A stretch of 64,000 bases of DNA from Olleya sp. YS (lineage in GTDB: Bacteria; Bacteroidota; Bacteroidia; Flavobacteriales; Flavobacteriaceae). Position 1 is the stretch's first letter, and the number at the start of each line of letters is the position of its first letter. Shown piece after piece: positions 1 to 64,000 of this stretch. The notes under the pieces are model-generated. The model ran no database searches, had not been told where the DNA came from, and saw only the letters and a list, made by a program, of their open reading frames with translations. Position numbers and translations under genes: made by a program. The stretch spans positions 780,001 to 844,000 of the forward strand of contig NZ_CP121685.1 of assembly GCF_029760915.1 (NCBI RefSeq). The letters are read 5' to 3'.

Positions 1-1439
1 CCATTCAAAAACACAGTCTAGATATCTTGTTTTTAGAACTTGTTCAAATTGTGTTTTGGTTTAACCCATTATTATATTGGTTAAAAAAAGAAGTAAAACT
101 TAATCATGAGTTTTTAGCAGATCAAGCTGTATTACATCAAGGAATAGAGACTAAAACCTATCAAAATATCTTGTTGTCGTTCTCATCAAACCATCAAGAA
201 TTAGCATTAGCATTAGCAAATGCTATTAATTATTCATCAATCAAAAAACGATTTACACTTATGAAAACACAAACACCAAAGTCAATAGTTTGGCTACGCA
301 GTTTACTATTGCTACCACTTTTAGCATTGTTAATTTATAGCTTTAGTAGTACAAAAGAAATTGAAAAAGAGGTTGTACCTAAAATGGATATTGAAAATAA
401 TAACAATACATCTGCAATACTTTTTCAGGATGAAAAAGTAGCAAACACAAATTATGTAGGAAATAAAAATAATAAAGAAGCACATCAGTCTCCAGCAACA
501 CCAAAAGAGGTGGCAGATTATAATTCTTGGGCTAAAAAAATAAATAGTGAAACTATTAATTTAGGAAACAATGCAAAATCACTACCTATTGTAGAAGAAA
601 AAAACTTAGTAAAATACATTGACATTTACAAAAGGATGACAATGGAACAAAAAGAGCAATCAGAGAAAATGCCTTTTGATGGTATTGAATTAAAAATTGA
701 TAATATAGATTTTTTAGAAAATCAAGATGGAGCAACAAAAAAACAGATTGCCGAATATAATGCTTTAGCTAAAAAGTATAATTCCATGTCAAAAGACAAG
801 ATGATTATAAAATCTAAAGATGTAGAACGTTTAAAATATTTATACAATGTCATGAGTGCAAAACAACGTGAAAAAGCAGAACCATTTCCTAATTTTCCAG
901 AACCTCCAAAAGCACCTAAGCATAAAAAAGTAATAAAGGGAGAAGACTCAAGCATTCCTCCACTACCTCCACCACCACCTGCTCCAGAAGTTCCAGAGGA
1001 AAATACTACAGAAAGAAATAAAAAGCTAGCAGCTGCAAGAGCAAATATGGAAGCTAGAAGAGCAGAAATGGAGGCAAAACGTCAAGAGATGTTAGTTAAA
1101 AGAGAAGAAAAAATGAAAGAAAGAAACGAAAAATTAAAGGAACGATTAGAAAAAAGAGAGGCTCAATTAAAAGCTAATAAAACCAGAAGAGCAGAATTAT
1201 CTGAAATGCCACCACCTCCTCCACCTCCAAAATCACCTATAGATCATGTGATTGATATGGCTAAAAAAGGCGCTTCTTTTTATTATAATGGAGAGGCCAT
1301 TACCTCTGACAAAGCAATAGATTTACTTAAGAAAAATCCAGAATTAAACATTTCATCTCAGACTAATAATGGTGTATCAACTGTACACCTTTCAGAAAAA
1401 CCAATTACAGTTAAAAATGGCAAAGTGGTAAATGACTAA
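1..1439 (+). CDS. M56 (BlaR1/MecR1-type) membrane metallopeptidase, 5' truncated
   Basis: The reading frame is open from base 3 to the TAA at 1437-1439, so the gene begins before the window; the first TTG (base 27) is internal. The visible start reads HSLDILFLELVQ, FWFNP and NHEFLAD. These belong to the M56 integral-membrane peptidase domain; the HExxH zinc motif would lie just upstream. A membrane helix (WLRSLLLLPLLALLIYSF) follows, then a long, probably extracytoplasmic tail with two polyproline tracts flanking a charged helical stretch rich in Arg, Lys, Glu and Met. In the family, M56 proteins sense envelope or beta-lactam stress and cleave a BlaI-type repressor; such a partner would be expected upstream and cannot be seen. 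The polyproline and coiled-coil tail is specific to this protein and of unknown role. Confidence 0.85.
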   Translation, partial: IQKHSLDILFLELVQIVFWFNPLLYWLKKEVKLNHEFLADQAVLHQGIETKTYQNILLSFSSNHQELALALANAINYSSIKKRFTLMKTQTPKSIVWLRSLLLLPLLALLIYSFSSTKEIEKEVVPKMDIENNNNTSAILFQDEKVANTNYVGNKNNKEAHQSPATPKEVADYNSWAKKINSETINLGNNAKSLPIVEEKNLVKYIDIYKRMTMEQKEQSEKMPFDGIELKIDNIDFLENQDGATKKQIAEYNALAKKYNSMSKDKMIIKSKDVERLKYLYNVMSAKQREKAEPFPNFPEPPKAPKHKKVIKGEDSSIPPLPPPPPAPEVPEENTTERNKKLAAARANMEARRAEMEAKRQEMLVKREEKMKERNEKLKERLEKREAQLKANKTRRAELSEMPPPPPPPKSPIDHVIDMAKKGASFYYNGEAITSDKAIDLLKKNPELNISSQTNNGVSTVHLSEKPITVKNGKVVND

Positions 1440-1463
1440 TCCTGTTCTAAATTATTTTAAAAA

Positions 1464-1491
1464 AGCTTCAATTACATTGAAGCTTTTTTTT
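1464..1491 (+). terminator. Rho-independent terminator after the M56 gene
   Basis: A perfect 9-bp stem (AGCTTCAAT / ATTGAAGCT) with a 3-base loop is followed by a run of T, 25 bases after the M56 stop codon. Confidence 0.85.
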
Positions 1492-1557
1492 GTTAAAACT
1501 GTAACAATATTAAACATTTAGCGTTCTAATAGATATCAATCAAAAATCAATCACATC

Positions 1558-2658
1558 ATGTTAAAACAATTCTTTATGGTCTGCTCTGGTGCAGACACCA
1601 ATCTTTTAAAAACTTCATCTTTAGGCGAACAAAATAAATATGCAGGAATTGGTGCAACTGTATTTTTCACAGCAGTTATGGCTTTTATAGCTTCTAGCTA
1701 TGCACTATACACTGTTTTTGATAACCTCTATACATCTATTGGATTTGGTCTAATTTGGGGTCTATTAATTTTTAATTTAGACCGATTTATCGTTTCAACA
1801 ATTAAAAAAAGAAATAGCTTTTTAGACGAATTTGTTCAAGCGACACCAAGATTAATTTTAGCTGTAATTATAGCAGTAGTCATCTCTAAACCTTTAGAAT
1901 TAAAGATTTTTGAAAAAGAAATCAACCAAGTATTGTTAGAAGAAAAAAATGCAATGACGCTTCAAAATCAAGACGAAATTGCTTTACAATTTACACCTAA
2001 AGAAACCCAATTAAAACAAAGCATTGACGAACTTCAATCCGAAATTAAAACCAAAGAAGCAGAGGTGAATGCCTTATACGACACTTACATATCTGAAGCA
2101 GAAGGTACAGCAGGCACAAAACTGTTAGGAAAAGGTCCAGTGTATCAAGAAAAACGTGACAAGCATGATACCGCTTTAGCTGAATTACAGCAACTTAAAG
2201 CTACTAATAAAGAAAAGATTGCTACTATTGAAGCAAATCTACTTCAACTTAAAACAAATTATGATAACCAAGTAGCAACAACACAACCCATTATTGATGG
2301 ATTTGATGGTTTAATGGCACGTGTTAATGCTTTAAGTAAATTACCTTGGTTACCTTCGTTTTTTATTTTTTTATTGTTTTTAGCAATTGAAACCTCACCA
2401 ATTTTTGCAAAATTATTATCACCAAAAGGAGAGTATGATTTTAAATTAGAAGACCAAGAGACTGCTGTTAAAACTGTGGTAGAGCAACGTGTTGCAGAAC
2501 GCCAATTAGCGCTTAAAACAGACTTTAAAATTAATGATAGGGTTTATTCTGATTTATCTGAAGAAGACGAATTGTATCAATCTAAACGTAAAAAAGCAAG
2601 AGAGTTAATGCAGCTTCAGGCTGATGCTTTTTACAAACAACAACAAAAAGCCTTATAA
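1558..2658 (+). CDS. DUF4407 family membrane protein
   Basis: 366 residues. Four hydrophobic helices lie at about 31-53, 59-79, 97-113 and 264-285. Between the third and fourth is a roughly 150-residue, Gln/Glu/Lys-rich coiled coil (about 115-245), expected on the far side of the membrane. The N-terminal MLKQFFMVCSGA and the FNLDRFIV motif after TM2 are characteristic of DUF4407, a widespread family of unknown function. The C-terminal tail is charged and cytoplasmic. The gene sits alone between the M56 terminator and a convergent leftward cluster; its last six bases overlap the 3' end of the DUF1272 gene. The family call is from recalled motifs; no biochemical role can be assigned. Confidence 0.8.
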   Translation: MLKQFFMVCSGADTNLLKTSSLGEQNKYAGIGATVFFTAVMAFIASSYALYTVFDNLYTSIGFGLIWGLLIFNLDRFIVSTIKKRNSFLDEFVQATPRLILAVIIAVVISKPLELKIFEKEINQVLLEEKNAMTLQNQDEIALQFTPKETQLKQSIDELQSEIKTKEAEVNALYDTYISEAEGTAGTKLLGKGPVYQEKRDKHDTALAELQQLKATNKEKIATIEANLLQLKTNYDNQVATTQPIIDGFDGLMARVNALSKLPWLPSFFIFLLFLAIETSPIFAKLLSPKGEYDFKLEDQETAVKTVVEQRVAERQLALKTDFKINDRVYSDLSEEDELYQSKRKKARELMQLQADAFYKQQQKAL

Positions 2659-2916
2659 ATTATATTTTTTTAGGTGTGCTTTGATGTCTTTAGGCTTATA
2701 AACAATAGTTGTAGAAGCTGGATATTTTTCTAATAAATGTGTAGGACGTATTGGTCTTTTAGAGAAATTACCACCACAATTAGGACAAACATTTTTAAAT
2801 AACTCTGTTGCACATCTTGTACAATACGTACATTCAAATGTGCAGATCACAGCCTCTTCAGAATTATTAGGAAGAGATTTATTACAATGCTCGCAAGTGA
2901 GTCTAAGTTCTAACAT
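2653..2916 (-). CDS. DUF1272 zinc-finger protein
   Basis: An 87-residue protein with eight cysteines in paired knuckles (C8/C11, C25/C29, C32/C35, C44/C47), which should bind two zinc ions. The opening LELRLTCEHC and the later ECTYC..C..CPNCGG pattern match the DUF1272 family of small cytoplasmic proteins of unknown function. It lies two bases after the PhnA-like gene and is probably co-transcribed with it. Both products are zinc-ribbon proteins, which may explain the pairing. The last six bases overlap the convergent DUF4407 gene. Confidence 0.8.
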   Translation of the reverse strand: MLELRLTCEHCNKSLPNNSEEAVICTFECTYCTRCATELFKNVCPNCGGNFSKRPIRPTHLLEKYPASTTIVYKPKDIKAHLKKYNL

Positions 2917-2918
2917 TG

Positions 2919-3497
2919 TTACATTTTTTTTACATATTCTGTAATAATTACAATTTGGGTTGGACCTACTTTACCCTCAATATAATTAGCGTTCTCGTGG
3001 TCTAATCTAATGTTTCTAACTGCAGTCCCTTGTTTGGCAACCATACTGCTACCTTTCACTTTTAAATCTTTTACCAAAACTACATTATCTCCAGTTTCTA
3101 AAATAACACCATTGCAGTCTCTATGTATTATTTTTTCGCTTTCCTCTTTATGCTCACCAGTTGCTCTTGCTAATGCTAACGCGTCGTCATCTAAATACAT
3201 CATGTCTAACAAATCTTTTGGCCAACCTTCGGCTCTAAGTCTTTGTAGCATACGCCAAGCCATGATTTGTACTGCAACGTGCTCGCTCCACATACTATCG
3301 TTTAGACATCTCCAATGGTTAGCATCCATGTCTATTTTACCTTCGATTTGGTCATGACAATTGGCACAAACTAATAAGCTTGTGTCAACCGTTTCGTTTA
3401 ACGCAGGTGGAATGTTATATTGTTTAGTATCTGTTTTAGAAGTACACAGCTCGCAAGTTGAGTTGCTTCTGTCTTGTAACATTTGTAACACGCTCAT
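2919..3497 (-). CDS. PhnA/YjdM-like zinc-ribbon protein
   Basis: 192 residues. An N-terminal zinc ribbon has C15/C18 and C44/C47. A middle helical region follows, and a C-terminal beta-rich domain beginning near DCNGVILETGDNVVLVKDLK carries the PhnA/YjdM signature. Many members are only about 110 residues, so this is the longer version with an inserted linker. The name comes from the E. coli phn region, but YjdM-type proteins are not phosphonate hydrolases and their role is unknown. It is the first gene of a two-gene unit with the DUF1272 gene. Start: ATG, no close alternative. Confidence 0.8.
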   Translation of the reverse strand: MSVLQMLQDRSNSTCELCTSKTDTKQYNIPPALNETVDTSLLVCANCHDQIEGKIDMDANHWRCLNDSMWSEHVAVQIMAWRMLQRLRAEGWPKDLLDMMYLDDDALALARATGEHKEESEKIIHRDCNGVILETGDNVVLVKDLKVKGSSMVAKQGTAVRNIRLDHENANYIEGKVGPTQIVIITEYVKKM

Positions 3498-3555
3498 ATT
3501 TTATGTATTGAATGGCTACAATATTACATTTAATTAAAGCATAAAACAATTATTG

Positions 3556-3915
3556 CTATAAAGTATCTCTCAGTTTTTTAGGCATACCTTTTACTACCAT
3601 ATCATAAGAATGATCTATTAACTGTAGGATAAATTGCGGTTTTAATTCGCCCTTGTGAATATAAATAGTGTTCCAGTGGTTTTTATTCATATGAAAACCA
3701 GGCTCGATACTTTCGTATTCTGCTCGTAATTCTAATGAATAATCAGGATTTGCTTTAAGATTGATTGATGCTAAACCTTTTTCCCACTTGTCTAAAGGTG
3801 TTATTGCAAACATTTTTCCGGCTACTTTAAAAACAAGTGCATTTTTGTCAAACGGAAAATCTTCTGTAGCGTGTGGCTTACTTAAGCAGTATTCTCTAAG
3901 TTGTTCTATATCCAT
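3556..3915 (-). CDS. MmcQ/YjbR family protein
   Basis: A 119-residue cytoplasmic protein of the MmcQ/YjbR (CyaY-like fold) family. Typical features are the start DIEQLREYCLSKPHATEDFP, the VFKVAGKMFA strand, the NPDYSLELRAEYESIEPGFHMNKNHWNT stretch (given here only as a landmark around residues 56-83) and a final helix with the DHSYDMVVKGMPK pattern. Members have a double-wing fold thought to bind DNA, with no established function. It follows the small open frame at 3934-4071 by 18 bases and may be its operon partner. Confidence 0.85.
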   Translation of the reverse strand: MDIEQLREYCLSKPHATEDFPFDKNALVFKVAGKMFAITPLDKWEKGLASINLKANPDYSLELRAEYESIEPGFHMNKNHWNTIYIHKGELKPQFILQLIDHSYDMVVKGMPKKLRDTL

Positions 3916-3933
3916 TACAGAACAAGATAAGAA

Positions 3934-4071
3934 TTATTTTTTCTGTGACATCTTAATCTTATTAGATCCCTTTTTTAATCCTTTATAAGTTGGTTTGTGT
4001 TCCACATCAATTAATACAGGAATATCTAAGCTAATCAAAGTCTCATTAATGTATTGTAAAAATTTATTCAT
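3934..4071 (-). CDS. Possible small protein of 45 residues
   Basis: An ATG at 4071 opens a 45-residue frame ending in TAA (3934-3936). The product is a helix-like N-terminus (MNKFLQYINETLISLDIP) followed by a lysine-rich tail ending KMSQKK. Base composition resembles neighbouring genes, and the spacing to the downstream MmcQ gene (18 bases) fits an operon. I do not recognise the sequence. It could be a genuine small protein, the remnant of a longer gene, or a chance frame. Confidence 0.4.
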   Translation of the reverse strand: MNKFLQYINETLISLDIPVLIDVEHKPTYKGLKKGSNKIKMSQKK

Positions 4072-4186
4072 GGTTTGCGTTTTATACTTATATTAATGTA
4101 AAAAAACATAAATAGGTTAACACAAATATAGGCTTTTAAAAATTAAAATCAGTTTAAGTGTGTTATTTTTTCGATGAAATGCTTGA

Positions 4187-4795
4187 TTATTCTAACTTTT
4201 TAGTTTCTGTGTCTGAAATTTTTAAAGCCGAATAATCTAATTTCCATCCAATAGTTTCAACAATATTCTCCACTAACAATAAAGATTCTAGTGCTTCTTT
4301 TTTTGCTACAGTATATAAACCGCTTTCAGGAACTTTGTCTCTAATATGTTGTTTTGCTTCTTCGCTTAAATTAGTTAGATCTGTTGCTTCAAACCTATTA
4401 AAATAACCGTCTTTTTTATCGTAATAGTTAATATTAGTCTCAATAGACAATATTTCAGGTTGAGGAAAATGACTTATAGTTACGGTCTTCTTTTTTTGAT
4501 TTGCAGTTATTTCAATTTTATTAAAATCATAACCAACATAGGCTTTAGCATTAATTACTACTAGAGCTTTTTTCTTGCTAGACACTAATTTTAAAAAGCG
4601 CTCTTTAACATCTTGATAATGATATATCTCAGCAAAATCTCCTTCAACTGTAATAAATTTACAGACTTTTTTAATCTTGTCTAACAGTATTATAGATTGT
4701 GCAGAGACTTTCTTTTTAGATTGTAGATAATTATATAACGTATAAATACCTAATCCTAAAATCCCTCCAAATATTAATGTAAAAAATGTTTCCAT
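4187..4795 (-). CDS. DUF4230 family membrane-anchored protein
   Basis: 202 residues. An N-terminal helix (FFTLIFGGILGLGIYTLY) should anchor the protein, with the remainder outside the cytoplasm. The central segment (VEGDFAEIYHYQDV through ALVVINAKAYVGYDFNKIEI) is typical of DUF4230, a family frequent in Bacteroidota and Firmicutes with no known function. It ends with a helical region around LLLVENIVETIGWKLDY. It is three bases downstream of the cyclase gene and probably shares its transcript. Function unknown; the family call is from recalled motifs. Confidence 0.8.
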   Translation of the reverse strand: METFFTLIFGGILGLGIYTLYNYLQSKKKVSAQSIILLDKIKKVCKFITVEGDFAEIYHYQDVKERFLKLVSSKKKALVVINAKAYVGYDFNKIEITANQKKKTVTISHFPQPEILSIETNINYYDKKDGYFNRFEATDLTNLSEEAKQHIRDKVPESGLYTVAKKEALESLLLVENIVETIGWKLDYSALKISDTETKKLE

Positions 4796-4798
4796 CTA

Positions 4799-5545
4799 CT
4801 ATTCAATTTTATATAAAATGGGCTTACTTGGTGTCGCATCATTCTCAAAAGGTGCTATTTGAAGATTTAATATATACTTACCATCTTCTATTCTATTGGC
4901 TACGTAAATAAACTCTGTTATGGTGGCATCCTTTCTAATCTTTCCGTCCACATCCCAAAAGGCTTTGTGTGCTACTAATTTACCCTCATCTTTCTCTTTA
5001 TCTACACTTGGCAAATCGATTAGTAAATGCTTGACTCCTATTTTTTTGATAAATACTGCAGCGTCTTCTGTTAAATAAGGCCAATTGGTATTGGAATATT
5101 GTCTATTTTTTTTCTCTTTGGTATTGGGCATAGTCCTAATAACAAGTGCTTGTGGTTTACGTTGTTTTAATAAATACTGCAATTGAGCTTTAGAGATAAC
5201 CTCGTCTTCACCAATTAATTCTGGTGCTACTGTTATAACTTCTGCTATAAAGAAAAACTGTTTCAAACATTTATTGACACTGTAAAATTGCTCAGTAATA
5301 TGACCCACACATTCTGTATGTGTCCCATGTGCATGTGGATTAAACTGAATAGTATTAAAATTAATCGAAGCACCTTCTTTGACACTTGCAGTCCAATCGT
5401 TAAGTACAACAGGTTCTATTTTTGGCTCATCAATATACCAAGCATTGACATTAGATTTTGATGCACGAAGTGGCATCGAAATGTCTAAGGGTTGCGCTAA
5501 ATTTACTGTGTATTTTTTGGTGTTAATAGTTATTGTAGAAATCAC
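4799..5545 (-). CDS. Cyclase family protein (kynurenine formamidase-like)
   Basis: 248 residues. The motif HAHGTHTECVGHI near residues 72-84 corresponds to the HxGTHxDxPxH metal site of the cyclase/kynurenine formamidase family (PF04199), with Glu in place of the usual Asp. Later conserved parts are the ALVIRTMPN strand, HLLIDLPSVD and KDATITEFIYV. Family members hydrolyse N-formylkynurenine or related amides, but the substrate here is unknown. The start is GTG (5543-5545), two bases after the hemW stop, which indicates translational coupling in the ruvC-hemW-cyclase-DUF4230 direction. Confidence 0.8.
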   Translation of the reverse strand: MISTITINTKKYTVNLAQPLDISMPLRASKSNVNAWYIDEPKIEPVVLNDWTASVKEGASINFNTIQFNPHAHGTHTECVGHITEQFYSVNKCLKQFFFIAEVITVAPELIGEDEVISKAQLQYLLKQRKPQALVIRTMPNTKEKKNRQYSNTNWPYLTEDAAVFIKKIGVKHLLIDLPSVDKEKDEGKLVAHKAFWDVDGKIRKDATITEFIYVANRIEDGKYILNLQIAPFENDATPSKPILYKIE

Positions 5546-5547
5546 GT

Positions 5548-6720
5548 TTAGATAATTTTAAACAAATCTGAAGCAATTCCATCGCTTAAAAATTTGCCTT
5601 TTTTAGTTGTTTTTAAATTGTTATCCTCAATATACAACAATTGTTTATTTATGTATTGCTTAGATTGGTGCAACAAGTATTCCAAAAAAGTTTTCCCAAA
5701 TTGAATTTCTATTTTTTCAAGCGACACACCCCAAATAGTACGCAATCCAGTCATGACATATTCGTTGTACTTATCTGTTTTAGTTAGTGTTTCAATGTCT
5801 ATTGGTAATTCTTCAGATTCAATTTTTTTGATATACATAGTATTGTTTTTGACATTCCAACCACGTTGTTCTCCATTAAAACTGTGTGCAGAAGGTCCAA
5901 TACCCAAATACGGTTTGCCTAACCAATAGGCACTATTATTCTTACTGTAATAGCCTGTTTTACCAAAATTAGACAACTCATAATGGTCAAAACCTGCTTG
6001 CTCTAATTCCTCAATTAATATATGAAACTGTTCATGCGCCAAATCGTCATCGACATTATCTATAATTCCTTTGTCTATAAAACTTGCTAATGCTGTTTTA
6101 GGCTCTACTGTTAATGCATAACTTGAAATGTGTGGCACACCAAAGATGAGCGCTGTTTTAATATTGTCTAACCATTCTGAATTTGTGCTGTTAGGAATAC
6201 CATAAATCAAGTCTATACTAATATTATCGTAATATTGCGTTGCTATTTCTAAGCATTGTTTTGCTTCTTGCACGTTGTGTGCACGATTCATGAGTTTTAA
6301 ATCTTTTTCATGAAACGATTGGATGCCGATTGATAATCTGTTGATTCCTATTCTTTTATAGTTCTCAAAAACCGATTTGTACTTGTTTTGCACTTCGACT
6401 GCGCTCAGTGAGACATTATAGATAACTAAATCATCAGGATTCGCTTCAAGCGTAATTTCTGGGTTTTCTATAACCTGATAGTTTTTGTAGACTGTATCAA
6501 TTAACAATTGTAATTCGTCAAAAGACAATAAACTTGGAGTCCCACCTCCAAAATAAATAGTTTCCACAGTGGTATTTTTAAACTCATCTTTACGTAGCTC
6601 TAACTCTTTTACTAACGCAAAAATCAGCTGGTCTTTTTTCTTTAAAGAAGTTGAAAAATGGAAGTCGCAATAATGACAAGCTTGCTTGCAAAATGGTATG
6701 TGGATGTAGATGCCTGACAT
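5548..6720 (-). CDS. hemW: HemW, radical SAM haem chaperone (coproporphyrinogen oxidase-like)
   Basis: 390 residues. The radical-SAM cluster motif is C11-x3-C15-x2-C18 (IPFCKQACHYCDF), followed by the SAM-binding GGGTPS. Also present are EANPDD, GVQSFH-type RLSIGIQSFHEKDL and a C-terminal HemN_C-like region with SAYWLGKPYLGIGPSAHSF. The use of YCDF after the third cysteine fits HemW, which delivers haem to apoproteins, rather than true HemN. It lies 24 bases downstream of ruvC on the same strand. Confidence 0.9.
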   Translation of the reverse strand: MSGIYIHIPFCKQACHYCDFHFSTSLKKKDQLIFALVKELELRKDEFKNTTVETIYFGGGTPSLLSFDELQLLIDTVYKNYQVIENPEITLEANPDDLVIYNVSLSAVEVQNKYKSVFENYKRIGINRLSIGIQSFHEKDLKLMNRAHNVQEAKQCLEIATQYYDNISIDLIYGIPNSTNSEWLDNIKTALIFGVPHISSYALTVEPKTALASFIDKGIIDNVDDDLAHEQFHILIEELEQAGFDHYELSNFGKTGYYSKNNSAYWLGKPYLGIGPSAHSFNGEQRGWNVKNNTMYIKKIESEELPIDIETLTKTDKYNEYVMTGLRTIWGVSLEKIEIQFGKTFLEYLLHQSKQYINKQLLYIEDNNLKTTKKGKFLSDGIASDLFKII

Positions 6721-6744
6721 TATAATTATGTGATAAGTTTGTCG

Positions 6745-7299
6745 TTACTTCTTAACGCGCTTCTCATTCTCCTTAACAAAAGCACTCCAACCTGTGTAAC
6801 TTTTACCAATTGTAACTCGTCCTTGGTTATAAAAATGACAAACAGCAGCGCCAAGACCATCCATTGCATCTAAGTTTTTTGGTAATTTTTTAATTCCTAA
6901 TAGACTTTGTAGCATTTTAGCGACTTGTTCTTTACTAGCATTTCCGTTTCCTGTTACAGCCATTTTTATTTTTTTTGGAGAATACTCGGTAATTGGGACT
7001 TCTCTGCTTAATCCTGCAGCCATAGCAACACCTTGAGCACGTCCTAATTTAAGCATACTTTGTACGTTCTTCCCAAAAAAAGGTGCTTCAATTGCAATTT
7101 CATCTGGATGATGCGTGTCAATTAATTCTATAGTGCGTTCAAAAATCAGTTTCAGTTTTAGGTAATGGTCGTCGTACTTTTTAAGGTCCAACTCATTTAG
7201 CTGCAAAAACGTCATTTTTTTGTTTTCGACTTTAATCAAGCCAAAACCCATTATGGTTGTTCCAGGATCTATTCCTAATATAATTTGTTCTTTACTCAT
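6745..7299 (-). CDS. ruvC: RuvC, crossover junction endodeoxyribonuclease
   Basis: 184 residues. RuvC resolves Holliday junctions after RuvAB branch migration. The RNase H-like acidic residues are visible: D11 in GIDPGTT, E71 in AIEAPFFG, and D144/D147 with H155 in LDAMDGLGAAVCH. The basic loop SPKKIKMAVTGNGNASKEQV is also typical. The ATG shares one base with the TAA of the upstream outer-membrane protein gene (TAATG). Confidence 0.93.
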   Translation of the reverse strand: MSKEQIILGIDPGTTIMGFGLIKVENKKMTFLQLNELDLKKYDDHYLKLKLIFERTIELIDTHHPDEIAIEAPFFGKNVQSMLKLGRAQGVAMAAGLSREVPITEYSPKKIKMAVTGNGNASKEQVAKMLQSLLGIKKLPKNLDAMDGLGAAVCHFYNQGRVTIGKSYTGWSAFVKENEKRVKK

Positions 7300-7928
7300 T
7301 AATTACAGGTATAACAACCACTTAAAGACACTGCTACTCCAACAGTTACAGTCAACATATTTCCATTAAAAGACCCAAAACCCTCTGTGATGGGATCAAA
7401 AGTATCGCCAAATCCTAAAATATACGAGCCATCTACAAATGCAGAAACAGTTTGGCTTATTCCAACATGAAACTCTAATCCACCCATTGCATTTAAAAAT
7501 GAGGTTTTATTATCTCCATAATTCCCTAAAGGCTTTATCATTGAGTAACCAGGTCCTACATGAAAAACGAGTCCTGTTCCAAAAGGTAAAAACGTAAAAT
7601 CTCTTGTAGCATCATATATAAATTGAGCATTGATGCGTGAATAATTAGTTTTAAATTCTGGTGTGTTATCTGCATTGGCAAAACGATTATAACCAAAATC
7701 TACTTTAGCACCTAATTGCGGTGTAAACATATGCTGCACTCCTAAATTAATGGTTGGAAAATTCATGCTATTTGCTTCAAACGGATTAACTAATCCGTCT
7801 TGAGATGGACTATTAAAACCCACAGCAATTAAAGCTTTCCATTTACTGGTTTCAATTTGGGCATTTGCCAAAGTGAAGCAAAAAATAGCGATTAGTACAA
7901 AACAATAGTGTTTAATAGTCGATAACAT
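7299..7928 (-). CDS. Predicted outer-membrane beta-barrel protein
   Basis: 209 residues with a signal peptide (MLSTIKHYCFVLIAIFCFTLANAQ) and an alternating hydrophobic/polar pattern typical of a small porin-like barrel. Landmarks are the strands LGAKVDFGYNRF, GTGLVFHVGPGYSM and MGGLEFHVGISQTVSAFVDG. It ends LSGCYTCN, with two cysteines instead of the usual terminal aromatic residue. I do not recognise a specific function. It is translationally coupled to ruvC by a one-base overlap, which looks like fortuitous gene order. Confidence 0.7.
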   Translation of the reverse strand: MLSTIKHYCFVLIAIFCFTLANAQIETSKWKALIAVGFNSPSQDGLVNPFEANSMNFPTINLGVQHMFTPQLGAKVDFGYNRFANADNTPEFKTNYSRINAQFIYDATRDFTFLPFGTGLVFHVGPGYSMIKPLGNYGDNKTSFLNAMGGLEFHVGISQTVSAFVDGSYILGFGDTFDPITEGFGSFNGNMLTVTVGVAVSLSGCYTCN

Positions 7929-7977
7929 TGTGTAATATTTAGTTTATTTTGCAAACGCAAAAGATGGCGTAACTATT

Positions 7978-8946
7978 ATGTATAGCAACTTGCCTTACAA
8001 AACTAAACAATTCTTTTTTGTACTTATTAAATTAAGTATAGTTGTTGGTGCTTTTTATTTTATTTATCAAAAACTTTTGAAAAACGATACTTTAGATTTT
8101 AATCGTTTTTTGTCTTTTTTGAGCAAAAATGAGCTGTTTTCAGTTAAAAATGTCATTTTTTTGCTGTTTTTAACGATTTTAAACTGGTTTTTTGAAATAA
8201 TTAAATGGCGATATTTAGTCTCTAAAATAAAACGACTATCTGTTTTAGAAGCAACAGAACAAAGTTTAGGTGCTTTAACCGCTTCCCTATTTACGCCAAA
8301 CCGAATTGGAGAATATGGTGCCAAAGCTATTTATTATGCAAAACCACACAGAAAACGCATCTTACTATTAAACCTAATTAGTAACATGATGCAAATGAGT
8401 ATTACCGTTATTTTAGGTGTGATTGGAGCTGCCTTTTTATTTCAAAATTATAAGATTGAATTAGATTACTTTAGGTTATCAAGAGGATTAATTGTTGTTT
8501 TTATAATAGCATGCCTTACTTTTTTTGGTGTTAAGCAAAACAAGTATAGAATTAAAGGGTTCCTTATTGAAAAAATTCGTGATTTTGTATTTAATTTAGG
8601 TGCTAATTTTTTAATTTTTGGGTTGTTTTTATCTCTTGTTAGGTACGCTATTTTTTCTTTTCAATTTTATGTAATTCTTTCGTTATTAGGACTTGATTTA
8701 GGATATTTTGACGCGATGATTATTATTACCAGTATGTATCTTTTAGCGTCCATCATTCCAACCATTTCTATTTTTGATGTGGTTATCAAAGGAAGCGTTG
8801 CCATTTATTTATTTGGTTTAGCTGGTGTTGAAGAACTTCCTGTATTGAGTTGTGTCTTTTTAATGTGGATTTTAAATTTTGCCATCCCAAGTATATTTGG
8901 TAGCTATTACGTGCTAAATTTTAATTTACCAAAAACTAAAAATTAA
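7978..8946 (+). CDS. Flippase-like membrane protein (UPF0104/LPG synthase TM-like)
   Basis: 322 residues, almost entirely hydrophobic helices, with the arrangement of the lysylphosphatidylglycerol synthase TM-region family (flippase-like domain). Typical are WRYLVSKIKRLSVLEATEQSLGALTASLFTPNRIGEYG around residues 73-110 and the ASIIPTISIFDVVIKGSVA motif near the end. Such proteins often accompany glycosyltransferases and are thought to handle lipid-linked intermediates. The stop overlaps the start of the following glycosyltransferase (TAATG), indicating one functional unit. Confidence 0.8.
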   Translation: MYSNLPYKTKQFFFVLIKLSIVVGAFYFIYQKLLKNDTLDFNRFLSFLSKNELFSVKNVIFLLFLTILNWFFEIIKWRYLVSKIKRLSVLEATEQSLGALTASLFTPNRIGEYGAKAIYYAKPHRKRILLLNLISNMMQMSITVILGVIGAAFLFQNYKIELDYFRLSRGLIVVFIIACLTFFGVKQNKYRIKGFLIEKIRDFVFNLGANFLIFGLFLSLVRYAIFSFQFYVILSLLGLDLGYFDAMIIITSMYLLASIIPTISIFDVVIKGSVAIYLFGLAGVEELPVLSCVFLMWILNFAIPSIFGSYYVLNFNLPKTKN

Positions 8947-10070
8947 TGATTATTGCTTTTATCATCGTCATTTTACTATATTTATTTTTAATAGGCAGTT
9001 TTGTATTAGGTTTTGATAAAGTAAAAACAATTAGACTATCAGATATAATACCCAAAACGAAGTTTACAGTTATCATTCCGTTTAGAAATGAAGCTGAGCA
9101 TTTACCAGAATTATTAGAGTCTATTTTAAAATTAAATTATCCCAAAGACTTATTTGAAATCATTTTTGTGGATGATGCTTCAGAAGATGATTCAGTTGCA
9201 CAAATCATGCGATTTCTCAGCTATGTTCAAAATGACTCAAAACTTTTAAATAATATACGTGTATCTTATTCACCTAAAAAAGATGCGATTGCTTTAGCGA
9301 TACAACACGCAAAATCTAAATGGATTATAACTACAGATGCCGATTGTATTTTACCTAAATATTGGTTGGATAGTTACAATGAGTTCATCCAAAAAAACTC
9401 TGCTAAATTGATTGCTGGACCTGTAACCTACAGTCTTAATAAAGGATTTTTAAACGCGTTTCAAACCTTAGATTTTTTAAGTTTAATTGGTGCTACTATT
9501 GGTGGATTTGGATTGAATAAACCGTTTTTATGTAATGGAGCTAACTTAGCGTATCAAAAAGACTTTTTTGAAAGCGTCAATGGATTTGAAGGTAATACTA
9601 CTATAGCTAGTGGTGACGACATTTTCTTACTAGAAAAAGCTTTAAAAACAGATAAAAACGCAGTACAGTATTTAAAATGTGAGCAAGCTATTGTCACCAC
9701 AAAACCACAAGCCTCTTTAAAACTTTTATTAGCACAACGCTTACGTTGGGCAAGTAAAACCAGTAATTACAGTAATAATTTTGCTAAACTAGTTGGGTTA
9801 ATAGTTTTGCTAGCAAATGCTTTAATAGTTGTTGGATTCGTTTTAGCGCTAATGGGTTTATTGAAAGTAAAAGCTTTTGCCTATCTGTTTTTTATTAAAA
9901 TAGCGATTGATTTTTTATTAATATACAAAACCAGTCAGTTTTTTAATAAAGAAAATGTTCTGAAACATTATACTTGGAGCTGTTTAGCATATCCCTTTTT
10001 TAGTGTTTATATTGCTTTTATATCTATGTTTATGACCTATAAATGGAAAGGTCGCACGTTCAAGAAATAG
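8946..10070 (+). CDS. Family 2 glycosyltransferase, membrane-bound
   Basis: 374 residues. An N-terminal helix anchors the protein. A GT-A catalytic domain follows, with FTVIIPFRNEAEHLP, FVDDASEDDS, the metal-binding TTDADC (DxD-type), a GANLAY acceptor region and the QRLRWASKT (Q/RxxRW) motif. Three C-terminal hydrophobic helices complete the architecture seen in processive GT2 enzymes. The sugar and acceptor are unknown. It is coupled to the upstream flippase-like gene by a one-base overlap, consistent with a pair acting on a lipid-linked glycan. Confidence 0.87.
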   Translation: MIIAFIIVILLYLFLIGSFVLGFDKVKTIRLSDIIPKTKFTVIIPFRNEAEHLPELLESILKLNYPKDLFEIIFVDDASEDDSVAQIMRFLSYVQNDSKLLNNIRVSYSPKKDAIALAIQHAKSKWIITTDADCILPKYWLDSYNEFIQKNSAKLIAGPVTYSLNKGFLNAFQTLDFLSLIGATIGGFGLNKPFLCNGANLAYQKDFFESVNGFEGNTTIASGDDIFLLEKALKTDKNAVQYLKCEQAIVTTKPQASLKLLLAQRLRWASKTSNYSNNFAKLVGLIVLLANALIVVGFVLALMGLLKVKAFAYLFFIKIAIDFLLIYKTSQFFNKENVLKHYTWSCLAYPFFSVYIAFISMFMTYKWKGRTFKK

Positions 10071-10120
10071 TGTTTTAACTAAAAAATTTCTACATTAGCA
10101 GTAAACCAATCTACATTGTT

Positions 10121-10993
10121 ATGAAAAAACTTGTTTTTCTTTTAGTCTTAACTATTTCAACCTATAGTTTTGCACAAAATACCTACACCGTAAATAATGA
10201 AACATTAGAGCTTAAAACAGAAGTTGAAGGTACTTTAGATTTATTATGGAATACTTTTGATAATCAGTTTAGATACTTTGTAAAAACTGAAGATGGTACT
10301 ATCACAGAATTGACAAACGCTAAAGACAGCAATAACAAGTATGACAATGCTTATCAAAATACATTAAGCAATATAACTGGTCTTGATACATCCCAAACTA
10401 AACTTACGTTATACAGCTTAAAACAGTTTGTTAATGATTACAATGCTAGCAAAAATTCAAGTTATGATTACGATAATAGTAAACCTAAACTAAAAACTAG
10501 AATTGGTTTGTTTGGCGGACTCACTAACAACCCTTTTGTAGTTAATCCAAACAATAAAAAAGTAGCCTTTTTTGGAGCAGAATTAGAATTGTTTCAAGAT
10601 AATCCAATGCCAAAGCATGCTGGTTTTTTAAATATTAGAACTACTGGAGATACGGACGATTTTAAATACTCGTCCACTCAAATTGCTTTGGGTTACAGAT
10701 TTAGATTTATTAATACTTCTAATTTTAATGCGTATGCACAAACAAAATTTGCTACATACGTTAGTTCTAAATCATCATTTACTTATGAAGATTCGGAAAA
10801 TCCTGGTACATTTTTTACTCAGGATTTAAGTAGTTCTGGATTTGATGTTCCGTTTATTTTTGGGCTTGGAGCCGATTTTAAAGTTGGTAATGGCTACGTT
10901 ACTTTTGTTTACGATTCGTTATTTGCAGCATTTCAGGATACCGAAGACAATTTCCCTATGGATGTTGCATTAGGTTATAAATTCAATTTATAA
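10121..10993 (+). CDS. Predicted outer-membrane beta-barrel protein
   Basis: 290 residues with a signal peptide (MKKLVFLLVLTISTYSFAQ). An N-terminal Asn/Asp-rich helical part (to about residue 125) is followed by strands such as RIGLFGGLTNNPF, VAFFGAELELF, STQIALGYRFRF and MDVALGYKFNL, ending in an aromatic-rich C-terminus expected of a Bam-inserted barrel. No specific family recognised. It precedes the YccA-type gene by one base. A TACATTAG sequence at 10091-10098 resembles the -7 promoter box. Confidence 0.65.
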   Translation: MKKLVFLLVLTISTYSFAQNTYTVNNETLELKTEVEGTLDLLWNTFDNQFRYFVKTEDGTITELTNAKDSNNKYDNAYQNTLSNITGLDTSQTKLTLYSLKQFVNDYNASKNSSYDYDNSKPKLKTRIGLFGGLTNNPFVVNPNNKKVAFFGAELELFQDNPMPKHAGFLNIRTTGDTDDFKYSSTQIALGYRFRFINTSNFNAYAQTKFATYVSSKSSFTYEDSENPGTFFTQDLSSSGFDVPFIFGLGADFKVGNGYVTFVYDSLFAAFQDTEDNFPMDVALGYKFNL

Positions 10994-10994
10994 T

Positions 10995-11729
10995 ATGGGT
11001 TATTTAGATAAGACTTCTAATCCTGCATTTTCTAATTATTTTTGGAATACTAGTAGTGGATCTTTTAAAAAAATGACCGTTACTGGTATTTTATTAAAAA
11101 CACTATTCTGCTTATTAGTTATTACAAGTATTGTGGTTGCTATCTGGAAATTATACGCTAACGGAACCAATATTAAATGGTTTGCAACTGGTGGCATGCT
11201 TGGAGCAATAATAATTAGTATTGTGATTTCTGTGAGGCAACATTGGGCACACATTTTAGTACCATTATATGCTGTAGCTAAAGGATTTTTTCTTGGCGGA
11301 ATTACTGCCTACGCACAAGCTAGTTTTCCTAATTTACCTTATCAAGCTATAGGTGTCACTCTAGTGACCTTTTTTGTGGTCTTATTTTTATATCAAACAC
11401 GACTTATTGTTGTGACCAACAAAGTAAAAAGTTTGATTATAACCGTTTGTACCAGCATTTTTGTAGTTTACTTAATATCTTGGATTTTAGGCTTTTTTGG
11501 TATTAAATCTTTTATTTGGGGAACCTCTTGGTTAGCTATTGGCTTTAATATTTTTGCAGCCATTTTTGCAGCTTTATCTTTATTGTTAGATTTTGATTAC
11601 ATCGAAAGACAAAAAAACAGAGCGCCTAAGTATAAAGAATGGATGGCAACTTGGGGACTATTAGTGACAATCGTATGGCTATATGTAGAGATATTAAGAT
11701 TGATGAAGAAGTTTGCTATTAGATTTTAA
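10995..11729 (+). CDS. YccA/Bax inhibitor-1 family membrane protein (COG4760 type)
   Basis: 244 residues with about seven hydrophobic helices. The N-terminal NPAFSNYFW, the HWAHILVPLYAVAKGFFLGGI segment and LLLDFDYIERQKNRAPKYKEW followed by a final helix are characteristic of the Bax1-I/YccA branch. Family members form proton- or calcium-leak-like channels or modulate membrane proteases; the exact bacterial role is unsettled. The gene lies directly after the outer-membrane protein gene. A second, more classical Bax inhibitor-1 protein is encoded at 59873-60598. Confidence 0.82.
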   Translation: MGYLDKTSNPAFSNYFWNTSSGSFKKMTVTGILLKTLFCLLVITSIVVAIWKLYANGTNIKWFATGGMLGAIIISIVISVRQHWAHILVPLYAVAKGFFLGGITAYAQASFPNLPYQAIGVTLVTFFVVLFLYQTRLIVVTNKVKSLIITVCTSIFVVYLISWILGFFGIKSFIWGTSWLAIGFNIFAAIFAALSLLLDFDYIERQKNRAPKYKEWMATWGLLVTIVWLYVEILRLMKKFAIRF

Positions 11730-11751
11730 CTTTTTAAAAAACAAATAAACT

Positions 11752-12261
11752 ATGTTACATTTATTTTGGTCCTTAATTAACACTGTTATTGTATTATATT
11801 TTCTTTTTCTTTTAGTTCAATTTATAAGAAAAGGTAAAAAGATGTTTCAGTCTCAATTTAGATTAGTTTCTGTTTTTGTTTTAGTTATTGGTATTGTTCA
11901 AATTTTGGCTGCATCTAAAAGTGACGATAAAGTAAATAAAATTATAATTTCTGATAACTATAGTAAAAACAACACCTCTGAAGTAAAAAAGATGATTTTA
12001 GAAGACAATTTAACTTTTGAAATTAATTTATTAGTTAAATACCCTGATGTTCAACATAAATTTATTCCTACAGAAAGTTATAGTAATTTAACAGGTTTTG
12101 TCAGCGGTTATCAATGGGAATTTCTATCTATTGAAATCAATACTGAAGAAGAACATGAAGTTTTTGAAGTAAGTGGTATCCTAAAATGGAATCTGTTTGG
12201 AATTAACATTTATAATCAGAAAAAGCAATTTAAAAAAACCGTTAACTTAATTCACCTGTAA
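11752..12261 (+). CDS. Hypothetical membrane protein
   Basis: 169 residues. Two N-terminal hydrophobic helices (LINTVIVLYFLFLLVQFI and LVSVFVLVIGIVQIL) precede a polar domain of about 110 residues with beta-like alternation. No family recognised. It follows the YccA-type gene by 22 bases and probably belongs to the same transcript. Its last 15 bases overlap the convergent lipoprotein gene, so the two mRNAs are complementary at their 3' ends. Confidence 0.65.
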   Translation: MLHLFWSLINTVIVLYFLFLLVQFIRKGKKMFQSQFRLVSVFVLVIGIVQILAASKSDDKVNKIIISDNYSKNNTSEVKKMILEDNLTFEINLLVKYPDVQHKFIPTESYSNLTGFVSGYQWEFLSIEINTEEEHEVFEVSGILKWNLFGINIYNQKKQFKKTVNLIHL

Positions 12262-12723
12262 AATTATTGGTAATTTAAATTCAGTCTTAACTTGCTGTCC
12301 TCGTTTTATTGCAGGAAATATTTGAGGAAGCGTATTTAAACTGTCTGTAATTAAAGTCTCAATATTAGGGATTTCTTGAGAGGTTATACTATCCATTTTA
12401 ATCGAGTTAATATCAAGTTTTCCTTTTTCTGAAATCAAAAAAGACAACATTATTGTGTCGTTAATATCTTGACTAACTATAATAGTTTCAGTTTGTAATG
12501 TCTCTGAAATATGGTTAGCTAAAGTCGTTTCAAAGCATTCCTTACTTTCTAATTTTGTTTGCAGAGAATCACAGATTTCAAAACTTGGGTAATTATCAAC
12601 CTCATTCCAGTTAAAGGTTTTTAATTCTTCAGATAAAATAGCTTCAGGAGTTGTTTTTTTAACGTCAAAATATTGGCAGGACACCAATAAAAAAAAGACT
12701 AATAAAACAGCTATTTGCTTCAT
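12247..12723 (-). CDS. Lipoprotein with a TonB-C-like domain
   Basis: 158 residues. The signal peptide ends in the lipobox LLVSC, so the mature protein would be lipid-anchored. The C-terminal half (FLISEKGKLDINSIKMDS, LITDSLNTLPQIFPAIKRGQ and VKTEFKLPIIL) follows the TonB C-terminal pattern of gly-x-leu strand, LP-x-F-x-PA turn and a basic lead-in to the final hydrophobic strand. Similar one-domain TonB-C lipoproteins are common in Flavobacteriaceae, with unknown role. Domain assignment is by motif resemblance only. Confidence 0.65.
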   Translation of the reverse strand: MKQIAVLLVFFLLVSCQYFDVKKTTPEAILSEELKTFNWNEVDNYPSFEICDSLQTKLESKECFETTLANHISETLQTETIIVSQDINDTIMLSFLISEKGKLDINSIKMDSITSQEIPNIETLITDSLNTLPQIFPAIKRGQQVKTEFKLPIILQVN

Positions 12724-12781
12724 AATAAACTAATATAGCCGAAAAATACAACTTTTTTATATGACAAAAACGGGTATTTAA

Positions 12782-13483
12782 TTAATTTCTTTTAACCACA
12801 AATAGATTAGAATAAGTGGCACTGTCTTTACTAATTTTTAAAACATACACACCATCTTCTAACTTGTCTACATTAATGTCTTCATTTAGATTTCCAGTAG
12901 AAAATCGCTTCTTATATTCTTTAACAAGTACGCCATTAGTCATATAAATTGCAAAGTCATACTCACCTTGTACAACTTGTTTAAAAGACACGTTAAGCTG
13001 ACTAACAGCTGGATTTGGGAAAATAGAAATATTATCTTTAGATAAAGATGATGTTGCGTCGTCACAACAAATTTCTTCTTGTACAATTGTTGTGTTTTTT
13101 GCTCCTAAAACAATGGATTTATATATTGTTTTGCCTTCTCTGTTAATTGTAAAACGAACGGTATCAAAAGGGTTATATGCTTTTATAGCATTAATAGCAT
13201 CACCACGTCTATTAACTTCTAAACCGTTTACAGCTAAAACTATATCATAAGCTTGTAAACTATTATCTGCTGCTGAAGTACTATCAATAACTTTTAATAT
13301 TATGACTCCTTTATCAGTTTTGTTTTCTTTATCGCAAGGACTACCAAAATGCACACCCAAATAGGCTGTGTCATAAACTACTTTATCCATAATACATGTT
13401 TTTTTACAGTTAACTGTGTCTTGTGAAACAGACACATTTGTTATGCTTAAAAACAAGATGAGTACTGGTAAAATTCTTTTCAT
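12782..13483 (-). CDS. Secreted PDZ-domain protein with a T9SS sorting domain
   Basis: 233 residues. A signal peptide is followed by a cysteine-containing lead region, then a PDZ domain (about 45-125: YLGVHFGSPC, GVIILKVIDSTSAADNSLQAYDIVLAVNG, VRFTINREGKT). The C-terminus is a type A T9SS sorting domain starting SIFPNPAVSQLNVSF and ending GVYVLKISKDSATYSNLFVVKRN. The product should be exported across the outer membrane and anchored at the cell surface. No protease domain accompanies the PDZ domain, so it probably acts as a binding or scaffold protein. Confidence 0.82.
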   Translation of the reverse strand: MKRILPVLILFLSITNVSVSQDTVNCKKTCIMDKVVYDTAYLGVHFGSPCDKENKTDKGVIILKVIDSTSAADNSLQAYDIVLAVNGLEVNRRGDAINAIKAYNPFDTVRFTINREGKTIYKSIVLGAKNTTIVQEEICCDDATSSLSKDNISIFPNPAVSQLNVSFKQVVQGEYDFAIYMTNGVLVKEYKKRFSTGNLNEDINVDKLEDGVYVLKISKDSATYSNLFVVKRN

Positions 13484-13534
13484 TTAATTAGCTTTTATTA
13501 TATAAATATACCATTTTTCATGCAAATTCTATTT

Positions 13535-13939
13535 TTAATTAGTCCCTACAGTTATAGCTAGTAATTCATTAATAGCCTCTACATCTTTATCAGAGATGTT
13601 TCCTTTGATTTGTATAGCATCTAATACATTTGAAATTTTTTTCTCTAATTTAGTTTTGTTTTCCTGAGCAATAAATTTTTGAACCTTATCCACTAAAGTT
13701 GGGTCAAACGCTTTACCAGACATCACTTTTTTTAATAATTGTAAAGCATTGTCTTCCTGATCTGACACATGTCCTTGTACTGCTATTTGTTCTTTAATTT
13801 GATTGACTGTTGTTGGAATATCTTCAGCATAGCTTGAACTCTTTTTAGAGTCTAAACAAGATGAGGATACTAACATCAAAATAATTAAAGATATTATTTG
13901 TAATCTTCTTACAGTCTTATACTTTTTATTAAAAATCAT
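13535..13939 (-). CDS. Hypothetical lipoprotein with two similar motifs
   Basis: 134 residues. After a basic start, a hydrophobic segment ends in the lipobox-like LVSSSC. The mature part is helical and contains two related stretches, IAVQGHVSDQEDNALQLLKK and IQIKGNISDKDVEAINELL, suggesting an internal duplication. No family recognised. It is read leftward 51 bases upstream of the PDZ protein and may be transcribed with it. Confidence 0.6.
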   Translation of the reverse strand: MIFNKKYKTVRRLQIISLIILMLVSSSCLDSKKSSSYAEDIPTTVNQIKEQIAVQGHVSDQEDNALQLLKKVMSGKAFDPTLVDKVQKFIAQENKTKLEKKISNVLDAIQIKGNISDKDVEAINELLAITVGTN

Positions 13940-14070
13940 ATTGGTTTATATTTTAATTAATAACTATGAGCGAATAGCACCTATTGCATAAATATAACCA
14001 TTAAAATTTTATACTTATAACTATTTTATAATATGTAACAAAGTTGAAAAGGAATCGTCCAATATATCAA

Positions 14071-14568
14071 ATGGATATTTTTTTAACTATAATAGGTGTG
14101 TTTTTTATGGTTTTAGGCTTAGTTGGAAGTCTATTACCTGTTTTACCTGGTCCACCATTAAGTTGGATTGGTTTACTGTTTCTATACATGACAGATGCTG
14201 TACCTAATGACACTCTTTTTTTAGTCATCACTTTACTAGTAGCTTTACTTATTTTTACTTTAGATTACATAATTCCAGCAATAGGCACTAAACGTTATGG
14301 AGGTAGTAAAGCTGGAATGATTGGAACAACAATTGGGCTAATTCTTGGAATGCTTTTACCCATTCCTGGCGGTATAATTATTGGACCTTTTATAGGTGCA
14401 TTTATTGGTGAAAAATCTAATAATGCTAATTCGGACAAAGCTTTAAGAGCTGCATTTGGTTCCTTTTTAGGCTTTGTAGCTGGTACATTTTTAAAATTTG
14501 TTATCGCTATTATATACTTTGGATTTTTTATTTCAACCTTCTGGAAATACAAACACCTAATGCTATAA
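14071..14568 (+). CDS. DUF456 family membrane protein
   Basis: 165 residues from the ATG at 14071 (MDIFLTIIGVFFMVLG); an upstream in-frame TTG at 14044 would add nine non-hydrophobic residues and is less likely. Three to four hydrophobic helices with the LLPVLPGPPLSWIGLL and glycine-rich GGSKAGMIGTTIGLILGM / GGIIIGPFIGAFIGE patterns are diagnostic of DUF456, a family of unknown function. It stands alone between divergent and convergent neighbours. Confidence 0.87.
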   Translation: MDIFLTIIGVFFMVLGLVGSLLPVLPGPPLSWIGLLFLYMTDAVPNDTLFLVITLLVALLIFTLDYIIPAIGTKRYGGSKAGMIGTTIGLILGMLLPIPGGIIIGPFIGAFIGEKSNNANSDKALRAAFGSFLGFVAGTFLKFVIAIIYFGFFISTFWKYKHLML

Positions 14569-14573
14569 AAAGC

Positions 14574-14603
14574 GTTAAGCAACATCGAGAGATGCTGCTT
14601 AAC
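14574..14603 (-). terminator. Hairpin, probable leftward terminator
   Basis: A 13-bp stem closes a four-base GAGA loop on the + strand with one A-C mismatch; the transcript of the - strand would have a G-U pair there and so forms the full stem. On the - strand it is followed by GCTTTTTA. It probably stops leftward transcription from the response-regulator gene 200 bases away, or acts on both convergent transcripts. Confidence 0.5.
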
Positions 14604-14698
14604 AGTGTGTAAATGTAAATGCTATTAACCAAACAGAAGTTTGAAGGGAAATATTAACTAATATTAAGTTATATAACAAATATATGTATTATTGCACT

Positions 14699-14743
14699 TT
14701 GCCTATGTGGTTAAAACCACAAGGCAATTGAGGTTAAAACCGC
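14699..14743. repeat. Two tandem palindromes with core GGTTAAAACC
   Basis: GTGGTTAAAACCAC (14707-14720) and GAGGTTAAAACCGC (14730-14743) share the ten-base palindrome GGTTAAAACC with start points 23 bases apart. The first is nested in a larger imperfect palindrome with TTGCC/GGCAA arms (14699-14727). They lie in the convergent spacer between DUF456 and the LuxR-type regulator gene. They could be protein-binding sites or RNA structures; nothing in the sequence decides. Confidence 0.5.
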
Positions 14744-14814
14744 AAGTTTTAATTATGTGAAGCTATTTAAGATGTTTTTTTTGAAGAAAATAAAATAAAT
14801 TTTAACATTTACCT

Positions 14815-15492
14815 TTAAATATAGCCCTTTTCTTTAGCTATTCTGATTAAGGTTTCGTCTTTTCCATCCTCAACTGCAAATAGTTCTTTTAGGTTTTTTT
14901 TACGTTTCTCAATTGCACTTAACGTTATGCCTAAATGTCCAACTAGATCTTTGGTCCTTACACCCAAGGATAAAAAATGTAGCATTTTGTGGTTTATTTC
15001 GTCCACCTCTATTGGGTTGAAAATACTGCGTTTAATAATGTTATTTATGGTTCCTGTGTAAAAGGGTGGTCTATTTTGTATAACTTCAAATGCACTAGCT
15101 AACTCACTAGACGTTAAATCACTTTTTATCAAAAACCCTTCAGGATTAATACTTCTTATAATACTGTGTATCCTATAAACTTCGTTAAACATGGTAAGTA
15201 TTACAACCTTAGCTTCAGGCTGAGTCTGTTTGACATATTTTGCTAAATCTTCTCCAGATTTATAAATCCCATCTTTAGATTCTGGAATACTGATATCAAA
15301 AAAATAGATATTATATGGCTTACCAATGCTTTTTGATTTTTTAATGGCTGCTAAAGCCGAATCGCAATCTGTAGCAATATCTATCTCTAGCGTTTGATTC
15401 TCTTTTTTAGTGGCTAATAAAGTATGTTGATAACCCTCTATAATCATAGGATGGTCATCTACCATTAATATTTTTAAAACTGTGTTATCCAT
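14815..15492 (-). CDS. LuxR/NarL-type response regulator
   Basis: 225 residues. The N-terminal receiver domain has the acidic pair in MVDDHPMII, the probable phospho-accepting Asp in YFFDISIPE, a Thr switch in VILTMF and a Lys in GFLIKSDL. A C-terminal LuxR-like helix-turn-helix (FLSLGVRTKDLVGHLGITLS, IEKRKKNLKEL) follows; its sequence departs from the classical LTxREREVL opening. It starts three bases after the stop of the TPR histidine kinase, so the two form a two-component operon. Target genes unknown. Confidence 0.88.
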   Translation of the reverse strand: MDNTVLKILMVDDHPMIIEGYQHTLLATKKENQTLEIDIATDCDSALAAIKKSKSIGKPYNIYFFDISIPESKDGIYKSGEDLAKYVKQTQPEAKVVILTMFNEVYRIHSIIRSINPEGFLIKSDLTSSELASAFEVIQNRPPFYTGTINNIIKRSIFNPIEVDEINHKMLHFLSLGVRTKDLVGHLGITLSAIEKRKKNLKELFAVEDGKDETLIRIAKEKGYI

Positions 15493-15495
15493 AGG

Positions 15496-17514
15496 TTAAT
15501 TATTTAATGTTGGGACATTAATTATTATTGTCGTGCCTTGATTTTTCTGGGTTTTAATATCTAATTTACCGTTTATTTCTTGTATTCTGGAGTCTATATT
15601 TTTTAGACCTATACCTTTTTTAGCTTTTTGCAAATCAAAACCTTCTCCATTATCAGAGATAGTTAAAGTTAAAATATTTTTATCAAACTTAAACGAAATA
15701 TCGACCATCGTCGCTTTTGCGTGTTTATAAGCATTTTGCATAGTTTCTTGCAAAATACGATACACGTGTATTTTTATTTTATTATTTAAAGCATCCCAAT
15801 TAATAGTTTCGTCTGCTGTCAAAGTATACTTAATGTTATAAGCAGTCATTTGCGTATCAACTAACGTTTTGATGATGTCTAAATAACCTGATTGCTGTAT
15901 AAAATCTGAATTCAGCTCGTGTGACACCTTTCTAATTTCTTCTTCAATATTTTTAAGCTCGCTTATGTAAGTACTTCGTTTTTGTGTAGCTTCTGGAGTT
16001 GTACTAAGGTTAAGACCATCCAAGCTTAATCGGACTCCAAATAATTTCCCTAAAATACCATCATGTATATCTTTAGAAATTCTATTTTTCTCTAAACTTC
16101 TGGCTTCATCTATTTTGTCTTGTTGAGAAAGCATGAGGTTATAAATTTCTTCGTTAGCCTCTTGTTGTTGACGTTCTAATTGAAGTTCTTTATTTTTTTC
16201 TCTTTGAGATTTTATAATGTATAGAAAAAATAGAGTTGCTAACAACCCGATTGAGGTAATAATTAACCATAATCGTTGCTTAGATATTTGCTGGTTTTCT
16301 TGGATTATTTCATCAGTTTCAAATTCTATTCTGGCAAATTTGTTTCTAATAGATCGCTCGGCTAAAACTAAACTATCACTTAGCTTTATATACTCATTTA
16401 AAAACACTCTTGAAGAGTCTTTATCTATTGTAGCTTTTGTTTTGAGAGTCTGAAGTATAAAATTGTTAGCTTTTGATTTCTTAGCAATATTATATGATAA
16501 GTTGTTATAATATTTTGCAGAGTCAATTTTTCCAATTGAGGTTAAATATTCAGCATAATAAGCTCCAGAAGACATTAAAGCGTTTACGTCATTCAATTCT
16601 CTTGAAACTTTTAAAGATTTTACAAATAAGTCATTAATACTTAAATCTTCTTTATCTATCAAAAATCTTGAATATGCTAAATTTGCAGTAATTATAGAAA
16701 ATGAAGAAGGATCGCTAAGTTCTAATTCTTTATTTTGAAGAATTTCATTAAATTCTTTAGCTGCCTTTATAAAATCACCTTTTTTTCTATATGTAGAAGC
16801 AATATTACTGTTAGAATACAATTTGTAATATTGACCGTTAGTCATTTTATCTGCATATTCAATTGCTAATTTATGATAATCTAAAGCTTTATCATATAAT
16901 TCTAGTTCACTTGAAATTACAGCCAATAAATTGTGAATTGACCATAAAGTATCTAAGTTATTTGGTGTTTTAGGTAATCTTTCAAAAATTTTCTTTGCTG
17001 TAATTGCATTTATTTCAGCTCCAATAAAATCTCTTTCAGATTTTTGTATATCTGCCATATTTAAAAGAACTTCACCTTCTTTAGTATAGTCCTTTATTAA
17101 ATTATAAACTTTAGTTGCTTTATAATAATAATAATAAGCGCTATCAAGTTTTATTTCTTCATGAAATGCATAACCTAATATATAATTTGCGTCTGCAATT
17201 GAAGATGAATCTTTTATTTTCTCTGCTAAAAATAAATTTTCTTTGTTGATTGTTTTGAGGCTTCTAATATCATCTTGATAAAGATACAATGATGATAAAA
17301 CTTTCTTACTTTTTAATAATGTAGAATCAACTCCATATGATTTAGATAATTTAATAGCTTTTTTTGCATTAGAAATTCTTAAATCAATGTTTAATGTATT
17401 ATTTTTAGATATTGTTCTATAAATTAAAATCGAATCAAGAACAATGTTTTTTGACTTTACTTGCGCATAAGTTAAAGAGGAAAAAAATATTAAAACGAAG
17501 AATATTTTGTACAA
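15496..17514 (-). CDS. TPR-domain sensor histidine kinase (HisKA_3 type)
   Basis: 672 residues. A signal peptide (MYKIFFVLIFFSSLTYAQ) precedes about 350 residues of tetratricopeptide-like helices in the periplasm, a single membrane helix (LWLIITSIGLLATLFFLYII, about 408-427) and a cytoplasmic coiled coil. The HisKA_3 domain has RISKDIHDGILGKL with the phospho-accepting His; the ATPase domain has the N box LQETMQNAYKHAKA and DNGEGFD / KGIGLKNI. Only a TTG (17512-17514) fits as start, because an in-frame stop lies four codons upstream. Such TPR kinases are typical of Bacteroidota; the signal sensed is unknown. Confidence 0.87.
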   Translation of the reverse strand: MYKIFFVLIFFSSLTYAQVKSKNIVLDSILIYRTISKNNTLNIDLRISNAKKAIKLSKSYGVDSTLLKSKKVLSSLYLYQDDIRSLKTINKENLFLAEKIKDSSSIADANYILGYAFHEEIKLDSAYYYYYKATKVYNLIKDYTKEGEVLLNMADIQKSERDFIGAEINAITAKKIFERLPKTPNNLDTLWSIHNLLAVISSELELYDKALDYHKLAIEYADKMTNGQYYKLYSNSNIASTYRKKGDFIKAAKEFNEILQNKELELSDPSSFSIITANLAYSRFLIDKEDLSINDLFVKSLKVSRELNDVNALMSSGAYYAEYLTSIGKIDSAKYYNNLSYNIAKKSKANNFILQTLKTKATIDKDSSRVFLNEYIKLSDSLVLAERSIRNKFARIEFETDEIIQENQQISKQRLWLIITSIGLLATLFFLYIIKSQREKNKELQLERQQQEANEEIYNLMLSQQDKIDEARSLEKNRISKDIHDGILGKLFGVRLSLDGLNLSTTPEATQKRSTYISELKNIEEEIRKVSHELNSDFIQQSGYLDIIKTLVDTQMTAYNIKYTLTADETINWDALNNKIKIHVYRILQETMQNAYKHAKATMVDISFKFDKNILTLTISDNGEGFDLQKAKKGIGLKNIDSRIQEINGKLDIKTQKNQGTTIIINVPTLNN

Positions 17515-17589
17515 AATTTGATGTTAATTTAAACCTTAATCAAATTTAAATAAATTATCCGTCTAAACATTCAATTAATTCCAACAAAT

Positions 17590-17625
17590 AAAAAAGCTTT
17601 TAATTAAAAAATTAAAAGCTTTTTT
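17590..17625. terminator. Bidirectional terminator
   Basis: A 15-bp perfect stem (AAAAAAGCTTTTAAT / ATTAAAAGCTTTTTT) with a six-base loop, with A and T tracts on both sides. It lies 20 bases beyond the stop of the small secreted-peptide gene and would stop leftward transcription before the kinase operon. Confidence 0.8.
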
Positions 17626-17644
17626 CTGATATATAAAATAAAGA

Positions 17645-17824
17645 CTATCCGTTTGTAGGTTTCTTTTTCTTTGTTATGTCTGTCATAACAATTAACTTTA
17701 CTTCAGGTTTTTTAACTTCCTTGTTTGTATTGTCGTCACTTGACTCAGAACCATTAAAAGAGTTTACTCCTGTTAATAATGCGATTGAAAAGATTGCTAC
17801 TAATGTAATTTTTAGGGATTTCAT
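17645..17824 (-). CDS. Small secreted protein, 59 residues
   Basis: ATG at 17824, TAG at 17645-17647. The first 22 residues (MKSLKITLVAIFSIALLTGV) look like a signal peptide. The mature part is polar, with SESSDDNTNKEVKKPEVK, a short hydrophobic patch LIVMTDIT and a basic tail KKKKPTNG. It is followed by a strong terminator, which supports it being an expressed gene. I do not recognise it. It lies upstream of, and reads in the same direction as, the TPR histidine kinase, so it could be a secreted or periplasmic partner of that sensor; this is inference. Confidence 0.6.
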   Translation of the reverse strand: MKSLKITLVAIFSIALLTGVNSFNGSESSDDNTNKEVKKPEVKLIVMTDITKKKKPTNG

Positions 17825-18211
17825 AATGTTATTTATTTATTGTTAATTTTTAGTTTATATTAATTTTATTTAAAATTTAAATACAAGGTTTATAGGTTAA
17901 GATTAATAACCTACTAAAAATCACATACTTCTATTTGATGTATGTCCAATAAGATAAATTAACTAACTTTAAAAAGAAGGTATTGTTAAGGGAATTTTTT
18001 AAAGCCAGACGAAAATATCATAACGGACGATAAAAATAACAATTTAATCGATGAAATGCAAATTTTGAGGATAAAATGCATTTAAAACAAAAAAGCATCC
18101 CAATTTTCTTTACAGAAAAAAGGAAAGCTTTCCATCGGTTCAAGCTATTTAACTAGCTTTCTACCAGTTTGATAGACTACTACATCTATCAAAACAACAC
18201 AACTAAATTTT
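17825..18211. other. Non-coding spacer with clustered palindromes
   Basis: No credible gene was found here. The right half carries three neighbouring palindromes: GGAAAGCTTTCC (18122-18133), AAGCTA-N6-TAGCTT (18142-18159) and TTTGATAGA-N8-TCTATCAAA (18168-18193). Another weak one, TAGGTT-N9-AACCTA, lies near 17893-17913. The left part should hold the promoter of the small secreted-peptide gene, but no clear TAnnTTTG box is evident. A small RNA or protein-binding region is possible. Confidence 0.45.
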
Positions 18212-18256
18212 ATTGCTAAAAAAAGCTCCAATTTCTCGGAGCTTTTAGCAATTTTT
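18212..18256 (-). terminator. Terminator downstream of tRNA-Asp
   Basis: The - strand forms ATTGCTAAAA pairing plus a GCTCC/GGAGC inner stem, with a three-base bulge and an eight-base loop, and ends in an A/T-rich tract. It begins directly after the tRNA 3' end. Confidence 0.7.
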
Positions 18257-18257
18257 G

Positions 18258-18331
18258 CGGTCTGGACGGGATTCGAACCCGCGACCCCCTGCGTGACAGG
18301 CAGATATTCTAACCAGCTGAACTACCAAACC
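18258..18331 (-). tRNA. tRNA-Asp (anticodon GTC)
   Basis: The - strand gives a full cloverleaf of 74 bases. The acceptor stem is GGTTTGG with CCAGACC, including one T-G pair. The anticodon arm CTGTCAC carries GTC; the T arm is GCGGG TTCGAAT CCCGT. The discriminator base is G and no CCA is encoded. It is a single tRNA gene flanked by a terminator. Confidence 0.95.
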
Positions 18332-18396
18332 GTTGCATAATTGCGAGTGCAAATATACACTCCAAAATCAATATGACAAATATTTTTATACTTTTT

Positions 18397-19326
18397 TTAA
18401 AGAAATTTTTGACGCTCAACAAGGTAAGTCGTCAAAATTTTATCAAAAGACTGATTAATATCTGCTTCAACGTATTTTATTTTATACTGTAAGCATTTCA
18501 TCTTCAATTCATCAAAGAAATCAACTATAGCCTTTTCGTAATTTTCTTTAACTTGATTGGCATATAAATTAATGTGCTCTCCTGTTTCTACATCAATAAA
18601 GCGTTTGGGTTTATTATCAAAATCAAACGTTAATTCTTTGTCTTTATCAAAGACATGAAAAAGCACTACTTCATGTTTATTGTGCTTTAAATGTTGCAAA
18701 GCTTCAAACAGTTTTACCTCATCCTCATTTGTTTGAAACATATCTGTAAATACAAATATTAGAGACCGTCTGTGGATTTTCTCTGCAATTTCGTGTAAAT
18801 ATTGATACGTTTCTGTTTGCTTATTTAAAGGTCTTGAAATTACAGATTCTTCTAACGTATTAAGTAGCATTTGATGGTGACGCTCACTCCCCTTTTCAGA
18901 CGAATAAAAATCGTAAGCATCACTATAAATACTTAATCCAACAGCATCACGCTGTTTTTTTAAAATATGCATTAAAGACGCTGATGCTAATGCAGAAAAA
19001 GCTATTTTATTTAAGTAGTCTAAGCTGAATCTATCCATTTTAGGATAGTGCATCGAGCTACTATTGTCTATTATAATGTGACAACGTAAATTGGTCTCGT
19101 CATCATAGCGTTTAGTGTACAGTTTATCAGTTTTGGCAAACAACTTCCAGTCAATATGTCTTGTGTTTTCGCCTTGATTATAAATTTTGTGTTCTGCAAA
19201 TTCTGCAGAAAACCCATGAAACGGACTTTTATGCATTCCAGAAATAAAACCTTCTACCACTTGCCTTGCTAAGTGCTCTAGGTTTTTAAATCCGCCTGCT
19301 TTATTTAGTTCGTTTTGAAGATTCAT
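18397..19326 (-). CDS. DUF58 domain protein
   Basis: 309 residues. Characteristic DUF58 elements are FHGFSAEFAEHKIYNQGENTRHIDWKLFAKTD (about 38-69, with the core GENTRHIDWK) and a following von Willebrand-like region with a metal-site motif IIIDNSSSM. No membrane helix is evident. DUF58 proteins are often encoded beside MoxR AAA ATPases and vWA proteins, in complexes of uncertain role; no MoxR gene is present here. The ATG shares one base with the ClpP stop codon, so the two genes are translationally coupled. Confidence 0.85.
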   Translation of the reverse strand: MNLQNELNKAGGFKNLEHLARQVVEGFISGMHKSPFHGFSAEFAEHKIYNQGENTRHIDWKLFAKTDKLYTKRYDDETNLRCHIIIDNSSSMHYPKMDRFSLDYLNKIAFSALASASLMHILKKQRDAVGLSIYSDAYDFYSSEKGSERHHQMLLNTLEESVISRPLNKQTETYQYLHEIAEKIHRRSLIFVFTDMFQTNEDEVKLFEALQHLKHNKHEVVLFHVFDKDKELTFDFDNKPKRFIDVETGEHINLYANQVKENYEKAIVDFFDELKMKCLQYKIKYVEADINQSFDKILTTYLVERQKFL

Positions 19327-19871
19327 TATTTAGTAACTCCATCTACAATACCGTAAGCCACAGACTCGTCTGCTCCCATCCAATGATCACGATTAAAATC
19401 TTTCATAACTTTTTCAAAGGTTTGCCCACAATTTTCTGCTAATATACGTGCACTTAGCTCTTTAGTTTTTAGGATTTCTTGTGCGGTGATTTCAATATCA
19501 CTTGCTTGTCCACGTGCACCTCCACTTGGTTGATGTATCATAACTCTAGCATGTGGTTGGATAAAACGTTTCCCTTTAGCACCAACAGATAATAAAATTG
19601 AACCCATAGATGCTGCTAAACCTGTACAAACTGTAGATACATCACTATTTAGTGATTTGATACAATCATACATGGCAAATCCAGAAGTGACATAACCTCC
19701 AGGACTATTAATATATAGTGTAATATCCTTGGTCTCTAAACTATCTAAATATAATAACCTATCTATGACATGTTTTGCCGATTTGTCATCTACCATTCCC
19801 CATAAAAACACTTTGCGTTCTTCTAATAATTTACTGTCAATTGCGTCTTGAACTTTTGTCTTTTTACTCAT
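19326..19871 (-). CDS. ClpP-family serine protease, short paralogue
   Basis: 181 residues. The catalytic triad is visible as S88 in GLAASMGS, H113 in MIHQPSGG and D158 in MKDFNRD. The INSPGGYVTSG strand of the ClpP fold is also present. It begins without the long N-terminal propeptide of housekeeping ClpP and has GLAASMG where most ClpPs have GMAASMG or GQAASMG, so it is probably the second, divergent ClpP present in many Flavobacteriaceae. It may form mixed or separate barrels; the cognate ATPase is unknown. It is coupled by a one-base overlap to the DUF58 gene downstream. Confidence 0.85.
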   Translation of the reverse strand: MSKKTKVQDAIDSKLLEERKVFLWGMVDDKSAKHVIDRLLYLDSLETKDITLYINSPGGYVTSGFAMYDCIKSLNSDVSTVCTGLAASMGSILLSVGAKGKRFIQPHARVMIHQPSGGARGQASDIEITAQEILKTKELSARILAENCGQTFEKVMKDFNRDHWMGADESVAYGIVDGVTK

Positions 19872-19903
19872 TGTATTCGTATTTCTTAATTTTTAACTAA
19901 AAT

Positions 19904-19934
19904 AAAAAAAGGTTTGCCATTACAGCAAACCTTT
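19904..19934 (-). terminator. Terminator downstream of trxA
   Basis: A 10-bp stem (AAAGGTTTGC / GCAAACCTTT) with a seven-base loop is followed on the - strand by a T tract. It separates the thioredoxin gene from the clpP-DUF58 pair. Confidence 0.8.
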
Positions 19935-19956
19935 ATCAATTCTTTATGAATATATT

Positions 19957-20274
19957 TTACAATAACGCATCTATCGCGTCTGCATATGCTTTTTTAGGAG
20001 CCACTCCAACTTGACGTCCTACAACTTCTCCGTTTTGAAATACTAAAACCGTTGGGATGTTACGTACGCCATATTTAGCAGCAAATTCTTGATTTGCATC
20101 TACGTCTAATTTACCAACTACTGCTTTACCATCATATTCAGTGCTTAACTCGTCTATGATTGGTCCAACCATACGACAAGGTCCACACCAAGCTGCCCAA
20201 AAGTCAACCATTACTGGCTTGTCACTATTTAATACTGTGTCTTCAAAGTTTGCATCTGTAATTTCTAATGCCAT
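19957..20274 (-). CDS. trxA: Thioredoxin
   Basis: 105 residues, standard length. The redox site is W29-C30-G31-P32-C33, preceded by VMVDFWAAW. The cis-proline loop is NIPTVLVFQNGE. No signal peptide, so it is the cytoplasmic reductant that thioredoxin reductase keeps reduced. A candidate -7 box (CAATATTA on the + strand, 20314-20321) lies upstream, and a strong terminator follows, so it is probably monocistronic. Confidence 0.96.
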   Translation of the reverse strand: MALEITDANFEDTVLNSDKPVMVDFWAAWCGPCRMVGPIIDELSTEYDGKAVVGKLDVDANQEFAAKYGVRNIPTVLVFQNGEVVGRQVGVAPKKAYADAIDALL

Positions 20275-20413
20275 AATATTGTGTTTTAATTGTGTTTACT
20301 ACATGTTAATATGCAATATTAGTCAAAAAAAGTGCCAAAGCTTACAACCTGACAATTTGTTTTAACTATTGCTATATTGTTTGATTTTATATTATTCTGA
20401 TAATACCAATAAT

Positions 20414-23400
20414 TTAATTCAACTTAAAATACACCTGTTCACTTTCTAATTCATTCAATAACTCTTGGCTAACCTTTACTTTTTGTTTACGACTTGGCAT
20501 GGTTAGTTTTATTTGGTCTCTGTTATCGTAAATCACAAAATTTAAAGATTGATTACCTGGATGCATTTGGATAAGTTCTTTTAACTTTTGAATTTTACCT
20601 GTTTCTAATTCTTTAATATTTAATTGAATGGATAGTTTTTTAGCATAGGTCTCCATAACGTCATGTAACAACTGGAAGTTGTTAAACTGCAATCGTGGTT
20701 CACTCTTCTTACCAGTATCACGATTAACCCAACCTTCCCTTATAAAAGCTTTGACATACACAAAATTGTTTTTTAGCAAGAAATGTCTAAACTTTAAATA
20801 TTCTTCTCCAAAAATTCTAAACTCAAACGTATCTGTATAATCTTCAACAGTAAATAATGCCCAGCCTTTTCCTTGTTTACTTACTCTATGTTGTACATCT
20901 GTTACAACACCTCCAAAAGTTAATTCTCTATTAACATAAGTCTCTAAATCGTTAAACAAGGCTAAACTTGCATTACAGAATGTTTTCATTTCGGTTCTAA
21001 AATCATCTAAAGGATGTCCAGAAATATAGACACCAACCACTTCACGTTCTTTAGCTAGTTTCTCCATAGTTCCCCAAGTTTCACATTCTGGAATTATTGG
21101 TTCTTCAATTTGAACTTCACTTTCGCCACCAAACAGACTAACTTGAGCAGAATTCTCATTTTCTTGGTGTTTTGCACCATACTTAATGGCTTTTTCTAAA
21201 AAAGTTAAATCACTTCCGTCTTTAAAGAAATATTGTGCACGATGTGTATCTCCTAGCTCGTCAAAACCTCCAGCTAAAGCTAAATTCTCAAACGCTTTTT
21301 TATTAGCAGCACGCAAATCAATTCGTTTTGCTAAATCAAAAATTGAGGTGTAAGGTCCATCTTTTTTTCGGTTTTCGACTATAGTCATTACTGCGCCATG
21401 ACCCACTCCTTTTATGGCTCCCATTCCAAATCGTACCGCATTATCTTTATTTACAGAAAACTTGTAAAAAGATTCGTTGACATCTGGACCTAATACAGAT
21501 AATTTCATACGCTTACACTCTTCCATAAAAAACGTCACCTGTTTGATGTCATTCATATTATTAGAGAGTACTGCTGCCATATACTCTGCTGGATAGTGTG
21601 CTTTTAAATAGGCTGTTTGGTAGGCAATCCAAGCGTAACACGTCGAGTGCGATTTGTTAAAGGCGTAACTGGCGAATGCTTCCCAATCTTTCCAAATTTT
21701 TTCAAGCTTTTTGGCATCATGTCCTTTTGCACTAGCCTGCTCAATAAATTTGGGTTTCATTTTATCCAAAACCGCAATTTGCTTTTTACCCATTGCTTTA
21801 CGCAAGACATCTGCTTCACCTTTGGTAAAGTCTGCTAGTTTTTGTGACAATAACATCACTTGCTCTTGGTAGACTGTAATCCCATAGGTCTCTTTTAAGT
21901 ACTCTTCCATTGCTGGTAAGTCGTACTCGATATCTTCATCACCATGTTTTCTGCGCACAAAACTTGGGATGTATTCCATAGGACCAGGTCTGTAGAGTGC
22001 ATTCATTGCTATTAAATCGTCAAAAACCGTAGGTTTTAAATCTTTTAAGTGCTTCTGCATTCCTGGTGATTCATATTGAAATACACCAACGGTTTCACCA
22101 CGCTGAAATAACTCAAACGTCTTAGCATCGTCAAGCGGGAAGTTTTCTGGATCCAGTTGAATATCATGTTTTGCTTTTACAATCTTAACCGTATCTTTTA
22201 TTAATGTTAAGGTTTTTAATCCTAAAAAGTCCATTTTAAGTAAACCAGCATCTTCAACAACCGAGTTATCAAACTGTGTAACATACAGATCGGAATCTTT
22301 TGCAGTAGCTACAGGAACAAACTTGGTGATATCGTCTGGAGTAATAATAACACCACATGCGTGAATACCAGTATTTCTAACCGACCCTTCTAAGGTTCTT
22401 GCTAGGTTTACTGTTTCTGCTTCTAGATCATCACCTTCAGATATATTTAACAACTGATTGACTTTTTCTAAATCTTCTGCTCTGAATTTTTGCCCTAATT
22501 CTTTTTCACTTAAACCAAATATTTTTCCAAGCTTAGACATGGTTGGAATCAACTTAGCTATTCTATCTGCATCAAACAATGGTAAATCTAATACTCGTGC
22601 AGTATCACGAATACTAGATTTTGCAGCCATAGTCCCATAAGTAATGATTTGTGCGACTTGGTTACTTCCGTATTTTTCAATAACATAATCCATGACACGA
22701 CTTCGACCTTCGTCATCAAAATCGATATCAATATCTGGCATACTTATACGGTCAGGATTTAAAAAACGCTCAAAAAGTAAGTTGTACTTCAAAGGATCAA
22801 TGTTGGTAATCCACAAACAATAGGCTACAACAGATCCTGCAGCACTACCACGTCCAGGACCAACAGACACATCCATATTTCTGGCTTCACGTATAAAATC
22901 TTCTACAATTAAGAAATAGCCTGGATATCCTGTATTTTCAATGACTTCAAGTTCAAAATCTAGTCGTTCTTTAATTTCATCTGTTAAATCTTCACCATAT
23001 CGTTTTTTTGCTCCTTCGTATGTTAGATGTCGTAAAAAGGCATTTTCACCTCGTTTACCACAATCTTTTTCGTCCTCTTCATGTTTAAATTCTTCAGGAA
23101 TGTCAAAAGCTGGTAATAAGACTTCTCTTGCTAATTGATACCCTTCTATTTTATCTACAACGTCTTGGATATTACTAATAGCTTCTGGTACATCTTTAAA
23201 CAGTGCTTTCATCTCTTCTTGAGACTTAAAGTAATAGTCTTGATTAGGTAATCCGTATCGATATCCTCGACCTCTACCTATTGGAGTCGCTTGTTTTTCA
23301 CCATCTTTAACACATAATAAAATATCATGTGCATTGGCATCTTCTTGTTTGGCGTAATACGTATTATTAGTTGCAACAAGTTTAATATTATGCTGTTCAG

Positions 23401-24802
23401 AAAATTTGATTAACGTAGGATTTATGCGGTTTTCGTCTTCTTGATTATGGCGCATCAACTCGATATACAAATCATCCTGAAATAATTCTTTCCACCATAG
23501 TAAAGCTTCTTCTGCTTGGTTTTCACCTACATTTAAAATCTTGCTTGGGACTTCGCCATATAAATTTCCTGTTAAACAGATTAAATCATCTTTATACTGT
23601 TCGATTAACTTTTTATCGATTCTTGGCAGATAATAAAAGCCATCCACAAAAGCATGAGACGATAGCTTCGCTAAATTATGATATCCATTTTTGTTTTTTG
23701 CTAATAACACTATTTGATAACCATTGTCTTTTCTGGTTTTATCTAAGTGATCTTCGCAAACAAAAAACTCGCAACCAATTATAGGTTTTATTTTTTTTAC
23801 AGTTGTAGTTTCACCTTTTTCTTCTGCTTCTGCAATTTTAGCTTCAACAGATTTGTTGTGTTTATTTACTGCATTAACAAAATGAAAAGCTCCCATCATG
23901 TTAGCATGATCTGTTAACGCAACCGCTTCCATATTGTGGGACGCAGCTTCTGCAACTAAATCTGCAACACTCATAGTAGACTGTAAAACAGAAAATTGTG
24001 AGTGGTTATGAAGATGTACAAAATTAGCCGATTTTAGCTCTTGTACATTTTCTTTTATAGTTTCTGAAGAAATATCTGATGCTTCTTCCTTTTGAAGCCT
24101 TGCATTAATCTTAGCACTTTCTTTTTTAAGATTGATGTGCTTAAGACCTATTAACTGTATTGGTTGTGGGTTTTCACGATTAAACCTCTCAAAATAATCG
24201 GGTTGAACGTCTAGTTCTTCCTTTGTAAACTCTTTACGTCTAATTAATTCTAAAAAACAACGTGTTGTAGCTTCAACATCTGCTGTAGCATTGTGCGCTT
24301 CAGCAAATGGTTTATTAAATAAAAACTGATGCAACTCAGTTAACGTTGGTAATTTAAATTTTCCGTAACGTCCACCTGGAATTTTACAAAGCTCTGCAGT
24401 ATGTTCAGTACAAGTATCTAAAACAGGAAGTTCCTGAAGTTGATTTGCAATATCCATTCGAACAAACTCGGCTCCCATGATATTTAAATCAAACTTGACA
24501 TTTTGACCAACTACAAATTTGGTTTTGCTTAATGCAATATTAAATTTTTCTAAAACGTCTAAAAGTGGTACACCTTGCTCTTGTGCTAACTCTGTAGAAA
24601 TCCCATGAATTTTCTCCGCATCATAAGGAATATTAAACCCATCAGGTTGTACTAAATAATCCTGACTCTCGATACAATTACCCATCTCGTCATGTAATTG
24701 CCATGCAATTTGAATACATCTTGGCCAATTATCTACGTCTGTAATTGGTGCATCCCAACGTTTTGGTAATCCTGTAGTTTCGGTATCAAAAATTAAATAC
24801 AT
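20414..24802 (-). CDS. dnaE: DNA polymerase III alpha subunit with N-terminal exonuclease domain
   Basis: 1462 residues, longer than the roughly 1160 of E. coli DnaE. Residues 1 to about 195 form a DEDD-type 3'-5' exonuclease (FDTETTG with D6/E8, GQNVKFDLNIMG, HNATADVEATTRCF). The PHP domain starts near 262 (FVHLHNHSQFSVLQS). The catalytic palm has the aspartates in PDIDIDFDDEGR, with GPGRGSAAGS before it. A helix-hairpin-helix and an OB fold (FGGVVTDVQHRVSKQGKGW) follow. The fused proofreading domain replaces a separate DnaQ subunit, an arrangement I recall from Bacteroidota. It is the main replicative polymerase. Confidence 0.95.
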   Translation of the reverse strand: MYLIFDTETTGLPKRWDAPITDVDNWPRCIQIAWQLHDEMGNCIESQDYLVQPDGFNIPYDAEKIHGISTELAQEQGVPLLDVLEKFNIALSKTKFVVGQNVKFDLNIMGAEFVRMDIANQLQELPVLDTCTEHTAELCKIPGGRYGKFKLPTLTELHQFLFNKPFAEAHNATADVEATTRCFLELIRRKEFTKEELDVQPDYFERFNRENPQPIQLIGLKHINLKKESAKINARLQKEEASDISSETIKENVQELKSANFVHLHNHSQFSVLQSTMSVADLVAEAASHNMEAVALTDHANMMGAFHFVNAVNKHNKSVEAKIAEAEEKGETTTVKKIKPIIGCEFFVCEDHLDKTRKDNGYQIVLLAKNKNGYHNLAKLSSHAFVDGFYYLPRIDKKLIEQYKDDLICLTGNLYGEVPSKILNVGENQAEEALLWWKELFQDDLYIELMRHNQEDENRINPTLIKFSEQHNIKLVATNNTYYAKQEDANAHDILLCVKDGEKQATPIGRGRGYRYGLPNQDYYFKSQEEMKALFKDVPEAISNIQDVVDKIEGYQLAREVLLPAFDIPEEFKHEEDEKDCGKRGENAFLRHLTYEGAKKRYGEDLTDEIKERLDFELEVIENTGYPGYFLIVEDFIREARNMDVSVGPGRGSAAGSVVAYCLWITNIDPLKYNLLFERFLNPDRISMPDIDIDFDDEGRSRVMDYVIEKYGSNQVAQIITYGTMAAKSSIRDTARVLDLPLFDADRIAKLIPTMSKLGKIFGLSEKELGQKFRAEDLEKVNQLLNISEGDDLEAETVNLARTLEGSVRNTGIHACGVIITPDDITKFVPVATAKDSDLYVTQFDNSVVEDAGLLKMDFLGLKTLTLIKDTVKIVKAKHDIQLDPENFPLDDAKTFELFQRGETVGVFQYESPGMQKHLKDLKPTVFDDLIAMNALYRPGPMEYIPSFVRRKHGDEDIEYDLPAMEEYLKETYGITVYQEQVMLLSQKLADFTKGEADVLRKAMGKKQIAVLDKMKPKFIEQASAKGHDAKKLEKIWKDWEAFASYAFNKSHSTCYAWIAYQTAYLKAHYPAEYMAAVLSNNMNDIKQVTFFMEECKRMKLSVLGPDVNESFYKFSVNKDNAVRFGMGAIKGVGHGAVMTIVENRKKDGPYTSIFDLAKRIDLRAANKKAFENLALAGGFDELGDTHRAQYFFKDGSDLTFLEKAIKYGAKHQENENSAQVSLFGGESEVQIEEPIIPECETWGTMEKLAKEREVVGVYISGHPLDDFRTEMKTFCNASLALFNDLETYVNRELTFGGVVTDVQHRVSKQGKGWALFTVEDYTDTFEFRIFGEEYLKFRHFLLKNNFVYVKAFIREGWVNRDTGKKSEPRLQFNNFQLLHDVMETYAKKLSIQLNIKELETGKIQKLKELIQMHPGNQSLNFVIYDNRDQIKLTMPSRKQKVKVSQELLNELESEQVYFKLN

Positions 24803-24899
24803 TGAAGAGTTTTAGTGATTTATTGCTAAAAAAATATGAGCTTATAAAAATACAGAGAATATTCCCTTTTTTAAAGTGAAGTTATAAACAGTTGTAAAC

Positions 24900-24932
24900 A
24901 AAAAAAAAGCCAACTGAAAATCAGTTGGCTTT
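24900..24932 (-). terminator. Terminator after the DUF2383 gene
   Basis: A 12-bp perfect stem (AAAGCCAACTGA / TCAGTTGGCTTT) with a three-base loop, followed on the - strand by nine T residues. Confidence 0.9.
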
Positions 24933-24951
24933 ATTAAATATTTAGTTAGAA

Positions 24952-25401
24952 TTATGACACTAATTCTTCGTGAACTTTCTCGGTATTAATTGCTGCTTGG
25001 ATTGCATTTCTATGCTTCATTAATAAACTATCGATTGTTGGTGGCAAGTCGTTTTCTTTCATTAACTCGTCGTAAGTCTCAAGACTTGCTTCCTCACCTC
25101 TAATAGCTTCTTCCAAAATGGCTTCTTCATTATTAGATGAAAATGTTGATTTTAATGTCATCCAATTTCTATGCATCGCCCCTTTAAAACTTCCTGAATC
25201 TTCTGGGATTTGACCATATTGTAAGATTTCCGTTCTTAATTCTTTGGCAAATTCACTTCTTTCTGATGCACGTCTTTTAAAGAACATTTTTAACCTATCA
25301 TTATCTACATTATCTACAGCATTTAAATATCCTTTTTCAGCATCGTAATTTTTGATTAGTAATTCGTTTAATTTTTTAGAAATTTCTTCTGTGTACTTCA
25401 T
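24952..25401 (-). CDS. DUF2383 (PA2169 family) four-helix protein
   Basis: 149 residues from the ATG at 25401 (MKYTEEISKKLNELLIKNYD). An upstream extension of the open frame to 25554 is rejected because it does not resemble the family and runs through a palindromic leader. The protein is a ferritin-like helical bundle of the PA2169/DUF2383 type: KNYDAEKGYLNAV, FFKRRASERSEFAKEL, GSFKGAMHRNWMTLKS, EEAIRGEEASLETYDELM. Members are small cytoplasmic, often stress-induced proteins of unknown role. A palindrome GATGTG-N8-CACATC (25445-25464) lies 44 bases upstream of the start. Confidence 0.85.
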   Translation of the reverse strand: MKYTEEISKKLNELLIKNYDAEKGYLNAVDNVDNDRLKMFFKRRASERSEFAKELRTEILQYGQIPEDSGSFKGAMHRNWMTLKSTFSSNNEEAILEEAIRGEEASLETYDELMKENDLPPTIDSLLMKHRNAIQAAINTEKVHEELVS

Positions 25402-25543
25402 AATATCTTTTATCATTTTTAAAATTTCAATATATTTTTTTAACGATGTGTATTGTTTCACATCTTCATACTTAATATAACAGATATAGACGCTTATGTC
25501 AAGTGATTTAACAGTGTTTATGATGCTTTTAAGAGTATTTAAC

Positions 25544-25575
25544 AAAAAAGCCAACGCAAATGCGTTGGCTTTTTT
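25544..25575 (-). terminator. Terminator after the DUF6252-like gene
   Basis: A 15-bp perfect stem (AAAAAAGCCAACGCA / TGCGTTGGCTTTTTT) with a two-base loop, flanked by A and T tracts. It lies 18 bases beyond the lipoprotein stop codon and works in both orientations by symmetry. Confidence 0.9.
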
Positions 25576-25593
25576 ATATAGTTATATTATAGT

Positions 25594-26286
25594 TTAATTT
25601 GAACAATCTCCAAGCGAATCTATTATAGTCTGTATTGACCCATCTTCGTCACCACAGGCTTGTTTTTTAACCTGAAGTGCTGTTTTGTAGGCCTCACAAA
25701 AACCTGTATAATCAGGTCCATCTGGATCTACATTATTTAAATTAGTTAATGTAGTTGCTGCAACAGCTGTAGCATTTAAGCAGGCTTGTGTTTGACCAGA
25801 GATATCAACAGCGCCAATGCTTAGTATTGGCACATTATAAAAATAACCTCTATTAAAATTTTCAGAATTTAATCCAGTGTTATCAAATGCATGAAAAGTA
25901 AATGTGCCAGATACTGTTCTCTCAATTAAATTGAACTCTGTAATGGTAATATTACCTTCTGAAGGATAAATTTGTACACTTGGATGTGGCACACTATTAG
26001 TTGAAAATACTGTTCCTAATTGGTTTTCATAAATTGCAGAAGACACTGTATTACCAAGAGCGTAAGAACCTTCAGTCGTGTTAGTAGCTTTTAAATTAAT
26101 AGTTTCTAAATTTCTAATTCCAGTTACGGTTAAATAACCTTGATCATCAACATTAGCCCTATAATTTGTAGCTTCCCATAACTCGTCTCCATTATAACCA
26201 ATAAATGCAGGCGTGTTAAATACAAGCTCCTCTCCACAAGAGGTAAGAGTTAATAAGACAGTTAATAAGATGATTATTCTTTTCAT
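25594..26286 (-). CDS. Lipoprotein, DUF6252-like
   Basis: 230 residues. The signal peptide ends in the lipobox LTLTSC. The mature part starts with FNTPAFIGYNGDELWEATNYRA and has beta-strand-rich segments such as TVSGTFTFHAFD, resembling DUF6252 lipoproteins of Flavobacteriaceae. The C-terminal third carries four cysteines (residues around 168, 187, 210, 228) in a helical region likely stabilised by disulfides. Function unknown. It has its own terminator and is divergent from rpsP. Confidence 0.65.
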   Translation of the reverse strand: MKRIIILLTVLLTLTSCGEELVFNTPAFIGYNGDELWEATNYRANVDDQGYLTVTGIRNLETINLKATNTTEGSYALGNTVSSAIYENQLGTVFSTNSVPHPSVQIYPSEGNITITEFNLIERTVSGTFTFHAFDNTGLNSENFNRGYFYNVPILSIGAVDISGQTQACLNATAVAATTLTNLNNVDPDGPDYTGFCEAYKTALQVKKQACGDEDGSIQTIIDSLGDCSN

Positions 26287-26353
26287 ACTAATACATTTAA
26301 CGACATCAAAAATAGAATAAATTAATTTTATTTGATAGAATTACTTTAAAAAC

Positions 26354-26382
26354 TTGAAAATTAAAAAATTATAGTATCTTTG
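26354..26382 (+). promoter_or_regulatory. Promoter of rpsP (flavobacterial type)
   Basis: TTG at 26354-26356, 18 bases of spacer, then TATCTTTG (26375-26382), a full match to the TAnnTTTG -7 box of the Bacteroidota housekeeping sigma factor. The rpsP ATG lies 47 bases downstream. Confidence 0.85.
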
Positions 26383-26429
26383 CAGACTTATTAATAATCG
26401 AGGTCGTGAACCTCACAAATTAATTATTT

Positions 26430-26972
26430 ATGCCAGTAAAAATTAGATTACAAAGACACGGTAAAAAAGGGAAACCTTACTACTGGATCGTAGCAGCAGA
26501 TGCTAGAGCAAAAAGAGACGGTAAATACCTAGAAAAATTAGGCGCTTACAATCCAAACACTAACCCAGCAACTATCGAATTAAACATTGATGGAGCTGTA
26601 CAATGGTTACAGAATGGTGCACAACCAACTGACACAGCAAAAGCAATTTTATCTTACAAAGGTGCTATGCTTAAAAATCATTTAGCAGGAGGCGTTAGAA
26701 AAGGTGCTTTAACTGAAGAACAAGCTGAAGCTAAATTTAATGCTTGGGTTGAAGAAAAAGCAAGTAAAGTAGAAGCTAAAAAAGACGGTTTATCTAAAGC
26801 TGAAGCTGAAGCTAAAGCTAAAGCTCTTGAAGCAGAAAAAGCAGCTAACGAAGCACGTATTGCTGCAGCAGCTCCTGTAGAGGAAGAAGTTGAGGAAACA
26901 CCTGAAACAGTAGTTGAAGGAGATCCTTCTGAAGAAGTTGAAGCTTTAGAAGCTGCAAAAGAAGAAGAATAA
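26430..26972 (+). CDS. rpsP: 30S ribosomal protein S16 with C-terminal extension
   Basis: 180 residues, about twice the E. coli length. Residues 1-85 are canonical S16: PVKIRLQRHGKKGKPYYWIV, GKYLEKLGAYNP, AVQWLQNGAQPTDTA. A long tail rich in Ala, Glu and Lys follows (KAEAEAKAKALEAEKAANEA, then an acidic EEEVEETPE stretch). Extended S16 is usual in Flavobacteriaceae. It is the first gene of rpsP-rimM, with an intervening hairpin that may lower expression of the downstream genes. Confidence 0.95.
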   Translation: MPVKIRLQRHGKKGKPYYWIVAADARAKRDGKYLEKLGAYNPNTNPATIELNIDGAVQWLQNGAQPTDTAKAILSYKGAMLKNHLAGGVRKGALTEEQAEAKFNAWVEEKASKVEAKKDGLSKAEAEAKAKALEAEKAANEARIAAAAPVEEEVEETPETVVEGDPSEEVEALEAAKEEE

Positions 26973-26993
26973 AAAATATTTTTTTATACTTTT

Positions 26994-27024
26994 AAACTCC
27001 GATAAGCACTTATCGGAGTTTTTT
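26994..27024 (+). terminator. Terminator or attenuator between rpsP and rimM
   Basis: A stem of 12 bp (AAACTCCGATAA / TTATCGGAGTTT) with a four-base loop and a T tract ends 17 bases before the rimM start. Because rimM has no visible promoter of its own, the hairpin probably allows partial readthrough. Confidence 0.85.
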
Positions 27025-27040
27025 ATGCAAAAAACTTACT

Positions 27041-27574
27041 ATGGATATTAAAGATTGCTTTTTTTTAGGGAAAATTGTAAAAAAATATAGTTTTAAAGGT
27101 GAGTTACTTATAAAACTGGATACAGACGAACCTGAATTATACGAAAACTTAGAATCAATACTCGTTAATTTAAGAGGGACTCTGGTTCCATTTTTTATTG
27201 AAAGTGCACAGCTTCATAAATCTGAATTGCTTCGTGTGAAATTTGAGGATGTAGATACAGAAGCAGATGCTGATGCGCTAATTAAAAGTGAAACCTATCT
27301 ACCTTTAAGCTTTTTACCAGAATTAGATGAGGATAAATTTTATTTTCATGAAATTATTGGTTTTAAAGTAGAAGACAAAAACTTTGGTACAGTTGGAATT
27401 ATAAAAGGGGTGAATGATAGTACTGCTCAATCTTTATTTGAAATAGACAGAGATGGTATTGAAATATTAATACCCATGAATGACGAGTTTATCACTAAAG
27501 TCGATAAACCTAATAAAACCATTTTTGTAGACACGCCAGAAGGGTTGATTGATTTGTATTTAGAAAATGAATAA
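27041..27574 (+). CDS. rimM: RimM, ribosome maturation factor
   Basis: 177 residues. The N-terminal RimM barrel reads FFLGKIVKKYSFKGELLIKL; the C-terminal PRC-barrel has KFYFHEIIGFKV, GIIKGVNDSTAQSLFEI and EILIPMNDEFI. RimM binds S19 and aids 16S rRNA processing of the 30S head. The rpsP-rimM order is conserved in bacteria; here trmD is replaced at the third position by a different tRNA methyltransferase gene. Confidence 0.93.
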   Translation: MDIKDCFFLGKIVKKYSFKGELLIKLDTDEPELYENLESILVNLRGTLVPFFIESAQLHKSELLRVKFEDVDTEADADALIKSETYLPLSFLPELDEDKFYFHEIIGFKVEDKNFGTVGIIKGVNDSTAQSLFEIDRDGIEILIPMNDEFITKVDKPNKTIFVDTPEGLIDLYLENE

Positions 27575-28280
27575 ACCTTTTAAATTCAAACAATTTACAG
27601 TCCAACAAAATCAATGTGCTATGAAAATTGGCACAGACAGTGTCCTTCTTGGTGCTTGGACACCTATGGACACAAATCCATTTTCAATATTAGACATTGG
27701 TGCTGGAACAGGTATTTTATCCTTAATGTTAGCACAACGTAGTAATGCGCAACTTATCGATGCAATAGAAGTAGATGATTTAGCATACGAGCAATGTGTG
27801 GATAATTTTGAAGCCTCTCCATGGAGTGACCGTTTATTTTGTTATCATGCAAGCTTAGAAGAGTTTACAGATGAAATTGAAGATAAATACGACCTTATTA
27901 TATCTAATCCACCGTTTTATTCTGAAGATTATAAAACAGAAAGTGAACAACGCGATTTAGCACGATTTACTGATGCATTACCCTTTGACCATTTATTAAA
28001 CAGTGTCTCGCAATTACTTTCAGAAGATGGTGTATTTTCTGTAATTATTCCCTTTAAAGAAGAGGATGCTTTTATTGCGCTAGCTTCAAAATTTAAATTG
28101 TTCCCTAATAGCCTTTTACATGTTAAAGGCTCATCGGAATCAGAAATTAAACGAAGTTTAATAAGCTTTTCTTTCAGCGAAAGCGAAATAAAAAAAGAAA
28201 CACTTATTATAGAAACTTCAAGACACCAATACACCAACGACTACATTAATCTGACTAAAGAATTTTATCTTAAAATGTAA
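27567..28280 (+). CDS. trmN6: tRNA1(Val) adenine-N6 methyltransferase, TrmN6
   Basis: 237 residues. A Rossmann SAM-binding fold has DIGAGTGILSLMLAQR and the N6-adenine methylase motif IISNPPFY. The opening FKFKQFTVQQNQCAMKIGTDSVLLGAW is typical of the YfiC family, which methylates A37 of tRNA1(Val). Its start overlaps the end of rimM by eight bases. Assignment to YfiC rather than another small methyltransferase rests on the N-terminal CAMKIGTDSVLLGAW signature. Confidence 0.9.
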   Translation: MNKPFKFKQFTVQQNQCAMKIGTDSVLLGAWTPMDTNPFSILDIGAGTGILSLMLAQRSNAQLIDAIEVDDLAYEQCVDNFEASPWSDRLFCYHASLEEFTDEIEDKYDLIISNPPFYSEDYKTESEQRDLARFTDALPFDHLLNSVSQLLSEDGVFSVIIPFKEEDAFIALASKFKLFPNSLLHVKGSSESEIKRSLISFSFSESEIKKETLIIETSRHQYTNDYINLTKEFYLKM

Positions 28281-28288
28281 GATAAAAT

Positions 28289-28319
28289 TGTGTTCTGCAA
28301 ACGATTTCGTTACTTTTGT
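28289..28319 (+). promoter_or_regulatory. Promoter of the acyl-CoA dehydrogenase gene
   Basis: TTG (28289-28291), 20-base spacer and TACTTTTG (28312-28319) match the TTG/TAnnTTTG pattern, 20 bases before the ATG. Confidence 0.75.
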
Positions 28320-28339
28320 TTTTCAATTAAAACAAGACT

Positions 28340-29518
28340 ATGAAACCAGATTTATTTGAAGCTCCGGATTATTACAACTTAGACGAATTATTTACCGAAG
28401 AGCATAAATTAGTACGCGATGCTGCAAGAGAATGGGTAAAACGTGATGTCTCACCTATTATCGAAGAAGCTGCTCAAAAAGCAGAATTCCCTAAATCAAT
28501 TATTGGTGGATTAGCAGAAATCGGTGCTTTTGGACCTTATATTCCTGTTGAGTATGGTGGTGCAGGATTAGACCAAATAGCTTACGGATTAATTATGCAG
28601 GAGATAGAGCGTGGTGATTCTGGTGTACGTAGTACAGCGTCTGTGCAATCGTCTTTAGTGATGTATCCAATTTGGAAATACGGAAACGAGGAACAACGCC
28701 AAAAATATTTGCCAAAATTAGCTAGTGGAGAATGGATTGGTAGTTTTGGTTTAACAGAGCCTGATCATGGAAGTAATCCTGGTGGAATGACAACCAATTT
28801 TAAAGATATGGGAGACCATTATCTGTTAAACGGAGCAAAAATGTGGATATCCAATTCGCCATTTTGCAACGTAGCAGTCGTTTGGGCTAAAAACGAAGAA
28901 GGTCGTATACATGGTTTAATTGTAGAACGTGGTATGGAAGGCTTTACAACGCCAGAAACACATAACAAATGGTCGCTTCGTGCATCTGCAACTGGAGAAC
29001 TTATTTTTGATAACGTTAAAGTCCCAAAAGAAAACTTATTACCAAATAAATCTGGTCTTGGCGCACCTTTAGGTTGTTTAGATTCTGCTAGATTTGGAAT
29101 TGCTTGGGGAGCAATTGGAGCTGCAATGGATTGTTATGATACTGCCCTACGTTACAGTAAAGAGCGTATTCAATTTGGGAAGCCTATTGGTCAATTTCAG
29201 TTGCAACAAAAAAAATTAGCTGAGATGATTACGGAAATTACCAAAGCACAATTATTAGCTTGGCGATTAGGTGTGATGCGTGAAAATGGTACAGCTACCT
29301 CAGCACAAATCTCTATGGCGAAACGTAATAATGTCGATATGGCTTTAACTATTGCACGAGATGCTAGACAAATGTTAGGTGGAATGGGAATTAGTGGAGA
29401 ATACAGTATTATGCGACATATGATGAATCTTGAAAGTGTAGTCACCTATGAAGGGACTCATGACATCCATTTATTAATTACTGGTCTTGATGTTACTGGT
29501 TTAAACGCTTTTAAATAG
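28340..29518 (+). CDS. Acyl-CoA dehydrogenase, glutaryl-CoA dehydrogenase-like
   Basis: 392 residues, normal length. It carries an N-terminal helical domain, a central beta barrel with FGLTEPDHGSNPGGM and KMWISNSPFCNVAVVWAK, and a C-terminal helical domain with RQMLGGMGISGEYSIMRH. The catalytic base is the Glu in YEGTHDIH, at the position used by glutaryl-CoA dehydrogenase. FAD-dependent oxidation of glutaryl-CoA to crotonyl-CoA in lysine or tryptophan breakdown is the most likely role, but short-chain acyl-CoA substrates cannot be excluded. It has its own promoter and terminator. Confidence 0.88.
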   Translation: MKPDLFEAPDYYNLDELFTEEHKLVRDAAREWVKRDVSPIIEEAAQKAEFPKSIIGGLAEIGAFGPYIPVEYGGAGLDQIAYGLIMQEIERGDSGVRSTASVQSSLVMYPIWKYGNEEQRQKYLPKLASGEWIGSFGLTEPDHGSNPGGMTTNFKDMGDHYLLNGAKMWISNSPFCNVAVVWAKNEEGRIHGLIVERGMEGFTTPETHNKWSLRASATGELIFDNVKVPKENLLPNKSGLGAPLGCLDSARFGIAWGAIGAAMDCYDTALRYSKERIQFGKPIGQFQLQQKKLAEMITEITKAQLLAWRLGVMRENGTATSAQISMAKRNNVDMALTIARDARQMLGGMGISGEYSIMRHMMNLESVVTYEGTHDIHLLITGLDVTGLNAFK

Positions 29519-29562
29519 ATTACTAAGCGACACTTGGAGCACACTCAAATGAAAAATATATT

Positions 29563-29596
29563 AAAAATGCTTCTCTAATCGAGAAGCATTTTTTTG
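29563..29596 (+). terminator. Terminator after the acyl-CoA dehydrogenase gene
   Basis: A 13-bp stem (AAAAATGCTTCTC / GAGAAGCATTTTT) with a five-base loop and a T tract. Confidence 0.9.
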
Positions 29597-29624
29597 TTCT
29601 GTCCATTAGTTGTAAATTTAGTTT

Positions 29625-30362
29625 ATGAAAAAGAACATTTACCTTAAGCTTATTGTAATTGTATTATTAACTATTGGTTGTAGTTCTAATTCCAGTAGCT
29701 TATCCAACTCGATGTCTCAAACTCAAGACAATCCAATAGATGACACTCCTACAGATAATCCACAGCATTTTAAAATATTGTCTTTAGGTGATAGTTATAC
29801 TATTGGTCAAAGTGTTTGTGAGACGTGTCGTTTTCCGGAGCAATTAAAAGATAGTTTATCTACTGTCTTTAATAATGATACCTTTTCATTAAAAATTGTT
29901 GCTCAAACAGGTTGGACCACTACAAATCTAAAAAATGCTATAGCTAATACTGTTTTAATTGAAGATTATGAACTAGTTACTTTGCTAATTGGAGTTAATA
30001 ACCAATTTCAAAGTAGACCATTTTCGTTATACGAAACTGAGTTTCCGGAACTTGTTAACATCGCTATTACACAAGCCAAAGGTGAAAAAAACAGAGTAAT
30101 TGTGGTTTCGATACCAGATTATGCTTACACACCATTTGGTGGTGGTAACACCTATATTTCTCAAGGCATAGATACTTATAACGCTTTCGCGGAAAGCTAT
30201 TGCGCATCCAACGATATTACTTTTGTGAATATTACAGACATTACTAGACAAGGCTTAGAAGATCCAGAACTAGTGGCATCTGATGGTTTACATCCTTCTA
30301 CAAAAGCGTATAGTAAATTTGTAGAACGCATTTTACCATTTGCTATAGAACAACTAAATTAG
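29625..30362 (+). CDS. SGNH/GDSL hydrolase lipoprotein
   Basis: 245 residues. The signal peptide has a lipobox, LLTIGC, followed by a Ser/Asn/Thr-rich linker. The SGNH blocks are LSLGDSYTIG (catalytic Ser), the Gly-containing GWTTTNL, LLIGVNNQF (Asn) and DGLHPS (Asp, His). It should be a surface- or periplasm-exposed esterase or lipase. Substrate unknown. It is four bases from the following metallophosphoesterase gene, so the pair may act together on an extracellular phosphoester or lipid. Confidence 0.88.
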   Translation: MKKNIYLKLIVIVLLTIGCSSNSSSLSNSMSQTQDNPIDDTPTDNPQHFKILSLGDSYTIGQSVCETCRFPEQLKDSLSTVFNNDTFSLKIVAQTGWTTTNLKNAIANTVLIEDYELVTLLIGVNNQFQSRPFSLYETEFPELVNIAITQAKGEKNRVIVVSIPDYAYTPFGGGNTYISQGIDTYNAFAESYCASNDITFVNITDITRQGLEDPELVASDGLHPSTKAYSKFVERILPFAIEQLN

Positions 30363-30366
30363 TTAC

Positions 30367-31266
30367 ATGTTTTCAGGGAGAAAAAAATTAGATCGTGCTT
30401 ATAAAAACGCTAAAGTTGTACCATTTGATGACAACTCTAAGTTTATTTTTTTTAGCGATTGTCATCGTGGTGATAATAGTTTTGCTGACGATTTTTCTAA
30501 TAACCGAAACATCTACTACCATGCTTTAAAACATTATTATGTTGAAGGTTTTAGCTACGCAGAATTAGGTGATGGTGACGAGCTTTGGGAAAACATCTCT
30601 TTCAAATCTATATTAGAAGCACATAAAAATGTTTATGAACTGATGAGCTTGTTTCATAAAAAAGAGCGTTTACACATGATTTGGGGAAACCATGATATGG
30701 TCTATAGACATCCAGACTATGTTAAGAAAAATCTATCAACCTATTTTGATCCAAAGGTTGGTGAAGAAGTCGAGCTTTTTGGTGACATTAAATACAACGA
30801 AGCCATAATATTAAAACATAAAGACACTCAGCAAGAACTATTTTTAACGCATGGTCATCAAGCCGATTGGTGGAATTACACCTTCTGGAAATGGAGTCGG
30901 TTTATGGTTAGAATACTTTGGAAACCATTAAATGTTATGGGTATTGCAGACCCAACCAGTCCTGCAAAAAACTATAAGGAATTAATAAAAGTAGAACGCA
31001 GAACGAAAAAATGGATTATTGAAAACAACAATTTAATTACCATCATTGGTCACACACATAGACCGCGTTTTCCGGAACCTGGAGATATTGCTTTTTTTAA
31101 TGATGGTAGTTGTGTCCATCCTAGAAGTATTACAGGTTTAGAATTAGAAAATGGAGCCTTATCACTTATAAAATGGCAGATAGCCACAAAAGAAGATGGT
31201 ACTTTGCAGATTGTAAGAATGTTATTAGAAGGACCTAGACGGTTAGTTGATTATAAGACTGAGTAA
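30367..31266 (+). CDS. Calcineurin-like metallophosphoesterase
   Basis: 299 residues. Metal-binding motifs are IFFSDCHRGD (D-x-H), ELGDGDEL (GD), MIWGNHDMV (GNHD), LTHGHQAD (GH) and IGHTHRPRF (GHxH). The length and the spacing of motifs resemble UDP-2,3-diacylglucosamine pyrophosphatase-like or generic phosphoesterases; no membrane segment is present. It is downstream of the GDSL hydrolase by four bases. The substrate cannot be deduced. Confidence 0.87.
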   Translation: MFSGRKKLDRAYKNAKVVPFDDNSKFIFFSDCHRGDNSFADDFSNNRNIYYHALKHYYVEGFSYAELGDGDELWENISFKSILEAHKNVYELMSLFHKKERLHMIWGNHDMVYRHPDYVKKNLSTYFDPKVGEEVELFGDIKYNEAIILKHKDTQQELFLTHGHQADWWNYTFWKWSRFMVRILWKPLNVMGIADPTSPAKNYKELIKVERRTKKWIIENNNLITIIGHTHRPRFPEPGDIAFFNDGSCVHPRSITGLELENGALSLIKWQIATKEDGTLQIVRMLLEGPRRLVDYKTE

Positions 31267-31269
31267 ACT

Positions 31270-32178
31270 CTACTCTTTAAGTAAAATATTTTTAGGATAC
31301 ATAGCTCTGATTATTTTTAAAGCCTCTTCATCTAACTCACTATACTCTTTATTAAAAACTTCTAAAGCATATTTTTTTCTTAGTTGATCAATCGTTTTAG
31401 TTATCTCATCTTCAACTTCAACAAAAATTTGGTAAGCTGTATCTAATTTGTAGTGTATATATACGACACTACTAAATTTGTTGTCTTCAAAATACTTAGA
31501 TAAGTGGAGGTTTAAATCTTTGAAGTCTATTAATTTCTCATCAATAAATATTTCATTTTTGTTATTAATTAAGATGACCAAAGAATTATTTGACTTAATA
31601 TCTTCACTAAAATTACCAGGTTCTGGCAATTTACTTTTTATTCCTAAATCCGTATTGAATGTATCAAACAACATAAATACGCTTAGTTTATACAAGGTCA
31701 ACTCAAAATCTTCTTTATCTAAGAGTTCTAAAATCTGATTAGCAGTTTTTGAAGCATCAATAATTAATTCATAATCATTCTGTGATACTACTTTCTCAAG
31801 TCTCTTAAACTTTTTATAACCAAAACTTAAAGAATCGTCCAAAAACTCTCTATCACATTTAGTAATCTTAGATGTATCTGGTTGGTTAATATCTCTTACG
31901 TAAGTAACAAAAGATTGAGAAGGCATTTTTAACGATGCATTCTTAGCTAAAGATTCTAGAAAACCAATATAACCTTGACCACTAGAATCTTGCAATATAT
32001 CCTCTTCAATTAATAACTGTTCAAATATTGAAATACTATTTTGTAACTCTACGCCTCCATCTTCAAATGCATCATATATGCAATGCATCATTTTTACTTC
32101 ATATCTTTCTTCTTGACCATAGCTAAATAAACTAATACAATGAAAAAAAATAATTAAAATACAGTTTTTGAGTAGCAT
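31270..32178 (-). CDS. Secreted protein with an ExbD-like C-terminal region
   Basis: 302 residues from the ATG at 32178; a GTG at 32199 is in frame but leads with polar residues before the signal peptide (MLLKNCILIIFFHCISLFSYGQ). The middle section is helical and not recognised. The last roughly 110 residues read like flavobacterial ExbD: LVILINNKNEIFIDEKLIDF, LNLHLSKYF, then EVEDEITKTIDQLRKKYALE and a terminal helix. ExbD normally has a membrane helix before this domain; here a signal peptide and an extra domain precede it. Ends three bases from the convergent phosphoesterase gene. Confidence 0.55.
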   Translation of the reverse strand: MLLKNCILIIFFHCISLFSYGQEERYEVKMMHCIYDAFEDGGVELQNSISIFEQLLIEEDILQDSSGQGYIGFLESLAKNASLKMPSQSFVTYVRDINQPDTSKITKCDREFLDDSLSFGYKKFKRLEKVVSQNDYELIIDASKTANQILELLDKEDFELTLYKLSVFMLFDTFNTDLGIKSKLPEPGNFSEDIKSNNSLVILINNKNEIFIDEKLIDFKDLNLHLSKYFEDNKFSSVVYIHYKLDTAYQIFVEVEDEITKTIDQLRKKYALEVFNKEYSELDEEALKIIRAMYPKNILLKE

Positions 32179-32213
32179 ATTATTCTGTTGAAAAATCACT
32201 TAATAGATTAATT

Positions 32214-32546
32214 TTAAGACTCTGGCGCTAACTCCACAATCAAACCTTCCATGTCTGGCGTCATTTGAATTTGACAACCTAAACGTGAATTGTCTTTAAC
32301 ATAAAACGCTTCGCTAAGCATAGCTTCTTCGTCATCTTGCATCTCTGGGAGTTGGGTATCACTTAACACATAACATTGACAACTTGCACACATCGCCATA
32401 CCACCACAAACACCAATAGTACCCTCTGGAGCTAGCTCGTAACTACGGACAACTTCCATTAGGTTCATTGCCATATCTGTAGGAGCCTGAATCTCATGAG
32501 TTACACCTTCTCTATCTGTGATTGTAATATTAATGTCTTGTTCCAT
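32214..32546 (-). CDS. [2Fe-2S] ferredoxin, adrenodoxin type
   Basis: 110 residues. Cluster ligands are C47, C53 and C56 (GVCGGMAMCASC) and C91 (LGCQIQM). The spacing C-x5-C-x2-C and a late Cys identify the adrenodoxin/Isc-type ferredoxin. An extra Cys at 58 and an acidic region (PEMQDDEEAM) are present. It probably exchanges electrons with the NAD(P)H-dependent oxidoreductase encoded upstream, from which it is separated by the four-helix-bundle gene. Confidence 0.93.
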   Translation of the reverse strand: MEQDINITITDREGVTHEIQAPTDMAMNLMEVVRSYELAPEGTIGVCGGMAMCASCQCYVLSDTQLPEMQDDEEAMLSEAFYVKDNSRLGCQIQMTPDMEGLIVELAPES

Positions 32547-32561
32547 AGAAAAAAGTAATTA

Positions 32562-32957
32562 GGAGTTAGGTGCTAGTAGTTAGTTTTTTATCGATTTAAT
32601 TAAGCCATGAAGCATTTTTGAAATTTCATTTGTATTTTCAATAAGTAGTATTGCTTCTTCTTTATTTAAAAAATTTAGTCTAATAGATAAATATAACATT
32701 GATCTAACTTCACTATTTGATGCTAATGAAAAATACAAAAACCTAGAAAAATCTACATTGGAATTTCTATCAAATCCTTCAGCAATATTATTTGATATTG
32801 AGACTGCAGCTCTTTTAATTTGATCTCTGAAGGAAAAATCTTTATTATCTTGAAATAATTTATAAATAGTAACTGCTAGATCTTGTGACTTTTGCCAAAC
32901 CAATAAATCCTCAAATTTTTGTACTGCCATTTTTACTTACTACTTGGTACTAACTAC
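32562..32957. mobile_element. Four-helix-bundle gene bounded by imperfect inverted repeats
   Basis: The arms 32562-32584 and the reverse complement of 32935-32957 agree at about 17-18 of 23 positions (shared core AGTTAG and AGTAGTnAGT). They enclose the S23-like gene exactly. The right arm contains the stop codon of the oxidoreductase gene, so the unit sits at the 3' edge of that gene inside a redox operon. This arrangement resembles an intervening-sequence-like insertion. No transposase is present and mobility is inferred. Confidence 0.45.
32580..32930 (-). CDS. Four-helix-bundle protein (S23/IVS-encoded type)
   Basis: 116 residues. Typical family sequence: KFEDLLVWQKSQDLAVTIYK, RDQIKRAAVSISNNIAEGFD, SRFLYFSLASNSEVRSMLYL, LLIENTNEISKMLHGLIKS. 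This fold was first noted in proteins encoded within intervening sequences of 23S rRNA genes of spirochaetes and others, but many copies sit elsewhere in Bacteroidota genomes. The protein forms a pentamer in solved structures I recall; function unknown. Its flanking inverted repeats and position within a ferredoxin/oxidoreductase operon suggest later insertion. Confidence 0.9.
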   Translation of the reverse strand: MAVQKFEDLLVWQKSQDLAVTIYKLFQDNKDFSFRDQIKRAAVSISNNIAEGFDRNSNVDFSRFLYFSLASNSEVRSMLYLSIRLNFLNKEEAILLIENTNEISKMLHGLIKSIKN

Positions 32958-34015
32958 TCAATACTCTTTACCACTGCTTTAGGAGCTTCTTTACGTGTGC
33001 CATCAAATCCATCTATACCACTAACCGTTGTGTACTTTAATACATAACGCTTCCCTGGATTAATAATTTGATAAGCAGCTTGACACATTAATGTTGCCTC
33101 ATGAAAACCACAAAGTATTAGTTTTAATTTTCCTGGATACGTGTTAACATCTCCAATTGCGAAAATACCAGGAATATTAGTTTGGTAATCTAATGCATTA
33201 TTAACTTTTATAGCATTTTTTTCAATGTCTAATCCCCAATTTGCTATAGGTCCTAATTTTGGTGATAAACCAAACAAAGGAATAAAATGGTCGCATTCTA
33301 TCTCAAACTCTTTTTCTATATGCTCAGCTTGTTTAACCACAACGCCAGACACTTTTTCGTCACCTAAAATCCCAACAACTTCTGCTGGTGTGACCAAGTT
33401 AATTTTACCCTTATTTTTAAGTTCTTGTACTTTCTCTACAGAGTCTAAATGCCCTCTAAACTCATTACGTCTATGTATTAACGTTACTTCTGATGCGACA
33501 TCACTTAAAAAAATACTCCAATCTAAAGCAGAGTCTCCTCCTCCTGCGATGACTACTTTTTTATTTCGATAAATTTCTGGGTCTTTGATAATATACTCGA
33601 CACCATTATCTTCAAAATCTGAAATATTATGTATAAGAGGTTTTCTAGGCTCAAAACTACCCAAACCACCTGCAATAGCTACTACAGGAGCATGATGTTT
33701 TGTGCCTTTATTTGTGGTAACAATAAACGTTCCATCTTCCTGTTTATCAATAGTTTCGGCACGTTCACCCAATGTAAAACCAGGTTCAAACTGTTTACAT
33801 TGTTCTAATAATTTATCGGTTAAATCACCTGCTAAAATCTCTGGATAAGCTGGTATATCATAAATAGGTTTTTTAGGATAAATCTCTGAACATTGTCCAC
33901 CAGGTTGAGGAAGTGCATCTATTAAGTGACACTTTAATTTTAATAAACCCGCTTCAAACACAGTAAAAAGACCAGTTGGTCCAGCACCAATAATAAGTAT
34001 ATCTGTTTTAATCAT
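32954..34015 (-). CDS. NAD(P)/FAD-dependent oxidoreductase, ferredoxin-NADP reductase-like
   Basis: 353 residues with the two dinucleotide-binding folds of the thioredoxin-reductase superfamily: FAD site IIGAGPTGLFTVFEAG, NAD(P) site VVIAGGGDSALDWS, and the final FAD-binding GIFAIGDVNTYPG. The CxxC of thioredoxin reductase is absent (the second fold has no CxxC), which favours the ferredoxin/flavodoxin-NADP reductase (TrxR-like FNR) class. Its stop codon TAG lies in the inverted repeat of the downstream insert. It probably reduces the ferredoxin encoded two genes downstream. Confidence 0.88.
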   Translation of the reverse strand: MIKTDILIIGAGPTGLFTVFEAGLLKLKCHLIDALPQPGGQCSEIYPKKPIYDIPAYPEILAGDLTDKLLEQCKQFEPGFTLGERAETIDKQEDGTFIVTTNKGTKHHAPVVAIAGGLGSFEPRKPLIHNISDFEDNGVEYIIKDPEIYRNKKVVIAGGGDSALDWSIFLSDVASEVTLIHRRNEFRGHLDSVEKVQELKNKGKINLVTPAEVVGILGDEKVSGVVVKQAEHIEKEFEIECDHFIPLFGLSPKLGPIANWGLDIEKNAIKVNNALDYQTNIPGIFAIGDVNTYPGKLKLILCGFHEATLMCQAAYQIINPGKRYVLKYTTVSGIDGFDGTRKEAPKAVVKSIE

Positions 34016-34080
34016 GAATTTTTAATTTCAGGAAGTAAAAGTAACGTCAAAACCATTGATTAATTATGACAAAAGTCAGT

Positions 34081-34323
34081 TTAAGCTTCAACATTAATAA
34101 CTTGTTCTATTTGAGGCGCATATTTTTTTATAGTCATTTCTACACCAGACTTTAAAGTCATTTGGTTAACACTACAACCTACGCAAGCACCTTCTAATTG
34201 TACTTTGACTAACTTATCATCTTCAATAGATAACAATGAAATATCACCACCATCACTTTGCAAAAATGGACGAATTTCCTCTAGTGCTTTCTCTACGTTT
34301 AATCTTAGTTCTTCTGTTGTCAT
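34081..34323 (-). CDS. NifU C-terminal-domain protein
   Basis: 80 residues. One NifU-like iron-sulfur scaffold domain: EEIRPFLQSDGGDISLLSI, then GACVGC with C47 and C50, followed by MTLKSGVE. Such proteins (NfuA-type core) assemble or transfer a [4Fe-4S] cluster. The ATG follows directly on the TAA of mrp, so both are made from one transcript and likely function in cluster delivery. Confidence 0.93.
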   Translation of the reverse strand: MTTEELRLNVEKALEEIRPFLQSDGGDISLLSIEDDKLVKVQLEGACVGCSVNQMTLKSGVEMTIKKYAPQIEQVINVEA

Positions 34324-35463
34324 TTATTTTTTATTAACTGCAGAACATCCTGCCATAGTGGTTATTTTTATTGCTTCAGTTGCTGGAAGATTATCATTTC
34401 TATCCACTACTTGTTGCACCACATTTTGAGTTATAGTTTCAAATGCTTTTTCTAAAGGAGTTGCAGTTTGCATAGCTGCTGGACGACCAACGTCACCTGC
34501 TTCTCTAATACTTTGTACTAATGGTATTTCTCCTAATAAAGGCACTTGTAAATCTTCTGATAGATGCTTAGCTCCTTCTTTTCCGAAGATGTAATATTTA
34601 TTATCTGGCAATTCTTCTGGAGTGAAATACGCCATATTTTCAATAATTCCTAAAACAGGTACGTTAATACTATCTTGCTGAAACATAGCTACTCCTTTTT
34701 TAGCATCTGCTAAAGCTACATTTTGAGGCGTACTGACAACCACAGCTCCTGTAATAGGAAGGGATTGCATGATGCTTAAATGAATATCTCCTGTTCCTGG
34801 TGGTAAATCGATGAGTAAAAAGTCTAATTCTCCCCAAGCTGCATCAAAAATCATTTGGTTTAATGCTTTCGCAGCCATAGGTCCACGCCAAACGACAGCT
34901 TGGTCTGGTTTAGTAAAAAATCCGATTGATAATATTTTTACTCCGTAGTTTTCTACAGGTTTCATTTTAGACTTTCCATCAACAGTCACTGATAAAGGAC
35001 GTTCTAGTTCTACATCAAACATAATTGGCATAGAAGGTCCATAAATATCTGCGTCTAACACACCCACTTTAAAGCCCATTTTAGCTAAAGTCACAGCTAA
35101 GTTTGCTGTAACGGTCGATTTTCCTACTCCACCTTTACCAGATGCTACAGCAACTATATTCTGGATGCCAGGAATAGCTTCCCCTTTAATAACATTTGGA
35201 GCCGATTTTTCTGGAGCATCTACTTTAATGTTAACTTTTATTTTAGCTTTTTCATAAACCTGTTTATGAATAGCTTGTAAAATCTCTACCTCTGTTTTTT
35301 TACGAGCTTGAAGAGCAGGATTTTTTATTGTGATATCTACAATAACTTCGTCTGCAAACGTCACCACATTGGTTACTGCTCCGCTTTCTACCATATTTTG
35401 ACCTTCACCTGGAACAGTTATGGTTTCTAATGCTTTAAGTATGTCTTGTTTGTTTAATTTCAT
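34324..35463 (-). CDS. Mrp/ApbC iron-sulfur cluster carrier ATPase
   Basis: 379 residues. An N-terminal DUF59-like domain (1-85, ILKALETITVPGEGQNMVES) is followed by a ParA/MinD-type ATPase with deviant Walker A SGKGGVGKST (residues 108-117), GVLDADIYGPS and LIDLPPGTGD. The CxxC present in many Mrp proteins is not obvious; only one Cys (MAGCSAV) is near the C-terminus. It acts in loading [4Fe-4S] clusters. Upstream, CAAATATA on the + strand (35491-35498) reads TATATTTG on the - strand and is a probable -7 box. Confidence 0.92.
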   Translation of the reverse strand: MKLNKQDILKALETITVPGEGQNMVESGAVTNVVTFADEVIVDITIKNPALQARKKTEVEILQAIHKQVYEKAKIKVNIKVDAPEKSAPNVIKGEAIPGIQNIVAVASGKGGVGKSTVTANLAVTLAKMGFKVGVLDADIYGPSMPIMFDVELERPLSVTVDGKSKMKPVENYGVKILSIGFFTKPDQAVVWRGPMAAKALNQMIFDAAWGELDFLLIDLPPGTGDIHLSIMQSLPITGAVVVSTPQNVALADAKKGVAMFQQDSINVPVLGIIENMAYFTPEELPDNKYYIFGKEGAKHLSEDLQVPLLGEIPLVQSIREAGDVGRPAAMQTATPLEKAFETITQNVVQQVVDRNDNLPATEAIKITTMAGCSAVNKK

Positions 35464-35490
35464 TTAGTAATTTAGATTTATTCTAAAGTA

Positions 35491-35498
35491 CAAATATA
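35491..35498 (-). promoter_or_regulatory. Promoter -7 box of mrp
   Basis: TATATTTG on the - strand fits TAnnTTTG and lies 28 bases before the mrp ATG. No convincing TTG -33 element is seen at the standard distance. Confidence 0.55.
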
Positions 35499-35590
35499 CT
35501 ACATAAACCTTGAAGAATGAAGTGCTTGGTTTGATGTTTTTTATACTGAAATAAGTATAACTTATAACAAATACTTAATCAGAAAACACC

Positions 35591-36631
35591 TTACTCAATA
35601 ACAAGTTTTTTAATTTCTTGTTTTTGACCTTGTTTGAGTTTAAGTAAATAAATACCAGATTTAAGACTAGAAACATCAATTGATGTTTCCGCATCCTTTT
35701 TTAATACTGGCTTACCAAGAATATCATAAATGACTACAATAATCGACTCATAATTATTATTTGAATGTATGTTTACAATAGAAGATGCTGGATTTGGATA
35801 AATAGCCATCGTTTCAAATAAATAGTCTTCGTTTGATAATACATTATAATTCGAATCAACAGATATTGTTCTTGTTTCCACTATTGTGCAACCAGAAAGA
35901 CAGTCACTACCATAAACCTTAAATCTGTAATTGTTACCATCTACAATAATATTACTAACTTCTGCTGGAGCAGTTAAAGTCATACCAAATTCTTGTTTCT
36001 GAACTGTATAAGGAATACCTATGTAATTAAATCTAAGTGAGAGGTCAGGATAGTTTACCTCAACATTATTGATTTCTGGTATCGAGGTAAAGTCTTCAAC
36101 AAGTGCATTTAAATTCATGTAATTATAACTAGTTTCTATTTGAAAATAATAGGTGCTTGATCCATAATTATTAGAATCTACTAACGTAAATTGATATGTA
36201 GACATCAAACTATCTAATGCATTAATACCAGAAACACCTGTATTAATAAAATCTGTGATCCATGGGTCAGAAGCATCTGCTGTGATAATCATTTTTTTAA
36301 ACTCAATTGGATAATTACTGCTACTATACACAGCATCATATTCTTGATTGGCGTGAATATCTAGTGAATTGAAAATAAAATCAATTTCAGGATTACTTCC
36401 TGAATTATCATATATAGCAGATAAGTCTTCTAAATAAGGGGTTAATCTTGAGGTTGGTATAATTGGAGTATCATAATCAGGATCTGAAGGATTACTCAAA
36501 ATTTCTCTTAAGGTTAATATATAAACATCATACTCATAATTAGTTTGAATATATGGATTGATAGGATATTGAGCGAATAATTGAAAGTTAGCAACTAAAA
36601 TTATTATAATAGATATTATTTTAGTTTTCAT
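35591..36631 (-). CDS. Secreted protein with T9SS type A sorting domain, function unknown
   Basis: 346 residues with a signal peptide (MKTKIISIIIILVANFQLFAQ) and a C-terminal sorting domain starting MAIYPNPASSIVNIHS and ending GIYLLKLKQGQKQEIKKLVIE. The intervening 220 residues are Tyr/Asn-rich with helical and beta pieces and are not recognised. Two cysteines (CLSGCT) lie just before the sorting domain. The product should be exported through T9SS. It has no operon partner. Confidence 0.75.
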   Translation of the reverse strand: MKTKIISIIIILVANFQLFAQYPINPYIQTNYEYDVYILTLREILSNPSDPDYDTPIIPTSRLTPYLEDLSAIYDNSGSNPEIDFIFNSLDIHANQEYDAVYSSSNYPIEFKKMIITADASDPWITDFINTGVSGINALDSLMSTYQFTLVDSNNYGSSTYYFQIETSYNYMNLNALVEDFTSIPEINNVEVNYPDLSLRFNYIGIPYTVQKQEFGMTLTAPAEVSNIIVDGNNYRFKVYGSDCLSGCTIVETRTISVDSNYNVLSNEDYLFETMAIYPNPASSIVNIHSNNNYESIIVVIYDILGKPVLKKDAETSIDVSSLKSGIYLLKLKQGQKQEIKKLVIE

Positions 36632-36717
36632 AGGTAGATGTTTAATTATAAATATATCTAAAAAAAAAGAATTACAACTATAAGGATTAGAATTTGAAGC
36701 TTCTAAATTAGAATTTG

Positions 36718-36749
36718 ATTATAGTTTTTATAGATTATAGTTTTTATAG
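36718..36749. repeat. Tandem 16-bp duplication at the 3' end of the ATL gene
   Basis: The 16-base unit ATTATAGTTTTTATAG occurs twice without gap (36718-36733 and 36734-36749). The stop codon of the alkyltransferase-like gene (TAA, 36744-36746) lies in the second copy. Upstream, TTAGAATTTGA also occurs twice nearby, which points to local slippage. Confidence 0.8.
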
Positions 36750-37073
36750 ATTCTTTGATGGATCCCAAAACACCTTATCTAAATCTTGGATTTGGTTGTC
36801 TATAACTGTAACGCCTTCACTTTCTAATAATTGTTGCATAAGGTTAGTACCTTCAAAATGATGCTTTCCTGTTAGCAGTCCTTTACGGTTCACCACACGA
36901 TGTGCAGGAACATCTTTACCAAAAGATCCATTCATAGCATAACCAACCATTCTGGCACTACGTTTGGCTCCTAAATAGTTGGCAATTGCTCCATAACTTG
37001 TGACACGACCATAAGGTATTAGCTTGGCTACCTCGTAAACTTTATCAAAAAAATTGAGTGTTTCAGGTTTCAT
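36744..37073 (-). CDS. Alkyltransferase-like protein (MGMT family without the acceptor Cys)
   Basis: 109 residues covering only the DNA-binding domain of O6-methylguanine-DNA methyltransferase: IPYGRVTSYGAIANYLG (helix-turn-helix with Tyr27), SARMVGYAMNGS (Arg finger R41) and VPAHRVVNRKG. The usual acceptor in PCHRV is here Ala57 (PAHRV), so the protein cannot accept an alkyl group. It is the alkyltransferase-like (ATL) class that marks O6-alkylguanine for nucleotide excision repair; ATL proteins commonly have Trp or Ala at this site. Confidence 0.88.
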   Translation of the reverse strand: MKPETLNFFDKVYEVAKLIPYGRVTSYGAIANYLGAKRSARMVGYAMNGSFGKDVPAHRVVNRKGLLTGKHHFEGTNLMQQLLESEGVTVIDNQIQDLDKVFWDPSKNL

Positions 37074-37156
37074 GTGTGTGTTATATTATTTTTATTGTTC
37101 TGCTCTTTCTTCCACATTTAGTTATACCGTTTAAATTGAGAATTATTTATAAAAGT

Positions 37157-37786
37157 TTATAAATCTTTTATGATGTTTATTAACGTCACAATGGAAATAA
37201 TTCCTGTTATGATACCAATGATATAATTCATGTTTTTTTGCGATTTGATTTTCTTGTTTTTTATGCGTTTAAAAAAGAAAACATACACATACAACATCAC
37301 AAACGTCCCAGTTGCAGCTCCTGCTACATAAGATGTGATACTAACATTATCAAACGTTAACCACCCTAAACTAGCTAAAGTTATACTCATATACGCTTGA
37401 TACGGAATAGGAAACACATTTAAAGCAGATAAAAAGATTCCATGAAATAATCTACTATGTTTACTACGTCGTTCTTGCTCTACTTTTAATTTTGGTTGTT
37501 GCTTTGCTAATACTAAAAAGTAAATGGTAATTAATACAAATAATACAAATGCTACACGTTGTAAAATTTGAACAATTTCTGGATGCATGCTTAAATATCT
37601 TGCAAAAATAACTGCTATTAGGGTTTGTATAATTACCACAATACACACACCTATAGAAAACATTAACCCACGAGAATAACCTTCTTTTATACTAATTTTT
37701 GCTGCTGTCATATTAAGTAATCCTGGCGGAATTACTCCAATTAATGCAATAAGCAAGCTTATAAAAAAGGTGATGGTAAGATTCAA
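37157..37786 (-). CDS. LysE family amino-acid exporter
   Basis: 209 residues with about six hydrophobic helices. The first, ending in LIGVIPPGLLNMTAAKISIKEG, contains the conserved PPG(L) motif of the LysE/RhtB superfamily. Later helices include VAFVLFVLITIYFLVLA and a final one ending IINIIKDL. It probably exports an amino acid such as lysine or arginine. Only a TTG (37784-37786) serves as a start in front of TM1; it lies three bases after the trmB stop, so the two genes may be coupled. Confidence 0.82.
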   Translation of the reverse strand: MNLTITFFISLLIALIGVIPPGLLNMTAAKISIKEGYSRGLMFSIGVCIVVIIQTLIAVIFARYLSMHPEIVQILQRVAFVLFVLITIYFLVLAKQQPKLKVEQERRSKHSRLFHGIFLSALNVFPIPYQAYMSITLASLGWLTFDNVSITSYVAGAATGTFVMLYVYVFFFKRIKNKKIKSQKNMNYIIGIITGIISIVTLINIIKDL

Positions 37787-37789
37787 AAG

Positions 37790-38464
37790 TTAGTTAATTT
37801 TAAATCTAATATACGTAATTGGTTTGTCTTTTTGTAGGTATTGGTTTTCGTAAAAGGTTTGTACGCTAGTCACTTCCTCTGGACTACCTTCTTGCCTATA
37901 CACATCGTTATTAGCATATAACACCTCATGACCTTCGCCATGAAGTAAACCCAAGGTGTATCCATGCATAAACTCGGAGTCCGTTTTTAAATTCATAATT
38001 CCATCAGGTTTTAATACGTGTTTATAACGTTTTAAAAACTGAGAATTAGTCATTCTGTGCTTAGTACGTTTGTATTTTATTTGTGGATCTGGAAAAGTAA
38101 TCCAAATTTCATCCACTTCGTTTTCTGCAAAAACGTATTCTATAAGTTCTATTTGGGTTCTAATAAAAGCTACGTTAGGAATATTTTCTTCAATTGCGGT
38201 TTTAGCACCTCTCCAAAAACGTGCGCCTTTAATATCTATACCAATAAAGTTTTTGTTTGGGTATTTTTTGGCTAGTGCTACACTGTATTCTCCTTTTCCA
38301 CAACCCAATTCTAAAACCAATGGATTCTTGTTTTTAAAAACAATTTTATTCCATTGTCCTTTGTATTGATATTCGGCATCTACTAACTCTGCTCTAGTTG
38401 GCTGGAAGACATTGTCAAAGGTTTCGTTTTCTTTAAATCTTTTAAGCTTATTTTTACTACCCAC
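37790..38464 (-). CDS. trmB: TrmB, tRNA (guanine-N7)-methyltransferase
   Basis: 224 residues. SAM-binding LELGCGKGEYSVALAKK and IGIDIKGARFWRGAKTA, then EIWITFPDPQIKYKRTKHRM, the diagnostic TrmB stretch for m7G46 formation. It starts with GTG (38462-38464): MGSKNKLKRFKENETF is the expected N-terminus. The gene precedes the LysE-type gene on the same strand. Confidence 0.93.
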   Translation of the reverse strand: MGSKNKLKRFKENETFDNVFQPTRAELVDAEYQYKGQWNKIVFKNKNPLVLELGCGKGEYSVALAKKYPNKNFIGIDIKGARFWRGAKTAIEENIPNVAFIRTQIELIEYVFAENEVDEIWITFPDPQIKYKRTKHRMTNSQFLKRYKHVLKPDGIMNLKTDSEFMHGYTLGLLHGEGHEVLYANNDVYRQEGSPEEVTSVQTFYENQYLQKDKPITYIRFKIN

Positions 38465-38525
38465 GGTTACGTATTTCTTATTAAGGATGTAAAATTAATG
38501 AAATATAGTTTAGGGCTATAATAGT

Positions 38526-38533
38526 TACCTTTG
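38526..38533 (+). promoter_or_regulatory. Promoter -7 box for the glycosyltransferase gene
   Basis: TACCTTTG matches TAnnTTTG, 25 bases before the ATG. A TTG at the normal -33 distance is not evident. Confidence 0.55.
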
Positions 38534-38558
38534 AAATTAGTTTGATGAAACTATTTAA

Positions 38559-39608
38559 ATGAAAAAACGAATTCTTGTTGCACCTTTAAATTGGGGAATT
38601 GGTCATGCCACACGGTGTATTCCGATAATTAATGGATTACTTGATGAGGGTTTTGACCCTATTATTGCTAGTGATGGCGAAGCTTTGCAATTATTGAAAA
38701 AAGAATTCAAAGATTTGATTTTTGTTGAATTGCCTAGCTATAATATTAGGTATTCTAAAACTAAAAGTGCTTTTAAATGGTTACTGTTTTTACAACTTCC
38801 AAAAATTAGAAAAGCCATTAATAGAGAACATAAACTTGTTAGAAAAATTATCCACGATTATGCTATAGAAGGTATAATATCTGACAACCGTTTGGGAGTT
38901 TACAGTAGTAAAGTTCCATCTGTTTTTACAACACATCAATTAACTGTTTTAAGTGGAAACACAACAAAATTTAGTACTTTTTTACATACCTGTTATATTA
39001 AAAAGTTTAATGAGTGTTGGGTTCCTGATTTTGAAGGCGAGCCTAATTTAAGTGGAAAACTAAGTCATAATTTTAAAAGTAAGGAACTGACTATAAAATA
39101 TATTGGTGCTTTAAGTAGGTTGAAAAAGACTGAAACTAAACCAAAAAACAGGTTTATGGTATTACTATCAGGTCCAGAACCGCAACGTTCCATATTGGAG
39201 GAAAGATTATTAGATGAACTTAAAGTTTTACCAGGTTTGATAATTTTTGTGAGGGGTAAAATTGAGGTAGAACAAGTTATAGTAAATCAACCACCTTTTG
39301 CAATTTATAATTTTATGGAAGCTGAAGAATTACAAAAACATATTAATAATAGTGACATTATTATATCAAGATCTGGTTATACAACTATAATGGATTTAGC
39401 TAAATTAGGAAAACAAGCCTTTTTTATACCAACTCCAGGACAATTTGAACAAGAGTATTTAGCTAAATATCTGGAAAAAAGTAAGATTGCACCATATTGT
39501 GAACAAGATGATTTTTCTTTAAGTCAATTAAATAAGTCCGTTAACTATTCTGGATTTAAATCTTTTGAAAACGAGATAGACTTTAAACAGTTATTCAGCC
39601 TTTTCTAA
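38559..39608 (+). CDS. MurG-like GT-B glycosyltransferase (MJ1255 type)
   Basis: 349 residues. An N-terminal glycine-containing loop (LVAPLNWGIGHATRCIPII) and the C-terminal nucleotide-sugar site with IISRSGYTTIMDLAKLGK and FIPTPGQFEQEYLAKYL match GT-B transferases of the MurG/GT28-like group, most like the MJ1255 type. No membrane helix. Donor and acceptor unknown; glycolipid synthesis is plausible. Its last 18 bases overlap the convergent phoR-like gene. Confidence 0.83.
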   Translation: MKKRILVAPLNWGIGHATRCIPIINGLLDEGFDPIIASDGEALQLLKKEFKDLIFVELPSYNIRYSKTKSAFKWLLFLQLPKIRKAINREHKLVRKIIHDYAIEGIISDNRLGVYSSKVPSVFTTHQLTVLSGNTTKFSTFLHTCYIKKFNECWVPDFEGEPNLSGKLSHNFKSKELTIKYIGALSRLKKTETKPKNRFMVLLSGPEPQRSILEERLLDELKVLPGLIIFVRGKIEVEQVIVNQPPFAIYNFMEAEELQKHINNSDIIISRSGYTTIMDLAKLGKQAFFIPTPGQFEQEYLAKYLEKSKIAPYCEQDDFSLSQLNKSVNYSGFKSFENEIDFKQLFSLF

Positions 39609-40628
39609 AGTAAAAGAGAATTCGCTACCGATATTATATTCACTCTCGACATAAATTTTTTCGTCATGTGCTTCAATAATATGTTTAACAATAGCTAATC
39701 CTAAACCAGAGCCACCTTCTTTACGTGACCCGCTTTTATCGACTCTGTAAAAACGTTCAAAAAGCCTAGGTATGTGTTGTTTTTCTATACCTTCACCATT
39801 ATCTGTAACACGTACAATAACCTTATTTTTAATTAATCTTTCTATACTTACTTCTGTAGTTCCTTTCTCCTGACCATATTTAATAGAGTTTACTATTAAA
39901 TTAGTTAACACTTGTTGTATACGTTCTTGATCGCCTTTTACCAATATTGGATTGTTATAATCCATATCAAAAGTTAGGGTAATTTTCTTTTTAGCAGCTT
40001 TCATCTCTAACAACTCAAAAACGCTTTGCACTAATTGCACTATGTCAAAAGTTATTATATCTAGACTTAAGTCGCCAACTTCAAGTTTGGTGATCATATC
40101 CAAATCTTTGACAATATAAATTAGTCGTTCAACACCTTTATTAGCTCTGTTTAAATATTTTTCTGCAACATTATTATCATCTATTGCACCATCTAATAAG
40201 GTTTCTAAATAGCCTTGAACAGTAAATAAAGGCGTTTTTAGCTCATGTGAGATATTACCCATAAACTCTTTACGATACTCTTCTCTAACTTTTAGGGTTT
40301 CAATTTCTAGTTTTTTGTTTTTGGCAAACTCATCTATTTGTTTGGTAAGCGTAGCCATATCTGTGGTTATGCTATCTTTTCTAAAGCTTACTGATTCTAA
40401 AAGCGTTAAATCTTTGTAAATTTTATTAATACGTTTATATATAAATTTTTCGACACGAAACTGTATGACTAAAAATGAGAAAGAGAACGTCAACAAAGCA
40501 AATAACACTAACGGAAGTAAATTTACATGATACACAAAATATAAAAAAACACCCATGATGAGCGTTAGTATAATTGTTATTAAAAACGATGTTTTTAATG
40601 CAAATTTATATGTTTTTTTGAGTTTCAA
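39591..40628 (-). CDS. PhoR-like sensor histidine kinase
   Basis: 345 residues. Two N-terminal membrane helices (FLITIILTLIMGVFLYFVY and LVLFALLTFSFSFLVIQF) with almost no periplasmic loop, then a HAMP-like linker, HisKA (FMGNISHELKTPLFTVQGYL, His in HELKTP) and HATPase_c (NLIVNSIKYG, VTDNGEGI, GSGLGLAIVKHI). It has the PhoR-type kinase core with an intramembrane-sensing topology. The only usable start is TTG (40626-40628), which directly follows the TAG of the response regulator in the same reading frame. See findings. Confidence 0.9.
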   Translation of the reverse strand: MKLKKTYKFALKTSFLITIILTLIMGVFLYFVYHVNLLPLVLFALLTFSFSFLVIQFRVEKFIYKRINKIYKDLTLLESVSFRKDSITTDMATLTKQIDEFAKNKKLEIETLKVREEYRKEFMGNISHELKTPLFTVQGYLETLLDGAIDDNNVAEKYLNRANKGVERLIYIVKDLDMITKLEVGDLSLDIITFDIVQLVQSVFELLEMKAAKKKITLTFDMDYNNPILVKGDQERIQQVLTNLIVNSIKYGQEKGTTEVSIERLIKNKVIVRVTDNGEGIEKQHIPRLFERFYRVDKSGSRKEGGSGLGLAIVKHIIEAHDEKIYVESEYNIGSEFSFTLEKAE

Positions 40629-41312
40629 CTATTCTACAAATTTATAGCCAACACCTTTAACTGTTTTGAAGGCGTTATCTCCTATTTTTTCTCTAAGTTT
40701 TCTAATGTGGACATCGATTGTACGACCACCTACAATAACCTCGTTACCCCAAACACGATTTAAAATATCTTCTCTTTTAAAGACTTTACCTGGTTTGGAC
40801 GCTAATAGATATAAAAGTTCAAACTCTTTTCTGGGTAGAATAATTTCTTGATTATTAAGTTCAATTTTATACTCTTCTCTGTTTATTATCAAGTTTCCTA
40901 TCTTGATTAAGGATTGATTTTCTCCTGTTGGTTTTAATCGTCTTAATAACGCTTTTACTTTACTAACTAATACTTTAGGCTTGATAGGTTTGGTAATGTA
41001 ATCGTCTGCACCAGCATCAAAACCTGCAACTTGAGAATAGTCTTCACCCCTTGCAGTCAAAAATGTAATTAGTGTTGCACTTAATTCTGGCAATTTTCTT
41101 AGTGCTTCACAAGCTTCAATACCATCCATTTCTGGCATCATGACATCCAAAATTATAAGTTGCGGTCTTTCTTTTTTAGCTTTTTTTACTGCCTCTATTC
41201 CGTTTTTTGCTGTAATAACTTGATATCCTTCATTAGATAAATTATAACCAACGATTTCTAAAATATCTGGCTCGTCATCAACTAAAAGAATTTTAATCTC
41301 TTTTTTATTCAT
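40629..41312 (-). CDS. PhoB-like response regulator (OmpR family)
   Basis: 227 residues. Receiver domain: LLVDDEPDIL, the phosphorylation site in IILDVMMPEMDG, Thr in TFLTARGE and Lys in DDYITKPIKPKVL. The winged-helix domain has RKEFELLYLLASKPGKVFKREDIL, GGRTIDVHIRKLREKIG and VKGVGYKFVE. It probably controls phosphate or envelope functions with the adjacent kinase. The final codon is followed by TAG and then at once by the kinase TTG. Confidence 0.92.
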   Translation of the reverse strand: MNKKEIKILLVDDEPDILEIVGYNLSNEGYQVITAKNGIEAVKKAKKERPQLIILDVMMPEMDGIEACEALRKLPELSATLITFLTARGEDYSQVAGFDAGADDYITKPIKPKVLVSKVKALLRRLKPTGENQSLIKIGNLIINREEYKIELNNQEIILPRKEFELLYLLASKPGKVFKREDILNRVWGNEVIVGGRTIDVHIRKLREKIGDNAFKTVKGVGYKFVE

Positions 41313-41591
41313 AAAATTTTAACCCTAGATTATCTAACCTATTAATCCTGTAAAGATAAAACTATTAATAAAACTTTTAATTTTAATGTTATTAATAACA
41401 TTAAGATAACATAAAAATTTTACTTTAAACCTTCTTAAATAACAGAAAACCAGTAGATAATTATAAATCTGAAAGTCAAAGCGTTAAAACCATGTTATTT
41501 TAATGTAAAGTTCCATTATTGTTAACTTAATAATTGGCTAAAAGTGATTTTTCTACGTATATTTACAGTCTAATTTTTACACATTATAATT

Positions 41592-43637
41592 ATGAGAAAA
41601 CTTTACTTTTTACTTTTAACAATTATGATAACTTCTGTGTCATTAGGTCAAGACCTTTTAATCTCAGGTGTTTATGATGGCCCATTGACAGGTGGTACTC
41701 CAAAAGGAGTTGAACTATATGTGGTAAATGATATCGCAGACTTAAGTTTGTATGGTATTGGTAGTGCTAACAATGGTGGTGGTACAGATGGAGAAGAATT
41801 TACTTTTCCAGCAGACGCTGCAACAGCAGGTGATTATATTTATATTACTAACAATTCTACTGAGTTTGCTAACTTTTTTGGATTTGCAGCTAATTATACC
41901 GATGGTTCTATGGGAATTAATGGTGATGACGCTGTTGAATTATTTTTTAATGGATCTGTAACTGATACTTTTGGTGATATTAACACAGATGGATCTGGTC
42001 AACCTTGGGATTATCTTGATGGTTGGGCTTATAGAGTTGACGGAACTGGACCTGATGGCGTAACTTTTGTATTAGCAAATTGGTCTTTTAGCGGTATTAA
42101 TGTATTTGACGGACAAACATCAAATGCTACAAGTCCTAATCCATTACCAATTGGAACATATTCTCCAACTGCTTCAACAACTCCAACGATATCTATAACT
42201 GGATCTGTTTCAAGTTTAGATTATTTTGAGAATAATGGACCATCAGCAGAACAATCTTTTAATGTTTCTGGTTTGAATTTAACACAAGATATTACGGTTA
42301 CAGCTCCAGCAAATTTTGAAGTTGCAGATGCAGCTGTTGGACCTTATGGACCTTCAACTACTGTCACACAAACAGGAGGTACAGCTAACTCAACACCTGT
42401 TTACGTTAGATTAGCTTCTGGTTTAACATCTAATACTTATACTGGAGATATAACAGCTTCATCTACAGGAGCAACTAACGAAACTTTAGCATTAACTGGA
42501 ACTGTAAGTCCTGACGTACCTCAATTTAGCGTTTTTGGTACACCAGGAGCTTTAAATTATGCTGTAGGTGCTGGCCCATCTAATGAAGAGACTATCTCTG
42601 TTGAAGGGTTATTTTTAAATTCAAATATAACTGTTACAGCTCCAGCAAATTTTGAAGTATCATTAACTTCTGGATCTGGATATTCTAGTTCAGTTATTGT
42701 ACCTCAAGCTGGTGGTACAGTCCCTAATACAGATGTTTTCATAAGATTGTCTGCTGGATTAGCTGTTGGACCTTATTCGGGAGATATTACAGTATCATCT
42801 CCTCCAGCTGCAGATCAAACAGTTGCAGTATCTGGAGACGTTTTTGGTGCAGCTACCAATGCATTAGTATTAGTAGGTGCTTACGATGGTCCTCTTACTG
42901 GTGGAACACCTAAAGGAATTGAATTAGTTGCTTTAGCAGATATACCAGATCTTAGTGTTTTTGGAATTAGCTCTGTAACTAATGGTGCTGGATCTTCTGC
43001 TGGAACTGTTGAGTATAACTTTCCTGCAGATGCAGTAACCGCTGGAGATAGAATTTTCTTAGCAACAGAAGGTACTCAATTTGCAAATTTCTTTGGTTTT
43101 GCACCAACATACATAGATAATGTTGTTGGGATAAATGGTGATGATGCTATAGAACTATATGAAGGAGCAACTATTATTGACACTTTTGGTGATGTAAATA
43201 TGGATGGTACAGGACAAGCTTGGGAATATTTAGATGGATGGGCTTATAGAGTATCTAATACTGGTCCTGATGGTACATTTGTTGTAGCTAACTGGACATT
43301 TAGTGGTCCTAACGCATTAGATGGTGAAGCTGATAATGCTACTGCTGCAACACCATATCCAATTGCTGTATACACTAATGACGCGTTATCTGTTGAATCA
43401 TTTAATCAATCTAATTTTAATGTGTATCCTAACCCAACAAATACTGGATTTGTAAACATTACAACTACAAATTCTGATGATGTTAACGTTACAGTGTTTG
43501 ACATTTTAGGAAAACAAGTATTAAAAGAAACATTAAATAACAATACATTAAATGTATCTAATTTAAAGTCTGGAGTTTACATTTTAAACATTAAGCAAAA
43601 TAATGCAACTGTTACTAAAAAATTAGTGATACAATAA
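41592..43637 (+). CDS. Secreted duplicated lamin-tail protein with T9SS sorting domain
   Basis: 681 residues. After a signal peptide, two related lamin-tail-like domains (about 20-195 and 425-600) share GAYDGPLTGGTPKG or GVYDGPLTGGTPKG, NFFGFA, GINGDDAVELF or GINGDDAIELY, TFGD(I/V)N and EYLDGWAYR. Between them are two tandem Ig-like repeats (about 200-310 and 315-420) with ITVTAPANFEV in both. The end is a type A sorting domain (VYPNPTNTGFVNI ... KKLVIQ). This looks like a cell-surface adhesin or nuclease-associated scaffold; no enzymatic domain is seen. It has its own terminator. Confidence 0.85.
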   Translation: MRKLYFLLLTIMITSVSLGQDLLISGVYDGPLTGGTPKGVELYVVNDIADLSLYGIGSANNGGGTDGEEFTFPADAATAGDYIYITNNSTEFANFFGFAANYTDGSMGINGDDAVELFFNGSVTDTFGDINTDGSGQPWDYLDGWAYRVDGTGPDGVTFVLANWSFSGINVFDGQTSNATSPNPLPIGTYSPTASTTPTISITGSVSSLDYFENNGPSAEQSFNVSGLNLTQDITVTAPANFEVADAAVGPYGPSTTVTQTGGTANSTPVYVRLASGLTSNTYTGDITASSTGATNETLALTGTVSPDVPQFSVFGTPGALNYAVGAGPSNEETISVEGLFLNSNITVTAPANFEVSLTSGSGYSSSVIVPQAGGTVPNTDVFIRLSAGLAVGPYSGDITVSSPPAADQTVAVSGDVFGAATNALVLVGAYDGPLTGGTPKGIELVALADIPDLSVFGISSVTNGAGSSAGTVEYNFPADAVTAGDRIFLATEGTQFANFFGFAPTYIDNVVGINGDDAIELYEGATIIDTFGDVNMDGTGQAWEYLDGWAYRVSNTGPDGTFVVANWTFSGPNALDGEADNATAATPYPIAVYTNDALSVESFNQSNFNVYPNPTNTGFVNITTTNSDDVNVTVFDILGKQVLKETLNNNTLNVSNLKSGVYILNIKQNNATVTKKLVIQ

Positions 43638-43658
43638 CTATATTAATTATAAATATTT

Positions 43659-43687
43659 AAAAGCGTTACTAATTAGTAGCGCTTTTT
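43659..43687 (+). terminator. Terminator after the lamin-tail gene
   Basis: AAAGCGTTACT and AGTAGCGCTTT pair (one G-U) around a four-base loop, followed by a T tract. Confidence 0.85.
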
Positions 43688-43696
43688 TATTTTCAA

Positions 43697-43704
43697 TACT
43701 TTTG
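43697..43704 (+). promoter_or_regulatory. Promoter -7 box of the LuxE-like gene
   Basis: TACTTTTG fits TAnnTTTG, 15 bases before the ATG at 43720. The TTG at 43702 that would extend the frame is part of this box, so it is not the start codon. Confidence 0.6.
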
Positions 43705-43719
43705 TTTTTTAATTCATTA

Positions 43720-44700
43720 ATGATAAAAACAGACGATATATTCTCCATTTCTTCTGAAGCCGAATTTTTAGATTTGGCTTTAAAAGTATTTCGCTTTCAG
43801 TTTGAAAATAATAATGTTTATCGTTCGTATTGTGATTTGCTTTATGTTAATCCAAGTGATGTTAAACATTTACATGAAATTCCCTTTTTACCCATTCAGT
43901 TTTTTAAATCTCATACCGTTTTAAGTTCTCAAAACGATATTGAAACTACATTTACTAGTAGCGGAACAACTGGTCAAATAACAAGTAAACATCACGTTAC
44001 TGATTTAAAAATTTACGAATCTAGTTTTAAAAATGGGTTTCAACATTTTTATGGCAATATTGAAGATTATACGCTTATAGCATTGTTGCCAAATTATTTA
44101 GAGCGTGAAGGATCATCTTTGGTTTATATGGTTAATCAATTAATAAATGACTCAAACAAACCAGAAAGTGGTTTCTATTTAAATAATTTAGATGAATTAA
44201 AAGACACATTAGTTCAACTAGATAAAAACAATAAAAAAGTTTTGCTAATTGGAGTCTCTTTTGCACTTTTAGATTTAATCGAATCTTATACTTTCAACCT
44301 CAATAACACTATAGTTATGGAAACTGGTGGAATGAAAGGACGACGTAAAGAATTAATTAGAGAAGAGTTACACAAACTACTAAAACAAGGGTTTGGTGTT
44401 GACACTATACATAGTGAATATGGCATGACGGAATTATTAAGTCAAGCCTACTCTAAAGGGCATGGTGTATTTAACTGTCCACCATGGATGAACATTCTAA
44501 CAAGAGATACCGAAGATGCTCTTACAGTTTTTAATACGCCAAAAACAGGAGGTATTAATATTATTGACTTAGCCAATATAAACTCATGCTCGTTTATTGC
44601 AACACAAGACTTAGGGCGTCTATTACCAAATAATCAATTTGAAATCATTGGACGCTTTGATAATAGTGATATTAGAGGTTGCAATCTAATGGTACTGTAA
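43720..44700 (+). CDS. LuxE/PaaK-like acyl-protein synthetase
   Basis: 326 residues from MIKTDDIFSISSEAEF. An N-terminal helical part is followed by FLPIQFFKSHTVLSS, then the adenylation loop TFTSSGTTGQ, a VSFALLDLIESY strand, METGGMKGRRKE and HSEYGMTELLSQAY. These fit the LuxE branch of acyl-adenylate ligases that activate a fatty acid or other carboxylate and transfer it to a protein cysteine. luxA-D homologues are not present, so it is unlikely to serve bioluminescence. Substrate unknown. Confidence 0.83.
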   Translation: MIKTDDIFSISSEAEFLDLALKVFRFQFENNNVYRSYCDLLYVNPSDVKHLHEIPFLPIQFFKSHTVLSSQNDIETTFTSSGTTGQITSKHHVTDLKIYESSFKNGFQHFYGNIEDYTLIALLPNYLEREGSSLVYMVNQLINDSNKPESGFYLNNLDELKDTLVQLDKNNKKVLLIGVSFALLDLIESYTFNLNNTIVMETGGMKGRRKELIREELHKLLKQGFGVDTIHSEYGMTELLSQAYSKGHGVFNCPPWMNILTRDTEDALTVFNTPKTGGINIIDLANINSCSFIATQDLGRLLPNNQFEIIGRFDNSDIRGCNLMVL

Positions 44701-44840
44701 CTATTAAAAAATAATTTCTATTAAGTAAGGTTTTAAAAAAACTTACGACACATTAGCTGAAGACAATATTTAACTAAGATTATTTATTGTATGAAAAAGA
44801 AAAATTAGTTTTTAGTTGGTTAACTAATTTTCTTAAAAAT

Positions 44841-44866
44841 AATGCCTGCTTTTTTAAGCAGGCATT
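44841..44866 (-). terminator. Terminator downstream of tyrS
   Basis: AATGCCTGCTT / AAGCAGGCATT pairs around a short T-rich loop. On the - strand it is followed by a T-rich stretch. A second, weaker AT-rich palindrome lies just left (about 44804-44834) and may serve the convergent LuxE-like transcript. Confidence 0.8.
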
Positions 44867-44896
44867 TATATTTTAAAGACTTTACTTTAATATCGT

Positions 44897-46195
44897 TTAG
44901 ACCACTTTTATAATGTAAGTGTTTTTTTTACCTCTATTAATAACAATGTATTTGTTGTTAATTAAATCGTCTGCGGTTATACTATAATCTTCTTTAACCT
45001 TGTCTTTATTAACAGACACCGAGTTTTCTTTTAATGCGCGACGCGCTTCACCATTACTTGCTAAAAAATTAGTTTCGGCAGATAGTGCTGCTATCATATC
45101 TAAGCCAGATTCAATTTTATCTTTAGAGATTTCTGCTTGTGGTACACCTTCAAAAACATCTAAAAACAGATTTTCATTTAGTTGTTTAATGTCGTTTTTA
45201 AAGTCTTTACTAAACAAGATACCAGATGCTTTTTCAGCATTTTCTAGTTCTTCCTTAGAGTGTACCATAGCTGTAATCTCTTCAGCAAGACGCTTTTGTA
45301 AGCCTCTTATGTGTGGTTGAGTTTTATGCTCTTCAATAATTTCATTAATAGTATTATGATCTAAAAATGTAAATATTTTAATATATTTTTCTGCATCCTC
45401 ATCACTACTATTTAACCAATATTGATAGAATTTGTAAGGCGATGTTCTATTTGCATCTAACCACACGTTTCCACCTTCGCTTTTACCAAATTTAGAGCCA
45501 TCACTTTTAGTTATTAATGGACATGTTATGGCGTAACCTTTTCCTTGGTCTATACGTCTAATTAACTCGGTTCCTGTGGTGATATTTCCCCATTGGTCGC
45601 TTCCTCCCATTTGAAGCGTACAACCAATGTTTTTATACAAATGTAAAAAATCATAGCCTTGAACTAATTGGTAGGTAAACTCGGTAAAACTCATACCATC
45701 TGATGAGTCTGAAGAAATTCTGTTTTTAACAGAGTCCTTAGCCATCATGTAGTTTACAGTAATATGTTTACCTACGTCTCTAATAAATTCTAAGAACGAA
45801 AACTCTTTCATCCAGTCATAATTATTGACTAAGACTGCTGCATTTTTTGCATCACTAGTAAAATCTAAAAAATGTGATAATTGTTTTTTTATAGCCTCTT
45901 GGTTGTGTCTTAGCGTGTCTTCATTCAACAAATTACGCTCGCTAGATTTACCAGATGGATCACCAATCATACCAGTTGCTCCTCCCACCAAAGCTACCGG
46001 TTTGTGTCCGCAACGTTGGTAATGCGCTAATAACATAATTGGTACTAAATTACCAATATGTAAAGAATCTGCTGTTGGGTCAAATCCAACATAGGCACTT
46101 CTCATTTGTTCTAAAAGATGTTCTTCGGTTCCAGGCATTTCAGTATGCAACATACCTCTCCAACGCAATTCTTCAACAAAATTATTTGCCATCAT
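44897..46195 (-). CDS. tyrS: Tyrosyl-tRNA synthetase
   Basis: 432 residues, standard TyrS length. Class I signatures are the HIGH-like HIGNLVPI and the KMSKS-like KFGKSEGG. The tyrosine site has [25 protein letters not shown]. The C-terminal S4-like RNA-binding domain begins near [15 protein letters not shown]. The frame opens with two adjacent ATG codons. An upstream promoter with TATCTTTG is at 46221-46228. Confidence 0.96.
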
Positions 46196-46220
46196 TATTT
46201 TTTAAAATTTAATACAAGCG

Positions 46221-46254
46221 CAAAGATAAAAATCATGCTATAAACTGCACACAA
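46221..46254 (-). promoter_or_regulatory. Promoter of tyrS
   Basis: On the - strand, TTG (46252-46254), 23-base spacer and TATCTTTG (46221-46228), 26 bases before the first ATG. Spacing is at the long end of the range. Confidence 0.65.
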
Positions 46255-46280
46255 TATCTAATATTTATTACCTTCGAGCT

Positions 46281-47294
46281 ATGATTTTAGTTACAGGAGG
46301 TACAGGTTTGGTCGGTGCACATTTAATATTACATCTATTAAATGAAAATCAGCCGATTCGTGCCATTTATAGAAACGAAAAAAAGTTTGATACTGTCAAA
46401 CGTATTTTTGGCTACTATACTGATTCTGCTGAAGATTTATTTAGTAAAATTGAATGGGTTAAAGCCGATTTAAATGATATTCCTTTATTAATTGAAGCTT
46501 TTAAAGGCATCACTAAAGTGTACCATTGTGCTGCATTTGTGTCTTTTGAGCCTGATAAGTTTGAATTACTCAGAAAAACAAATATAGAAGGTACTGCAAA
46601 CATTGTTAATTTATGTTTATCTGAACGTGTAAAAAAATTGTGCTATGTTAGTTCAATTGCTGCAATTGGCACACCAACCATTGAAACAGATATAATTACT
46701 GAAGATAACGATTGGAATCCAGAATTTGACAATAGTGTGTATGCTATTACAAAGTATGGCGCAGAATTGGAAGTTTGGCGTGGTACACAAGAAGGGCTGG
46801 ATGCTATTATTGTTAATCCAGGTATTATTATTGGTCCAGGTATATGGAATTATGGGAGTGGATCTTTAATTACAATGGTAGATAAAGGGATGCGTTATTA
46901 TACAACAGGAAGTACAGGTTATGTTGATGTATTGGATGTTGTGAGTATCATGACACAACTAATGGAAAGTGATATTAAAAACGAACGGTTTATACTTGTT
47001 GCTGAAAACTTAAGTTTTAAAGATTTTATTTATAAAACTGCTTTGCATTTAGATGTGCATCCACCAAACAAAGAGGCTGGTCCATTTTTATTATCTATAG
47101 CTTGGCGTTTAGATTGGTTAAAGCACATATTAACTGGAAAACGACGAGTAATGTCTAAGCAAAATGCTAAATCTGCTATTTCAAAAACTATATATAGCAA
47201 CCAAAAAATTCAGTCTGCTTTAGGTTATCAATTTAAGGATGTAGATTCTAGTATACTACACACCACGACTTATTTTAAATCGGATTTTAATTAA
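46281..47294 (+). CDS. NAD-dependent epimerase/dehydratase (extended SDR)
   Basis: 337 residues. The Rossmann start VTGGTGLVGAHLILHLL, the YAITKYGAELEV active-site Tyr-x3-Lys and the downstream NPGIIIGPG define an extended short-chain dehydrogenase related to sugar epimerases, dihydroflavonol reductases and 3-beta-HSD. The C-terminal domain has few clues to the substrate. It is convergent with the DUF4296 gene, overlapping by eight bases. Confidence 0.88.
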   Translation: MILVTGGTGLVGAHLILHLLNENQPIRAIYRNEKKFDTVKRIFGYYTDSAEDLFSKIEWVKADLNDIPLLIEAFKGITKVYHCAAFVSFEPDKFELLRKTNIEGTANIVNLCLSERVKKLCYVSSIAAIGTPTIETDIITEDNDWNPEFDNSVYAITKYGAELEVWRGTQEGLDAIIVNPGIIIGPGIWNYGSGSLITMVDKGMRYYTTGSTGYVDVLDVVSIMTQLMESDIKNERFILVAENLSFKDFIYKTALHLDVHPPNKEAGPFLLSIAWRLDWLKHILTGKRRVMSKQNAKSAISKTIYSNQKIQSALGYQFKDVDSSILHTTTYFKSDFN

Positions 47295-47733
47295 CCTTTG
47301 TAGAGTCTAACGAAGTTTGGTTATCTAACTTTAGAGGTTTACGTTGTTTTTTAAGTTGATTCTGTTTTTTTTCAGATATCTTTTTTTCTTCAGCCTTATA
47401 AAATGTTCTCAATTTTTCTAAGCTATCTTTCACCTTAGTATATATATCTGTATATTTCTCGACATCATAGGCGTAATAATTATTACTATTGGCAAATTGT
47501 AAACTATCTATATTGTGCTTTTTGTATACAAAACTATCTGGTACAATACCTCTGTTTTCTAACTCGCGTTTATTTATTCCTTTTGCTGAAGACATTAATG
47601 TAAACTCTACTAATACATCCACCATTTTATCTTCGCTTAATAAATTATCAGGTTTGCTAGGTCTTTCAATTCCATAGCATGAGACAATCAATAATGCTAA
47701 TAACAAATAAACTAGTGAGAATGATTTGAACAT
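47287..47733 (-). CDS. DUF4296 lipoprotein
   Basis: 148 residues. The signal peptide ends at the lipobox LLIVSC. The following sequence, IERPSKPDNLLSEDKMVDVL, and the SFVYKKHNIDSLQFANSNNYY region are typical of DUF4296, found in Bacteroidota. The tail is a charged helix. It is the last gene of a leftward unit with dihydroorotase and the DPM-type glycosyltransferase. Function unknown. Confidence 0.85.
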   Translation of the reverse strand: MFKSFSLVYLLLALLIVSCYGIERPSKPDNLLSEDKMVDVLVEFTLMSSAKGINKRELENRGIVPDSFVYKKHNIDSLQFANSNNYYAYDVEKYTDIYTKVKDSLEKLRTFYKAEEKKISEKKQNQLKKQRKPLKLDNQTSLDSTKVN

Positions 47734-47735
47734 AA

Positions 47736-49082
47736 TTATCTATTAAATGTTAAGCGTTTGGCATAATTAGTCTCATAAAACTTAAAATTTTTATAGGCTA
47801 AACCACCATTGACAAAAGTATGAGTAATTCTGGATTTAAAAGTTGTCCCTTCAAATGGCGACCATCCACATTTGTATAAGATATTGTCCTTATTAACAGT
47901 CCAAGGATTGTTTAAATCAATAAATACTAAGTCCGCATAGTAACCTTCTTTAATATATCCACGATTTTCTACTTCAAATAAGATAGCAGGATTATGACAA
48001 AATTTTTCTACTATTTTTTCAATAGAAATATCACCTTCATGATACATTTCTAATAAAGCTGGTAAAGCATGCTGCACTAATGGTCCACCAGAAGGTGCAT
48101 TAACGTAATTATTTGATTTTTCTTCGATAGTATGAGGTGCATGATCTGTAGCAATTACATCTATTTTGTCGTCTAGTAACGCCTTTAAAAGTTGTGTTCT
48201 GTCGTTTTCGGTTTTAACTGCAGGATTCCATTTGATTAGTGTTCCTTTTTCTTCATAATCTTTATCACAAAACCACAGGTGATGTATACATACCTCAGCA
48301 GTTATTTTTTTATCTTTTAAAGGAATGCTATTATCAAATAAGGCTGTTTCTTTTCCTGTTGACAAGTGAAATACGTGCAGACGCGCTCCAGTTTTTTTAG
48401 CTAATTCAATTGCTTTTGAAGATGAAATATAGCAGGCGTCTTCACTTCTAATTACAGGATGAAAATGTACTGGTATATCATCTCCATAACGCTCCTTATA
48501 GATATCAAGATTTGCTTTTATCGTGGCTTCATCTTCACAATGTACAGAAATTAATAAGTCTGTACTCTTAAAAATTTTTTCTAAAACTTCTGGGTTATCT
48601 ACTAACATGTTTCCAGTAGATGAGCCTAGAAATAGTTTTAATCCAGCAACTTCTTTTTTATTAACCTTTAAAATTTCTTCTAAGTTATCGTTTGTACCAC
48701 CAAACATAAACGAATAGTTAGCCCAAGATGTTTTTGAAGCAATTTCAAATTTTTCGTTTAATTTTTCAATAGTCGTGGTTTGCGGATTAGTGTTAGGCAT
48801 TTCAATAAAAGACGTAATACCACCTGCTATAGCTGCTCTAGACTCTGTCTCTATATTAGCTTTGTGTGTTAATCCTGGTTGTCTAAAGTGGACTTGATCA
48901 TCAATTGCACCAGGAATGACATACTTACCTTCAGCATCAAAAACATTAACATCTGCAGATTTTGGGCTAATGGACTCAGCAATTTTTGTTATAAACTCAC
49001 CTTCAATTAATATATCACCATTAAATATAGTTCCTTCATTAACAATTTTAGCATTTTTAATAAGTGTGATTTTTGATTGCAT
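47736..49082 (-). CDS. pyrC: Dihydroorotase (pyrC class I-like)
   Basis: 448 residues. An amidohydrolase TIM barrel: the entry is IDDQVHFRQPGLTHKA, where the HxH pair common in other dihydroorotases is QxH; the carbamylated-Lys region has GLKLFLGSSTGNM; later metal ligands are SVHCEDE and HVFHLST; the catalytic acid is the Asp in IATDHAPH. It catalyses ring closure of carbamoyl-aspartate in pyrimidine synthesis. The substitution of the first His is shared by other Bacteroidota dihydroorotases as I recall, so the gene is probably active. Confidence 0.87.
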   Translation of the reverse strand: MQSKITLIKNAKIVNEGTIFNGDILIEGEFITKIAESISPKSADVNVFDAEGKYVIPGAIDDQVHFRQPGLTHKANIETESRAAIAGGITSFIEMPNTNPQTTTIEKLNEKFEIASKTSWANYSFMFGGTNDNLEEILKVNKKEVAGLKLFLGSSTGNMLVDNPEVLEKIFKSTDLLISVHCEDEATIKANLDIYKERYGDDIPVHFHPVIRSEDACYISSSKAIELAKKTGARLHVFHLSTGKETALFDNSIPLKDKKITAEVCIHHLWFCDKDYEEKGTLIKWNPAVKTENDRTQLLKALLDDKIDVIATDHAPHTIEEKSNNYVNAPSGGPLVQHALPALLEMYHEGDISIEKIVEKFCHNPAILFEVENRGYIKEGYYADLVFIDLNNPWTVNKDNILYKCGWSPFEGTTFKSRITHTFVNGGLAYKNFKFYETNYAKRLTFNR

Positions 49083-49090
49083 AAACTGCC

Positions 49091-49813
49091 TTATTTTTTT
49101 AATAAACTTTTAAATTTCATAGTTATTACACCAAAAATAGCTTCAGAAATAATACTAGAACTCAGTTTGGATTCTCCTTTAGTTCTATCTGTAAAAATAA
49201 CAGGCACTTCTACTATTTTAAACTTTTTAAGATACGCTTTAAATTTCATTTCTATTTGAAACGCATATCCTACAAACTTTATTTGATCTAAATTTAATTG
49301 CTCTAGCACATGTCTTTTGTAACAGACAAATCCAGCAGTTGCATCTTTAATTTTCATACCTGTGATTAATCTGACATAAATAGATGCTCCGTAAGATAAA
49401 ATAACTCTTCCAAGTGGCCAATTTACAACATTTACACCTTTTACGTAACGTGATCCAATTGCTACATCTGCACCTTCAATTTTACATGCATTGTAAAGAC
49501 GTTCTAAGTCATTTGGGTTATGAGAAAAATCGGCATCCATCTCAAAAATATACTGATAATCTTTGTTAAGGCACCATTTAAACCCATGAATATAAGCGGT
49601 ACCAAGTCCAGATTTTTGTTGTCTAACTTCTAAAAACAATCGGTTAGAAAACTCTTCTTGTAAGCCTTTAACTTTGTTTGCTGTTAAATCTGGAGAGTTA
49701 TCATCTACCACTAAGACATCAAACGCTTTAGGAAGTGAGAAAACCGCTCTTAAAATAGCTTCTATATTTTCAATTTCGTTGTATGTTGGTATAATAACAA
49801 CAGCGTCCTGCAT
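49091..49813 (-). CDS. DPM1-like polyprenol-phosphate mannosyltransferase (GT2)
   Basis: 240 residues without membrane helices. A GT-A fold: VIIPTYNEIENIEAIL, LVVDDNSPDLTA, FEMDADFSHNP (DxD metal site), GSRYVKGVNVVNWP and PVIFTDRTKGESKLS, all typical of dolichyl/polyprenyl monophosphomannose synthases. It would make a lipid-linked mannose at the cytoplasmic membrane. It is eight bases upstream of dihydroorotase, apparently as part of the same leftward transcript. A -7 box is at 49835-49842. Confidence 0.9.
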   Translation of the reverse strand: MQDAVVIIPTYNEIENIEAILRAVFSLPKAFDVLVVDDNSPDLTANKVKGLQEEFSNRLFLEVRQQKSGLGTAYIHGFKWCLNKDYQYIFEMDADFSHNPNDLERLYNACKIEGADVAIGSRYVKGVNVVNWPLGRVILSYGASIYVRLITGMKIKDATAGFVCYKRHVLEQLNLDQIKFVGYAFQIEMKFKAYLKKFKIVEVPVIFTDRTKGESKLSSSIISEAIFGVITMKFKSLLKK

Positions 49814-49834
49814 GAATACGTATTAAAGTTTAGG

Positions 49835-49842
49835 CAAATGTA
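49835..49842 (-). promoter_or_regulatory. Promoter -7 box for the DPM1-like operon
   Basis: TACATTTG on the - strand, 22 bases before the ATG, fits TAnnTTTG. Confidence 0.6.
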
Positions 49843-49851
49843 CATTTTTAT

Positions 49852-49884
49852 AAAATTACTTAATTATAAAAATTACTTAATTAT
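49852..49884. repeat. Tandem 16-17-bp duplication in the divergent promoter region
   Basis: AAAATTACTTAATTAT (49852-49867) is followed at once by AAAAATTACTTAATTAT (49868-49884), one base longer. It lies between the divergent DPM1-like and DUF4271 genes, upstream of the -7 box of the former. Confidence 0.8.
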
Positions 49885-49922
49885 TGATCGGTTTTACAGT
49901 TAAAAAATAATAATTTTAGACC

Positions 49923-50567
49923 ATGCTTAGAGATATGTATAATGTAGATATTTTAACCCTAATTATTTTAGGATGTTTATTGTTAATTGCAGTTTCTAAA
50001 ACATTATTTCCAAAACGATTTGACCAATTTACTTTGTTACTATTCAATTCTAGGTACTCGAATTTGTATATCAAAGATCAACGCTTTTTTGATATTTTTG
50101 AAGGCTTACTTTTTTTCAACTTACTTTTAAATATAGGACTATTAGTATATTCATATTTAAATTTTTATAATCTAACCTCCTTATCTCAACTAGACATTTT
50201 TAAGTACGCTATTTTAATAGGGTTATTTATTGTTTTAAAAGTACTATTTGAAAGACTACTATCAAGTGTATTGGACATTGAACACATAATAGACAAATAT
50301 CTATTTCAAAAAATAAGTTTTAGAAATTTTATTGGATTGCTCTTATTACCTATAAATGCTTTTTTAATTTACACGTTCAAACCAGATCAAACAGTCTATT
50401 ATATTGTGTTTAGTGTAATACTTTTAATACTATTTTTTGGATTGTTTTTATTTGTAAAAAACAATCTTAATACCTTTAAAAAGAGCTTGTTTTATTTTAT
50501 TTTGTATCTTTGCGCACTTGAAATTGCACCTTACGTTGTTTTATATAAAATTATAGTAACACAATAG
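49923..50567 (+). CDS. DUF4271 membrane protein
   Basis: 214 residues, five to six hydrophobic helices. The start YNVDILTLIILGCLLLIAVSK and the RYSNLYIKDQRFFDIFEGLLF segment match DUF4271, a family nearly always encoded next to uroporphyrinogen-III synthase in Bacteroidota. The function is not known; proximity to hemD hints at a role in tetrapyrrole or membrane processes. The gene is 23 bases upstream of hemD. Confidence 0.87.
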   Translation: MLRDMYNVDILTLIILGCLLLIAVSKTLFPKRFDQFTLLLFNSRYSNLYIKDQRFFDIFEGLLFFNLLLNIGLLVYSYLNFYNLTSLSQLDIFKYAILIGLFIVLKVLFERLLSSVLDIEHIIDKYLFQKISFRNFIGLLLLPINAFLIYTFKPDQTVYYIVFSVILLILFFGLFLFVKNNLNTFKKSLFYFILYLCALEIAPYVVLYKIIVTQ

Positions 50568-50590
50568 GTCTAAATTAAATGTAGCAACAT

Positions 50591-51340
50591 ATGAAAGTGA
50601 AAACCATTTTAGTCTCGCAACCAGAACCTAAAATAGAAAATTCGCCTTATTTTGATCTTTCAGAAAAGCAGAAGGTAAAAATTGATTTTAGACCTTTTAT
50701 TCATGTAGAAGGTGTGGCTTCTAAAGAAATTAGACAACAAAAAGTTGATTTAAACAATTACACTGCTATTATCTTAACTAGTAGAAATGCTGTCGACCAT
50801 TTTTTTAGAGTAGCAGAAGAGATGCGTTTTAAAGTACCAGATTCTATGAAGTATTTTTGTCAGTCTGAAGCTGTTGCTTTTTACTTACAAAAATATGTCG
50901 TGTACAGAAAGCGTAAAATTTATGTTGGTAAACGTAATTTTACAGATTTGTCGCCTTTAATTAAAAAATATAAAGACGAAAAATTTTTACTACCTACTAC
51001 AGATAAATTAAAACCAGAAGTTCCGGAAACATTAAACGGATTAAACATTAACTGGAAAGAAGCTATATTTTACAGAACAGTAATTAGCGATTTATCAGAT
51101 TTAGAAAACGTTACTTATGACATCTTAGTGTTTTTTAGTCCAAGTGGTATAGAGTCTTTATTTCATAATTTTCCAGAATTTAAGCAAAACGATACAAGAA
51201 TTGCGGTATTTGGAAATACAACTATTAAAGCTGTAGAAGAAAAAGGATTACGTGTAGATATCGCTGCACCAACACCAGAAACTCCATCCATGACTATGGC
51301 ACTTCAAAAATATATAGATAAAGTAAACAAAGGAAAATAA
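50591..51340 (+). CDS. hemD: Uroporphyrinogen-III synthase
   Basis: 249 residues. The two-domain HemD pattern includes AIILTSRNAVDHFF, YCQSEAVAFYLQKY, FLLPTTDKLKP, DILVFFSPSGIESLF and RIAVFGNTTIKAVEEKGLRVDI. The enzyme closes hydroxymethylbilane to uroporphyrinogen III in haem biosynthesis. A possible internal promoter (TTG and TATCTTTG at 50487-50512) lies in the end of the DUF4271 gene, though with a short 15-base spacer. A strong terminator follows. Confidence 0.88.
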   Translation: MKVKTILVSQPEPKIENSPYFDLSEKQKVKIDFRPFIHVEGVASKEIRQQKVDLNNYTAIILTSRNAVDHFFRVAEEMRFKVPDSMKYFCQSEAVAFYLQKYVVYRKRKIYVGKRNFTDLSPLIKKYKDEKFLLPTTDKLKPEVPETLNGLNINWKEAIFYRTVISDLSDLENVTYDILVFFSPSGIESLFHNFPEFKQNDTRIAVFGNTTIKAVEEKGLRVDIAAPTPETPSMTMALQKYIDKVNKGK

Positions 51341-51361
51341 TCCTTTAAATTTATAACATGC

Positions 51362-51399
51362 AAAAAGCGCCATTTGAAATATTCAAATGGCGCTTTTTT
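51362..51399. terminator. Bidirectional terminator between hemD and pckA
   Basis: A 17-bp perfect stem (AAAAAGCGCCATTTGAA / TTCAAATGGCGCTTTTT) with a two-base loop; A and T tracts on both sides serve the two convergent genes. Confidence 0.95.
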
Positions 51400-51418
51400 A
51401 ATTAACACTGGTTGATTA

Positions 51419-53035
51419 TTATTCTGCGTAGCGTTGTGGACCACCACGTCTAATTTCTTCGCTTGCATAAGACTCAAACTTTTCAAAGTTTTCCCTGAAA
51501 GCATTTGCTAATTTAAATGCTGTTTTATAGTATGCTTCATCATTATTCCAAGTTGCTCTAGGACTTAATACTTGTGTTGGTACTCCTGGACAGGATCTAG
51601 GTTGTGCTACTCCAAATACAGAGTGTATGTGATAATCATTATAATTATACAGTCCTAAATCACCATTTAGTACAGCACTAATCATAGCTCTAGTGTACTT
51701 AAGTTTTATTCTGCTTCCAACACCATAAGATCCTCCTGTCCATCCTGTATTAATTAGCCATACATTAACATTAGCTTCTTTCATTTTTTTACTTAGCATC
51801 TCTGCATATTTAGTTGGATGTAAAGGCATAAAAGGCGCGCCAAAACATGCTGAAAAACTTGGTACTGGTTCTGTAATACCAGCTTCTGTACCTGCAACTT
51901 TAGCAGTATAACCAGAAATAAAATGGTAAGCAGCTTGCGCTGGCGTTAACTTAGAAATTGGAGGTAGGACTCCAAATGCATCTGCAGTTAAGAAAAATAT
52001 GTTTTTTGGATTTTTACCAATAGATGGCACTTGTATGTTGTCTATATGATGTATTGGATAGCTAACACGTGTATTTTGTGTTATCGAGATATCTTCAAAA
52101 TCAACTTCACCAGCATCATTCATAATAACATTCTCAAGAATAGCTCCTTTTTTAATGGCACCATAAATCTCTGGTTCTTGTTCTTGTGACAAGTTGATGA
52201 CTTTTGCATAACAACCACCTTCAAAGTTAAATACTGTATTTTCTGCAGTCCAACCATGCTCATCATCTCCAATTAAACTTCTATCTGGATCTGTAGATAA
52301 CGTTGTTTTTCCGGTTCCTGATAATCCAAAGAAAATAGCTGTATCTTCATTTTTACCAACATTTGCACTACAGTGCATTGGCAACGTATTTTTAAATACT
52401 GGTAGGATAAAATTAAGAGCTGAAAAAATCCCTTTTTTAATTTCGCCTGTATAACCTGTTCCTCCTATTAATGCAATTTTTCTGGTAAAATCTAAAATAG
52501 CAAAATTATGTTGTCGTGTACCATCTACTTTAGGGTCTGCCATGAACTCTGGAGCATTCACAACTGTCCATTCTGGAGAAAAACCATTTAATTCTTCATC
52601 TGTTGGACGTAAAAACATGTTGTAAGCAAACATGTTACTCCATGGATATTCATTAATAACACGTATATTTAATTTATAATTGTCGTCTGCACAAGCAAAA
52701 CAGTCCCTAACAAATACTTCTTTATTAGATAGATAACTTGTAACTTTATCATATAGTTTTTGAAACTTATCTGCTTCAAAAGGTATATTAATATTTCCCC
52801 ACCATATTTTATCTTTAGTAATATCGTCTTTGACAATAAAACGATCCATTGGAGAACGTCCTGTAAACTCACCTGTATTAACAGCTAAAGCACCTGATGA
52901 AGCTTCTTTACCTAATCCCTTTTGGATGGTTAATTCGTGCAATTCGTCTGGAGATAATTGGTATTTAACTTGGGCATTTTTGATTCCGTATTGCTCTAAC
53001 GCAATCGTTTTCGTAAATTGGGTATGGTCTACCAT
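51419..53035 (-). CDS. pckA: Phosphoenolpyruvate carboxykinase (ATP)
   Basis: 538 residues from the ATG at 53035 (MVDHTQFTKTIALEQYG). The frame could open at a TTG at 53062, but that TTG is part of a promoter box. Family motifs: NTGEFTGRSPMDRFIV, Walker A GLSGTGKTTLS, LIGDDEHGW, and the FFLTADAFGVLPP lid region. The ATP-dependent enzyme converts oxaloacetate to PEP for gluconeogenesis. It stands alone, with its own promoter and a shared terminator. Confidence 0.96.
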   Translation of the reverse strand: MVDHTQFTKTIALEQYGIKNAQVKYQLSPDELHELTIQKGLGKEASSGALAVNTGEFTGRSPMDRFIVKDDITKDKIWWGNINIPFEADKFQKLYDKVTSYLSNKEVFVRDCFACADDNYKLNIRVINEYPWSNMFAYNMFLRPTDEELNGFSPEWTVVNAPEFMADPKVDGTRQHNFAILDFTRKIALIGGTGYTGEIKKGIFSALNFILPVFKNTLPMHCSANVGKNEDTAIFFGLSGTGKTTLSTDPDRSLIGDDEHGWTAENTVFNFEGGCYAKVINLSQEQEPEIYGAIKKGAILENVIMNDAGEVDFEDISITQNTRVSYPIHHIDNIQVPSIGKNPKNIFFLTADAFGVLPPISKLTPAQAAYHFISGYTAKVAGTEAGITEPVPSFSACFGAPFMPLHPTKYAEMLSKKMKEANVNVWLINTGWTGGSYGVGSRIKLKYTRAMISAVLNGDLGLYNYNDYHIHSVFGVAQPRSCPGVPTQVLSPRATWNNDEAYYKTAFKLANAFRENFEKFESYASEEIRRGGPQRYAE

Positions 53036-53059
53036 AATTTGTTTGTGTTGTTTAAAATG

Positions 53060-53067
53060 CAAAGTTA
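53060..53067 (-). promoter_or_regulatory. Promoter -7 box of pckA
   Basis: TAACTTTG on the - strand fits TAnnTTTG; the ATG at 53035 is 24 bases downstream. A -33 TTG at the standard distance is not obvious. Confidence 0.65.
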
Positions 53068-53098
53068 AAATTTATAAAAGATAAACACTAAACAAAAC

Positions 53099-53491
53099 TT
53101 AATTATTCTGTTTCAGATTTATAAAATTTAACAATAATATTACCCAACTTGCTATTAATAATGCACCTCCAATTGGAGTTATAAATCCAATTATTTTAAA
53201 ATTAAAAGACGTTAATGTGTTAGTTGCTAACAGATAAATAGATCCTGAAAAAAATAAGACTCCAAACAAAACTAAAAAATAAATAATCCGTTTAGTTTTT
53301 ATTTCAAGATATTTATGATTTGCAACAAATAAAAGTAATAACGCATGATACATTTGATAACGAACACCTGTTTCAAAAGTTTGAATAGCTTCAACTGATA
53401 TTAATTTTTTTAATCCATGTGCACCAAATGCACCTAAAACAACACTTAACAAACCTAATACACATCCTAAAATCAATACCTTTTTGTTCAT
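53099..53491 (-). CDS. DUF423 membrane protein
   Basis: 130 residues. Four hydrophobic helices with the DUF423 (YwdK-type) core: GCVLGLLSVVLGAFGAHGLK, FETGVRYQMYHALLLLF, FSGSIYLLA and ITPIGGALLIASW. Function unknown, probably a small integral membrane protein. It is read leftward upstream of pckA, 31 bases before the pckA -7 box. Confidence 0.88.
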   Translation of the reverse strand: MNKKVLILGCVLGLLSVVLGAFGAHGLKKLISVEAIQTFETGVRYQMYHALLLLFVANHKYLEIKTKRIIYFLVLFGVLFFSGSIYLLATNTLTSFNFKIIGFITPIGGALLIASWVILLLNFINLKQNN

Positions 53492-53569
53492 ATAAATATC
53501 ATCTTTTGGTTTTTATCCCAACTAAAAATTTCTACATTCGTAAACCAAAAATACTCAACAAATCTCATT

Positions 53570-54934
53570 ATGCGAAAGATTTTAGTCATAGGTTCTGGAA
53601 AATCAACCTCTTATCTTATAAAATATTTATTAGATAAATCGTCTTCTGAAAACTTACATGTAAGTGTAGGAGATTTAAATGTTGAAAATGCAAAAAAATT
53701 GGTTGGCAACCATCCAAATGCTTCAGCAATCGCATTAGATGTGTTTGATAAGATCTCTAGAGAAAATGCAGTTAAAAATGCAGATATCGTTGTGTCTATG
53801 TTACCTGCTAGATTTCATATAGAAGTGGCTAAAGATTGTATTACTTATAATAAAAATATGGTTACTGCATCTTATGTTAGTAAAGAGATGCAAGCACTTA
53901 ATGACCAAGCCATATCTAAAGGATTGGTTTTTATGAATGAGATAGGTGTAGATCCAGGAATTGACCATATGAGTGCAATGCAAGTCATAGACCGTATTAG
54001 AGATAAAGGTGGTAAAATAATACTGTTTGAATCTTTTACAGGAGGTTTGGTAGCTCCTGAAAGTGATACTAATTTGTGGAATTATAAATTTACGTGGAAT
54101 CCTAGAAACGTGGTCACTGCAGGACAAGGTGGTGCAGCAAAATTCCTTCAGGAAAACACTTACAAATATATTCCATACAACCGTTTGTTTAGACGTACAG
54201 AATTTTTAGAGGTTGACCATTTTGGTCGTTTTGAAGCCTATGCTAATCGTGATTCTTTGAAATACCAAAGTGTTTACGGACTAGAAAACATCAAAACTTT
54301 ATATAGAGGAACTATGCGTCGTGTAGGGTTTTCTCGTGCTTGGCAAGTTTTTGTTGCTTTAGGGATGACTGATGATAGTTACACCATCGATGATAGCGAA
54401 AACATGAGTTACCGCGATTTTGTAAACGCTTTTTTACCTTACAGTCCAACAGATTCTGTAGAGCTAAAATTTAGACACGCCTTGAAGATAGATCAAGACG
54501 ACATTATTTGGGACAAATTTGTAGAGCTTGATATTTTTAGTAAAACTAAAATGGTCGAGCTAAAAAAAGCAACTCCAGCACAAATACTTCAAAAAATACT
54601 TATGGACAGTTGGACCTTGGATCCAGAGGATAAAGATATGATTGTTATGTATCATAAATTTGGTTATGTGTTACATGGAAAAAAACATCAAATAGATGCT
54701 ACAATGGTCACACTAGGAGAAGATCAAACCTATACAGCTATGGCTAAAACCGTAGGTTTACCAGTAGCTATGGCTACACTAGCTATTCTAAATAATCAAA
54801 TAAGAACGCCTGGTGTACAGATACCTATAACTAAAGAAGTCTACACCCCAATTTTAAAAGAATTGGAAGATTATGGAATTGTTTTCAAAGAGAAAGAAGC
54901 ACCCTATTTAGGCTACAATCCCTTAAATGTTTGA
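53570..54934 (+). CDS. Saccharopine dehydrogenase family protein (LYS9-like)
   Basis: 454 residues. The Rossmann nucleotide site is ILVIGSGKSTSYLIKYLL. Characteristic regions are NADIVVSMLPARFHIEVAKDC, GVDPGIDHMSAMQVI and the C-terminal YHKFGYVLHGKK. It matches the reductase (LYS9) side of the saccharopine pathway, acting on glutamate-semialdehyde/lysine conjugates, or a related lysine-6-dehydrogenase. An acyl-CoA dehydrogenase of glutaryl type is encoded at 28340-29518, compatible with lysine breakdown. A TACATTCG sequence upstream may be its -7 box. Confidence 0.87.
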   Translation: MRKILVIGSGKSTSYLIKYLLDKSSSENLHVSVGDLNVENAKKLVGNHPNASAIALDVFDKISRENAVKNADIVVSMLPARFHIEVAKDCITYNKNMVTASYVSKEMQALNDQAISKGLVFMNEIGVDPGIDHMSAMQVIDRIRDKGGKIILFESFTGGLVAPESDTNLWNYKFTWNPRNVVTAGQGGAAKFLQENTYKYIPYNRLFRRTEFLEVDHFGRFEAYANRDSLKYQSVYGLENIKTLYRGTMRRVGFSRAWQVFVALGMTDDSYTIDDSENMSYRDFVNAFLPYSPTDSVELKFRHALKIDQDDIIWDKFVELDIFSKTKMVELKKATPAQILQKILMDSWTLDPEDKDMIVMYHKFGYVLHGKKHQIDATMVTLGEDQTYTAMAKTVGLPVAMATLAILNNQIRTPGVQIPITKEVYTPILKELEDYGIVFKEKEAPYLGYNPLNV

Positions 54935-54983
54935 ACTGAAACCTTAAAACTAATATCAGTCTAGAATAGTTTGTTTATTTTTA

Positions 54984-55000
54984 TGTTTCAATATGAAACA
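54984..55000. promoter_or_regulatory. Palindromic site upstream of the Lrp-type gene
   Basis: TGTTTCA-ATA-TGAAACA is a perfect 7-bp inverted repeat with a three-base centre, ending three bases before the -7 box of the Lrp/AsnC gene. It covers the -33 region and is well placed for autoregulation. Assignment as an operator is inferred. Confidence 0.55.
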
Positions 55001-55003
55001 ATT

Positions 55004-55011
55004 TACCTTTG
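55004..55011 (+). promoter_or_regulatory. Candidate -7 box of the Lrp-type gene
   Basis: TACCTTTG fits TAnnTTTG. Its last three bases form the TTG that would open the reading frame at 55009. Confidence 0.5.
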
Positions 55012-55479
55012 AAAACATCAAACAACACTATAATAATTGATGGTATAGATAAAAAAATCCTTCGTGCTTTAATGCAAGATGCACGCACACCTGTTCTAGA
55101 GATTGCGAGACAAGTAGGGATTTCTGGAGCAGCTATACATCAACGCTTGCGTAAATTAGAAAAGTCTAAACTGATTGCTGGTTCTAAATTTGTTATTAAT
55201 CCAATAGTGTTAGGATATACCACTATGGCTTTTGTAGGTATTTATTTAGATAAAGCTGTTAGTAATCCTGATGCAGTCAGACAACTTAAAAAAATACCTG
55301 AAGTTTTAGAATGTCATTATACAACAGGAAACTGGAGTATTTTAATAAAAATTCTCTGTAAAGATAATGCACATTTAATGCATTTACTAAATAGCGAAAT
55401 CCAATCTATTGAAGGAGTTTCACGTACTGAAACTTTTATATCTTTAGATCAGCAGATAGATAGACAAATCAAGATATAA
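55009..55479 (+). CDS. Lrp/AsnC family transcriptional regulator
   Basis: 156 residues in the longest frame. The helix-turn-helix (KKILRALMQDARTPVLEIAR, QVGISGAAIHQRLRKLEKS) and the RAM/AsnC ligand domain (VLECHYTTGNWSILIKILCK, GVSRTETFISL) are clear. The start is uncertain: TTG at 55009 overlaps a TAnnTTTG box, and the next in-frame ATG (55072) would cut the HTH. It follows the saccharopine dehydrogenase-like gene and probably regulates itself and amino-acid metabolism in response to an amino acid. Confidence 0.88.
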   Translation: MKTSNNTIIIDGIDKKILRALMQDARTPVLEIARQVGISGAAIHQRLRKLEKSKLIAGSKFVINPIVLGYTTMAFVGIYLDKAVSNPDAVRQLKKIPEVLECHYTTGNWSILIKILCKDNAHLMHLLNSEIQSIEGVSRTETFISLDQQIDRQIKI

Positions 55480-55487
55480 TTGAAAAT

Positions 55488-55514
55488 AAAAAGCTCCTTT
55501 AGAAGGAGCTTTTT
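55488..55514 (+). terminator. Terminator after the Lrp-type gene
   Basis: A 12-bp perfect stem (AAAAAGCTCCTT / AAGGAGCTTTTT) with a three-base loop, nine bases past the stop codon. Confidence 0.9.
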
Positions 55515-55537
55515 AAGTTTTTTTGATGTGCAATTAT

Positions 55538-56512
55538 TTAATTCTTAATAATTCTAATACTCTTTTTAGTTTCATTTACTGTAACTTGGATAATGTAGGC
55601 TCCAGGTTTTAGATTAGACATGTCTACATCACTATTTAAAGTATTTGGTGAATTTTTATAAACTGTTTGTCCTAGCATATTAAATACAACTACACTAGAA
55701 ATATAATTTTTTGATTTTAAATTTAATTTATCATTTACTGGGTTTGGATAATATGTAAATAGCGTGTCATTATTAAAATCTAGTACTGTAAGTGTAGCAT
55801 CAAATACTGGTAAATCTGCAGGATATTCTGGTGCAATACCATCTGCTCCATTATCTCCAGCACCATCCTGTGTAGTCCAGTTAGAGGCTACATTAGTAAG
55901 TTGAGCAACAAAGTCATTAAAATCTGTAAATGCAGTTGGCCCACTATATACAGCGACATCTACATCGTCATCCACACCTTCAAAATTAATAATATAAGGA
56001 CCTCCTAGTAATGAGGGTGGAGTGTTTGTGGCATCAGAAGGATTATCAGTCAAAAATACAGATATTGCTGTACCTAGTGTTTGAGCAGCTGGTCCTTGAA
56101 AAACAATAATTTCCTCATTTGAAGTACCTAAACTCCAAGTACCTATTCCTTCAAAGGTTGCTACACCTACGCTAGCAGAAAGTGGAGACCCACAAGAAGC
56201 TGTTTCTGAGTGTGTTACAATATTAATATTAAGCTCTGCTAAAATAATAGAACCTGTATTATTTAACCAAACTAGGTCGCCTTCAGTTGCTGATCCTCCC
56301 CATTGATTATAATCTTCCTCTGAAAATCTTATTTCAGTACCTGGTAATAAATCTACAAAACTAACAAATGAGAACGCCTCATTACAATTAGTGACGCCTC
56401 CAGGTGCACCATCACCATAATAACCGGTAATCATGACTTCTCCTGGTAAAAGTGTTGTTTGAGCTGAGCAAAATGCTGAGATCGTAAAAAATAAAAAGTA
56501 AAGTTTTTTCAT
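55538..56512 (-). CDS. Secreted protein with T9SS sorting domain, function unknown
   Basis: 324 residues. After a signal peptide (MKKLYFLFFTISAFCSAQ) come beta-rich segments, GEVMITGYYGDGAPGGVTNC, SFVSFVDLLPGTEIRFSEEDYNQ and GDLVWLNNTGSIILAELNINI, similar to modules found in extracellular Bacteroidota proteins but not named here. A C-terminal type A sorting domain begins FTYYPNPVNDKLNLKS and ends KKSIRIIKN. It is read in the same direction as the upstream tail-collar gene, 78 bases apart, and may be exported with or beside that protein. Confidence 0.78.
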   Translation of the reverse strand: MKKLYFLFFTISAFCSAQTTLLPGEVMITGYYGDGAPGGVTNCNEAFSFVSFVDLLPGTEIRFSEEDYNQWGGSATEGDLVWLNNTGSIILAELNINIVTHSETASCGSPLSASVGVATFEGIGTWSLGTSNEEIIVFQGPAAQTLGTAISVFLTDNPSDATNTPPSLLGGPYIINFEGVDDDVDVAVYSGPTAFTDFNDFVAQLTNVASNWTTQDGAGDNGADGIAPEYPADLPVFDATLTVLDFNNDTLFTYYPNPVNDKLNLKSKNYISSVVVFNMLGQTVYKNSPNTLNSDVDMSNLKPGAYIIQVTVNETKKSIRIIKN

Positions 56513-56590
56513 AATAAAAAATTAGTTGTGAAAATCAGAGGTAGAGATAAGCTACCTCTACCTTTTGATTTGTCTTGTTGAACAATTATT

Positions 56591-57154
56591 TTAACTTCTT
56601 GAAGGGAAAATACCCTGTAGTGCAATAACATAGTTAATACCTACATAAGGTGTTCTTAAATTCATAGGTTGATTTCCTCCCTGATTTCCTGTATTACCAG
56701 AAACAGTGACTGTTCCTGTAGAACCTAAGGTTTCGTTTGCTGCTCCACTAACATAAGGTGTACCAGACGCTGCTGTTGCTAGAACATTTCCAGCTGGCTC
56801 CTCTGTTGTACCGTCATCTTCAGAACATGTCATTGTACTTACTCCTGTAAGTGAAGATCCATCATGAGCGTGTGTTGGCATCTCGTTAATTGTTATAGTA
56901 TGTTGTTCTGCTCCACCTCTTTCTCCCCAAGTGATATTAGACAATCCAGGACCTTGACCTACACTTAAAGGTACTCTACCTCTTAAATCTGGTAAGCCAA
57001 AAGTGGTTCTACCGTCTCCACCATAGGTTGTTCCTATAAGAGAAAATAAAGCTGTGTTTTGACTAATTGGTAATAATTGTCCATGACAAAAAGCCCAACC
57101 GCGTGGAGCAAAGTTTCCTCCAAATAACATAATTTGTGCAATAAATGGTTCCAT
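56591..57154 (-). CDS. Phage tail-collar domain (Mdp-type) protein
   Basis: 187 residues. The tail-collar signature is clear: MEPFIAQIMLFGGNFAPRGW, then LIGTTYGGDGRTTFGLPDLR, GRVPLSVGQGPG and the METAL-type THAH stretch NEMPTHAHDGS. These are microcystin-dependent-protein-like (MdpB) proteins, common outside phages in Bacteroidota. No signal peptide or sorting domain is present, and no other phage gene is nearby. It is divergent from the 131-residue gene; both start with a near-identical leader. Function unknown. Confidence 0.85.
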   Translation of the reverse strand: MEPFIAQIMLFGGNFAPRGWAFCHGQLLPISQNTALFSLIGTTYGGDGRTTFGLPDLRGRVPLSVGQGPGLSNITWGERGGAEQHTITINEMPTHAHDGSSLTGVSTMTCSEDDGTTEEPAGNVLATAASGTPYVSGAANETLGSTGTVTVSGNTGNQGGNQPMNLRTPYVGINYVIALQGIFPSRS

Positions 57155-57336
57155 AATTTTTTTAGTTTTTATTGATTAATAGCGACTCCAAATGTATTTT
57201 CTTTATATCTTACATATAGCAGCACATATACTGTTATTATAAACCAAGTAAAAACCCCTGATTTGTGTTAGAATGTTTTTTATGTGGATAAGTATGACTA
57301 GCTTTAGGTACTATTAATCAATAAAAACAAAAAATT
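57155..57336. promoter_or_regulatory. Divergent promoter region with duplicated 5' leader
   Basis: The leaders of both divergent genes begin CTATTAATCAATAAAAAC (leftward 57182-57165, rightward 57311-57328) and continue with an A-rich stretch ending AATTATG in both. Upstream of each lies a -7-like box: TACATTTG on the - strand (57189-57196) and TAGCTTTA on the + strand (57299-57306). The placement fits transcript 5' ends at the start of the shared sequence. Confidence 0.75.
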
Positions 57337-57732
57337 ATGAGTTCACTAACACCACTTACAAGAACTATTGAAGAAGCAAAAACATGGACAGAAAATTGGC
57401 AAAAAAACAATCCAGACTTGCCAAAAGCTTTTTTAATTCCAGCAGATGACCTTATAGCCTGCTTTAACACTATGGATATTGATGTAACTGTAGATGCAAA
57501 TGGTAAATTACATTTAAAAGTAGACCGATTTGAACCTGGAGTAAGATCTTACATTGGAATAGATGACAATGATGAAGCTCATCTTTTAATAGTAGGTACA
57601 TCAACTTCTGACGGTAAAAATTATGAAGACCATCCAGAAAATGGAGTGTTTGATTTTACTAGACCGTGTCCAAGTAATTGTGACCCTAAAAGTATTATGT
57701 TTCATAAAGAAGTACATAAATTTTCAAAATAA
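57337..57732 (+). CDS. Hypothetical protein, 131 residues
   Basis: No signal peptide or membrane helix. The sequence has an N-terminal helical part (TIEEAKTWTENWQKNNPDLP) and a beta-rich middle with VDVTVDANGKLHLKVDRFEP-like alternation around residues 48-72, then SYIGIDDNDEAHLLIVGTS. Two cysteines in RPCPSNC near the C-terminus could bind metal. I do not recognise it. It leads a rightward group with a seven-TM protein, a histidine kinase and a LuxR-type regulator, and shares its leader sequence with the divergent tail-collar gene. Confidence 0.7.
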   Translation: MSSLTPLTRTIEEAKTWTENWQKNNPDLPKAFLIPADDLIACFNTMDIDVTVDANGKLHLKVDRFEPGVRSYIGIDDNDEAHLLIVGTSTSDGKNYEDHPENGVFDFTRPCPSNCDPKSIMFHKEVHKFSK

Positions 57733-57736
57733 ATGA

Positions 57737-58378
57737 ATGAGTTATTTAGATGACATTTTTCAATACATAGGGTTATTTCTAATACTTTTAAATGCAATAT
57801 TATATACAAAGAGTTACATTACTAATAAAAGACATGTAACTCTTTTGTTTATTACTTTATATTTATGTTTTTCTGCTTTAATAATGATTACTGTAGAAAT
57901 AATAGCAAACTACAGAGGTAATAATCTTTTTTTGTCACATATTTATTTTGTGTCGCAATTTGTATTCCTGTCATTTTTTTATAAAACTCTTTTTAATTAC
58001 AGTCAAGGTAAAATAATTGTTTTAACTCTAATTATTGTTCTTTCAATTTTAACCTTTCAATATATTAGAAAGCCTTATTTAATTAATCAATTTAATTTAT
58101 TTGAAATTTTTATTACATCATTTCCAATAATTATATATTCAATAGTACACATGTATAATTCATTAAATAAAAAAGGTAATTTTATGCTTATTAATTCTGG
58201 AGTATTAATTTACATAACAATTAGTACTCTTATATTTATTTTAGGAAATTATCTTTCTGAGTATAGAAGTGATGCCATAACTAAAATATGGATGATAAAT
58301 AAGTTACTGTACATTGTGTATTTAATATTAATTTTAGCAGAATGGAAAAAAATGAATTTGCTACTCAAGAACAAATAA
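57737..58378 (+). CDS. Seven-helix membrane protein, unknown
   Basis: 213 residues with seven predicted hydrophobic helices: about 8-29, 34-58, 66-88, 95-113, 121-142, 149-173 and 180-204. The C-terminal tail is short and basic. No family recognised. Its last 37 bases overlap the start of the histidine kinase in another frame, so the two proteins are synthesised together. The topology suggests a membrane sensor partner for the kinase, which itself has just one membrane helix. Confidence 0.75.
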   Translation: MSYLDDIFQYIGLFLILLNAILYTKSYITNKRHVTLLFITLYLCFSALIMITVEIIANYRGNNLFLSHIYFVSQFVFLSFFYKTLFNYSQGKIIVLTLIIVLSILTFQYIRKPYLINQFNLFEIFITSFPIIIYSIVHMYNSLNKKGNFMLINSGVLIYITISTLIFILGNYLSEYRSDAITKIWMINKLLYIVYLILILAEWKKMNLLLKNK

Positions 58379-59148
58379 TTGGAGCATTAGTGTATAGTAT
58401 TATTTTTTTAGTACTTGTAACACTTGGGCTAATTTTATTTTTTTACTACTCTAGAAAAAAAATCATAGAAAAAGAGGTAGAAAAAGTTAACATAAAACTA
58501 GACCTTCAAAAAAAAATATTACAGACCACTATAAAGGTTCAAGAAAAAGAACGAAACAGAATTGCGCAAGATTTACATGATGCCATAAGCTCTAAATTAA
58601 ATGTTATAAGTTTAACCACACATGTGTTATTAGATGATGAAACTATTAAGGGAAAGCAGAAAGAATCTTTAAACCACATATTGGATATCACAACAAGAAC
58701 ACTTGAAAGCTCAAGAAAAATAGCACACGAGCTAATGCCTCCTATTCTAGATAAGTTTGGTTTAAAAGTCGCATTAGAAGAACTTTTTGACGAGTTTACG
58801 TCCAATACGTCAATTAAAATAAAATATAATATAGATGAATTAGACGATGTAGAAAAAAGTAACGAGCTACATATTTTTAGGATTGCACAAGAACTTATAA
58901 ATAATTCTCTAACACACGGAAAAGCAAATCTATTAGAAATGAAGTTAGTTAAAGAAAAAGAAGGTTTTAAACTGGTTTATAAAGATAACGGAAAAGGATT
59001 TGACGTTAATAAAACGAGTAAAAAATCTGGAATTGGATTACAAAATATTAAGAGTAGAGTTTCTATTTTAAATGGTCAACTGTCTATTGAAAGTTCAAAA
59101 AATAAAGGAAGTCGCTTCATTATAAATTGTTATAATTATGGATCATGA
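58342..59148 (+). CDS. Histidine kinase, HisKA_3 type, single membrane helix
   Basis: 268 residues. A single helix near the N-terminus (LVYSIIFLVLVTLGLILFFYY) anchors it. Following a coiled coil, HisKA_3 has RIAQDLHDAISSKLNVISLT (His in DLHDA) and the ATPase domain has RIAQELINNSLTHGKA (N box), YKDNGKGFD and GIGLQNIKSRVS. No sensory domain is present, suggesting that the upstream seven-TM protein detects the signal. It overlaps that gene by 37 bases and the following regulator gene by 11 bases. Confidence 0.88.
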   Translation: MEKNEFATQEQIIGALVYSIIFLVLVTLGLILFFYYSRKKIIEKEVEKVNIKLDLQKKILQTTIKVQEKERNRIAQDLHDAISSKLNVISLTTHVLLDDETIKGKQKESLNHILDITTRTLESSRKIAHELMPPILDKFGLKVALEELFDEFTSNTSIKIKYNIDELDDVEKSNELHIFRIAQELINNSLTHGKANLLEMKLVKEKEGFKLVYKDNGKGFDVNKTSKKSGIGLQNIKSRVSILNGQLSIESSKNKGSRFIINCYNYGS

Positions 59149-59818
59149 AATTACACTAGCCTTAGCAGATGATGAGTTATTGTTTAGACAAGGACTAATC
59201 TCTATACTTAGTCAAGAAAAATCTATTACTGTTTTTTTTGATGCAGAAGATGGAAATGATTTGATGCAAAAACTAAGAACCGCACAACAATTACCAGAAA
59301 TTGTTATAACAGATTTGAAGATGCCTGGTCTTAATGGTGTGGAAACTACCAAACTTATAAGGAAAGAATTTCCTGATATTAAGATTATTGCACTAACTAG
59401 CTACTTCAGCAAACCATTTATTGTTAACATGATATCAATTGGAGCAGTCGCCTATTTGGCTAAAAATAGTACTCCAAAGTTAATGCTTACCACTATTAAA
59501 GAAGTTGCTGAAAAAGGATTTTATTATGATGATCAAGTTCTAAAATTTATACATGAAGGATTACTTAATCCAAATGATAAAATGGTAAAGTCAAATTTTG
59601 ATACTACCTATTTTACAAAACGCGAAAAAGAAGTATTACATCTAATTTGTAAACAACTAACTACGTCTGAAATTGCCGAGAAACTATTTATAAGCCCAAG
59701 AACAGTCGAAGGACATCGTAACAATTTATTACTTAAAACTGAATCTAAAAATGTAGCTGGTTTAGTAATTTATGGTCTCAAGAATAAGCTTGTGTCATTA
59801 GATAGTGATACGTTTTAA
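59138..59818 (+). CDS. LuxR/NarL-type response regulator
   Basis: 226 residues. Receiver domain: LALADDELLFRQG, phospho-Asp in IVITDLKMPGLNG, Thr in IALTSYFS and Lys in AYLAKNSTP. The LuxR HTH reads FTKREKEVLHLICKQLTTSEI and FISPRTVEGHRNNLLLKTESK, close to the classical consensus. It is coupled to the kinase gene by an 11-base overlap and ends with a terminator four bases after the stop. Target unknown; the shared leaders upstream are possible targets. Confidence 0.92.
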   Translation: MDHEITLALADDELLFRQGLISILSQEKSITVFFDAEDGNDLMQKLRTAQQLPEIVITDLKMPGLNGVETTKLIRKEFPDIKIIALTSYFSKPFIVNMISIGAVAYLAKNSTPKLMLTTIKEVAEKGFYYDDQVLKFIHEGLLNPNDKMVKSNFDTTYFTKREKEVLHLICKQLTTSEIAEKLFISPRTVEGHRNNLLLKTESKNVAGLVIYGLKNKLVSLDSDTF

Positions 59819-59822
59819 AACT

Positions 59823-59852
59823 AAAAAGGCTCTAATTAATTAGAGCCTTTTT
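59823..59852. terminator. Terminator after the LuxR-type regulator gene
   Basis: A fully palindromic 30-base element: AAAAAGGCTCTAATT and its complement AATTAGAGCCTTTTT. It serves both convergent directions. Confidence 0.9.
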
Positions 59853-59872
59853 AATATTTTGTTTTAATTAAG

Positions 59873-60598
59873 TTAATCTCTAGACATAAATATTCTAAGA
59901 ATATACCAAAACAATAACATTAAAGAGGCAAATAAGCCTAATGCTGCAGGTATGTAATCTTCTGTGGTATACTTTTCTTTAATTTGAGAGGTTTGATATA
60001 AAATAGAGCCTCCAGCTAACAAACACATTGCACCAGAAAACCAAAGTCCTAAATCAAAACCAAATATTACACCAGCTATAATTAACCCTAAGGCTATAAA
60101 AAAACCAATAGTTAATCCTGCTTTTAAAAACGAAAAATCTTTATTTGTCAGCATGACAACTGCTGTTAAACCTGTAAATAAAGCTAAGGTTACCAATGCT
60201 GCTTGTTGTAGGATTTCTGCTCCAGAGTCCATGTAATAAGCTGCAATAAAAATCATAGGCACAAAAATGATGGCTTGTGCTAAAATGTAAAGACCAAATG
60301 CAAGGTATTGTTTACTCTTATCTGCTGTTTTCATAGCAGTACTTTCTGCATAAGTGGTAATAAGCATAAATCCGCCTAAAAGTAATAGCCATTTATAACC
60401 CTCTGTCATAGATAACATAAATTCTACAATGGATTGACTTTGAAGTAATAGGTATTCAAAAATGATAAATACTAATACACCTCCAGCAACATGTCCGTAA
60501 GTTTTTTTATAAAACGCAGTTCTATCTGCTTCAGATGCTGCTCTAACTAAAGTGTTACCTTCAAAGTTTTCAAAGGAGTTTTCTAAATTGTTTTCCAT
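59873..60598 (-). CDS. Bax inhibitor-1/YccA family membrane protein
   Basis: 241 residues with seven hydrophobic helices after a polar start (RAASEADRTAFYKKTYGHVA). The internal pattern of BI-1 (FVPMIFIAAYYM, FTGLTAVVMLTNKDFSFLKA, TTEDYIPAALGLFASLMLLFWYILRIF) is classical. Members act as pH-dependent calcium leak channels or modulators of FtsH-type proteases. It has a TACATTTG -7 box upstream and lies next to the YugP-type metallopeptidase gene, separated by a terminator. Confidence 0.9.
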   Translation of the reverse strand: MENNLENSFENFEGNTLVRAASEADRTAFYKKTYGHVAGGVLVFIIFEYLLLQSQSIVEFMLSMTEGYKWLLLLGGFMLITTYAESTAMKTADKSKQYLAFGLYILAQAIIFVPMIFIAAYYMDSGAEILQQAALVTLALFTGLTAVVMLTNKDFSFLKAGLTIGFFIALGLIIAGVIFGFDLGLWFSGAMCLLAGGSILYQTSQIKEKYTTEDYIPAALGLFASLMLLFWYILRIFMSRD

Positions 60599-60625
60599 AA
60601 ATTATTGATTGTTTTGTTGGTTACT

Positions 60626-60633
60626 CAAATGTA
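60626..60633 (-). promoter_or_regulatory. Promoter -7 box of the Bax inhibitor-1 gene
   Basis: TACATTTG on the - strand fits TAnnTTTG, 28 bases before the ATG. Confidence 0.6.
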
Positions 60634-60640
60634 AAAAAAG

Positions 60641-60667
60641 AAACCGAACTTTAATTAAGTTCGGTTT
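60641..60667 (-). terminator. Terminator after the YugP-type gene
   Basis: AAACCGAACTT / AAGTTCGGTTT, 11 bp, with a five-base loop and a T-rich tract on the - strand, 12 bases beyond the stop codon. Confidence 0.85.
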
Positions 60668-60678
60668 TAAATTATTTT

Positions 60679-61389
60679 TTAATCTCGACTTCCTAAAATT
60701 TGCACTGCCCAATAGAGCAAAGATGCTAAAGCACCAATTGCTGCTACTAGATAGGTCCTAGCTGCCCATTTAAGTGCATCTTCAGATCCTTTATATTCTT
60801 CTGGTGTCACCATATTTTTAGCTTTAAGCCAAGCTAAGGCTCTGTTACTAGCATCATATTCTACTGGTAAGGTAATAAAGCTAAATAAAGTTGCAGCTCC
60901 CATCATAATTAATCCAGCTATGGCAACGTAAAACCCTTTTCCTCCTAATGCATTTGATGCCATTAAAGCTATACCTCCAATAATAACCCATTGTGACATA
61001 TTAGAAGTAACTTGTACAACTGGTACTAATTTAGATCGCATAGTTAACCATTGATAAGCAGTTGCGTGTTGAACTGCGTGTCCAACCTCATGTGCTGCTA
61101 CTGCAGCAGCAGCTGCATTATCTTGGTTATAAACTACTTCGCTTAAATTAACAGTCTTGTCTACTGGATTGTAATGATCTGTTAATTGTCCTTTTACTGA
61201 AATGACTTTAACATCTCTAATACCATTGTCAGCTAGCATTTTTTCTGCTATTTCTGCTCCAGTCATACCATTGCGTAATTTGACTTTAGAGTAATGTGCA
61301 AATTTTCGTTTTAATTGCCCACTTACTAAACTACTTACTAGCGCTATTGCACCAATAAGTATATAATAACCCATATATCCTGTAAACAT
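60679..61389 (-). CDS. YugP-type zinc metallopeptidase (membrane)
   Basis: 236 residues. An N-terminal helix is followed by a lumen-like part, the zinc-binding AAHEVGHAVQHAT (HExxH) and then three hydrophobic segments (QWVIIGGIALMASNAL, FYVAIAGLIMMGAATLFSFI, and a C-terminal one). The order NGMTGAEIAEKML, HEVGH, LPVEYDASNRALAWLK is typical of the YugP/neutral zinc metallopeptidase family. Substrates unknown. Three T9SS proteins in the window and an envelope-rich context suggest membrane protein quality control, which is only a guess. Confidence 0.9.
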   Translation of the reverse strand: MFTGYMGYYILIGAIALVSSLVSGQLKRKFAHYSKVKLRNGMTGAEIAEKMLADNGIRDVKVISVKGQLTDHYNPVDKTVNLSEVVYNQDNAAAAAVAAHEVGHAVQHATAYQWLTMRSKLVPVVQVTSNMSQWVIIGGIALMASNALGGKGFYVAIAGLIMMGAATLFSFITLPVEYDASNRALAWLKAKNMVTPEEYKGSEDALKWAARTYLVAAIGALASLLYWAVQILGSRD

Positions 61390-61472
61390 ATCTTTTTTAA
61401 GTTTTAAAGTTTGAGATATAAATATAGCAAAAAGTAAGCCAATTTGGTGTTAAGAAAATTTGTCAGTCGGAA

Positions 61473-61832
61473 TCAAAAATGGTAAAAAGCATCTTTTAGA
61501 TGCTCTATTTTAAACTGCTTTCCCTCTTTTATTATAGCAATAATATCAAAACGCACCTCAACATCTAATCCATTAACGGTAACATACTCATCTACTGCTT
61601 TAACTAATCGCTGAATTTGTTTTGGCTTGACAAAATCTTGAGGGTTTCCAAAGTCTGCAGTAGATCGTGTTTTAACCTCAATTATGGCTAATATATCTTC
61701 TAATTGAGCTATTATATCAACTTCTGCTTTATCAAATCTATAGTTACGTGCTATGATACTGTAATCATTTTCTAATAGAAAATCTACTGCTAGTTGTTCT
61801 CCTTTTTTACCTAATTCGTTATGGTTAGCCAT
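61473..61832 (-). CDS. YraN family (UPF0102) nuclease-like protein
   Basis: 119 residues from the ATG at 61832 (MANHNELGKKGEQLAVDFL); the longer open frame from a TTG at 61862 is not family-like. It is the UPF0102 restriction-endonuclease-like fold: GEQLAVDFLLENDYSIIARNYRFDKAEVDIIAQ (residues 11-43), EVKTRS and the VRFDIIAI strand. Asp, Glu and Lys of the PD-(D/E)xK site are present. It overlaps the upstream HEAT-repeat gene by eight bases. Function unknown, probably DNA repair-related. Confidence 0.87.
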   Translation of the reverse strand: MANHNELGKKGEQLAVDFLLENDYSIIARNYRFDKAEVDIIAQLEDILAIIEVKTRSTADFGNPQDFVKPKQIQRLVKAVDEYVTVNGLDVEVRFDIIAIIKEGKQFKIEHLKDAFYHF

Positions 61833-62592
61833 GTTGTTTATAATTAGCTTCAATATATGCAATTGCTTGTTCTTGCGTCAGTGCTGCAAATTTTTTATAT
61901 CTGTCATGTACATCTACTATTTCATTCAACGCTTGTTGTACTAAAAATTTATTTTGCCAAGTATTTAAATGAGTAACAACCGTTTTTAAGCATCCATTTT
62001 TATATGCTATTTGTCCTAAAACGTGAATTAAAGTATCTGTCACACGTTTGGTGTCATCAAACTCTAATACTTTCAACAAAGGTAAAATATCTTGTGGATG
62101 TGTGCGTCCACGCAACTCTATACCATGACAAATCTCTCGTCTAATTTCTTTATCATGATGATATAAATACGATGTAGCCCAAGCTAAAACAGGTGTTGGG
62201 TTCTTGTCTCCCATTTTTTTAATAGAACCAATTACTGCATTTCTGACACGATGATGTTTGTCAAACAAGCCTATATCCATAAAGTTTTGGATTTTGTCAA
62301 AATGATATTTACCAATCTCACCAGCTGCATTTATTACTGTCTGACGTATAAACTCATCTTCAGACTTCAACAACTTTTCTAAAGTCAAAAGTATTGAAGC
62401 TTGTAATTTTGGTTTAGAGTAAAAAATCTTACCTATCGCTAAATATCCCGTTTTACGAACATAGGTATCTTCATCTGAAAAATATAAGCAAATATTGTCT
62501 GAAACGTTTACCAATAAATCTGCTTCAATTTGTTGATTTATTGTTACAACTAATTGGTTTCTTTCTTCTTTAGACAAATCATAAAAAGCCAT
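61825..62592 (-). CDS. HEAT-repeat (DNA alkylation repair-like) protein
   Basis: 255 residues of tandem alpha-helical repeats: YVRKTGYLAIGKIFYSKP, FIRQTVINAAGEIGKYHF, RVRNAVIGSIKKMGDKN and REICHGIELRGRTHP. They resemble the HEAT repeats of the AlkD-like DNA glycosylase superfamily, but I cannot name catalytic residues. No signal peptide; cytoplasmic. It lies between the LD-carboxypeptidase and YraN on one transcript. Confidence 0.75.
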   Translation of the reverse strand: MAFYDLSKEERNQLVVTINQQIEADLLVNVSDNICLYFSDEDTYVRKTGYLAIGKIFYSKPKLQASILLTLEKLLKSEDEFIRQTVINAAGEIGKYHFDKIQNFMDIGLFDKHHRVRNAVIGSIKKMGDKNPTPVLAWATSYLYHHDKEIRREICHGIELRGRTHPQDILPLLKVLEFDDTKRVTDTLIHVLGQIAYKNGCLKTVVTHLNTWQNKFLVQQALNEIVDVHDRYKKFAALTQEQAIAYIEANYKQHG

Positions 62593-62595
62593 GAT

Positions 62596-63615
62596 TTACT
62601 CTTCAAACTTGATTGTAGATTGCTCGATTGTAACTGTTAAATCGACATTTCTACCCAAAATAAGTGCTCTGTTATCGTCTTCATGTCCTGCAGGCATATT
62701 AAAGGCAATCGGAAAATTATATTCTGACAAAGCATCTAAAACAAGTTGCTCAATAGATGTTCCCCAAAGCGTGGTGTTTTTTCTAAGTTTAGACATATCG
62801 CCAACAATAACACCTTTACAATGTTCAAAATAACCTGCACGTTTTAAGCTTTGAAGCATACGATCTATATGATATTTGTATTCGCCTATTTCTTCGATAA
62901 AAAGAATTTTTCCAGATGTATCGATACTTTCTTTAGAACCTAACATGGTGTGTAGCATGGTTAAATTGCCTCCTACCAAAACTCCAGAAGCTATTCCAGT
63001 TTTATTATACTTAGAGCCTTTTAAATTATAATTTAGGGGTTTCCCGAAAATAGCCTCTTTAAAGGTCGAAATACTGACTTCAATCTCGGACAAATCTTTA
63101 GGCAAACTCACACACATAATGGCATGTAAACTTTGTACACCTAAATTATGAATTTGATTGTGTAACGCTGTAATATCACTATAACCTATAATCCATTTTG
63201 GTTGCTCTAAAAATTTAGTGTAATCTAACTTATCTAAAATTCTAACGGTTCCGTAACCACCACGAGCAGACCAAATAGCCTTTATTGTTGGGTCGTCTAA
63301 TGCATTCTGAAAGTCTTCACAACGCTCTTGATCTGTTCCAGCAAAATGATCGGCTTGATTAAAAACATGTTTTCCAATAACCACATGTAATTTCCAACTT
63401 TCTAAAAGTTTTTTAGCGCGATTAACTTCATCGTTTCTGTTTTTCAAAACTCCAGAAGGTGCAACAATAGCAACTGTATCTCCTGCTTTTAAATAAGGTG
63501 GTTGTATCAAATTAGTTTCGGTTTTAATCGTGTTATTTTGCGAAAAGCTTACACTACATGCCAATAATAATAGTTGTAGAAAAAAAGCCTTTATTTTAAT
63601 GGTAATATTAATCAT
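62596..63615 (-). CDS. LD-carboxypeptidase, peptidase family S66
   Basis: 339 residues from the ATG at 63615; a GTG at 63630 is in frame but yields an unnatural N-terminus. Signal peptide, then a family S66 fold: KAGDTVAIVAPSG, WSARGGYGTVRIL, the nucleophile Ser in IIGYSDITALHN, LFIEEIGEYKYHIDRM (Glu) and PAGHEDDNRALILG (His). It probably removes the terminal D-Ala from murein tetrapeptides in the periplasm. Read with the downstream HEAT and YraN genes. Confidence 0.9.
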   Translation of the reverse strand: MINITIKIKAFFLQLLLLACSVSFSQNNTIKTETNLIQPPYLKAGDTVAIVAPSGVLKNRNDEVNRAKKLLESWKLHVVIGKHVFNQADHFAGTDQERCEDFQNALDDPTIKAIWSARGGYGTVRILDKLDYTKFLEQPKWIIGYSDITALHNQIHNLGVQSLHAIMCVSLPKDLSEIEVSISTFKEAIFGKPLNYNLKGSKYNKTGIASGVLVGGNLTMLHTMLGSKESIDTSGKILFIEEIGEYKYHIDRMLQSLKRAGYFEHCKGVIVGDMSKLRKNTTLWGTSIEQLVLDALSEYNFPIAFNMPAGHEDDNRALILGRNVDLTVTIEQSTIKFEE

Positions 63616-63815
63616 AAGGTAAAAATACACTATTTAAATAAATTTCATTTTAAACTTTTTAAACTATTAAAAGTCTAAAATATAGGTTTAATACGTATAT
63701 AAATAACTTTAAATTAAGAAATTACATACAAATACTACATCTTATTTGTTAGTTTATTAGTAATTTAGAGTCTCCCTTAAACCAAAAATTGATTAATAAC
63801 CAAACCATATAGCTT

Positions 63816-64000
63816 ATGGAACAAATGACGTCTTGTAATACAAGTAGCCTATCTGTTTATACACCTAATACTTCTAACCCTTGGAACGCACAAAAAGTGA
63901 GTCATGTTTATAGACGCTTAGGGTATGGAGCAACAAAAACACAAATAGATGCTGCTTTAACTCAAACACCTTCTGCTTTTATTGACAATTTAGTGGATGC
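63816..64000 (+). CDS. DUF1800 family protein, 5' end only
   Basis: An ATG at 63816 opens a frame that runs beyond the window (61 complete codons seen). The sequence contains NPWNAQKVSHVYRRLGYG and SAFIDNLVDA, the typical start of DUF1800 proteins, in which an RRxGFG-type motif is conserved. These proteins are often paired with DUF1501 proteins; neither pair nor function can be seen here. No signal peptide is evident. Confidence 0.75.
   Translation, partial: MEQMTSCNTSSLSVYTPNTSNPWNAQKVSHVYRRLGYGATKTQIDAALTQTPSAFIDNLVD

Follow-up and report, generated by a model that had tools for sequence, protein, structure and literature searches.

In Olleya sp. YS, two divergent genes carry a wider 5′ tag, which is why the same 18 letters stand at the start of their predicted mRNAs. 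The reading that we favour, although tentatively, is that this leader represents one instance of an RNA 5′ element belonging to a set of mRNAs and small RNAs (sRNAs) under the control of response regulators, and that the element is probably read by an RNA-binding factor. As shown by the sequences themselves, the same element stands at the predicted 5′ ends of five tandem sRNA-like units, of the mRNAs from three curlin genes, and of a few further messages, and operators of the regulator type precede the divergent gene cassette, two of the three curlin genes, and the units of the sRNA-like array. A 5′ tag that is common to the divergent pair, curli-type mRNAs, and sRNA-like genes conserved across the family points, as a prediction from sequence, to shared control at the RNA level.

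The two leaders are located in a 182-bp gap (57155–57336 of the window, that is, the whole 64,000-nt stretch of DNA that was analysed), with a tail-collar gene on the minus strand on one side and a four-gene operon on the plus strand on the other. The features are:

56591–57154, minus strand: tail-collar protein gene, 187 aa, Pfam PF07484
57155–57184, minus strand: predicted 5′ leader of the collar mRNA, 30 nt, transcription start site (TSS) inferred from the −7 box
57165–57182, minus strand: shared 18-mer CTATTAATCAATAAAAAC, copy 1
57189–57196, minus strand: −7 box of the collar promoter, TACATTTG, its distance to the centre of the operator being 56 bp in 12 of 13 loci and 55 bp in the other
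57245–57260, no strand assigned: central operator CAAGTAAAAACCCCTG, family consensus CASGTAGAAAYACCTG, a 6-4-6 dyad typical of LuxR/NarL-type regulators
57299–57306, plus strand: −7 box of the sensor-operon promoter, TAGCTTTA, its distance to the centre of the operator being 45–47 bp in 11 of 13 loci
57311–57328, plus strand: shared 18-mer CTATTAATCAATAAAAAC, copy 2
57311–57336, plus strand: predicted 5′ leader of the sensor-operon mRNA, 26 nt, TSS inferred
57337–57732, plus strand: gene for an unknown protein, 131 aa, with a conserved PCPxxCD near the C-terminus
57737–58378, plus strand: gene for a 213-aa membrane protein, hydrophobic as judged by its sequence and probably multi-spanning
58342–59148, plus strand: histidine kinase gene, HisKA_3 and HATPase_c domains, NarX/LiaS type
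59138–59818, plus strand: response regulator gene, LuxR-type DNA-binding domain, NarL/UvrY type

The original prediction had noted identical starts of the two leaders in opposite orientation, and the copies of CTATTAATCAATAAAAAC are indeed exact, at 57165–57182 (minus strand) and 57311–57328 (plus strand), each being followed by an A-rich stretch and AATTATG. The 3,005,012-base genome contains no third exact copy, the next best matches having 2 mismatches, and among the orthologous loci compared, exact repeats of the CTATTAATCAATAAAAAC type occur in this genome only. The core of the leader, on the other hand, is also found before other genes. When the −7 box is taken as −12 to −5, the position of this box in the mapped promoters of F. 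psychrophilum (PMC9723704), the 18-mer starts at +1 of the RNA for the 131-aa protein gene and at +3 for the collar gene. Its assignment to the RNA is thus right as a prediction, with the copies beginning no more than 2 nt from the predicted TSS. The sigma-A pattern of the Flavobacteriaceae (TAnnTTTG, about 12 nt before the start) fits TACATTTG and, more weakly, TAGCTTTA, both starts being predicted. The claim that such sharing is not expected by chance was borne out as well: when 93,528 pairs of 36-nt leaders, taken upstream of genes of this genome, were sampled, only paralogues or repeats shared at least 18 nt. Ranked by similarity to the leaders of relatives against a background of 433 generic leaders from this genome, the two leaders occupied ranks 1–2 of 434 in three of four comparisons and rank 14 in the fourth; the same ranking in a second genome (G302) yielded ranks 1–2 of 191. 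The first 40 nt of either mRNA have a fold energy of 0 kcal/mol, and both leaders contain A at −3, −6, −12, and −13, so that these unstructured leaders fit an A-rich, Kozak-like start region. The leader is unlikely to have been duplicated recently within this locus, since both leaders fit the same consensus in other genera, although the exact identity is confined to this genome.

Divergent collar genes next to the 131-aa protein gene, followed by the membrane protein and kinase genes, were found in 13 loci from several genera, and a search with the collar gene yielded three further divergent collar loci. Homologues of the 131-aa protein gene are present in 44 of 397 genomes of the family. The central dyad CASGTAGAAAYACCTG beats all 60 shuffles in each of the 13 loci that combine the collar gene with this gene, compared to three of the 19 loci that have it without a collar gene (Fisher p 3e-6). 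Sequence comparison thus establishes that the collar gene and the operon for the 131-aa protein, the membrane protein, the kinase, and the regulator form a conserved divergent cassette around one predicted operator with fixed promoter distances. The shared operator is probably bound by the cassette's own regulator. A search with the 23-mer operator sequence detected only the cassette site in the genome of Olleya sp. YS at up to 3 mismatches; the collar-type site of one sRNA unit differs from it at 4 positions. The functional link between the collar gene and the sensor operon that had been proposed on the strength of the leader therefore stands on other grounds, namely, the conserved synteny and the shared operator of fixed geometry. 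That the leader itself provides this link is not supported: it also begins curlin and other mRNAs, and it precedes collar genes that have no adjacent sensor operon.

The 131-aa protein had no match in Pfam, NCBIfam or PHROG, and the 213-aa membrane protein no family match; the structure model of the former was of moderate confidence (pLDDT 76.5), and its best structural match (Z 3.2) was uninformative. In the family of the protein encoded at 57337–57732 of the window, the PCP and the C of the PCPxxCD motif near the C-terminus are invariant, and the gene is found together with those for the hydrophobic membrane protein and the kinase even where a genome has no collar gene. A second conserved stretch is located at 57221–57241 of the window, on the collar side of the operator (roughly GCGNAAAATCACTG in relatives), and is possibly a further regulator site. 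Two tandem collar genes are common in relatives (L015, L022, L025, L029, L034, L192–L201), compared to one here. The intergenic region of the cassette had no match in Rfam. In its kinase, its LuxR-type regulator, and its single operator between divergent promoters, the arrangement resembles an autoregulated two-component cassette with a divergent target. However, the target is a tail-collar domain protein, the operon begins with the 131-aa protein gene, and the operator is located at a fixed spacing to both promoters. The literature search yielded nothing that deals with this locus or that associates collar genes with two-component systems, so that a conserved sensor cassette tied to a tail-collar protein lacks a description in the literature searched.

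Among the orthologous loci, the leader is kept in other genera (for example, CTATTAATCAACAAAAAAC, ATATTAATCAACTAAAAC, and TCAATTAATCACAATTAAAA) but is degenerate in the nearest congeners: one of these (G004) has the element on the collar side only, and in two others (G006 and G007) it is absent on both sides. Across loci, the collar leaders are 26–136 nt long, the start being predicted from the operator-anchored −7 box. For the eight collar loci with TAAYC 15–30 nt before the ATG, the distance from TAAYC to the ATG is 24.0 ± 1.5 nt, and that from the predicted TSS to TAAYC is 21.6 ± 34.6 nt; the discriminating long-leader loci are L010 and L027, and L022, with the motif at 35 nt, lies outside this set. 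In three collar loci with predicted leaders of 56–136 nt, the motif is found 24–35 nt before the ATG and not at the TSS; anchoring to the start codon and anchoring to the promoter are separated by only these three loci, two of which come from one genus, with predicted TSSs. A looser, TAAYC-type leader is present on most collar genes that are second in their operon, with no −7 box in the 60 nt before the ATG, as well as on many collar genes without an adjacent sensor operon. Because TAAYC-type leaders precede other collar genes, the leader is not private to the divergent pair.

The wider 5′ element takes the form (G)CTATTAAY, or (G)CUAUUAAUYAA as RNA, and is also given as (G)CUAUUAAU and CUAUUAAUCAA. 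In the genome of Olleya sp. YS, the pattern CTATTAATCN{8,24}ATG has 35 matches, compared to nine for the reversed control. Further counts were made in samples composed of 40 spread 20-kb stretches plus targeted ones. Within 10–39 nt before start codons, TATTAATC shows a roughly twelve-fold enrichment in a sample of 884 kb, in which both the curlin genes and the cassette are included. In 899 kb, CTATTAAY is located 5 nt behind a −7 box 17 times, compared to 0–4 times at any other spacing; four of the 17 cases are double-counted overlaps, leaving 13. Besides a few genes for secreted or membrane proteins, the clear carriers are the three curlin genes that lie in tandem in a csg-like locus. The curlin-repeat genes (L105:8199-13369; G000:C1:1916-1921 kb) have the leader GCTATTAATCAATAT, and in the second and third curlin gene, the −7 box is preceded by a perfect ACGTAnnnnTACGT palindrome, at a distance of 154 and 174 bp, respectively. 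Because a looser whole-genome count of TATTAAYCN{12,20}ATG did not reveal a consistent excess, either across 60 genomes or in that of Olleya sp. YS itself, the generality of the element across the family rests on the array loci.

The array was reached via a search for collar-type operators; it lies on the minus strand (L182:1400-2080; G000:C1:1533.6-1534.3 kb), following the gene of a second LuxR-type regulator. It consists of five tandem units of about 137 bp. Each unit has an operator and a −7-like box, carries TATTAAY at its predicted 5′ end, and contains the hairpin of an intrinsic terminator; the units share no consistent reading frame. Four of the operators are of the ACGTAGTTCTACGT type and one is of the collar type, CCACGTATAAACACCTG; the −7-like box has the form TATCTTTA or TAnnTTGY, and the starts read (G)CTATTAAT, or GTTATTAAT in one unit. 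With the second regulator as the query, 80 loci were gathered from Olleya, Bizionia, Lacinutrix, Algibacter, Flavivirga, and others. In each of the 80 genomes examined, units composed of a promoter and CTATTAAY lie just behind the orthologous regulator gene on the same strand, with one to six units per genome; altogether, there are 181 such units, compared to 0 or 1 per control region. Since TATTAAY or CTATTAAY was contained in the collecting seed, the conservation of these letters is partly by construction, whereas the preceding G, the spacing to the −7 box, the strand, the position, and the operator distance are independent of the seed. In 73 of 77 cases, the centre of the operator, which is a palindrome ACGTAnnnnTACGT and putative regulator site, lies 31 bp upstream of the −7 box. 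A terminator filter retained 137 units in 69 genomes, and in 97 of the 113 full-length units among these, the G of the element is at +1 behind the box. The predicted RNAs are mostly 64–78 nt long, and compensatory changes were observed at 12 of the 14 pairs of the terminator helix. GGGA follows the 5′ end in 85 of the 137 filtered units, compared to about 10 in shuffles; it is not present several times per RNA, and in the folds of some units, it occupies a loop position. In six array-holding loci searched against Rfam 15, nothing reached the gathering level besides one tRNA, and no match did so in L182 and L244.

Under the favoured reading, the cassette's own regulator would bind the central operator and switch both directions. 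In the mRNAs, the element, located about 24 nt before the start codon in an unstructured leader, would serve as the landing site of an RNA-binding factor acting in trans, by which translation or stability is tuned. Sharing this 5′ element, the sRNAs would compete for the factor, and the regulators would thereby couple sRNA output to the surface-protein mRNAs. Common control by an RNA-binding protein or an sRNA, as originally suggested, is plausible because sRNA-like genes with the same 5′ end adjoin a response regulator gene in this genome. Rather doubtful is a narrower version, a titration driven by response regulators and specific to the Flavobacteriaceae, in which the tandem sRNAs would mimic the leaders of mRNAs for surface structures (tail-collar, curlin, and sensor operon) and soak up a translational regulator that reads (G)CUAUUAAUYAA. 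Several observations count against the RNA-level reading: the element is lost or weakened on one or both sides in the nearest congeners, the looser whole-genome count lacks a consistent excess, and the GGGA hairpin of many sRNAs is absent from the mRNAs, so that a factor reading the hairpin would need no shared 5′ end.

The main rival is that GCTATTAAY at +1 to +9 belongs to the DNA signal of a single class of regulated promoters, involved in start selection or promoter escape, so that their RNAs would all begin alike without any function at the RNA level. Such a role explains the placement at +1 to +9 in the sRNAs, the curlin genes, and this cassette equally well, and the near-invariant spacing to the −7 box (5 nt in this genome; +1 in 97 of the 113 sRNA-like units) as well as the presence of the element at the 5′ ends of coding and non-coding RNAs alike argue for it. 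What it does not account for are the start-codon-anchored collar leaders, that is, the steady distance between motif and ATG, which is kept even in the three long predicted leaders, and the TAAYC-type leaders of most second-in-operon collar genes, which have no nearby −7 box; we consider it somewhat unlikely. These collar leaders would be accounted for if the element were part of an ordinary translation leader of the Flavobacteriaceae, A-rich, unstructured, free of Shine-Dalgarno motifs, and with TAAYC about 20–24 nt upstream, the identity over 18 nt being an extreme draw. Genome-wide, TAAYC peaks 19–24 nt and AAAA 7–18 nt before start codons (p 8e-5 for TAAYC at 20–27), A-rich start regions are established in F. 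johnsoniae (PMC6847099), and the first 40 nt of both mRNAs are free of predicted structure. The non-coding units, however, are left out of this account, as the sRNA-like genes share the 5′ end without a gene to translate, and in their match to the leaders of relatives, both leaders far surpass the generic ones of this genome. As a full account, a generic leader is rejected by the sRNA-like units and by the ranking against the 433 own leaders, and the probability of this reading is clearly low.

Alternatively, the single-stranded 5′ GCUAUUAAUYA of the sRNAs could be a seed that pairs with its complement AUUAAUAGC near the start codons of other mRNAs, in which case the leaders of the cassette and the curlin genes would share their sequence through promoter ancestry only. 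In multicopy sRNAs, a conserved 5′ end that stays unpaired often serves as the seed, and FopS of Bacteroides is an experimentally shown case (PMC11697453), but the sequences shared here are identical rather than complementary; we regard pairing of this kind as very improbable. The 18-mers might also be inverted repeats around a switchable promoter segment, given that 18-bp inverted repeats flank the promoter region. Inverted repeats around a promoter are a layout known from capsule loci of Bacteroidota. However, exact repeats are present in this genome only, and across the 13 orthologous loci neither the operator nor the two promoters change their orientation; because of this constant orientation, an invertible promoter was rejected, and its probability appears close to negligible.

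Among known systems, the array appears nearest to Gac/Rsm and to FopS/RbpB of Bacteroides, and we do not claim membership in either. In the Gac/Rsm system, a LuxR-type regulator drives the expression of sRNAs with GGA hairpins that titrate RsmA/CsrA. The array is similar in having a LuxR-type regulator, a predicted operator upstream of sRNA-like genes, and a GGGA that is often located in a short predicted hairpin, whereas its units have one GGGA per RNA as a rule, and the shared element is the unpaired 5′ end. FopS of Bacteroides thetaiotaomicron comprises 14 paralogous sRNAs of about 65–70 nt that act with RbpB, fall into intergenic, antisense, and 3′UTR-derived classes, have canonical promoters, and pair with SusC mRNAs (PMC11697453). 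Both systems are formed by multicopy sRNAs of about this length in Bacteroidota, here predicted RNAs, with a conserved 5′ region and divergent 3′ parts (PMC11697453). In contrast to FopS, the units described here are in tandem behind a LuxR-type regulator gene and have a dedicated operator, and their 5′ end is identical to mRNA leaders rather than shown to be complementary to a target. The Kozak-like starts of Flavobacterium resemble the two leaders in the A positions, the lack of a Shine-Dalgarno motif, and the lack of structure, but adenines are what is reported there, and the sections consulted do not mention an upstream TATTAAY element (PMC6847099). Rfp18 of F. psychrophilum is described as having at least three stem-loops (PMC9723704).

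Post-transcriptional control in the Flavobacteriaceae is poorly known: the 2021 transcriptome of F. psychrophilum named 85 new RNAs, and one sRNA was followed up by deletion (PMC9723704). A regulator-linked family of tandem sRNA-like genes that is present in 80 of 80 related genomes examined and absent from Rfam 15 offers a concrete, testable circuit, and its 5′ end, being equal to the leaders of curli-type and tail-collar mRNAs, can be used as a tag for finding other members. Isolated −7 boxes followed by GCTATTAATC starts, with terminator-like hairpins behind them, are found at L141:3739 (minus strand) and L137:19593 (plus strand) and are possibly further sRNA genes; in the former, the −7 box is preceded at 51 bp by a perfect ACGTACCCCTACGT palindrome. 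The 14-bp palindrome ACGTAGTTCTACGT is also present at L177:1501, L179:1501, and L221:1001, as part of a longer, A/T-flanked palindrome near other genes, which lack the leader.
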